A DNA stretch of 64,000 bases from Odontesthes bonariensis (lineage: Eukaryota; Chordata; Actinopteri; Atheriniformes; Atherinopsidae): NCBI RefSeq assembly GCF_027942865.1, contig NC_134526.1, positions 6,761,284-6,825,283 of the forward strand, given 5' to 3'. Both the position numbers and the translations under genes were made by a program. Under the pieces are notes generated by a model, which saw nothing but the letters and a program-made list of their open reading frames with translations, did no database searches and was not told the DNA's origin. Below are positions 1 to 64,000 of this stretch, one piece after another (within the stretch, counting starts at the first letter, position 1; each line of letters starts with the position of its first letter).

Positions 1-309
1 GTAAGCATCGACTAATCTTTCCCAAATGTGCTGGCTCAGTCCGTCAAGAAGAAACTTGCAACATCATGAGTGTATTTGTGAAAATTGGCAGAAAAAGTAT
101 TAAAAACTAATCTCTTTCAATTATTGTCTGAAAGATTAAAACCAGGGGTCACGTCTCCGGTTTCCTTCTGATGGTTTTTCACACTAACTTCCAAATCAGG
201 TCAAATCTAACTCAGTCATGCTCGTACGTCCACGACTTGAGTTTGGACAGATATTTACCCTTTTTAATAAAATGCTTAATTCAATATTTAGTATTAAAGT
301 CTAATTTCT

Positions 310-440
310 CATAAGACTGGCCCCCAGGGGACCCTACCCTACCCCTACCTCCAGTAGGCAAGACCCCCTTACGCTACCTGCCCACCTGAGATATGAGTGT
401 AAGTCGCTTTGGATAAAAGCGTCAACCAAATGCATAAACA
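310..440 (+). repeat. L2/V-SINE-type 3' tail fragment
   Basis: The segment ending GTAAGTCGCTTTGGATAA then AGCGTC..CAAATG matches the conserved 3' tail shared by fish L2-clade LINEs and their SINEs. Only the tail is recognisable. It lies in plcd3 intron 1. Confidence 0.6.
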
Positions 441-689
441 AGCACAAACATTATTGAGCAAATGAATGATGTTTCATCCATTATAGAAGACAAAGAGCTT
501 GTTTTTAACCGACCATAAAGACACCGAATGGCTCCCCAAGAAATATTGGCAGTAATTCTGTATTTTCAAATCACACTTGCTTCATTTTTTATCTTTTCGC
601 AGCCTCAGAGCGTCTCAAATCCAAAGTGTTACTTCATCCTTCATCAGATTGTCTTTCACCGTTATATATGTTGAGGACTCAGACTCAGC

Positions 690-1402
690 CAGGGCTGTAG
701 TCAAGACCACCTTTGTCGAGTCCAAGACAAGTCCAAGACCAGGACCGGTCGAGACCAAGTCAAGACCGAGTCCAAATTGGTTCAAGTCCAAGACAAGACC
801 GAGTCCAAATTGGTTCAAGTCCAAGACAAAACCGAGTCCAAAAGACTCGAGTCTGAGTCAAGACCGAGTCCAGGACAGAAAAGAACAAGTTGTATGCATG
901 ACAGTATAAAGTCAATAATTTTGGGTTATTATTTCACAACATTGTGTCACAACACCCAGGATTTGTGAGTATAACCATTCCCCTTGATATCACATAATCT
1001 AATCTAAAGAAAACAGAATGATATAAGGTGATACCTATAGTTACAACTGATACAAACACCAATCCACTACTATTACCACTGCTAGGTACTAGTACTGAGC
1101 ATTTGAGCAACTAAATTACAATATAGCTTCACTCCAGACATAGACAAGAATCACCAGTATTACCAGTGTACTCCTATGGTTGGTTTATGCCTTCCCTGGA
1201 AAAACAATATTGTATCATTTTGTTATTTAGATGTGCGCTAATGAGAAATAAATAAAGACGCCTGGACTCGGTCGAGACCAAGAACCATATTTGGCAAGAG
1301 CAGTGGCCGAGACCGAGACAAGTCCAAGTCAAACACCAGCGAGTCCGAGACAATAAAAAACCGGTCTCGAGTCCGAGACCGGACTCGAGTACTGCAGCCC
1401 TG
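690..1402. mobile_element. Non-autonomous hAT-like element with perfect 8-bp target duplication
   Basis: Terminal inverted repeats CAGGGCTGTAGT and ACTGCAGCCCTG. Both flanks carry GACTCAGC (682-689 and 1403-1410), a perfect 8-bp duplication as hAT transposases make. Subterminal regions are built from AGTCCAAGAC/GAGTCCGAGAC-type repeats pointing inward; the middle is AT-rich and non-coding. Confidence 0.8.
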
Positions 1403-2017
1403 GACTCAGCATCCCTACTTTCCACCTGAACCTTTTCCCTTGAACAGCTGCAGGACAAAAGTGAGAAACTTGAGTTGGGCCAGCACTGGGTTCAAATCCT
1501 CAACACCCTAAACTGTCTTTATTTAAGGACGTGTAGAATCCATGCGAGCTCGCTCTTGTGACAGTTGTTATGCTGAGAGAAATGTGAACCATGTCCCAGG
1601 CGGTCATGTGGTCATGAGTGAGAGCTACTCATGCACACAATCTAACCAGCTGATAGTTTTTTTTTTAATCCTTATCACCACTGCTGTACCTCAGGGGATT
1701 CGTTTAAGTGCTGATCCTGCACAGGTACTTTTCTCTTGTTGGGTTTTTAACCTGTTGTTCACGCATGGAGCTTTTAGTTATGTAGCCAGCAGTTTTTTTA
1801 GCTAGAACAGCAGCATAATTATACCGATTAAATGTCAGGCTGTCAGTCTGCTCGCCACTTTAGTACAAGCTGAGGTATTTTATGAAGTGTTGCACGAGTT
1901 GTTAAGACATTCGTGTTCCCCAGAGGATGAATCATAATAACTTTGGTCCCTTTTTATCTTTAGCACCATCATTATGTTTTTACAATGGATCAGATATCTT
2001 AAAGGGACAGTACTCCT

Positions 2018-2471
2018 TTAAGGCGAGACACGGCAGGCAAAAACAGTGATTTATTCTGTTTTTGAGCAACTGTTTCTAATACAAATGTATTGAATTCCCC
2101 TATTTAAATCTTTAAATGCCGTTTTCCCGAAATCAGTTTTTTGTATTTTTCCAGTATCAATATCTCAGCCTATGGAGCACCTACTAACACCAAACTTTCC
2201 AGTTATCCACTTAACAGTATTCCGAAGATATTTACTGAAGGATTTGTTGATAAATCATTCCTGGCCTGATTTATGTGACATTATAATAAAAAAATATGGC
2301 GAAAATCTATGTTTTTTAGGCTATGGACAGTATATTTTGATTTCCTAGGAAATGAAAGCAGATATCCTGAAATCGCTCTGTAATTTGCATAATTAAACAT
2401 ACACAGAAGTTTCATGGTGATATCTATTATTTTAAAATATTACCCTATTCACCTGTAGTGTCTCACCTTAA
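2018..2471. mobile_element. TTAA-flanked inverted-repeat element
   Basis: Ends TTAAGGCGAGACACGGCAGG and CCTGTAGTGTCTCACCTTAA are imperfect inverted repeats bounded by TTAA, the target of piggyBac/Kolobok-type transposases. No coding capacity. Confidence 0.6.
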
Positions 2472-4732
2472 CTTGATTACATCTGTGTATATCTCGTTTA
2501 CATGTGAGTTTGTTATATTGCTTTTTTTGACCCTTCTTTTTATAATTTTCTATGCATTTGTTACCATTGAAGCAGTGCATCAAAGTGACACAGGGAAAGT
2601 CATATGGATGTGTTTTTTTTAAACTGTTACGTCTTTAATCGAAACCTGCTTTAATTAAATCACTTCATTATTTATCACTCCCTTTCTCTGCTGGCATACA
2701 TTTTGATTACCTCCCATTTTTATCATTTCATTTCACCTCCACCCCTCATGCACTTTAAGCTTTGGGGGCGCGTGAAGCTAGCTGATCCGAGGAACGAGTT
2801 TAGCAGGTTTGCTTTACATGTTTTATTGGGGAAAATACTGCAGGATGTTGGGAGTGTGCATGTAGAACTGGGCAGAGGACTCAGGCAAATGTTTTCATTA
2901 AAACACAGCAGAACAGCGTGGTTGCTAACCAGCCAGCTTTCAGGAATTTAACCAGCTGATGAGGTGGCTGTCAACCAGATTTTCTGCTGGAGGCAATGAA
3001 AAGAAAACACCATTTCGCTCTGTGGCCTGAAAACTTTAAGACGCAAACATAAGCGCGCCTCAGTGTGAGTAAAGCTTGTTGTTGATGTGCGTGCATGCCC
3101 AAACTTGCAGACTTGTGTATTCACTTGTGCAGCTATGGGTAGATTTTCAGATGAAGAAGGCAGAAAATAAATGAACATGTTTAGCGATACCTAGTCAGTG
3201 CAAAAAGTTGAAGCAGGGAGTTGAGTCAGAGCCAGTTAAGGCTGTTTGGGCAGCTTAGCGTGGTCAATGACCTGCAGCTAATCGGGCCCTTGTGCTTCTT
3301 GTGGGAATGCCTTGCATGTGGCCACAGCTTGGAAAAACAGGCTTGTTATGGATGGAGGTCTGGTAGGGGGATTTCTTTGTGTTCGGCCTCGATGGGGCGA
3401 AACCCAATGGATGCAGGGAGGGGAGATGAGAGCAGTGTCTGTGTGCTGTAGCTTCGGGGGCCCCGCGAGGAACTCTATTATCCGTTTGGCACTGACAGTA
3501 TGAAGACTGTGATGTGAGGGAAGGGAAAAAAGGGAAAAAAGTAGCGCCAACTGTGTCTGGACAAATCTGTGAGCAGGTGAGCAGAAGAGACTAAACCCTG
3601 CAGAGTAATTTGGGGAGTGAGAGCCTGTTTGGGCCTCTTCTTTGAAATCTCTGTGAGAGCTCGCTCTTTATCCTAAAAGAAGCACTGAAGCGCGGCTGAA
3701 CGTCCATTAACACTGCTTCTTTACAGCATTTGTTGCATTTTTTTTTTAAAGATGTTTTGGAGCCACTTGCAAGATGCAGATTCTTGACTGAACTTTTTAA
3801 AACTTGCACCAAAATTTAGTATTATATGAACCAATCTGAAAAAGAGCCTTTTCATTAAAAAATTTGCACAATTTCAGCCATATACAAATGTCCTCTCCAC
3901 AGTATTGGATTGCTGTGGATTTGCCATATTTGAACCTTTGGAATGACATCTGAGAAACTGCTGTGTAAATACTGGATCCAGCATGGACCAGCTGTCTGAA
4001 CTCATCCTAATCTTTGGACCAGACATACTGGTATTGATTTTGACATTACTTTTTGTTATTAGTCAATACTGCTCATCCAACCAATATTCAAAAGGGAAAA
4101 TGTGCTCTGTGGCGTCATTTTGATTGATTTTTCTTTCTTTTAGACCTTATTTTGACATAATTTATTTCCCAAACCAGTGGCCTTGTTGTTCCTTGTTGAA
4201 TAAAAAGCGTTTGGAGGACGATTGTGAAAGAAACGACCACTTTCTAACCCTGAGAAATAAACCTACAAATGATGGCGACTGAGTTTTATTGCAACAATAG
4301 ATTTCTCTCCTCTTTTTCTTTTAAACCTGTGCATTTTTCATTATTATAATGTCTAGACTTGAGCAAAGATTGACTTTGTTAAAGCATACAGCCACTTTTC
4401 AAGACTCAGTTCCCTCCACAGATTGGTCTGAAGCGTTGGTAATTTCCTCCAAGGTTTGTTTAGAGAACACAACCTGCAGTTTAGAGTGTAAGCAGAGAGG
4501 TTGGGACTGTATTTATGAGGTCAACCCGTCAAAAGCAAGTTCTGCTTGAGGGTTTTTACTGTGGCTGAATCAGGGTTAGTCATTGCAAAAGTGATTATAA
4601 AGTTTGGTGAAGTGTCACTTGAATCACTAAACTCACAAATTACTTTTTGGGAAAACAGATTATATTTATGGAGAGAAAACTGCAGAAATGGCCTAAACAC
4701 ATTGCTCGTGTGCCTTCTCAAGGGCTTCTGGA
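2472..4732. other. plcd3 intron 1, remaining sequence
   Basis: No gene or clear repeat recognised. Short open frames in this stretch lack homology and codon structure. The intron ends at TTCTCAAG before exon 2. Confidence 0.5.
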
Positions 4733-7700
4733 CAATGAGGACATCCGTGTGATGATGCAGGGCTCCAGCATGGTGAAAGTTCGCTCTTCCAGGTGGCAGA
4801 AGAACCGAAACATGCGGCTGCTGGAGGACGGGCTGACCGTGTGGTGCGAGTCCACCAAGAGCTCCCGCAAAGCCAAATCCCAGCAGACATGTAAGTGCTC
4901 AAAGTGTGTGTGTTTGTGTGTGTGGGGGGGGGCTGGTTTCCAAGAAGTAATCATCAAAAGGAAGGATTTGATGTTGAAAACAAAACAGACAATGAGCAAA
5001 GAGGAAAAGGAAGCTATTGCAAATAAGGGGAAAGCTCTAAGACTGAACGTGCTCCGAAATGGGAAGTCCTCTCCTGGAGCGAAAGGGAAGGAAAACTCAA
5101 CTGATTTCAGATAAACAGAAAAGCAAAAGAAACTTAGATCCAAGGAAGTGGTGTACCAGCTTTCCTCCGGCCCAGTACAAGCTGAGACGTGAGTCACCGC
5201 GCTCAATGAGTTTGTATGTTGTTGAGCTGTTTTATCTTGGCTTCCTATCAGGCCCTAACCCTCCTCTTTGCCTCATTGGAGGGCTCGCTTGTTTCTCCTT
5301 TAGCTCCAAAGCTAATCGTGGGCTCTGCACCGTGGCTGAATAAATGCATGCTCTTATCGTATTCTGCCAGATTCAAAACAAATTTAAAAACTACTTGAAA
5401 CTGCCTCCGCGATTGTTTGGCTTGAGGTCAGGTGGAAAACTTTCCCTTGAAATAATTATCAAGCATTTTGAAGGGAGGCTCCTCAGAGGAAGCGCGTGAC
5501 TTTTTCAGAAGTAGAGGTTGAAGAATCCGTCTTTTGTTCCGTTTTCCAGCTGCTTTCCAGCTAAGAAAAAAGGTAAACAATGCACTCGTGAGACAGAAGT
5601 GGGTTTAATTGGCTGCGTAACAGCAGGTAACTGAGACCAAAACCAAAGGTTGTTGGAAACCAGCACAGCTTCCACACCTGCCTGTCAAATCTCAGTCAGC
5701 CTTAGTATTTAGAGCATCATCTTTTAGATCGATAATTAAGTTATAAATGCATATCTACTCTCAGTATGTGGGGAAAGAGTTGCAGCATGCAGAAGGAGGG
5801 TACCAAAGTCTTTGATGGGGTTATTCGGGGAACCAATGTGAGGATGTCAGTACAGTATGTAGGGCACATCTTGTTAGAGCTCACTCGCTGGCTGTCCTAT
5901 CACAGCATCTCAGAGGAAGTGATGGCCTAAATTACACCAACACAAACGCTCGGCACTGTGAATGAAATTGGAAGACAAAGACTTTAAATACGATTGTTTT
6001 CTAAAGAAAATATTTCTCTTCAGAATAAAATGTGCAGTACACTGGAAAAAAAATCTAAATTTTACCAAGTATATTTGTCTCATTGAGTATCTCATTACAC
6101 TCGATACAAGACACAATTGCCTAACAAGTACCATTTCAGCCAGATATAGGGACTTGTTTTAATACAATACATCTGGAATATCTTGTTAAGTGAAAAAATC
6201 TTGAAAACATCTTGTTTTGAGTCGTATTTCACATGAAACAAGCTTTTTTTTTCATTTGAAGAGGTTTTTAAGCTAATTTCAAGATCACTTTTAACTCAAA
6301 AGTCCCAAATATCACATCTTATTTCAAGAAATCTTGACAAGCCGATTTTCACTAGTTCCATTGGCAGATTTTTTTTGCTTATTTCAAGCAAAAACGTCTT
6401 GTATTTGCTGTTTTTTTACTTATTTTTTGGGAGGGGCATTTTTTTCCAGTGTACTGCAGCTCCAGGTGGAAAAGTGTCAGCTGACGTGGTTGAGAACAAT
6501 GTCTCCCGCTGTGTTTTACCATCTTTTCTCTGACCTTTGGCTCTCCCACCTCTGCTCTGTTTTTTACGCTGATGCCGGAATTCGGTTTGATGTTAACCGT
6601 CTGCTAGACTTACAGAGCCGGGAGATGGGCAGGTTTCAGCCAGAAATAGATGGTTGAGCGGCCCGGGTTGTAACTCTCCCTATGACGATGACAACAAGCT
6701 GTGTGCTAATCACCTCAGAGGACAGATACCGATAGTGCCCCACCAGCGAGCTGCAGAGGACCAGATCTGTGAGTGTCTGTGAGCTCAGGATGAAGGCTTG
6801 GCTCGATTCCTCTTTTCCGAACTCCAGGCGCCTCTCCAGATCCAGCTTGATCTGGTGCCTGCAGTTGTGCAACGTTGTCTCTTACGCTCAAAAGCACTTG
6901 GCATACAATGCGCCACCTAAAACTTATTTTCCACTCCACGCATGCACACACACATGTATGTCACTTTTGCCACGTCTCCGGGATAACCACAAAGGAGGAA
7001 TGCGGAGTCATTTAGAAGAGGTGGAGAGCAGAGGCTTTTATGGCCTCCAGCGAGAGAATGAGGCTATTGTCAGGACAGACACAGCTGAGTGATCATCACA
7101 CTGTAGGCTTCTTGCTGCAGATATAGAGGAGCTCCTGTGCTGAATGAACGTGTTGTCTTAGAAACAGCTGGAAGCTCCTTAGTCTGTTTCACCAGAGTTC
7201 TGCAAACATGAGGTTTAAAGGTCATTTGCAGCTGTAAATCTGAACCTAGACATGCAGCATTTTCAGGTTAAGAGAGGGAGGGTGGAACCGAAAGTGATTA
7301 TCGCTTCATATTAATGTGCACGCTTCATTACCTCGTATAAATAGGCCATGAAAAGTGTTTCAGCTGTTTCAGATGGATGTGATGCTCTTGAAAAAAAGGT
7401 TAAACTACCAAGGTATAGGCAAGGCAAGGCAAGTTTATCTGTGCAGCACAATTCAACAACAAGGCGATTCAAAGTGCTTTACAGATACATTAAAACAGTA
7501 GAAATAAAAAGCATGATTTAAATTTTAAACAAAAAAGAAAGAAATAAGAACAATAGATAAAATCAGATAAAATCAGATTAAGTTTTGAAACTCAAGCTTC
7601 AGATTTGGAGCTTTATTCAAATGCAGCTGAAAATAGGTGTGTCTTAAACACACTGAGTGTTTCAGCTGATCTGAGGCTTTCTGGGAGTTTGTTCCAGACA

Positions 7701-10700
7701 TGTGGAGCATAGAAGCTGAATGCAGCTTCTCCATGTCTGGTTCTGACTCTGGGAACTGATAGAAGACCGGATCCAGATGACCTGAGGGGTCTGGAAGGTT
7801 CATCCTGGGTCAGGAGGTCCCTGATGTGTTCTGGTCCTGGACCATTCAGAGCTTTACAGGGCTCTAGACTAACTTTTTGCACTGGTTGCACTGGTGCGCC
7901 CAACTTTTTTCAAACGCATTGCATTTAACACCGCAGTTTTACAGGTTCACTTTTTTTATTTATCTATTTTTTAAATCGCTGTCCATATAGGCAATATTGA
8001 CTTGTAAACGATTAACAGATAACTAGCTATCTGGTCAAAATAAAGTTCTATATTTGAAGCACAATTCTAAAAACTTACTGAACTTAACTTAATAATAATA
8101 ATAATAACACATTTAATTTTAAAAAACGCCTTTCTCAACGCTCAAGGACACTTTACAACACATTAAAAACACAATAAATAAAATAACACAAGTTAAAAAA
8201 GAGGCTAGAGGGAGAATGCAGCTTGAAACAGATGGGTTTTGAGTTTTGATTTGAAGAGGGGTAAAGAGTCAATGTTGCGGATGTCTTGTGGGAGTCAGTT
8301 CCAGAGGGCACAGAGAGGTGGAGGGAGGATGACCTGAGGGAGCGAGATGGGATGACAATGGAGAGGAGATCAGACAGATATGGGGGGGCGAGGTTGTGGA
8401 TGGCCTTGAATGTGTAAAGTAGGGTTTTGAAAGTAATTCTGAATTTGACCGGGAGCCAGTGAAGCTGCTGGAGGACGGGGGTGATATGGTGAAAGGAGGG
8501 GGTACTGGTGATGACGCGGGCTGCAGAGTTTTGAACCAGTTGAAGCTTATGAAGGGATTTGTGAGGGACAGCGAAAAGGAGTGAGTTGCAATAATAAAAA
8601 GGAGTTCCGTTTTATCACTGTTGAGTTTAAGGAAGTTTGCGGTGAACCAGGATTTAATCTCAGAGAGGCAGTGGGTGAGGGAGGAGGGAGGGAGACTGGC
8701 GCCAGGTTTACTGGACAGATAGAGCTGGGTGTCATCCGCGAAGCAGTGGAAATGTATAACAGATTTTCGAAAAATATTGCCAAGTGGGAGGAGGTAGATG
8801 ATAAAGAGGAAGGGCCCCAGAACGGAGCCCTGGGGAACACCTGAAGTGACAGGGGAGGGCTGAGAGGAGAAGGACTTGAGCTGTATGAACTGAGTGCGGC
8901 CTGTGAGGTAGGAGTGAAACCAGTGCAGGGGGGTGCTGGTGATGCCTAAGGAGGAGAGTCTATTGAGGAGGATGGGGTGAGAAATGGTGTCAAAGGCTGC
9001 ACTTAGATCGAGGAGGATGAGAATGGAGATGAAACCGGAGTCAGCTGCCATGAGGAGGTCGTTGGTGATCTTGATAAGGGCTGTTTCTGTGCTGTGGCAT
9101 GGACGGAAACCAGACTGGAATTGTTCATGAAGGCTGTAATTGGTGAGATGGGAATGAAGTTGGGAAGCAACATTTTTTTCCAGGATTTTGGAGATGAAAG
9201 GAAGGTGAGAAATGGGGCGGACGTTATTGAAATCGTTGGGGTCTGAACCAGGTTTTTTCAAGAAGGGACTGACAGCTGCAGACTTGAAGAGAGCGGGAGC
9301 AATTTTTCAAATTGAAAGTCTGATTTTGATGCTGTAAAAATTCAATATTAGAAATTCGTATTCAAACTCTGATGGCACAGAAAAACTTCCATACACGTAG
9401 ACTCTTTTTTTTTTTTTTTTCGGGTGGTTGCACCTGTGCGACCTCAGACTTTTTTTAGTTGCACCATTGAGAAACTAGGTCGCATGTGCCACCAAATTGG
9501 TCGCACTCTAGAGCCCTGCTTTATAGACCATGTATAAAGCGATATCTGACATTGTGTGGGGAAGAAGAGATTACTGCAAAAGTAAGAGCGATTCTACCTG
9601 AAGCTACGAAGAACGCATCATCATCCAGCGCCACCATAGTTCATAGCTGCAACATATCCAGACGTGGCTACGGTAACGCAGACTGAAACGCGACCACAAC
9701 TGAAAAAGATTTGCAGGTTGGAGCATCGAGATTGGGCCAAATAATACCTGAACCCAGATTTCTCAAAGGTTACAAGGACCGATAGAAAGAGACAGCTGGG
9801 CTTGTGGCTGGATCGATGGTTTTTACAGCGTGCCACATCCAGTTCGGCCCCAGCAGGGCGGAGAAGGGGTGCTGTGTGGGTTACCAACATCACAGAAGAA
9901 CCAGGTGGACTTTTTGAGCTGAAACATGCCGCTTGTTCCCAGGAATGTATTTTTATTGATGTTGTATTATTGTTGGACAATGTTCCATCTCTTGACTGAC
10001 GTAAATCACATATAGATAGCCTTTAGATTCTTTTGTAAGATTTAAAGTTCGGGGAGACGATAGACTTTACAGAAAACCACTTGAGAAGCTGACAGATTGA
10101 GAAACTGGCATCATCAACTGGCTGTGACTCGTGTGTTATTTGTGTGTGTGTTAAAATGATCCCGTTCAGAAGCATGCCAAGGTCTCAGTTTGTAACATTT
10201 TACAATCTCTTTGCTGCGTCCCTGTGGTATTTATGGTTTATTTATGATTCCCTGAAAACACCTCAGGCCTGACCTTTAGCTGTTGTTATGATCTCCCCCT
10301 GAAGCACACAAGCTGAGCTCTCCTTCCCTTTCTCCTCCAGTCGCAGTGACAGAGGTGGAGTGTGTGCGGGAGGGCTGCCAGTCGGAGGCACTGAGGCGAC
10401 TGTCCGGGTCGGTGCCCGATAACCGCTGTTTCACGGTGGTCTTCAGAGGGGCCAGGAAGAGCCTGGACCTGCTGTCCCCCAGTCCAGAGGAATGCCAGCG
10501 CTGGGTGCGAGGGCTCCGCTTCTTGAAGGAGCGCGTGGCCAACATGACGCAGAAGGAAAAACTGGACCAATATCCTGATGAATTTCCAGTGTGCTAGAAC
10601 AAATATAGTGTAGCTGAGGTAGCATTGCTATGGTGACTGGCTCCGCTGTCACATGTGCCGTCCCACGTCTGGAACATAGCTTAGGTGAGCAGTAAGATTA

Positions 10701-13700
10701 CATAAAAAAGCAACGTCTAAATATAGTCCAACTATCACTGTTAATTGCAATCCCTCATAGGCAGAAGTATCAGATGAATGTATCAGATACATGTCCATCC
10801 CTTCCCATTTTCCCTCTAACACTGGAAAAAATGCCCCTCCAAAAATAAGTAAAAAAACAACAAATAAAAGACATTTTTGCTTGAAATAAGCCAAAAAAAT
10901 CTGCCAATAGAAATAGTGAAAATCGGCTTGTCGAGATTTCTTGAAATAAGATGTGATATTTAGGACTTTTGAGATAAAAGTGATCTCGAAATTAGCTTAA
11001 AAACCTCTTCAAATGAAAAAAAAAAGCTTTTTTCATGTGATATGTGACTCAAAACAAGATGTTTTCAAGACTTTTTCACTTAACAAGATATTCCAGATGT
11101 ATTGTATTAAAACAAGTCCCTATATCTGGCTGAAATGGTACTTGTTAGGCAATTGTGTCTTATATCGAGTGTAATGAGATACTCAATGAGACAAATATAC
11201 TTGGTAAGATTTAGATTTTTTTCCAGTGTATGGGGATAACTTTGCAGTATGGAAAGTGGAGAAGTGATTATAGTCACCAAAAACTATTTCCTGCACTTGT
11301 GAACAACAACTTTAACATTACAGGCTACAGAAATCTCTTAGATAGGCAGAAAAGGGGGAAAAAAGAAGGAAACCTTCCTCATCTGAGGCAAATAGTCAGT
11401 TACAAGCCGTTTGAAAGCCAGTAAAAAAACAACGCTACATGATAGATCCACACCAGGAAGCGTAACTCGGTGATAATGCTTGGAATCAAATGCTGCCTCG
11501 CTGTCTGACTCTATATTTCAGCCATGGTTTTTCTCTTAACTCCCCACAATTGGATTCGTGGCTACCTGAGGCGAGCGGATCAGAACCAGGACGGCAAGAT
11601 GAGCTACGACGAGGTCAAACAGCTTCTGCAGATGATCAACATTGACCTGAGTGAGCAGTACGCCCGCTCTTTATTCAAGGTCAGGGTCACGTGAAACCTG
11701 GATTTATGTCCTTATTATTAAGAATACCTGATTTCTGCAGGAGTGTAATAAAAAGCAGGGCAGTGCAAACACAGAAGTGTCAAGTTGGTTATGTCTAGTT
11801 AGTGTGGTATTACTTTCCCCTGACACCATGAAGTCCTGAGCCTGTGTTCAATTACAGACCCAGCAGCAAGCCAACCACCAGCTCCCCTCTCCTTCTTCAC
11901 CCCCCCTCATCTTCCCCACAACACACGAAGAGGCATTTGTTTCTTTATTGAGGGGGATTTTTTTTATTTGATTTATTTATTTATTTTTATTGCATAATTG
12001 AACGTAACATATACACAGGAAAATATTCCATCACAATAGGACAAAAGGTAGTTACAAAAATAAAAGATATTTCACCATTTTAAATTTGAAATCCATAAAC
12101 AAAATAAGTAAAAGAAAAAATTAATAATAATGAAAAATAAATAAATAATAATAAAAATAAAAGAAATAAGTAAAATAAAAGAGCTCGAGGTATATGAGGT
12201 TTGGATGCTGGTGTGTAAATTTAGTGCAATGAATATGTAATTTAGCAAATATTAAAAGAAGGTTGATGATATAAAATTTTCCTGGATTTCTTTCCTCATT
12301 TTGTGTCAGACCAAATAAAACGTGCTGGATGTTCAGTTTGTAATAGAAGTCAATTTTGTTGTTTACAAAATATATTTAGGTCAATCCAAAAGTCATGAGA
12401 ATAGGTGCAATCCCAAAATAAATGATGAATTATTGTTTCATCTACATTACCTACATTAAAGGAACAGTATGTGTCAATATTGATCTTGTATTTTACAAGA
12501 AGAGTCTTGACTGGGTAACATCTGTGGAGCAATTTAAATGTAACTTCTCGTACCTTATTTGTAATAAAAAAAATTCCTTGACAAGATCTTATTGAGGGGG
12601 ATCACTGCCTGCTATGTCCCACAAATCTGTCATAGCCGACGAGTTGGTTTACAGTTCCTCCACTTGCAGTTTCCAACCCCGACCCTCCTCACAGAGCTAT
12701 GTTTTTAAAGTGTGCACAGCTGTGTTGACTTACCATGAAAATGTTTTCCCCGGGGGGAATTTAAAGCACTCCCAAAACAAATCCATACTGCGTTTAATAT
12801 TTGGCTATTTCCCCGGCTGCGTGTGTTTGTTTGCGTATCTTTATTGACTCGTGCCCCTCCCTTGAATTCCAGCGGTGTGACAGATCTGGTGATGGCCGCC
12901 TAGATCACACGGAGACCGAGGAGTTCTGCAGGGAGCTGCTGCGGCGGCCTGAGCTGGATGCTGTCTTCAGACACTATTCGAGCAATGGTTGTGTGCTCTC
13001 CACTGCGGAGCTGCGCGACTTCCTGGGAGATCAGGGAGAAGACGCCTCCCTGAACCACGCTCAGACTCTGATACTCACGTATGAGCTCAACGACTGGGGT
13101 AAGTCCCCTATAAGCAGTCATTAAAGGACAGAAGAGGAGAATCTGTTGTATTTTCATATAAACACGATGTGAATGGGCTGTTACACTGGAAAAAATGCCC
13201 CTCCAAAAATAAGTTAAAAAAAAACAACAAATAAAAGACGTTTTTGCTTGAAATAAGCAAAAAAATCTGCCAATGGAACTAGTGAAAATCGGCTTGTCAA
13301 GATTTCTTGAAATAAAATGTGATATTTAGGACTTTTGAGATAAAAGTGATCTTGAAATTAGCTTAAAAACCTCTTCAAATGTAAAAAAAAGCTTGTTTCA
13401 TATGATATGTGACTCAAAAGAATTTGTTTTCAAGACTTTTTCATTTAACAAGATATTCCAGATGTATTGTCTTCCAACAAGTCCCTATATCTGGCTGAAA
13501 TAGTACTTGTTAGGCAGTTGTGTCTTATATTAAGTGTAATGAGATATTTTGACTAGAAATGAGACAAATATACTTGGTAAGACTTTGATTTTTTCCAGTG
13601 TACCTGATGATAAAGCAGTGATTTAGTCTATCACAGTAAACATGTTTGCCCCACTTTAACTCCAGGGCTCATTTTATTATCTCTCCTCACTGTGAATAAT

Positions 13701-16700
13701 AAAAAACAAAAGATAAGATACTGTATTAAAAGCATGAAAACAAGCCGGGAAACAGTTTCCTTAAAATGGACGCTGGATTTTAAAATAGAGGTTTGACGAC
13801 TGATGTGAAATTTGATGCAGGAACACCATAACAATGATAGATAACAGTTTGATGGAACGTTTATTGCAGCTCAGAGGAACCTATTTATGACTCAGAACGG
13901 TTTCACCATGTACATGCTGTCTCGGGAAAATGATATCCTCAACCCTGACCATGCCAGAGTCTACCAGGACATGAGTCGCCCTTTGGCGCACTACTTAATC
14001 TCCTCGTCCCACAACACTTACCTCACCAAAGACCAGGTGACCAGCGCCAGCAGCACTGAGCCGTACATCAGGTACGCAGACCGAGGAACGTCACCGAGCA
14101 GCTCATCTTAAACCACAAAGCGCACTGAAAACGCCCTACAAGATTTTCCTGTGTGTGTCACCGTCAGGGCTCTGAATCAGGGCTGTCGCTGCGTGGAGCT
14201 GGACTGCTGGGATGGAGATAAAGGTGAACCTGTCATCTACCACGGCCACACCCTAACCTCCAAAATTCCCTTCAAGGAGGTCATCGAAACCATCGCCCAG
14301 TATGCCTTCAAAGTACGAGACGCTGCCTTCCCCTAACAGTTCCTTCTCACTGACCTCCAGCTTTCAATCAGGTTCACTGTGTACAAAAATGTACTTTTGT
14401 GGGAATCTGCAGATCTTGGGGATTCCAAAAAACCAATGTTGCCACTTGCAACAGACACCTGTATGGCGGCCATTTTGGAATTTCAAAACGGGCGCCATAA
14501 AATACAGATTTTCAGCTACCTTGGCCTCTAAACAACCTAAAAACTCAATTTAACATATTTCAGTGTATTGCACTTCCTGTAATCGCATGCTTTGCATCTT
14601 GGTCGACACACTTAAGGATTACCCAGCTTAAAGGGATAGTTTGCCTCTTTTGACATGAAGCTGTGTGACATCCCATATTAGCAATATCATTTCTGAACAT
14701 CTTCTTACCCCCTGCTGCGTCCTGTGAGCAGAGTTCCAGCCTCGTTTTGGCGTTGATGAAGGTAGTCCGGCTAGTTGGCTGGGGTTTAAAAAATAAAGCG
14801 TCTTGCTTCTCAAAACAATATGCGTTCAAAAGAGTAATACATTTGCATCACAAAATCGTTCTCCAGGAAAAAGTCAGACCTCACGCCTCCTCCCATATAT
14901 CTTGAGAATGACAGCATACGTACAGAGGATAATCTCATTAGTGTCCAAGAGGGGAGAGAGGCCAAGCACTGCGCTGCATGTGCAACCCCATTGCCCCATT
15001 TTCTCTCCTTTCGTATCACTGCCTGCTGTGCAGACCGAAGTGCAGACCGAGCAGCAAACACCGTAACAGGTGCGGCTGTCGGCAGGCGGCAGCAGGCAGT
15101 GATACAAAGGGAGAGAAAATAGGGCCAAGCGATTGTGAGGTCTGACTTTTTCTTGGAGAACAATTTTGTGATGCAAATGTATTACTCTTTTGAACGCATA
15201 TTGTTTTGAGAAGCAAGACGCTTTATTTTTTAAGCCCCAGCCAACTAGCCGCACTACCTTCGTCAACGCCAAAACGAGGCTGGAACTCTGCTCACAGGAC
15301 GCAGCAGGGGGTAAGAAGATGTTCATAAATGATGTTGCTAATATGGGATGTCATAGAGCTTCATGTCAAAAGAGGCGAACTATCCCTTTAAGAGTTTCCC
15401 TGTGACTTTCCCTGCAGGCGTCCCCGTACCCTCTGATCCTGTCCTTGGAGAACCACTGTTCGGTGGAGCAGCAGGCTGTCATGGCCAAACACCTCCGCAC
15501 CATTCTGGGCAGGAAATTGCTCACCAAGCCTCTGAGTGACCTTCCACTGAAAGAGCTGCCTTCTCCTGAGGTGCCCGCACACTCACACACAAACAGCTGG
15601 GCCCTCTTTTAAAGTCCTCTGGGTTTGCTAATGAGGTCATTTGTTCCAATGAACTCCCTTGCAGGAGCTTAAGGGGCGTATTCTGGTAAAGGGGAAGAAG
15701 CACACTCCTCACCTGGCTGAGCTGAGCAAGAACGGAAGCTTTGCCAGCTTCTCTTCCAGCTCTGAGGATGAAACGGCGAGCAGCAACAAGAACACGCCCA
15801 AAAAGGATCCCGCAAAGGTAAAAACAGAGAGACTGGTTCAGTCTGAGATGCAGTTAGTGCAAGCATTTCATTTTGTTGAATGTTTCCTGTCCCAGGTGTG
15901 CTCCAAGCTGAGTCCCGAGCTGTCGGAGCTGGTGGTGTACTGCAGGAGTGTCCCCTTCCGAGGGTTCGAAAACCTGTCGAAAATATTACCAAATGAGATG
16001 TCTTCCTTCTCTGAAAGTGACGCTCTCAGGCTTATCAAAGACTCCGGTACAACAAAGGAAATAACTGCATCTATACAAAAGGAACCCATAGATTTCAGAA
16101 TTCAAGGCTTTTATGCAACTTGATGTTGCAACTTGAATGTGTCATCAGCCTCCAGTGTATCATCGCCTGCTGTTTTCTCTCTTTTCATTTGCAGGGAAGC
16201 TTTTTGTGAGACACAACAGCAGGCAGCTGAGCCGGATCTACCCCTCTGGCCAGCGCCTGCAATCATCCAACTATGATCCTCAGGAAATGTGGAACGGCGG
16301 CTGCCAGATGGGTTGGTACTCCACACTAGACGTTAGGATGCTGCTCAGATTGTAGCAAATTATGCCTGTTTGTGAGAAAAGAAAAGTGGTTAGTAAGCAC
16401 AAAAAAAAAAAGAACTGCCTCTCACTTCTGCAGATTCCTCCTGATGTTTCTGTTACTGACTCACTGCATGTGATGTCTGAGTTCTGTGGGGAACGGTTGT
16501 GTGTGGGCGTGTGCTGACTTGGCCGTGGTTCTGACTTTGCTCTCGTTGCTGTTCAGTGGCTCTGAACTTCCAGACACCTGGGGAGCAGATGGACCTCAAC
16601 CAGGGCCGCTTTCTCCCAAACGGCCGCTGCGGATACATCCTCAAACCCAGCTTCTTGTGCAGCTCTACATCCAGCTTTAATCCGGAGAACACGGGTGGAG

Positions 16701-19700
16701 GCCCTGGTCACACCCCCACCCAGCTGACTATTCGAGTGAGCTTTGACCTTCAATAACTCCAATACTGCAAGTCTATTGATTTCCAGGAAGAACGCTCTCT
16801 GTGTTTCCCTCTTTTTTTTTTACTTATTGCCATACTTAGGTGCTGTTTATCTATTTTGTTATTATTATAGTAATGTGTGTGATGGACAGTTATGTAATAC
16901 AACCTATTTCAATTTGAAGATGTTATCTGGTCCTTACCAGGTCTTAAAGGGGAACTGCGGTATTTTCAACATTAAGCCTCTTTTATGAGTCGTCTGCAAT
17001 GTTTTAGAACCCCCCCTCACCGCTTTTTTGATGTTTACTGCTGTCTCCGGTATTTGCCTAATTTTGATTCTTCTCAACCTGCTTCAGAACGGCAAGTCAT
17101 GTGCATGTCCAAAAAGGTCCGTAAAAGCACCATAAACGTCCGTTTTCAAAATAATCAACTCACCGGAGTGGTTACTGGTGTGCACTGGTAATCCATATCA
17201 AATTTCGTTGCGAAAAGTTGCTTCTGTCGTGTTTTATTTGACATTTTGTACTGGATGTTCATTGATATTACTCCGCCACTGCTAAGAAAATAGTTGGAGC
17301 ATGAACGAGCTGCCAAATAAAACACGACAGAAGCAACTTTTCGCCACGAAATTTGATATGGATTACCAGTGCACACCAGTAACCACTCCGGTGAGTTGAT
17401 TATTTTGAAAACGGACGTTTATGGTGCTTTTACGGACCTTTCTGGACATGCGCATGACTTGCCGTTCTGAAGCAGGTTGAGAAGAATCAAAATTAGGCAA
17501 ATACCGGAGACAGCAGTAAACATCAAAAAAGCGGTGAGGGGGGTTCTAAAACATTGCAGACGACTCATAAAAGAGGCTTAATGTTGAAAATACCGCAGTT
17601 ATCCTTTAAAATTAGGTAAAAACAATCTCAGATGAAGAACAACATGACATATTACAATGTGTTTGTCAGTATTGGTGGGTGAGAAGGACAGAGATGCGGA
17701 AATTCAAAAAGCAAACTAGATTTATTTTACAAAAACAAAGTAACAAACAAAAGGCGCGGCTGAGCCGGATAACAAAGAAACTTAAACTGTGGAATCAAAT
17801 GAAACATTAACAAGACTAGGAACAAAAACAACTTAGCATGGCATGGATAAATACATAACTTTGAAAGACTTGACGTGGCGTGACGTGGCGTGATGGTGCA
17901 TATGTATGGTGCATATGTATGGTGCATATGTATGGTGCATATGTATGGTGCATATGTATGGTGCATATGTATGGTGCATATGTACGGTGCATATGTACGG
18001 TGCATATGTATGGTGCATATGTATGGTGCATATGTATGGTGCATATGTATGGTGCATATGTATGGTGCATATGTATGGTGCATATGTACGGTGCATATGT
18101 ATGGTGCAAGGATCTCACAAAAACTGAAAGCAAACAGGGAACTTAAGTACTGTGGGGAACTGATGAGTGCAGCTGATGAGAATGAGTGCAGGTGTCGTGA
18201 ATGAAACTAATTGCAGGTAAACTAAAACATGGGAAAACTAAGAACTAAACTAAGACATGACTAAAACGTGATCTAAAACCAAACATGACCTAAAAACATA
18301 GTCCCATGACAGTGTTGTTATTCACCAGACAGAAACTAAGCCAAAATGCAGTCCATCCTCACTGCTTCCACGGGAATTAAGACTGTAAATGTATTTTATT
18401 TATACAGCCCTTTACAAAGAATCCTTACGGTGTACCAAAGTGCTTTACAGTGGGTAATAAATAAAAAGAGGAATAAGTAAAAACAAATAAAAACAATAAA
18501 GAAACAGTGAAAGCAATAAAATACAACAAAATCGAATAAGATAAAATAAGATAAAAGTGTCATCATACTACTGGGTATTAAAAGCAATCCTAAATAAAGT
18601 AAGTAAGTAGCAGCCGGGTACTTGCTTGATTATTTTATCATCAGTCAGTGTGAGCAGCTCTATAAAAGCAGAAGTTCTGCAGCATTCAGGTGTGTGTTAA
18701 CACGATGCCAAGGAGAAGCAGCTTTTGAGAAGCAGCTTTTGCTGCCCATCGACCTGGGAAGGGTTATGAGGCCATTTCCAAACTATCTGGAGTCCATCGT
18801 TCTACAGAGAGAAAGATTATTCACAGGTGGAAAACATTCAGGACAGCTGTCAATCTTCCCAGGAGTGGACGTCCTAGCAAGGTCACCCCAAGGTCAGAAA
18901 CCCAAGAGCTACATCTCAGACTCTGCAGGCCTCAGTTAGCATGTTAAAGGTTAAAGTTCATGACAGCACAGTTAGAAACAGACTGAACAAGTATGGCTGC
19001 AGGAGAAAGCCTCTTCTCTCTAAAAATAACATGGCAGCACAGCATAGGTTTGCAAAGCTGCATCTGAACAAACCACAAGACTTCTGGAACAATGTCCTTT
19101 GGACAGACCAGACCAAAGTGGAGATGTTTGCTCATAATGCACAGCAGCACGTTTGGAGGAAACCAAACACAGCATATCAGCTCGGCTGAAACTGGGTGAT
19201 ATAAGAGGACAGTGATCCAAACACAGCAGCAGATCTACGACAGAATGTGTGAAAAAGAAAAGAATCGAGGTGTTGCAACGGCTGGGTCAAAGTCCAGACT
19301 GAAATGCTGCGGTGGGACCTTGAGAGAGCTGTGCATAAACCGATGCTGCAAACCTCAATGAGCTGAAGCAGCGCTGTAAAAGAAGAGTGGGTCATAATTC
19401 CTCCACAAAGATGTGAGAGACTGATAACGTGAAACAGAAAAGGTTATATTTACCTCATTTCAAGACCTGGGAAGGACCGGATGCTTTTTTGTTTCTATAG
19501 TACATCCCTATACCAAAACCTCAGAACTGAAAGAGGGTGTACTTTCTTTTTCTCATGAGTGTACACACAAGGAGATATCTCTCTTTGCTAATTCCTGAAC
19601 GGATAAGAGAGGTTTCATGCTGCCGGGTTGTGAAGCCAAGGTTGGAGCTTTTTGAAATTGTGGGCTTTTTTTCGGGCTCCAGTTTGATTTTGTTGCATTT

Positions 19701-20554
19701 CTGTTCAGACTTTTTAAGCACAAACTGATTTATTTTGCCTTTTTTTCCCTTTTTTTTTTAGATCATATCTGCACAGCAGCTGCCGAAAATCAACACAGAT
19801 AAAGCGAGCTCCATTGTGGATCCACAAGTGTGGGTGGAAATTCATGGAGTGGCTATAGATAATGCCAGAGACAAAACCCAGCGCATCGACAACAACGGTA
19901 ACGCAGAGATTTCATTATTTCAAAATGAAATGACATCAATAAAGCATGAACCCTGTATCATTAGCTGCATGACAGTGAAACAGATTCATGTTTGATACAG
20001 TCACTGCTCCAAAATAACATCATGATTTAAAGATTTTTTTTAATCTCACAAAGACGTAAAGATGGGAGGAGACGAATAATATCAAGACAGACGTGTCTTT
20101 ATAGGTGCTTTAACCATTCAACACAGTTTGGATGATGTATTTATAGCTCTTGTGCGCCCTCTACAGGTTTCAACCCACGGTGGGACTGCACGCTGAGCTT
20201 CCAGCTGCAGGTCCCTGAACTGGCCCTGGTGCGCTTTGTAGTGGAGGACCACGACCACACTGCCAAAAATGACTTTGTGGGGCAGTTCACTTTGCCCTTC
20301 ACCAGCCTCCGCACAGGTGACCGGGAAGAATTCTGCCCACCAGGCAGTCATGTGTCAAATCAACCCTTTTGGCGTGTTGTTTGTAATGCGTGATTCCCTG
20401 TTTCCTCTCAGGTTATCGACACGTTCACCTGCTGAAGGCGGATGGTTCCAGTCTGTCCCCGGCTACGCTCTTCATCCACTTAAAAGTGAGCCGCAAAGGA
20501 ATCCCCGTCAAAAGCGTGTCAGAGCGTATGGTCGTCTCCAAACGCAAGGCGTGA
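4733..20554 (+). CDS. plcd3: Phospholipase C delta (PLCD3-like), exons 2-15, 5' partial
   Basis: Hydrolyses PI(4,5)P2 to IP3 and diacylglycerol at the plasma membrane. Exons read from frame and splice sites: 4733-4890, 10341-10569, 11550-11679, 12873-13098, 13870-14071, 14168-14312, 15418-15570, 15665-15817, 15896-16046, 16195-16311, 16557-16735, 19762-19897, 20167-20316, 20412-20554, about 757 residues. Domains in order: PH (exons 2-3, basic KVRSSRW strand), EF hands with canonical loops DQNQDG and DRSGDG (exons 4-5), X box with the catalytic set SSHNTYL, ELDCWDG, IYHGHT and LSLENHC, an acidic X/Y linker [10 protein letters not shown] box ([19 protein letters not shown]), and C2 ([17 protein letters not shown]). 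All expected catalytic residues are present. Diagnostic words such as VREGxQSE, EDGLxVW and [10 protein letters not shown] resemble mammalian PLCD3 more than PLCD1. Exon 1 with the start codon lies off the left edge. The intron after exon 3 looks U12-type. The fish a/b copy cannot be assigned here. Confidence 0.93.
6040..6451 (-). mobile_element. CACTGG-ended MITE, copy 1 (TA target)
   Basis: About 410 bp, bounded by CACTGGAAAAAA and TTTTTTTCCAGTG with TA on both sides (6038-6039, 6452-6453). Inverted relative to the other copies in this window. The original target reads GCAGTACTGC. TA duplication suggests Tc1/mariner mobilisation. Confidence 0.8.
8090..9305 (-). pseudogene. L2-clade reverse transcriptase fossil
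   Basis: Minus-strand frame 9261-8269 (330 codons) contains the RT order [52 protein letters not shown] and the catalytic FADDTQLY. It lacks the upstream endonuclease. After NSDKTELL the sequence jumps to the later thumb/C-terminal region in a shifted frame, so it has an internal deletion plus frameshift. Inactive, 5'-truncated copy. Confidence 0.85.
9318..9399. repeat. Solo terminal arm of a long-TIR element
   Basis: Nearly identical to the right arm at 46363-46440 (GTCTGATTTTGATGCTGTAA onward to CTTCCATACA). The partner arm is missing here. Confidence 0.65.
10570..11549 (+). other. plcd3: U12-type (minor spliceosome) intron in plcd3
   Basis: The 5' end reads ATATCCTG (10570-10577), a 7/8 match to the U12 donor ATATCCTT. 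The 3' end has TCTCTTAAC (11532-11540), resembling the U12 branch site, 10 nt before the exon. Frame and homology (residues D-H-W-I at the junction, as in PLCD3) require the intron to end in AA at 11548-11549. No GT donor is available at this point; reading through reaches a stop at once. The intron also hosts a 409-bp CACTGG element. Confidence 0.7.
10820..11228 (+). mobile_element. CACTGG-ended MITE, copy 2
   Basis: Same family as copy 1, opposite orientation, inside the U12-type intron of plcd3. Right flank TA is kept; the left flank now reads AA. Confidence 0.8.
11959..12588 (-). mobile_element. L1-type LINE 3' fragment with 14-bp target duplication
   Basis: Flanked by TTATTGAGGGGGAT at 11945-11958 and 12589-12602. 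The T-rich left end is the poly(A) tail of a minus-strand insertion. Minus-strand frame 12532-12350 reads [15 protein letters not shown] and [14 protein letters not shown], the C-terminal region of vertebrate L1 ORF2. 5'-truncated. Confidence 0.85.
13184..13600 (+). mobile_element. CACTGG-ended MITE, copy 3 (TA target)
   Basis: Full-length copy with TA on both sides (13182-13183, 13601-13602), in plcd3 intron 5. Confidence 0.8.
14628..15391. mobile_element. TTAA foldback element, copy 1
   Basis: Ends TTAAAGGGATAGTTTGCC and GGCGAACTATCCCTTTAA, with TTAA at both edges. The two halves are inverted copies of about 300 bp each around a short centre, so the RNA could form a long hairpin. It fills most of the plcd3 intron between exons 7 and 8. 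piggyBac-like target. Confidence 0.8.
16944..17609. mobile_element. TTAA foldback element with ~290-bp arms
   Basis: Left arm 16944 to about 17236 and right arm about 17312-17609 are near-perfect reverse complements (start TTAAAGGGGAACTGCGGT, end ACCGCAGTTATCCTTTAA), with about 75 bp between. TTAA at both edges. A different family from the 14628 element. In plcd3 intron 12. Confidence 0.85.
17894..18108. repeat. 13-bp minisatellite, ~16.5 copies
   Basis: Unit TGGTGCATATGTA, with a few C variants (GTACGG) near units 8-9 and 15. The unit has no stop in any frame on either strand, and 13 is not a multiple of three, so false frames open in all six. Just upstream a TGACGTGGCG unit is repeated. 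In plcd3 intron 12. Confidence 0.95.
18385..18600 (-). repeat. L2-type LINE 3' tail
   Basis: Minus-strand 3' end with the tail GTACCAAAGTGCTTTACAG and A-rich, repeated AATAAAA sequence; near-identical to 36353-36540 and the end of 56375-57172. Confidence 0.75.
18640..19505 (+). pseudogene. Tc1-like transposase fossil
   Basis: The frame 18941-19189 encodes [50 protein letters not shown], typical of fish Tc1-like transposase (HTH then the DDE domain start, here D in WTDQTK). Upstream and downstream parts (for example [11 protein letters not shown]-like sequence near 19265) survive with frameshifts. Inactive. Confidence 0.85.
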
Positions 20555-21615
20555 AATGGGTCTGAACCAGACAACAAACGGCTTTTTTAAGAAGAAGCTC
20601 TGAATGTGAAGAGACTGCTGGCTGTTGCTGCTCTTACGAGTCCAAACCTCAAGTGGTCCGATTTCTACTCCGCCATTTCCCAACGGCAGAAAGAAGATGG
20701 TGTTTATCAGAGATGAAGAGGAGCGCTGTGGAGTGTCTGCTGAGAGCTCTGGGAACTGGAGATGGAGGCTCACGAAACACACTTATAAAGATAGACTGTA
20801 AAAGGTTTTGTTTTAACTCTTAGAAACCCCCATATAAGGAGGAAAATGCATTTTTCACCGTGTTGTATTATCGATTTGAGAAATACTTAAACATTTTTTT
20901 ATATTTAACTACTTGCCTTTTAACTTAAAACATGAGGGTAGTTTAACAAAAAAAAAAATAACACTGACTTTAACTAACATAGGTGCTACGAAAAACCAGC
21001 AAAACCAGCTGGTAAATTGGATATATGTCATTGTTTTTGTGATTATCATTTTATCACTGGTGTCATACAGATGATTATGTGTCATCAAGGAGTTTATTCA
21101 GTCAGTCCTAACTTATACATCTGCTACTTTGGCACAAGACAGTAAATTGTACGTTTCTTCAACTTACAAATGCACTTAATATATATATAGATAGTATTTA
21201 TATGCAGATAATTTGTATTTAAGCCATATTTCCCCCCGCATCATTTCACCTGTGTTCAAATAACGCACCGTGTCAAATTTAGTTTAACTTTGCATGTAGA
21301 CCCCTTTTCCTCGTATCTACTGACAACCTCGTTTTATGTTTTGTTCCCAATTTTTGCCCACTCACTCGGAAAATTGTGCTTAAACACTAACAGCAGCTGT
21401 CTTACACAATCAGCAATTACTGCAGGCAACAACAAGCACTTCACTGATACTAAAATGTCCCAGTAATGGCAGGAATGCTCAGTTTGCTGTAATTACGGTT
21501 TATATAGTGACGGGGGTTTTCAGTGGGTCCTAATGTGGTGAATGAACTAAGACTTTGCTGTGCTACGGTTTTAACCCATGTAGTCTGAATGTGAGCTTAG
21601 CCTTATGTGCACAAG

Positions 21616-21621
21616 AATAAA
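21616..21621 (+). terminator. plcd3: Poly(A) signal AATAAA, plcd3
   Basis: AATAAA about 1.06 kb downstream of the plcd3 stop codon, followed by a T/GT-rich stretch (21660-21710). It is a reasonable 3' end for the transcript; 20555-21640 would be the 3' UTR. Confidence 0.45.
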
Positions 21622-21639
21622 TGCGGCTTTTATAAAGTA

Positions 21640-22690
21640 TTGATAACATCACCGTTTAAGACTTTCTTTTTTCTCTTGTCTCTTGTTCTGTTTTCCTCTT
21701 TCTGGTTGTTTTCCATTTGATTCTAAGAGAGACAGTGGAGATATATCTCACACACAGATTAGTATAAGCCAAACATTCATGTTTGGTTTGAATTTAAAAG
21801 GTATTTAACCTCTGAACAAGCTGAACCCTGAAAATAATAGTTGGGAAGTTTGTGAATAGCTAACCTATTCATCACATTTTGGACTTTTACAAATTTTGCA
21901 CATCTCATTGCATATCTCAGAAATTTGATTGATGGAATAATCTTGGATTTTAAAATAAGTACTCCATTAATAAATGCCTGAAAGATGGGTTACTCACTAG
22001 AATGGATATTAATTAGTCATCAGAAGTGTTAAAAATACTCAAAATAAGTGTTTATGTTCCAAGATTTCCATCACCCATTGATATGGGATGTAATCTTTAA
22101 AAATAGGTCACCATCTTTCCGCTTTTATCCGCACTTTTGGAGAAAACGTTTCAAATACATGTTGTTAAATCATAAGGTGCAAGTGTAGTCCACTACCTGC
22201 AGTCTTTGTGGTCATTTGGGTTTTTGTAGTGGTCATATCTTTTATATTTTGAGGGGGTTACTTTATGCCTCATTGCGTTGAGTCTTTCAGACAGCTCATC
22301 CATGCGGATACTTCCATATGTTTCTTCAGTAATCCATGAAATGGCTGTTAGACAGACCCTGACCTCGTGCTCCTTATCCGTCCTCATCCGCAGCCATTGT
22401 CAGTGTAGTTCACGTTTATTCTGCACACTAACTTACAAGATTTTAAAGCTCTCACATGCTTCTGGTCAGTCACGTCATTATTTCAATTTGCTTTGTGGCT
22501 AAATGCAGATCACATGGCTCTAATGTCCGTTCGTGTGCGTGCATGTGTGCGTTGTGGGAAAACATATTAAATCTACCAGATAATCAACGTATTTCGGGTT
22601 CGTGGGAAATAAAAGAACAAAAGCTTCTAAATGACTTCTAAATGACTTCTTTATGCATTTTTGTTTATTGTAAATATTTTGACACGGTCA
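21640..22690. other. plcd3-nmt1 intergenic region
   Basis: About 1 kb between the plcd3 poly(A) signal and the nmt1 promoter. Apart from the minus-strand exon-like segment nothing is recognised. Confidence 0.5.
22193..22387 (-). other. Unrecognised minus-strand open segment, exon-like
   Basis: Reading minus strand, an open frame (EVRVCLTAISWITEE, MDELSERLNAMRH, KRYDHYKNPNDHKDC) starts at an ATG and ends exactly at AG|GTAGTG, a plausible donor. Composition is protein-like and the frame is free of low complexity. I do not recognise the family. It could be an exon of a divergent gene, a gene fragment, or a transposase remnant. Lies between plcd3 and nmt1. Confidence 0.3.
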
Positions 22691-22725
22691 CAAAAGACGC
22701 CAGCAAAGACCCTTCCATCTCTGAG

Positions 22726-22792
22726 CCAATAGCATCGGGGCAGGTTTAAAGGCGTCGAGGGCACGCGGTGGCTCCTCACTTCCTGGTTGAAG
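22726..22792 (+). promoter_or_regulatory. nmt1: nmt1 proximal promoter/5' UTR with CCAAT box
   Basis: A forward CCAAT (22726-22730) lies about 65 bp upstream of the nmt1 ATG in GC-rich sequence without a TATA box, the layout of a housekeeping promoter. The ATG context AAGATGG is good. The transcription start site is not determinable here. Confidence 0.4.
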
Positions 22793-28974
<6,182 letters not shown>

Positions 28975-29433
28975 CATCCCTTTTACGCCATAAGCACGTG
29001 TCACCAACTGGCCAGGAGACCGCAGCGTGGACCGACGGCTTCCTGCCGTTGGAGAGGAAACGCACCGCCCATTTTTACTTTCTGACCTTTTGAACTTTGA
29101 CCTGCACTACCGCTGCCAGGCAGGGAGGCGGGGGGGGAGCCCTCGGCTCCTCCCCCTCCCTCGATCACACGGACCTTAAGCCATTGAAGTTACCATCCCA
29201 AACAAAACGCATTTCATCTGAAAGCTGTCTCGACTGTACCAAACACGCGTACACACACGCGAGCGGTTTGCACAGATTCCCGGTCACCAAAATGCTCACT
29301 GTCGGCATATCTAGAACATCTACAGCACGTGTAAATAATGTCGGACGTAACTGCGGTTTCTGCCCTAACACGCGCAGACTAGAACCTACTGTTTATTTTA
29401 TTCATTAATGTTGGAAGTGCTTTTTGCAATTAA

Positions 29434-29439
29434 AATAAA
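29434..29439 (+). terminator. nmt1: Poly(A) signal AATAAA, nmt1
   Basis: AATAAA about 460 bp after the nmt1 stop, in a TAAAATAAAACTTG context followed by T-rich DNA. Likely end of the nmt1 3' UTR (28975-29460). Confidence 0.5.
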
Positions 29440-29459
29440 ACTTGTCATTCTTAAGTTTT

Positions 29460-31250
29460 AGAGGAGAAAAAAAAAAAAAAATCAAAATGAGCTAAAAATA
29501 TTTTAAAGTGAGATGAGGCTCAAAGAAATGAGGTAATAAATACCAAAAGTGGACATAAGATAAGGGCTTCTGTTAAGAGTTTCTTGTTATGCTTGTCTTT
29601 TTTTGTTTTGTTTTGTTTTTTCTCCCCCCCCCCCCCTCCCAATCACCCTCTGATCCAGCTGTCCTGGAGGTGTTTCAGCAGCTTGGCGTTGATCCTCTGC
29701 AGCTCCCCTCATCCCTATTAACTTTCAGGAGCCCACCTAACTGCACTAACAAAAGAAACCCTGAATCACAGACTGATAATGGATCAGCTCAGTTGGAGAC
29801 AAAAATCAATCATTATCGATCTGGTTGGACTTGCTACGGAGAGGCCGAAGGTATTCTGACGGCGTTTGTTCCGCACCTTTATCAGCGGGGATGAGATTTG
29901 CAGCGACGCCTCGTGATTTAACTGCGCCCGGTTGCAACGTCCACCCTTTGTGATCCCACTGACTCTGACATGTCTTTCAGAAAACTCTGCGGGGGGAGGG
30001 GCTTGGAGCAAAATCAAAAATCCAAAGTGCCTCAGGGGACTTTTGGAGCCTTTCTGAGCTCATCGTGCAGACTACAAATAAGAAAAAAACAATGTATTTA
30101 TTTAATAAAATGCAAATAATCACATTATAAAGCAACTAGCTTGCATGCACACCCAGAATCACGCTGAGTTCTTTGCTGAAGAGTTTTTAAGCTAACATCG
30201 CAGCTTGTATCTGCATTATTTAGGGATTTTATCACTCAGCCTCTGGATGATGCAGGCTCTGTCAGACGAAGTGGGAGAGGTTTCATGGTGGATGTTGGAG
30301 TTGGGCCCACGAGGAGCAGCTGTCTGGACTTGCAATATGTGCAGAGTGGATGATGATGACTGGGGAAAAGCCCCCAATTAAAGTGTTTCTTATGTAAAAT
30401 GGTTCAGTTTGCAACCAATGTTTTTAAAAAAAAGAAGAAAATAACATGGATCTAGCGGTATTATGATGCAGGAAATGAATGTGAAGATGCAGGTGAACTT
30501 TTTTTTTTTTTTTTTTTTTTGAGCAAGAAATAAAATCTAGAAGTTGCTGTGAAGTTTTTTTTGCACATGCTTTGTCAAAAATAGAAAGGAAAATCTTAAC
30601 TGAAGGACAACCGGCTCCAAAGTAGTTACAGAAAGCTTTTTGGGGGTGTGGGAATGCAAGTTTTTATAGCTAAACTTGTCCTCAAGTGTATCTATTTGCC
30701 TGAATGTTACAATTATTCCACTTGTTTTTCTGCGGATCACCTGACGAGCAAAAAATGCATTAATTTCCCACATTTTTCCCCTTCAGCAGCATGGTTTAAA
30801 AGCAGAAAAATACTAAATAAATACAGCACAAACACGCAGAATACTGCTCTGATAACATTAAATCTGAACTACATAGATCAAAATGAACCTGTGCTTTACA
30901 TGGAATCAAAGTTTAAATACTTCGGCACTTAAAAGTAAACAATGAAATGTGACTTGTTTAATATTGGACATTTGTTTTAAACTTTATGTGTACATATGGA
31001 ATACCACTGGTTAAGAAATTGGAAACTCATTTGATTAATACCCCAAACAAGATATTAGAACAAATGCTTAAAATTTGCTTTGAAATATTTTGTAATTTAG
31101 TTTTTATTGATATATAAGGTAGTGTGTATTCATATGCGCAAATACTGTTTTGATCTATTGTTTGTAGAAGACACAGAGGTCAACTCTAGTTGTGAAACAG
31201 CTGAGATTTCTTCTCTGGTTTTTTTGACGGGACGTTGCTGCCACATTAAC
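29460..31250. other. nmt1-retsat intergenic region
   Basis: 1.8 kb without a recognised gene. Contains homopolymer runs (C-rich 29620-29640, T-run about 30499-30520). No conserved frame seen. Confidence 0.5.
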
Positions 31251-31260
31251 CCCGACGCTA

Positions 31261-31309
31261 ATTGGTCAAAACAGCATGACGCTATTTACACAAAGTCTCT
31301 GATTGGTCA
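31261..31309 (+). promoter_or_regulatory. retsat: Paired inverted CCAAT boxes upstream of retsat
   Basis: ATTGGTCA occurs at 31261-31268 and again at 31302-31309, exactly 41 bp apart, 110-158 bp upstream of the retsat ATG. These are reverse-strand CCAAT boxes of the type bound by NF-Y. No TATA box is obvious. Confidence 0.5.
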
Positions 31310-31418
31310 GTTTTATCAACTGGCCGTTATGTGGGCGGGTTTGGATTTGACCTAATCAGGAAGTGAACCTGAGGTGGACTGGGTCGTCAACTTCACGCTG
31401 AGTGGAGAAAGTGACACC

Positions 31419-33584
31419 ATGTTGGTCATTGCGTCGATTATTTGTGCAGCGTTAGTTGCATTTATAGTGAAGTATGTCTTCTTCAGCTCCGGGCCTAATC
31501 CTTTTGAAAAGGACACTCGTGAACCGCTGAAAACGATGATTCACGACAAGAAGGAGAAAAATAAAGTGCTGAAGCAAGGTGAGTTTCATCATCAAAGTTG
31601 TTGTATTTTTGCAGTTTAACTGGACTTTAACTGGAAATAAATTCGTGCAACTCTTAATAAACCGAGTACTGGTGGTACAGGTTTTGCAGCTTTGTTTAAA
31701 ACAGCAGTTAAAAGTGAAGTTGAAGCCATAATGTTTAGAGGACTGAGCGTTTCAGGACGGTGATGGACGAGATTGACCGGTTTCTCAGGGATTTTGCAAC
31801 TATATACATTTTGACTGTCAAGTTTATTGTTTTTGTTAGTTGAATAAGTACAAAAATAAGCCTTTTTTTATTATTTAGAATAAAATCTTGATTTAGAATG
31901 ACATGATATCAAATTTGTGATGTTGGAATTTGGTGTATTCTTGTTTTCCATGATAACAAACTTACAGATCTCAGAAACCCAAAGATGATCTTCAAATCTG
32001 ACATGAAACAGAGCAAAGAAATCACACTTTTATCTGTGGCGCAAACACTAATGACCCACTGTGGAAAGTTAATCGATTAAATCGTTAATTGATAAGTAAA
32101 AATATGTTGGTTTGCTCTTGGAATCCTCTGTTTTTTTAAATTTTTTTTTTACTACAGCTGTGTTTTTTCCACGTCTTTACTGTAGGTTTCCTAGCCAGTA
32201 AGGTTCCAGAGAACCTGGATGCAATCGTCATAGGCAGCGGTATCGGAGGGCTGGGGGTTGCTGTGCTGTTGGCTAAAACTGGAAAGAAAGTCCTGGTTCT
32301 GGAGCAGCACGATCGGGCCGGAGGATGCTGCCACACGTTCACCGAGAAGGGCTTCGAGTTTGATGTTGGTGAGATGAATGGCTTCCTCACGTCAAACCTG
32401 TCTTAAAATTAAGTGTTTCGTGTAAATCTCAGTCAGGCTGAGAGTCTAATTTTCTGCACTTTAGTCCTGTCCGGGTGGTAGTGTAATAAAATGGGGGGTT
32501 ACTTTCGCATCAAGTCCAAACATGGCCTTTAAACATGGAAGTCTTGGTCTTGGCTGACTCTTGTAAACCATAGGAATCCACTACATTGGGGATCTGTTGG
32601 ACCACAAGCCGTTCCGTTGCATGCTGGACCAGCTGACCAATGGACAGCTGCAGTGGGAGCCCCTGGACAACCCGTTTGACTGGGTAGTGCTGGGACCTCC
32701 GGAAAACCGCCGCCGCTACCCCATCTACAGCGGCAGGACTCGTTTCCCCGAGGAGCTGAAGAAGTGTTTCCCTGGAGAGGAGGCGGCCATCGACGAGTAC
32801 CTGAGGCTGGTCAAGGTAGGGCCACGTGTTTGCGTTGCATGTGCAGCCTCGGTGCAGAAACTTATATCAGATGTAAATGCCTTTTTCTTCCTGTGAACTC
32901 TGCGTTTAGAAGCTGCACTTTAGCACAGAGAGACTTCGTTATCCAGACATCAGTTGATGTTGTCAAATCAAAATCAAAGGTCAAAAAAGAACTGTCTTGG
33001 ACTCTCATTAGCTGCAGCATTACACAATTTAACCCCTGCACAGTGTGTATTCCACAGATATTCCACTTTCTCTGTCTTTACGGCGTCACTTCATTGCATT
33101 GTTTTTCAAGATGTTATTTCTTTTATTAGCTCACAGCGGCAGACATGAACTTCAAGCTCAATAGGCTTGAAGTCTCTCCTAAAAACAATAACAATGACAA
33201 TTTGCACAACTGCTCATTTTGCACTAATAACATTTGCACAAATATCATCATAGTACAATATGATGTAAATTATCCATATACCCTATATTTCTTATTGGTT
33301 CAGTCTGCTCAGTTAAATTAATTTTTTTCCTTTATTGTTAAATGTACAAATCTGTTTTTATTTTATTTATTTTATCTTATTTAGTTTACTGATGTTCATT
33401 ATTATTATTATTATTTACCCTACTACTCTTCATACAGTAGATTTGTATATAGCTAATGTTTATTCTCTATTTTCATTCTATTTCTATTCTAATTCTATTC
33501 TATTTATTCATTCTATTTGCTTGTTAAATATACGATGCTGCTGCTGCAACCCAATAATTTCCCAAATTGGGATGAATAAAGTAC

Positions 33585-33668
<84 letters not shown>

Positions 33669-36600
33669 AAAGTCACTGCTGTTTTACCTTGTTTATTGTC
33701 AAATATATTTACATGAAGTTAGTTAGTTAGTCCTTTTTTACAATCTTATTAGTTGATTATCCCTGTGGAAGATGCAATGTGCTTTAACCTAAACGGTATT
33801 CAAATATCGCAACAATGATCTAGTCATATTAGCATTTTTTAACTTCAGTAATCACGTAAAAGCATGCTTTAAACATAAAATGCAAAACTTTTGAGCAGGT
33901 AGAAGATTTTTACCCTTGCAGCTTTTCATTCCTGTCTCATTAGTAAAAGGCACATGGTTGTTTTTACGTAGGTAAGTTCCTACCTGAGTGAAATATCTGG
34001 AAGTATCTAAGCAGCAGCTGTGATAACAGCTGTTTGAATTCACTGCTACCAAGCCACAGTGTAAGTGTGATCGAATTCTTACTGCAGTGCTCATAAATGT
34101 CTCTTTCCAACTTTTCTAAACCTCTTGATGCATTGCAACAAGGTCAAGTAAAAGATTATAGCGTGTGAATGTGGTTTGAGCTATTCGACTGTACCCGTGG
34201 TGTCCCACACACCACTGCAGCAGGTGTTCAATTATTTGAGTTAACTTGAATCAGATATACGATGAAACAGAAAACCACCGTCCACATAGGCAAGGCAATT
34301 TTATTTGTAGTGCACAATGTGTACACAAGGCAGTTCAAAGTGCTTTACAGCTACATAAAATCACAAGAAGGCAATAAAATATAAACATAAAAAATGAAGA
34401 AGAGTGCAGGTAAAACACTTTCAGGTGTCATATGCACAGCTAAATAGAACTGTTTTCAGACTGGATTTAAACATTGTCAGAGTTGAGGCCTGTCTCACAT
34501 CTTCTGGAAGGCTGTTCCAGATTTTAGGGGCATAAAACTGAAACGCAGCCTCACCTTGTTTAGTCCTGACTCTGGGCACCAGCAGGAGACCCCTCCCTGA
34601 GGTTCTCAGAGCCCGAGTTGGTTCATATGGCTCTAACATGTCACCATGAAGACTTGTACCCGAGCAGAGCTGTTTTAAAGTCTATTCTCTGAGCGACAGG
34701 AAGCCAGTGCAGAGACCTGAGCACTGGACTAATACGGTCGTATTTCCTGGTTCTAGTCAGGACTCGAGCAGCAGCGTTCTGGATGTACTGCAGCTGTCTT
34801 ACAGCCCGTTTAGAGCCCAGTGAGCAGGCCGTTACAGTAGTCTAACCTGCTGGAGACAAACGCATGGATCAGTCTTTCTAAGTCTGCTTTAGACACTATT
34901 CCTTTGATTCTGGTGATGTTTTTTAGATGGTAAAAAGCTGCTGATGTTACTGATTTAATGTGGCTGTTAAAGTTCAGGTCTGAGTCCAATATTACCCCGA
35001 GATTTCTAACCCGATTATTACAGGGTGGCCGCGGGTCCTTAAAAAGTCGTAAATTGTCTTAAATTCAGATTGAATGGGTCTTAAATATTTGTGTATTTTT
35101 CTTTTTGCTCTAAAGGAACAGTATTTTTTAAAAAAAATATATTTACTTGATTTTATAAGCATTTGTTCATGGGACTTAAATGTTCTGAAAATATTGTAAT
35201 AAATTTAATTTAGGACAGTGATGACATTTTTGTGATCTTTTCGCATGACACACATTTAGCCGATGTTCTTAAACTCAACCGTCATTTGTCATTTTACCAT
35301 ACTGTCAGTGTGTTTACTTGGTATTTCCATCGTACGTTTGGTCTTAAATTTCATTTAGAAGTGGTATTAAAAGGTCTTAAAAAGTCTTAAGTTTAACTTG
35401 TTTATACCTGTATACACCCTGTATTAGGTTAATAGTTAAGAGTACCAACTTAATGATTGTGAATAGAGCTTGTTTTCATTACTGATTTGAGAATATTTGG
35501 CCAGAAACGCATCTGAAAGCAGAACAACGGTGTTTTCTGTGCGAAACGAAGTGGGATCGCGAACAGAACTGCCGTTCTCATGCGACCGCCGTCTGTGTGT
35601 TTTGTCTTCAGAAAGCCGGCCGCGGTATCTGGCTCCTCGCTTTGCTGAAGCTCTGCCCAGCCCCCGTGGCCAAGTTCCTGATCTACACCGGCCTGGTCAA
35701 ACGCCTGTCGTTCTTCTTCGAAATGGCCCCCCGCAGCCTGACAGACGTGGTCAACGAGCTGACGGAGAACAAGGATCTCAGAGCCGTCTTCACCTACATC
35801 TTCGGCACTTACGGTAGGATGCGCTGCAGCTCCGCTCCGACGGTGGAATCTGATTTCTTCTCCAGCATGCTGCTCACCGTTTTCTGTCTCCATCTGCAGG
35901 AAACATGCCAAAAGATTCCAGCTTCTCCATGCACAGTTTGCTGGTCACTCACTACCTGAACGGCGCCTGGTACCCTAAAGGTGGCGCCACTGAAATAGCC
36001 TACAATATGATCCCCATCATTGAGAAGGCAGGCGGTGCCGTTCTGGTTCGAGCCCCAGTCAAGCGGATCTTGTTCAACGATGCCAAGGAAGCTTATGGTG
36101 GGAGAGATTTCCTCAGTTTATCGCAGCAGGTAGCGCCCACAGAGATGAACTCACGGGATTTGGATGTCTGGTTGCAGGTGTCAGCGTGTTGAAGGGTCAG
36201 GAGGAAATACTTGTCCACGCTCCTATGGTCATCTCTAATGCTGGCATCTTCAACACCTACGAGAAGCTGCTGCCCAAAGAGCTCCAGGCCATGCCAGGTC
36301 AGACAGGATTAGTTTCATTTGGCAGTTTTGGCTTGAAAATGTCCCATTATGTAAATGTATTTTATTTACACAGCCCTTTACAGACAATCCTTACGATGTA
36401 CCAAAGTGCTTTACAGCAGGTAACAAATAAAGAGAAGACAAATAAAATAACAAACAAATAAAAACAATAAAATACAACAAGATAAAATAAGATAAAAGTA
36501 TCATCATACTACTGGGTATTAAAAGAAATCCTAAATAAGAAGGTTTATAGCCTAGATTTGAAGATGGTGAAAAAAAATCAACTCAAATAATCATCATAAA

Positions 36601-39600
36601 ATGGCAGAAAAGTGCCAAATTACCCCAGTTTAGGGGTTGCCACTGGAAGTTGTGAATATTTGTTTTACTTATTGATGGGTTAACCGTAGAGCAGCGCTAA
36701 TGCAACGGTGACTCCACACTCTCGCATTAGTTTTAAAGTACTGTATATGCACTCCAGGTTATTCTTTCTTAAAAAACTGGATGTGTTGTACCACTCAGCC
36801 TTACGTTTCTTCGCAGGTGCTACAGCCAGGTCTCACCACTGCACTCTTTATGAAACTGTACAATGGTCTTCTCTCTCCATCCGAAGAAAAATCCATTGCT
36901 AAAGCCCTAATGGGTAAACTACCTTTATACATTTTTAATTTGTTTTCTTTTCAAAATAGTGTTTACAGGACGAGGTCATCAGAAAAAATACTTTTACATA
37001 TTCCACTTACAAGAACTCAACTTGGGAAAACAGCCTTTTCATCATATGCACCAAAAGCTTGGAATGAACTTCAAGCTACTCTAAATCTTGAAGTTCTTCC
37101 ATCCATAAATTCTTTTAAAGACCTTTTAAAATTATCATTAACTGACCACTGCAATTGTTTTTAATTTCATTCCTTGTTCGCTGTTTTTGTTGTTTTTTTT
37201 AGTGTCTGTGTATACTCAGTTTTTAATATGTTTACTTCTGTTTAGATGTGATGTAGTAGTGGTTTTGTCGTGTCTCTTGTGTTTTATTGTAATGTAACTT
37301 TTTTAAGCCGCCTTCTTGGCCAGGACTCCCTGGCAGAAGAGTTATTGTAACTCAATGGGACCATTTCCTGGTTAAAGAAAGGTTAAATAAAAATAAAGTG
37401 GGCTGTGACTCTCCTGCCTTGCAGCCATCCAGGAGCAGATCGGTATGATGAAGCACGGTGAGGGCGGTTTGAGCGTCTTCGTGGGTCTGAATGGAACCAA
37501 GGAGGAGCTGGGCCTGAAAGCAGACAACTACTGGATCTTTTCCGAGAACAATTACGATGAACTGTATGTTGCTTTTTGTTTAAATTCCCTCATAATTCAG
37601 TTTAGTTTGTTTGGTCGGTTGCAGTTCTACAGAAGCGCCTGTTTTCCTTTTTAAAGGGTGGAGACGTACCTTAATGGAGAGAGGGAGGAGTCTGCTAAAA
37701 AAATACCTCTGCTGTTTGTCGCCTCCCCGTCGGCTAAAGATTCCACCTGGGAGAAGAGATCACCCGGTACAGACACGACAGATAAGACTTTATCTGATAT
37801 TTTTACAAGATAATCTTTTTCACCCCCTTTCCAAACGTCTCTTTCCGTGTTTCTCACCCCAGGAAAGTCCACTTTAAGTCTGGTCAGCTTTGCCAACTAT
37901 GAATGGTTCGATGATTGGAAGGACGGCAAAGTGACCAACAGAGGGCCCGACTACAAAGATCTGAAACAAGCGTTCATTGATACTGCTCTGGAGGTGGTTA
38001 TGGACGTGTTCCCGAAGATCAACAGAGACAAGGTGAACTCTTTGGATCTCTGCTTTTCTTCTCACTCCTCATAAGCTGTGGATAGTATCACTGTTAGGCG
38101 TAGAGTTTGGCACCTTTCTTACTTTTCAAGCTTCCCTCGTGTCTAAAAACAGATCCTGCTCCAGTGGCCTTAAACCCCCCCCTTTTTTTTTTTTTTTAAA
38201 TCCTTAATGGCATTTTGTACTGGACCTTATGCAAGAACATCCTAATTTAAACAACCAAAAATTATCTGCACGAATAGCTTGTAAATTTCACTTTATTTAA
38301 AAGATGGCTCTTCACGTGAGGTGCAAGATTGCAAGATTTAACCTTTAAATCAGACCATAATACGTGAGGATGATCAGTGAGATATCAGACCGGAGAAAAT
38401 TACAGCCAACAGAAGGCGATGTTGTGTTGTCAGGAGCAACAGAGGATAAAATTAGACGTGGGTGGAAATCCTGAGGAACGAGAGATGAGACTTTTCATCC
38501 TTCATAACGACTGAAATGTAGCTTCTGCTGTTGTGAAATGTAACAATCAGCCACCCAAGCATAAACGGGACGAGAAAATCAGTGAGTGGGACGTCTATTG
38601 GGCCAGTTTTGCATTATTTCCAGTTAAGGATGCTTTGTGTGTTATAATTAGTTTTAATCAGGTTCTTATTGGTGTTATTTTGTCTATAACTCGTTGTTAT
38701 TGTAGCCCATCTTTACCAGTAATCCCCTCCAAATGTTCCCATTTCCCATTTCAATCTGCAGCCCATAGCAGTGGTAATTAGGATATGATGCCCTTTTGAA
38801 AAAGCATTTTAAAACCTTGGAACTGTTTGAAGAGAATCTCCAAAAAGCAGACGGCTTTCTAAAAGATATAAGACAAAAAATTCTGGTAAAGGGGACTGAA
38901 AAGTCTCCCGTCCTGAGCGTGCCTGAGGCGACTGTGGAGAGGAACGACTCCCTTTGAACAGGAAGAAACCTCTGGCAGAACCAGAACCAGGAAGGGTGGC
39001 CATCCGCCTCCACCAGCTGGGGTTTGAGAGGACAGAAAAGAGGGAAAAAAACACTGTAACACCATTCAAAGGATATCTGTTCAAACAGGGAAACACCAGT
39101 TAATGACCACAATAATGTCACATGTACATAATATCATTTGAGAAATTAAACAGGGGAAAAAGAAAAGATGAAAGAAAGAAACCTGTTTTATATGCGAGTC
39201 AAATGATAAATTCTGGTCAAAAATAACTCCAAGGTTCCTCACTGTAGAACTAGAAGCCAAGGAAATGCCATCTAGAGTAACTATATAGCTCGGGGATGGG
39301 CAACTTCCATGATAAAGAGGGCCAACATTTTTTTATTGGAGGGCCACATGACCACGCACTTCGAACAATTGGATATGAAAGACGCTACAAATGATTCTCA
39401 ATAAGAACACATTTTATATGAATTTATATCTGTATGTTTATTGCACCAACATACAACTATTTTCTGCATATAAATGCATTTTAACACGTCCTTAATAAGC
39501 AACAAAGACAAAACATTTGCTTAAAAAAGAGTGCAAAAAGGAATTTGAACTCCTTCATAACAAAGAACAAAACTGAAGAGGTACTCGTCTTCCCATTTTG

Positions 39601-40510
39601 GCTGAAAAATGCGATTTTCTCCGTCAAGTTTTCTCTTTTTGCCACTGCTAGTGGCCATGGCTCTTGACTTTCCTATTCGCTGTTGCGTAAAGTGGCCCGG
39701 GCCCCGCTATTGTTTGCGTATAGCGGTCTCTCTATCAGTCAACAGTATAATTAAATGTTTTTTTTTTAATTATTAAATTATTATTGATATATTTGCGGGC
39801 CGTACTGAATGAGGACGAGGGCCGTGTGCGGCCCCCGGGCCGCCAGTTGCCCATCCCTGCTCTAGAGTAACTATATAGCTCGACAATTTCTCCCTAGAGC
39901 GCTCAGGTCCAAAGACAACGACTTCAGTTTTGTCTGAACTTTGAAGCAGTCATCCAGGTCTTTATGTCTTTAAGACATGTTTTCATCAGTTTTTCACCTT
40001 TTATTTGTGGGAAATTATATATTTTTTAATTATTTACTGAATTGAAATCAAAGCCATCATAGCTATCGTATAAAAAATATTCACAGTGCCTGTTTGTTCT
40101 GTTTGTGTAGGTCGAATACATCGATGCTGGAACCCCCATCACTAACACTCACTATATAGGAGCCCCCAAAGGTGAGATCTACGGAGCGGATCATGGCATC
40201 GCCCGCTTCAGCCCTGAACTCAGCGCCACGATAAGACCTCAGACTCCGCTGAAGAACCTCTACCTGACAGGTGCGTCCATTTGTCCGTGCATTAAACTAG
40301 GGAGCGTCAGTCCTCTGCGCTCATCTCACACGGTGTCTTCTGTTTGTCTTCTGTTTCGCAGGCCAGGATGTGTTTTTGTGCGGCTTCGCCGGCGCCCTCG
40401 CCGGAGCGCTCTCCTGCGGCTCGGTCATTCTCAACCGCAACCTCCACCTGGACGCCGTCGCCCTGGCAAAGAGAACCAAATTAGTCACCAACAAGCTGAA
40501 AGACGAGTAA
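31419..40510 (+). CDS. retsat: All-trans-retinol 13,14-reductase (retinol saturase)
   Basis: Flavoprotein of the ER membrane that saturates the 13-14 double bond of all-trans-retinol. Exons: 31419-31578, 32186-32368, 32574-32815, 35612-35813, 35900-36097, 36178-36297, 37425-37563, 37657-37766, 37863-38032, 40111-40270, 40362-40510; 1833 nt, 610 residues, the same length as the human enzyme. Residues 1-22 form a hydrophobic signal-anchor. A dinucleotide-binding fold follows: [13 protein letters not shown], then [17 protein letters not shown] and FDVGIHYIGD. Middle-region landmarks include [45 protein letters not shown] and [10 protein letters not shown]. The C-terminal FAD segment reads [19 protein letters not shown]. 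All phases join without frameshift. Introns 3, 6 and 9 are loaded with LINE and hAT-like debris. Fish also have a retsat-like paralogue, so orthologue versus paralogue is not settled. Confidence 0.94.
33060..33668. repeat. LINE-like 3' tail grading into a (TATC)n microsatellite
   Basis: AT-rich sequence ends CCCAAATTGGGATGAATAAAG, the 3' end typical of a fish LINE family, and runs into about 21 copies of TATC (33585-33668). In retsat intron 3. Confidence 0.8.
34287..35020 (-). repeat. L2-type LINE 3' fragment in retsat intron 3
   Basis: Minus-strand reading gives [34 protein letters not shown] and [12 protein letters not shown]; the 3' tail with AAAGTGCTTTACAG lies at the left end. Upstream RT sequence continues to about 35020 with frameshifts. 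Confidence 0.8.
36353..36545 (-). repeat. L2-type LINE 3' tail in retsat intron 6
   Basis: Minus-strand tail with GTACCAAAGTGCTTTACAG and ACTACTGGGTATTAAAAG, same subfamily as 18385-18600 and 56375-57172. Confidence 0.75.
36760..37395 (+). repeat. LINE 3' fragment (CR1/L2 type) in retsat intron 6
   Basis: Plus-strand reading gives [37 protein letters not shown] and a 3' tail CCATTTCCTGGTTAAAGAAA then GGTTAAATAAAAATAAA. A different subfamily from the neighbouring tail; ends 30 bp before the exon 7 acceptor. Confidence 0.75.
39100..40000 (-). repeat. L2-type reverse transcriptase fragment, split by a hAT-like element
   Basis: Minus strand of 39180-39292 reads [15 protein letters not shown] and [20 protein letters not shown], the conserved L2 RT segment. 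The upstream part of the frame continues beyond 39882. In retsat intron 9. Confidence 0.75.
39293..39860. mobile_element. hAT-Charlie-like element flanked by a 22-bp direct repeat
   Basis: Ends GGGATGGGCAAC and GTTGCCCATCCC are inverted; subterminal GCGGGCCGTACTGAATGAG and GTGCGGCCCCCGGGCCGC are typical of hAT-Charlie ends. Both flanks carry the same 22 bp (39271-39292 and 39861-39882), much longer than the 8 bp expected. Confidence 0.8.
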
Positions 40511-40752
40511 TCGGGGACACATGCTACCACACGTCAGCACTAATTTACGTTGGACTGCGTTAGTTTGGCTAAACTGTCAGTAACACGAGACGTATTGACC
40601 TATGTCTGGTTAATGGCTGAGCTTGTGCTTGTCCAGCTGCACTCATTCAAACTAACATAACGTGGCACAAACGTGTTCGAGTTAATTCATGTCTGCTGTG
40701 TTTGATATTTTATACTTCACTTTGTGCCTAATTATGTCATTTGGTTGCAAAC

Positions 40753-40758
40753 AATAAA
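40753..40758 (+). terminator. retsat: Poly(A) signal AATAAA, retsat
   Basis: AATAAA about 243 bp after the retsat stop codon, followed within 35 bp by TGTTTGTTTTTTT, a good downstream GU/U-rich element. Confidence 0.6.
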
Positions 40759-41446
40759 CCGGTTTTAACTTTATCTCTAAAGTCTCCTGTTTGTTTTTTT
40801 TAAACTAAAAATAATTTATAGCCTTTGTGTCTTTAGGAAAACGGTGAACAAACCTTTTATATATTTATTTTCTGGTAAATGCTTGTAAACCATCTGTTAT
40901 TGTTTAGCTATAATATTGTTTTTTTCTCTAATTTGTTTTACTGGACTGTAAATGTCCAGGAAACACGAGTGGGCTCACACACACACACAAAAAAAAGTAG
41001 ATTTTTTAAGCTTTCTGATTAGTTGGCGTACATAAGGGGTGTGATTTTTCGATTTTTTTTTTTTTTTCTCATAATTTTTTGATTCTGGCGACAGTTATGC
41101 AAAGCCATTTTCCGGCCGCTGGGGGACGTTGGCGAATGTGCGCCGAGCAGTCTTTAAGGTAAACTTTAAAAACAGCATATTATGTCAACAAAAAAGAAAG
41201 TAAAACACTTAGCTGCTGCAAAACAACGCCACTGCAGCTGTTTCTTTGCTTCACGCAGACAGAGAATTAACTACCTGCTGGTTAACCTGCTAAAACCAGT
41301 TTATTTAGAGAGCCTCGGTAGCTAGCTAACTGAGCTTAGCTAAAGCAAGTTAAACGCAGCACATCTTAACGGTTGTTGTCGTGAAGTGGACATTTTTTTT
41401 CTTTTGATGTTAATTTTTTGGTTAATTTGTGCTTAATTGGAGGAAG
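40759..41446. other. retsat-cdk21 intergenic region
   Basis: 0.7 kb. Contains a short (CA)n run, a T-run (41050-41070) and GC-rich patches near 41100-41150 that may be the cdk21 promoter. No CCAAT or TATA box stands out. Confidence 0.4.
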
Positions 41447-49579
<8,133 letters not shown>

Positions 49580-50379
49580 AGATTTGGGTTGAACGAGGAA
49601 AGGAAGGAGGGGAAAAAAAGATTCTGCAAGCAACTGGTGTCGAGCCGTAAGATCCACTCTTCTACCCTCTGAGCCTGGCTGGATTTCACCGGCATCATGA
49701 GAGACTGTGGTCAGGAGAGAGGTTTGGAGCATCTGGAAGAAGCTAAAGCTTGAAACTTACGGCACAAAATCTTTCAGAAACATTTTGTTTTATTTGTACA
49801 TCTGGTTTGCACAGTGTGTTGTTTCAGTTTCACACTAAATGTAGAATTACCTTGTTGTTGAGAGTCATTGTAAGAGAAAAGGATGCTGTTTTGAGCTAAT
49901 TTAAGTTGATTATAGTTGTATTGTTTTTGTTTTCCTTGAGATTTTTTTTATTCTTGGCATCAGAGGAAGTGCAACACTATTTTATTTGATGTGTTTTATT
50001 TTATTTTTGAAGATATTTATGGTGTCGTCCGTCCGGATTACACCTGTATTTATGTTTGTATTAACAGATTGCACATGATATTTTTCTACCTGAGTTATGC
50101 TGTTCATACCAGATCATTTCCATAAATGTCTTTCACATCAGTGTGTTGAATTGTTAATTGTGTCGTGAATTTGCAGCTTCACAGTGTGAAGGAAGGGGGC
50201 GCTGTGGGTACATTTCTGCCATGGAGCAGGGCGGCTGCTCTGTTAATGTGAGGAATGAACACGTTTATCGTGGGTCCAAATCTTCCCGTTTAAAGTGGAA
50301 GGGCAGGAGTGACCGCTTTTACACTACAGGCATTATTAGAAATAGAGGCAAATAGATTAAATATAGAAAAAAAAAACAG

Positions 50380-50385
50380 AATAAA
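50380..50385 (+). terminator. Candidate poly(A) signal for the cdk21-like gene
   Basis: AATAAA about 800 bp after the kinase stop, next to an A-rich run and followed by T-rich sequence. Other weaker signals exist (ATTAAA near 50355), so the real 3' end is uncertain. Confidence 0.3.
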
Positions 50386-50821
50386 AGAAAAATTCAAAGT
50401 ATTTTAGTTTACTTTTGCACTTAATTCTGTTTATTTACATTAAAATACATGTTTTAATTGTTATGTCTCTGCTACTTTTGCCATTTTCCTATAAAAAGTT
50501 GAGAAAAACAGTTCAGGTTCTGGCCTTAAACCTTTAATAGTTCTTATACCGTGCACAGTAGTGCACAGCTTGGGCTCATCAGGATGAGTCTTTAGCCCCC
50601 GCAGGTCCCCAGATATTCGCAGGTTTGATTCTTAACGCTGGATTCTGGAACGCTCCTGTTTGTCCTGTTTTAAAGGTTCAGTTCACTCTAAATTAAAAGG
50701 CGACTCAGACACAGACATAATAACTGCAAATAATTATGTAAGAAAATGCATGTGGGCTTTATTACATACCCAGAAAACTGCATCCTTCAATGCTGTGCAA
50801 TGCAGATAAGTTTAAAAGAGT

Positions 50822-51688
50822 TTAAACTCCAACCCTGGTTCCAAAAATGTTGAGATGCTGAGTAAAATGTAAATAAGAGCAGAATGCAATGATTTGTAAA
50901 CCTCATAAACTAATATTTGATTTGCAATAGAACACATAAAAGGAAGAAAAACTGTGAATACCTTTAAGCATTGATGGACTCTTGGTTAATCATCTGACCA
51001 CAGAACAGTTTCCCAGTTTGTCCATTTTAAATGAGCTTTGGTTCAGAGAGGACGGCAGTGTTTCTGGATCATGTTCACACGTGGCTTCTTCTTTCCGTGA
51101 CAGAGCTTTGACCTTGGATGGCACGGTGAGCCGTGTTCAGAGACGATGATTTCTGGAAGTGTTCCTGAGCCCATGCAGTGATTTCCATGTCACAATCACG
51201 TTTGTTTTTTAATGCAGAGCAGCCTGAGGCGCCTGAAGATCATCGGCTTCCAATATCAACTTTTGGACGTGTCTCTTGCATGCAGAGATGTCTCCAGATG
51301 ATGGCATACTTGAAGTCTTCCCAATTTTATTGCTGGGGAACATTATTCTGAAATTGCTCCATAATTTGTAGATTCAACTTTACTTCTCCGAGGCTCTGCC
51401 TCTCTTAGGTGCTCTTTTTGTACTTAATCATGTTACTGATCCGATGCTAATGAGCCTAATTAGAGGCAACATGCTCCTGCACTTGTTTGTTTTTTGTACC
51501 ACTCACTTTTCCAGCCTTTTGTTGCCCTTTTCCATAATTTGCAGCCATCAAGTTCCAGATGAGCTCAACATTTGACATGTTTTCCATGTTCAATTGTGAA
51601 TAAAATATTAGTTTATGACGTTTGCAAATAATTACATTCTGCTCTTACTTAATATTTTACGCAGCGTCTCAACATTTTTGGAGTTTAA
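50822..51688. mobile_element. TTAA-flanked element, transposase-sized remnant
   Basis: Ends TTAAACTCC...AAAAATGTTGAGATGCTG and CAGCGTCTCAACATTTTT then GGAGTTTAA; the left end carries a 10-bp insertion. TTAA target fits Kolobok/piggyBac. The interior has no intact frame. Confidence 0.65.
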
Positions 51689-51955
51689 ATTCCTTAACTT
51701 TTGCTTTTTCTGCACAACACTCCAGCCTTTTTGGTTATGAGCCTTCAAAGTTTTGGCACTTCCCCATCAGCTGAGGCTTTGGCTGACGTCCATAACGAGA
51801 AAACTCTGTGTTTGAGGATAAAGATGGCAAGAAGTAATCCTGAAGTAGAGTCATAGCCTCACAAATGCAACAACCGAGCAAAAAAAAAAACAGCTTGATG
51901 GGAGAAGCTGACACACTCCTGCAGGGTACAAGGGGCGTCCCTCGGTTTGAGCGTC

Positions 51956-52091
51956 TATTTATACTCTCACCCCCTTAATACGGAGAGCCGCGCACAGCTG
52001 CGGCTGTGACTACATTTGGAGCGACTCACGGCGGGGAAGGATCAGTGGGGAGGGACCGCCGGCAGAGGAAGGCACACGACGCGCTGTGCGT
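51956..52091 (+). promoter_or_regulatory. svil: Putative TATA promoter and non-coding exon 1 of the svil-like gene
   Basis: A TATTTATA box (51956-51963) is followed about 30 bp downstream by GC-rich DNA that ends in a strong GTAAGT donor at 52092. No ATG-initiated frame joins the coding exon at 55282, so this reads as an untranslated first exon spliced to an acceptor CAACAG (about 55241-55246) just before the coding start. The rise in CpG density over its AT-rich surroundings supports a promoter. Start site and use are inferred. Confidence 0.5.
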
Positions 52092-55000
52092 GTAAGTACA
52101 TGATTCAAACACGCATGTAGCTGTTCATTCTGCATTTATTCCACCAAACAACGCGCATTTAGTCGGAGGCAGACGTCGGCTCGGAGCGAATTCGACTTTT
52201 CCGCCTGAAGTTACCTGTTAAAATCCCTCACCTGTTGGTCTGACCTGCTAAAGGTCGCGTTGCGCACTGAGCGGCACAGTGAGCCTGTAGATTATCTTCT
52301 TTATTATTACTAAAGCTTATTATATATGTGAAACATAACATGTTTTGCCTGTTTGCTGTTTTTTTTTTAAACTGAAAATTAGTTTGAATAATTCATAACC
52401 GAGTGAAACTACGGAATAATTGGAAATATCCCAGCATCTCATCGGTCTTCCAGGTTTGATGTGCTTGATGTAGTTTGTGAGATATGCGCAGTGTGAAAGC
52501 AGACCTGTCTACTGTTAACAGACTCCATCGTACTGGAAGCTGATGAGTGGATTACGGCGGGTGCATGAGAAATCTGCTCTTCCTGTCAGCTTTCCCACCA
52601 CATGCCTGTGGTGTAGACAGAAATTAAAGGCTTCACCGTTAATCTGACAGCTGGACAATGCAACAGGACCCGTGAACCCATTCACATTGATGATTTATTA
52701 TGATGGGCTCTCTTTGCGGTGCGCAGTATTCCTCCTTGAATTGGAGATCCATGGGCGGGTTTTTGTGCAGGTAGCTCAGCGGGGTAGCTGTAATTAGTTG
52801 GAGGCTTATTCCTGTCCCACCTTTTAATCTGGTTTACTCTGCTACTGGTGGACAGTTAGGTCATGTTTTTGCTTAATTTTGACATTTCTGCTCTTGTTTC
52901 AAAGTCAGTTTAGTGAGAAACTAATGACTGTTTCATAAACACAGGTGTCTAATGTAGTTAAATGATTCTAATCTATTTACTCATTTCAGTAGCCATTTGT
53001 TTAACCTTGTGGACATTGCACTGTAAAGGCCCCTGGCAGGAGGAAGAGAGTCGGTCCTCTGCAATCATCTATTGGCTGTATTTTAAATTTGTGTTAACTA
53101 GTGCTGCTGGATTAGAAGCCCATGATCCCTGCTGAGCCTCAATGGCGTTCTCCCCCTCCAATCATCAATCCTCCAGCTTGTCACATGACTTTTGCTGTGT
53201 CCAAAAGTGTGCCAACAAAAACATAAATGGGTGGTGTCGGTGGCTGTTTGGCTCCTCCTGGGTTTGTGCACACAGGTGAGCTCTCCTGGGTTTTGTTTAA
53301 AGGACACGTGCACGTGGGACTCCTTGAGCTGGTCGTCTCACTGCAGGATCGCTGCATCCACAGCTTGGCTAATTGTGCGCCTCTGTGGCGTGAATTATCT
53401 GGATAATCTGATTGTTTTCTCACGGGTCCGAGTCAGCAGACTTTTAAGATCTTTGCCCAGCTGCATTCATGCACTGTACCGGCTGAGAGTGGCGGTGAAA
53501 CTGCTCAAATAAACGTAGAAGTTGCATCTTTCACTTTGTGGACTTTGCTGCCAACACTTTCATTCAGCTCTGCAGCAAACCCATCTGGTGCACTAAGTCT
53601 GTGGCTCGCGCCTCTTTGTTCCGGCTCCATTGTGCTTCCTGCAGCAGGAATGCTGACACCCACAGTTTGGAAAACACACAGACACATATTCAAACTCACA
53701 TTTATGTTTGGACATATTCATGAGCCGCATCGCCTCTCATTTGCAACGATGGTCAGTTGCCAGTTGTTGAATGCAAATCGTGCCGCATTAGCCCTATTTA
53801 TAAATGGTTTATAGCTTCAGGTTTTCATAGTGTTGTTGGCAACCATGCACCAAGCGACAGGCATTAAAAAAGTCTTGTTTGTAAAGTGTGTCTGTGTTGC
53901 CTGGGAACATGATATTTCAAACAGGTCATCACATGTTTGTTTAAACAGATTTGAAACCGTAGCAAATTAAATTTTCCCAGATAACTTGCTCTGTGCTGAC
54001 TTTACAGCAGTGAAATGGACGATGCAGGCTGTTGGATAACAGTTGAAGTAGAATACAGGGAATCATTTAGCTTAAGCAACTTGCAGTTTTGTGGAAAATT
54101 TCAACAGGTCTGCAGGCTGTGTGCCACTGAGGCCTGTGGTGTTGAGTTTCAGTGCAAGGGGAGAGTCCTGCCTGGCACCCCAGACTGGTGCAGGTCATCT
54201 TACATCGGCCTGAGAACCAGGAAAGGAGGTAGGCCTCCATAAAGAATGCTTTTGCTACAAGTTCTCACTTTTTTTCCCCCATCAAAATGAATATTGAAGG
54301 CAACAGACTTGTGCTTTTTTTTAAGCATAAGCCACCAAATGACAGAACTGCCTCATTGGCATAATCAAGAGTCAGACTCTCAGTGAAAACCAGCTGTAAT
54401 TTTCACATTTCTTTACGCCATAAACACAGACGTCACGTCGACGTGTGCAGGAAAGCCCTCTGGTGTTCACAGTGGAAAAAATATGTCACTGGAAGTGTGG
54501 GAGAGAAATGTCATGACATGGCCTAATTACATCGTGTGCTTTGTTGTTCGGTTCATATGAATATTGTTGGAGGTTAGAATGAGCTTGTTTATGATGATGG
54601 CGAGAGCGAGGCGCCGCCAAGGAAGATTGGGGCCTGGTTACGCACGCTTGTTATGATTTAAGACAGTATAAAGTCAGATTGCAAAATGAGGTCGTTGGAG
54701 ATTTGTGAACATTCTGTAAGCACGTTGCTGTGATGACTGTTCAAATAAACTTCCCCAATGAAAGGCTGACCGACGCGGATTCGACTCCTTTTCTCCACAA
54801 CAGAAGTAACAGTTTCTCTCTCAATATCAAGAGTTTTGGACTAAATTTGGGTCATCTGGAAAGTTGCAGGTGCCATCGCCATGGCAACCTTAACTGCCAC
54901 TCAAAAACTCGCAGCTGATGGACGTTTAGTGATCAACAGCCTCTGTCGTGTCTCTTCTCGGCTTAAACATTTTTAAGCAGTCAGTTCTCTGGATTTCTCA

Positions 55001-55245
55001 GTTTTACTCTGTTTCTTAATATCTTTCAGGAAAACCTTCTCACTCACCGAGGAACAGACCTGGTTTCCGAACCCCCCCCCCGATGAGTGGAATCTATGAG
55101 CAAAACAAAGCAAGAAGTCTCTCGTTCTGATGGAACCTGAATTGTACTCCAAGAAAATCTGGCACCCATGTTTTGCCGTAGCTTAAAAGGGGAGGCCGAA
55201 CACCCACGTGTCTGATTTTTCTTCCTTCACGCGCTGCAACAGTTC
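52092..55245. other. svil-like intron 1
   Basis: 3.2 kb between the non-coding first exon and the coding start. Nothing recognised; a C-rich run lies at 55072-55082. Confidence 0.5.
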
Positions 55246-55281
55246 CAGGCGCAGATAAGTGTCTAAGTTCTTCTGAGGGAC

Positions 55282-58200
55282 ATGGACGCCGTGGAGAACC
55301 CGGTCCTGGAGCCCAGAGCCGAGCGGATCGCCCGCTACAAGGCTGAGAGGAGGCGAGAACTGGCTGAACGCTTTGCCAGCGTTGACGAGCTTCCCTCCAA
55401 GTGGGTGCGGCGGGACGGGAAAGAGACACAGGAGCCAGCGCCTCAGGCCCGTGGAGGGGTGTTTAACTCGGAGGGCCTCGGTGAAAGAGTGAACGGCAGA
55501 GCACAGGAGGTCACAAACGGAGTGGAGCCGGAGCCCAACCACCTGAAAAGGTGAGTAATGTCTGTAAACAGTGGCCAGCCACAACTCAATTGGGTTTGAT
55601 TCAAGAACATTCACGGATTTCTGAGGTAACACACCTGAACGAGTTAAGCCTCATCAATAACCTTTGGTGGTTTGTTGTTGAAATCAGTCCCACAGAGAGT
55701 AGTTACAACTTAATAATATACTGTGACGGCTGGCTTTGGCACCTTGGCTGTGTTCGAAACCGCATACTTCTCCTACTACTCATACTACTCAAACTAATTT
55801 TAACTTTTTTTTAAGTTCCCGGATGCATACTAGATTCTCCGAAATGTTGGGTATGCATCATGAGGTTACTACTCATACTCAAACTACCCAAGATGCAACG
55901 TAACGTGACGTCGCCGATCGTCATTTCCTGTCAAAACGGCAGTTTCAAGCTAGCTACAACGAGGGTAGGTTCACTTCCTGTTTTCAAAACAAAAGCACCA
56001 ATTGTATCGTAATGGCTTTCCCTATGATAAAAGGCAACGGGTATTTTATTTTGTGAAAATAACCGGAAGTGCGTTGCTCACTGCGGCTAGCTTTAGTAGC
56101 GCCGAATTCGTGGGAACAAAATTGTAAACAGCCGGTATTTTGTCAGGTTTTCAACACGTTGGGGATCTAAACGACTACTTTCTCACCTGAAAATGTTTCA
56201 AATGTTGCTAAAGTTTACAGAGTCTAGAGCTTAAGTGAAATCAGTTTCAGGCCGGCTGATTTCGGCTTGGGCAGGAGCGAAATGCATTGTGGGTAAATGA
56301 TCTGTATACTGTCTGATCGATGAGTATGTAGTAGGCTGTTTCGAACACAACCCTTGTCTTCAAAGCTTAGTTCAACCGTCAGAAATCTGGGAGTGACCTT
56401 TGACCTTTGATCTGAGGTCGGACAAATAAATTAATCAGCACTAGTTTTCTCCAGCTGCGTCTCCTGGCCAAAGTTAAAACGTTTTTAAGTCGTCACGACC
56501 TTGAGAAAGCCATCCATGCCCTAATAAGTTCAAGGTAGACTATTACAATGCTCTTTATGTGGGCGTCTCCCAGTCTTCTCTCAGCCGCCTTCAGCTGGTG
56601 CAGAACGCTGCTGCCCGTCTTTTAACCAACACCAACAGACGTGTGCACATCACTCCTGTTCTTAACTCCCTCCATCGGCTTCCTGTCCTTTATAGAACTG
56701 ATTTTAAACTTTTAATGTTGGTTTTTAAAGCTCTTAACGGCCTCGCCCCATCGTATTTATCTGAGCTTTTAACAGTCCTGGTAGAGCTCTGAGGTCAACA
56801 GATCAGTTTCTGCTGGAAGTGCCCAGGTCAGAATACAAACCCTGGGGTGAGCGAGCCTTTTCCCAAAGCTGCCCCCAGGCTCTGGAATAAGCCCCCCGTC
56901 CAGCTGCCTCTTATTTCTGACCTGGGCCTCTTCACATCTGGGCTAAAAACCTACTTATTTAGGATTGCTTTTAAAGGTTTAATACCCAGTAGTATGATGA
57001 CACTTTTATCTTAATCGATTATGTTGTATTTAATTGCTTTCACTGTTCTTTTATTGTTTTTATTTGTTTTTACTTATTCTTCTCTTTATTTATTACCTTC
57101 TGTAAAGCACTTTGGTACACTGTAAGGATCGTCTGTAAAGGGCTGTATAAATAAAGTACATTTACATTTAATAGAGCCTGACCCAAACAGGATTTCTGAG
57201 GCTTGATCTGACAGAATTGACAACCTGTTACTCTCTGGCTTCTCCGAAAACTGTTGAACTTTCTAAAAATGTCATTTAGGAAACCAGTCTCGCCGTATTG
57301 TGAGCGCGCGGCTTTACTTTTGTACATGTGGCACAGACAGTTGCTGAGGGTGCTGAGCTATGGGCTTACACCCTTCTGAATGTTCCCGAGCATCTTCTCC
57401 TGGATGTAGAAAATATTCCATAGAGGCCATGCTGTATCTCTGGTTTTAGCTAAGAACTGGCTTGGTTTCCTACAGAAAGAGGCCCCCACAGAGCCACGTC
57501 ATTACATCTCCTCAATGCATGTTTGACCCTGGTGTTTCCAAATGCTAACCAGTATTTATGAACACGCATGCAAACAGGATGTATACATGCTGTGCCCAGC
57601 AGGACCAATTAATGCCATTGTGAATTGCGTGATTAGGCCGTGTTCACAGACGCGACTTCTGTTATAAAAACTGATAAACAGCAGGAAAATGGGAGTTTTA
57701 TTCATTGTTTTTCTCTTGAATGACTAAAAGCTCTGCTTCTCTGGTCTCTGCCAGCGGTCATTTTGATCATGTAAGAAATAACAGCCTGTGACTACGTTAA
57801 AGACACCACACATGGTAGAAACTATGTATTTTAGTCCTAACCATGATGTCTGTTAATCCTATCCAAGTAGTTTAGATTTCTAACCTAAGCAAGAGATCTT
57901 ATTGCCTAAACTCAAATGTTTTGCTGTTGTTTAACCAGAAAAATAGTGCTCATTAAGATGATCAGGAAATACATCTTTTTCTGTCCCTGACCAAGAAGTA
58001 TCTGTAGCAAATGAGGAGCGTGGTCCCCTCTACATGTCAAAAGATCCATCCATCTTCCCCCAAAAGTGTAAGAATTAAGATAAAAGTGTCTTTTATATCG
58101 ATGTAATTTGACTCATTTTGTTGTGTAAACCCAACTATGAAGTGATGGTTGGTTAACAGATCAATCGAGTAAAAAAATAGACTAATTTTGTGTGTCGGAC

Positions 58201-61200
58201 TCGTGTCCCATGATTGAAAGCCCTGCACATAATCGCGCCATACACCTCCCCTCTCTCCTTCCATATAAGGATATCCCCAGCAAACAACAACCGAAAAGGT
58301 CCCTCTTAACTTGGTTTGGAGACTTTACTTCCAAGACGTTTAAAGATAACCCCTTATCTACTCTCCAAAGATGTATGACCACCAAAGGATTAAATCCAGC
58401 TCTGCTGCACACCAGCCACACTGGAAAAAATGCCCCTCCAAAAATAAGTAAAAAAACAACAAATAAAAGACGTTTTTGCTTGAAATAAGCAAAAAAATCT
58501 GCCAATGGAACTAGTGAAAATCGGCTTGTCAAGATTTCTTGAAATAAGATGTGATATTTAGGACTTTTTAGATAAAAGTGATGTTGAAATTAGCTTAAAA
58601 ACCTCTTCAAATGTACAAAAAAAGCTTGTTTCATATGATATGTGACTCAAAACAATTTGTTTTCAAGACTTTTTCATTTAACCAGATATTCAAGATGTAT
58701 TGTCATCAGTACAAGTCCCTATATCTGGCTGAAATAGAACTTGTTAGGCAGTTGTGTCTGATATTAAGTGTAATGAGATATTTTGACTAGAAATGAGACA
58801 AATATACTTGGTAAGACTTTGATTTTTTTCCAGCCAGATGTACCAGATGTAGTAACATAGTTACCCTGTTATTGGTTGGCTCACTTGAGTAATATTCTGT
58901 ACATGTTTGAACACACACAGGCGTCTAATGAAACAGATAAAAGTCCTGACGTTCCTCTACATGCGTGGTGAAAGAAGAGATTTATGTCTCATTCAGATCA
59001 TTAAACCAAGATCACACCACACCTAATTATGGATGTGAGTGAAGTCCCGCTGATGTACTGTGGGAACCAGTAGTGAACATCATGAATGCCACATGGATGC
59101 CAAGGGTGTGTCTCTGATTTGCTTGGTTGTGGCCTGTTAAAGGAAACCCTTGAGAATGACATTTCCTCTGTGGAAATGCGGCTAATGAGTCATATTTAGA
59201 GTCAAACCATTGCGTACCAAATGATGACCTTTTCAGTAGTTTTAACTGGAGAACTTGTCTGCCCTTCGAGAGGCGCTTTAACCAGATAGAAGACGTGCTG
59301 GGTCAGTGTACAGTCTGGGAAAAATAATGGGGTTGGTCAACATTAAAAGTATGTAAAGCTACAGTGACACGCCTGTTAAGATGAAATGAAGGAACCTGTG
59401 ATTGAGGGTAAGACGGGCTCTTTATTAACGTACACACTTCGTCAAACCAAAGCCAATAATAATAGCTGACCAGCATAGATGGAACCCTGTGAGGGTGAAA
59501 AAAAACCCACGTCTGTGTATCTTCTTGCCCGGGGAGCAGGTGCTTTGGGCCGAATTTGTCCAAACACCAATAAAAGCTCATTCCAGCTACATAACCCCCG
59601 ATGACACTTGTCACACGCTTCCAGCTTTTTCACCTTGACATCGGTACACGTTGCTGGTATCGACTTTAAATAGACGAATGGATTGTTAGTATTTTGGCAA
59701 CAGGGAAGCATCATAATAATAATCGCCACTCAGATGACGGCAGAACAGACATGTTGATGGGATCTTCTGAGCCATGAAAACGGTTTTATTTCCTTTAGTT
59801 TCAGGAATTAGCTTCCGTGGTAAAAGCCTTCTATTAGCACTTGTTCCATATTTATTTGTTTATTATATTTGTGCCTGTATTTAGTTGATGTAAGATTTTA
59901 AGTAGTGTTTGGAGCTTGATTTTAGCCTAATTTTAGTCCATGTATTGGTATTAATTTATAGGCATTATTATGTGCATGTTTTTGTTTTATAGCTAATTGA
60001 GTTAAAAAAAAAAACTTGAGTTATCCTCTAAACTAGTTCACATATGCTCACATGTTGGGCCAGGTCTTAATAGGTTGATATAACCTTAATAGGTTGCAGT
60101 TTAAATCTAACCAGGCAGGTTTTACCATCACCATTCTAACTCCTCTCCTCACTGGCAACTTCTCAGCAGCGCCAGATCCTTGACTTCACCAGTTGCTCTG
60201 TGGCCTTTGTTGCTAAATAAAACTGAGAGGTCTGAGTCAGTGGATCCCAGCAGGGGCTGATTCTTCTCTTGCATCTTGCTGTCTTGGTGTGAACCTTAAG
60301 AGAGAAGTCTGGCAGCACCTTAACTCAGATCGACTAATCCATTTCACCTTTCATCAGTGGAGTTGCATAGTTCTCTGCAGCATTCGGTGGAAAGTTTTAA
60401 GCTAGTTCTTTGTTTCTGAGAGTTCCCTTTCCCCCATATGCTACTCTCCTGCATCTTCACCTGCTTCCACTCATTCCCACCCCCTCCAGGCAGGGTTGCC
60501 AGGACTCTGCCAGCACACCGAGTGGGGAGGGGCACCCTGTTCCTCTCGGACTCGACGCCCCACAGCTCCACACTCGGGTGTCAGTAGGCCAGCTGAGAAG
60601 CGCCCTTTTGCAGCAGACGGAGGGTGGAGCACAGCCCGAGAGAGCGTAGGGTCATCTGCATGAGCGTGTGATCCAGCCTGTGTTTCTTTCTGAGAATATT
60701 TCCCTTCGTCTCAGCACCTTCTCCTCTTTCCCCTCCTTCCTGCTCTGTGTTTGTGGACGCCAACAGCGCCGACGCCGGGCGGGCCACGTCCTCTCTGGAC
60801 CTGGCTGTGAAGCCGGGCTCTGAAGGGGGTCGGCGGCGCACCCGCCGCTACCTCTCTGGCGGGTCAAGCGGTGGTCGCAAGACCAGCGAACGCTTCAGGA
60901 CGCAACCAATCACAGCCAATGAGATGGAGGAGAGCAGCGGGTCGGTTAAAACCAAACAAAATGCCGTTTGCAGTGGTTTGTTTTGCAGTGTTTCTGACTT
61001 TATGCATCACTGAGTTGGAGACGACAGTCAACAACCGCCTGGTGCTGAATAACACTTTCATTTCGTGGTGTTTTTTCCTACCTAACTTCACACTGATGGT
61101 AGTTTGTGCCTCATGTTTCACACTCCCATCAGAGCAAACTGTAACCCTTTGTCTCAGGTGTGGCACGTGCAGCAGCTTTACATATATATAAAAAAAAAAA

Positions 61201-63853
61201 AGAGTGGTGTGGTTTGCATGCGTTTATCATCCATCGTGACCTCTCACAGTGGCGGTTTATAGAGAATGCAAATTTGACACAGTATCCTGATTGTCTCAGC
61301 TGCAAACTGAAGCAGCATCTCAAGCCGAAGATTAAAGTTTATGTCGGCTCCCTGTTGATATTTCACCTGATAACATAATCTTCTGCCTTTTTAAAAAAAA
61401 TCTTCCAGGCTTTTGGATGCAGAGGAAGAGGAGAACAAGAAAGGTAAAGCTTTCTCCTGCGTGTCTTTAACATTATGCGCTGCTACTGTGGGTTAATGCT
61501 GTTACATTAATGCACAGAAAGGGAAAATGTCACCGAATATCGTCACAGTGAGAATGACTGAAACAGGGAAATGTGAGATCTCATATCAAACAGGGTGTAA
61601 AGGGTGAGAGAAGGAGCATAAAGAGCAAAAAATATAAATGTAATGTGTTCTTAACTTCCAAAACAAACAGTGTGTGTTCCGGTTTGCAGTTGTCTCCGTA
61701 TATTTATTCAGCAGCTCAAGGAATAAACATTTTATTTCAGGCTCACAATCAGTGATGACAGATTTATGTCTCATAAACCACACAGGCGTGATACTAAGTC
61801 AGTCCCACTCTACTGTGACCCCACCACACCATAAAGTCTCTACAGAGATTTACACTGAGTACGCCACCGTTTAACAGGCTGCAAGTAGCTTTTATTCCAT
61901 TTTGATCATCTGTGAGTGTTATTTTCAAGCCATTAAATAATTGAAATGAGTCTCCGCAGCAGTCTGTGGTGGAAAAAGGACTCAATAATGTAAATGTAAG
62001 CTTTCTTGTAAGCCTTCTTGTAAGCCTTCTTGTGCGAAAGTTCCCTTTTTAGTATCACATGAAGTACAATACAGTGCAAATCAGAAGAAGTAAAAGATTC
62101 GAGTACAAATATTTGTATTGATATTAACGAGATCCTAAACCATTTAACTTCTTAGGGTTTGTACGCAGTCTGAGCATTAAGCTGCAGGAAATAGAAATAA
62201 CTAAACTTTGTGCCCCTACAACAACCAGAGGCTGCGTCTGGGTTGGTATTTAGCATCGGTTTAAAAATGGTTTCCTCACCCGCGGCACCTGTCTTTGTTG
62301 CAAATTAAATCACAAGGTTCCCTTTAAGTGTTTTCACACGACTTAACATTTCACATCTTTTCCCTCGCAGCGGATGTGAAAACAGACGACAGAGCCGAAA
62401 TGAGCGTGGCAGCCAAGATGTCTTTGTTCAAAGTGAGTCTTTCTGAGTCTCTGCACTTAAACAGGGTCTTATTTTCTCAGGATGTCGACAGAAACTCGTC
62501 TAACCACCACAGTCATTATGCATCACTGATATGGGTTGGCGATAAGGTTTTAGGAAGGATATTGAGCAGCTGCAGAGAAAGCTCTGTCTGTCAGAGCTCT
62601 GTCAGCTCAGCCTCACCTTACAGTCGCAGATTCATGGTGAGTCAGCGCTGATCGCGCAGAACTCAACCTGATCACGTGGAGGGAAAATGGACGGTCAAAC
62701 AGGTGCCGTTTGGACTCGGACTCACAGTTTGGTTCCTGAATGTGTCTGATATTAAAAGATTTAGTTTGGCAAATGCACAGTGAGAACAGTCCTGATGCTT
62801 CTGTCTCCCACAGAAGTGAAGTGAAGTGAAGGGAAATTTATTTATATAGCACTTTTCAGCAACAAGGCGATCCAAAGTGCTTTACAACACAGAAATACAG
62901 AAATAAAAACATAAAAAAATCAAACACAGATACAGAACATCAATCAGGTAAATTGAGCTAATAGTAGGATTGGTATAACTATAACAGGTAATTTGAGTAA
63001 ACTAACAAAAGCTAACAAACATGGATAAACTTTCCTCTAAGAGGAGGCATTTAAAAATATAGCTAATAACAGAACGGTTGATATAATGAATGATAACAAA
63101 TCTTTAAAAGACTTTCATCTGAGAGGAAATATTAATACAGTGGTAATGGGTCTTAATAGACCATTTGAATATGACTAAGTTTAAGTTTTCCTCCTAGTGA
63201 AGTATTAATAAGATCAGAAACATGGATAAGCTTTCCTTTACGAGGAAGCATTTAAAGAGGATGAAACATTTCAGCTTCTGAACGCTTTTAGTCCCGAAGC
63301 ATCGGGTGAAAATGTGCCAGATTCTGGAGTGCCATTAACAGCCAGCAGCTGTGTTATAATTAGCCTGCTGCCCGGCGGCGGCGGCCAGGGAGGTAACCAA
63401 AGCCGGCAGGTCTCTGGTTACACTGTGACCTGTGGAGCTGTCGTGTAGCAAGAAGCCAAGATGCTCCACCTTACAGCTTGCTGCTTTATTCCCGGCCACC
63501 CGAACCACTTCTCCTCCCTCCCACCGTCTGTTCATACAGAAATAATAGCAAACATCAGGAGGGGAGTTCCACTGCCATTTTCTGTGGCCTCCTCTTTACT
63601 TATTCAGCAGGTGGAGGCTGTCAGCTGAATGCTGGGGTCCACCTGCAGCTGAGTGTGTGCCCTGCAACATCTGAGGTGTTGATATTAACTCCCTGCCTCA
63701 TCTGTAGGAGCTGGAGAAGACGGCTGCCCCCGAGGCCTCGGCCCTCCTGAAGCCTCGTTCAGCCAGCGTGTGTCATGAACGCAGGACGCGCCGTGGCAAC
63801 GACCATCGCTTTCTTACTCAGCCAATCACCTGTGAAGAGATGGTGGCAGTCAG
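55282..63853 (+). CDS. svil: Supervillin-family protein, N-terminal part (3' truncated by window end)
   Basis: Supervillin links actin, myosin II and membranes. Only N-terminal coding exons are in the window: 55282-55550, 60767-60940, 61409-61443, 62371-62432, 63708-63853, about 228 residues with phases 2,2,1,0,2 that all join. Seen: near the start RAERIARYKAERRRELAERF, matching the supervillin N-terminal motif; two copies of a short RFxTQPIT-E-M repeat (exon 3 and exon 6), the same type of repeat found in the supervillin N-terminal half; and exon 5-6 RAEMSVAAKMSLFKELEK, like the supervillin RAKLSVAAKRLLFREMEK segment. Gelsolin-like repeats and headpiece would lie further right. The start codon follows a short 5' UTR in the same exon. 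The region is shorter and more divergent than mammalian SVIL, so this may be one of several fish svil paralogues. The exon 3 donor GTCGGT is weak but is the only one that keeps frame. Confidence 0.8.
55746..56352 (+). mobile_element. MITE with 3-bp duplication, copy 2 (PIF/Harbinger-like)
   Basis: Same element and orientation as copy 1, very few differences over about 610 bp; CTT on both sides (55743-55745, 56353-56355). In the svil-like intron just after the first coding exon. Confidence 0.75.
56375..57172 (+). repeat. L2-type LINE 3' fragment in svil-like intron 2
   Basis: Plus-strand reading gives SRLQLVQNAAARLLTNTNRR, HITPVLNSLHRLPVLYRTDF, KALNGLAPSYLSELL, an L2 RT C-terminus, then the tail AAGCACTTTGGTACACTGTA. 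Starts right after the Harbinger-like copy. Confidence 0.85.
57173..60766. other. Rest of svil-like intron 2
   Basis: Apart from the CACTGG element at 58419-58833 nothing is recognised. Short open frames lack homology or codon signal. Confidence 0.5.
58419..58833 (+). mobile_element. CACTGG-ended MITE, copy 5
   Basis: Same family, in the large svil-like intron. The right end stops at CCAG, so the terminal TG is lost or changed; flanks show no clean TA. Confidence 0.75.
61999..62035. repeat. Short tandem repeat, 14-bp unit
   Basis: TTCTTGTAAGCC repeated about 2.5 times in the intron between svil-like exons 4 and 5. Confidence 0.6.
62817..63260 (-). repeat. L2-type LINE 3' tail in svil-like intron 5
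   Basis: Starts GAAGTGAAG repeats, then TTTATATAGCACTTTTCAGC and CGATCCAAAGTGCTTTACAA, the reversed 3' tail of an L2-type LINE, then decayed sequence. Confidence 0.6.
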
Positions 63854-63918
63854 GTGGGGACAGATGCATTATTCAAACCAAAGCACATCTATACTAAAGA
63901 CTATGTTTATGACTGAGC

Positions 63919-64000
63919 TTAAAGGGATAGTTTGCCTCTTTTGACATGAAGCTGTATGACATCCCATATAAGAAATATCATTTATTAAATTTGACTTACC
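63919..64000. mobile_element. TTAA foldback element, copy 3 (cut by window end)
   Basis: Begins at TTAAAGGGATAGTTTGCCTC and follows the family to about 63979, then runs off the window. In the svil-like intron after exon 6. Confidence 0.6.

Follow-up and report, generated by a model that had tools for sequence, protein, structure and literature searches.

The window analysed here is a 64-kb stretch of the Odontesthes bonariensis genome (assembly GCF_027942865.1, contig NC_134526.1, positions 6,761,284-6,825,283 of the forward strand), and all coordinates below are window positions. It carries a plcd3 gene, which we modelled in part, as eleven exons (4721-16690) encoding 603 amino acids with no stop codon. 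The model spans the part between the first coding exons and the C2 region, and its two outermost exon borders are approximate. The predicted protein contains the PH, EF-hand, PLC-X and PLC-Y domains (Pfam), and its residues 124-601 match rat PLC-delta-1 (E 3e-152) with no gap at the junction studied here. Since the frame is open throughout, a decaying pseudogene is unlikely. Nine of the ten introns in the model are GT-AG, and the remaining one (10570-11549) is AT-AA. An open reading frame at about 27.2 kb matched the N-myristoyltransferase C-terminal domain (Pfam); a second piece, which we assigned to this gene, gave no hit in Pfam. Human PLCD3 and NMT1 are neighbours, an arrangement that fits the name plcd3.

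The exon upstream of the AT-AA intron (10341..10569, forward strand) encodes the end of the PH domain (Pfam) and a linker, and ends in phase 2 after ...KEKLD CA. The downstream exon (11550..11679, forward strand) encodes the first EF hand, and its first residue is completed as H. The phase-2, U12-type intron between them (10570..11549, forward strand) is 980 nt long, starts with ATATCCTG, contains the branch-like motif CTCTTAAC and ends with CCCCACAA. The exact letters at the junction are ...CTGGACCA up to 10569 in the exon, ...TTTTTCTCTTAACTCCCCACAA up to 11549 in the intron and TTGGATTCGT from 11550 in the next exon, so that the two borders read ...AAACTGGACCA/ATATCCTGATG and TTTTTCTCTTAACTCCCCACAA/TTGGATTCGTGGC... 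The 5' splice site (10570..10577, forward strand) matches the U12-type [AG]TATCCTT (consensus ATATCCTT) at seven of eight positions, the mismatch being a G at +8, where all eight paralogs described below have T. The presumed branch site (11533..11540, forward strand) agrees with TCCTTRAC at six of eight positions; the U12-type branch consensus has been given as TCCTTAAC (PMC2831892). Its second A is 11539, which leaves 10 nt to the intron end, a distance at the margin of what is expected of such a motif, the published optimum being 11-13 nt (PMC3584512). Both signals are thus close to the minor-spliceosome consensus, with the branch ten nucleotides before the exon, as the original prediction had it. 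An AC lies directly upstream of the terminal AA (11546..11547 and 11548..11549, respectively, forward strand). Counted from the second A of TTAAC, the AC is 8 nt and the AA 10 nt away (9 and 11 nt from the first A).

The AA is the predicted 3' splice site, as the reading frame and the protein match both need it. Joining K L D CA to T TGG ATT CGT gives K L D H W I R, and the resulting KEKLDHWIRG aligns without a gap to rat PLC-delta-1 (KLDHWIRG versus KLQHWIHS). We examined seven AT-A? ends between 11526 and 11569, and the AA at 11549 alone restores KLDHWIRG, which bears out the earlier claim that only AT-AA recovers Asp-His-Trp. It had also been claimed that AT-AC would break the frame, and an intron ending with the AC at 11547 indeed puts the next exon out of frame, and translation stops a few codons later. 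An AT-AT intron ending at 11550 is likewise out of frame and reaches a stop, and the AA at 11539 and the AC at 11565 both run into stops. Two further ends keep the frame: an AT-AT end at 11555 loses the conserved W-I, and an AT-AC end at 11540 gives KLDH PHN WIR. The latter is unusable with CTCTTAAC as branch point, because the C of this end is also the final base of the motif.

The original prediction had set a GT-AG junction against its own reading. A canonical U2-type route could use, for example, the good-looking acceptor TATATTTCAG at 11521, from which the frame is open into the exon. We combined GT and GC donors at 10480-10679 with AG acceptors at 11440-11639 and obtained 48 in-frame, stop-free pairs, none of which (0/48) yields KLDHWIRG. 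The only pair that leaves both exons whole, a GC donor at 10593 joined to 11521, would replace one residue by 18 and has a poor donor. Moreover, the U12-type donor is retained by all eight paralogs found, and we regard a U2-type route as extremely improbable. The acceptor at 11521 lies 28 nt upstream of the exon start used by the U12-type intron and might serve as a cryptic site should minor splicing fail.

The motif [AG]TATCCT occurs nine times in the window over both strands (7.0e-5 per position), and [CT]{3}TTAAC stands some 7-14 nt before a randomly chosen point with a frequency of 0.0021. The product of these window frequencies puts the joint occurrence of donor and branch motifs at one given junction at about 1.5e-7. 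Judged from sequence comparison, the pair at the plcd3 junction is not due to chance, because the eight paralogous junctions found in the genome all bear an [AG]TATCCT donor at the same place; this homology is a stronger argument than motif frequency. The paralogs were identified by searching the exon 3' of the intron against the fish's own genome (945 Mb, 187 contigs; E up to 10). Ten candidates were scored, and nine matched: the window copy and eight paralogs, the weakest three with E values of 0.008-0.03, each with an open frame. By similarity we take L011 to be plcd3-like, L012 and L013 plcd4-like, L014 and L015 plcd1-like, and L016-L018 plch (eta)-like. Donors were located with the pattern [AG]TATC[CT]T, which gave a second, farther candidate in L017 only; there the near one was taken because the PLC-like protein continues across it.

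Phase and codon position agree at all nine homologous junctions: the [AG]TATCCT donor follows "..CA", the phase-2 codon is completed by the single base in front of TGG (W), and the PLC-like protein is continuous. The donor is ATATCCTG in the window, ATATCCTT in L011, L016, L017 and L018, and GTATCCTT in L012-L015. The endings vary: AT-AC in four (L011, L016, L017 and L018), GT-AG in four (L012-L015) and AT-AA in the window copy, with none of the eight paralogs ending in AA. The window exon is 76% identical to that of L011 and 48% or less to those of the other paralogs. We take L011 as the closest paralog from this exon identity and not from a tree, since in the tree of the nine short sequences (77 columns) the fork with the window copy and L011 was not settled. 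On these comparisons, the intron is apparently an old U12-type intron of PLC genes, present in the delta-like and eta-like copies compared. The idea that U12 introns are known in phospholipase C genes also agrees with a report that 60% of these genes contain minor introns (PMC6865273).

The branch motifs within range matched TCCTTRAC at eight of eight positions in L011 (TCCTTGAC), seven in L013, L016 and L017, six in the window, L014, L015 and L018, and five in L012, whose best motif (6/8) was set aside as too far, at 37 nt. Counted from base seven of the motif, the end of the intron is 10 nt away in the window, the shortest distance among the nine junctions, followed by 11 nt in L012, 12 in L016, 13 in L013 and L015, 14 in L018, 15 in L017 and 16 in L011 and L014. 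In L012, L014 and L015, the sole adenosine is one base earlier (within TCCTTAC in L014 and L015), which adds 1 nt to each. Compared with L011, the window copy is weaker in all three signals (G at +8, 6/8 branch motif, AA end), and its branch motif is no weaker than those of L012, L014, L015 and L018 (5-6/8). The weaker signals might mean that the intron is spliced inefficiently, or that 11549 carries an error or a rare allele. Under the latter possibility the intron would be an ordinary AT-AC one (CCCCACAC), and a single C-to-A does separate such an ending from that of the window, with the closest paralog, L011, ending in AC. Against this, the contig containing the window measures 34 Mb, in an assembly of 187 contigs, which makes a base error unlikely a priori, and AT-AA ends are known elsewhere. 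We consider an error or rare allele very unlikely.

Taken together, the sequence, the frame, the protein alignment and the eight paralogous introns favour the predicted U12-type intron with AT-AA ends in plcd3 over the other readings. The interval 10570-11549 is very probably an old phase-2 U12-type intron that is cut after AA and whose ending derives from AT-AC. Sequence, frame, protein match and paralogous introns are the direct observations, whereas splicing at AA, the position of the branch point, the contacts with snRNAs and the direction in which the ending changed are inferred. In this mechanism, ATATCCTG would be recognised by U11 and U6atac, U12 would pair with the branch site CTCTTAAC, and the 3' cut would fall about 10 nt beyond the branch adenosine, following AA. 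The AC located 2 nt upstream is probably skipped as too near the branch point. The minor spliceosome tolerates any last base in introns that start with A (AT-AN); minor introns beginning with A have been reported to end in AN, with AC preferred (PMC4176328). Distance would then plausibly drive the cut beyond AC onto AA, and the frame would thereby be kept. The AA ending is presumably derived, probably by a one-base change from the AT-AC retained by L011. The most economical assumption is that AT-AC became AT-AA in the window copy, because the closest relative, L011, ends in AC and no paralog ends in AA; one C-to-A at 11549 could suffice. The original prediction spoke of a shifted 3' splice site, which does not hold: the exon boundary is at the codon position of the paralogs, and it is the last intron base that differs. 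Its description of AT-AA as a rare subtype also needs correction, since AT-AA is reported as the commonest non-canonical ending of minor introns in animals and plants (PMC10639083). The genome encodes U6atac (one match above the cut-off, 132 bits, compared with 0 of 14 control genomes matched), in a check of the minor spliceosome limited to this snRNA. Because A-type introns, including AT-AA ones, are reported to need CENATAC in human cells (PMC8280824), the plcd3 intron would be expected to be CENATAC-sensitive. A scan of the 64-kb window with Rfam gave no match at the gathering scores.

The proximity of the two dinucleotides raises the question of whether CACAA acts as a tandem 3' splice site, in addition to the mechanism above, with AT-AA giving the protein and a sizeable share of AT-AC giving a frameshifted transcript for decay. 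AC and AA are 2 nt apart, the AC product has a stop within a few codons, and in an AT-AC intron of SCN1A a mutation has been reported to create a new TAC acceptor 2 nt further upstream, with a resulting frameshift (PMC10853796). However, no more than 8 nt separate the AC from the presumed branch A, against motif distances of 11-16 nt in the eight paralogs and below the published optimum of 11-13 nt (PMC3584512). We find such dual use rather unlikely. Still more doubtful is the idea that the choice between AC (8 nt, leading to decay) and AA (10 nt, productive) tunes the amount of PLCD3, perhaps in a CENATAC-dependent manner.

The closest known counterparts are found in the same genome and in the literature. 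The AT-AC intron of L011 shares with the window intron its codon position, phase 2, an ATATCCT donor after GACCA and a U12 branch site, but it ends in AC and has TCCTTGAC 16 nt before its end, whereas the window copy ends in AA with CTCTTAAC 10 nt before. The U12-type introns of L012-L015 (PLC-delta-like) share position and phase and have an GTATCCTT donor; they differ in their G-type (GT-AG) ends and in a much shorter length (103-215 nt). The AT-AA and other AT-AN (A-type) minor introns known from animals and plants resemble that of the window in the AT donor start, the U12 branch site and a non-canonical last base (PMC10639083, PMC8280824, PMC4176328), and we found no difference from them except gene and species. 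Among the listed matches of a literature search on minor (U12-type) introns in genes for PLCD proteins or for phospholipase C in general, the plcd3 intron is undescribed, and a word search of the main texts of several papers gave no mention of PLC or PLCD. With the searches confined to such text, the intron may already be listed in a supplementary table or in U12DB.

The apparent AA ending is a genuine but modest curiosity, as such endings are already known, and the gain is modest because AT-AN tolerance and the distance effect have already been published. Its value lies in a natural pair: in one genome, the same old U12 intron has an AT-AC ending in one plcd3-like copy and an AT-AA ending in its counterpart, and the pair could be used to test whether the minor spliceosome gives branch distance more weight than the identity of the last base. 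Use of the competing AC 2 nt upstream is easily measured since it breaks the frame. The plcd3 junction would be misplaced by annotation software that accepts nothing but GT-AG or AT-AC. In L011-L018, the U12-type donor is kept in all eight while A-type and G-type ends are mixed, and this position offers a ready family for the study of minor-intron subtype switching.

The window also contains several repetitive elements. A MITE-like insertion (10819..11229, forward strand) accounts for 411 of the 980 nt of the U12-type intron and is bounded by 13-bp perfect terminal inverted repeats (ACACTGGAAAAAA and TTTTTTCCAGTGT). Its left end (21 nt) has three further copies in the window, at 13184, 58419 and 42007 (2 mismatches), and its right end has one, inexact. 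A LINE-like ORF is found on the reverse strand at 8269-9306, where a piece of 142 amino acids gives a hit to Pfam RVT_1 (E 3.6e-15). The forward strand at 18729-19186 may contain the remains of a Tc1/mariner-like transposase, in which a 49-amino-acid piece shows a weak similarity to the Sleeping Beauty HTH (25.6 bits against a curated cut-off of 43 bits). Finally, an ORF of repeated units on the reverse strand (17727-18206) is a tandem repeat read through.
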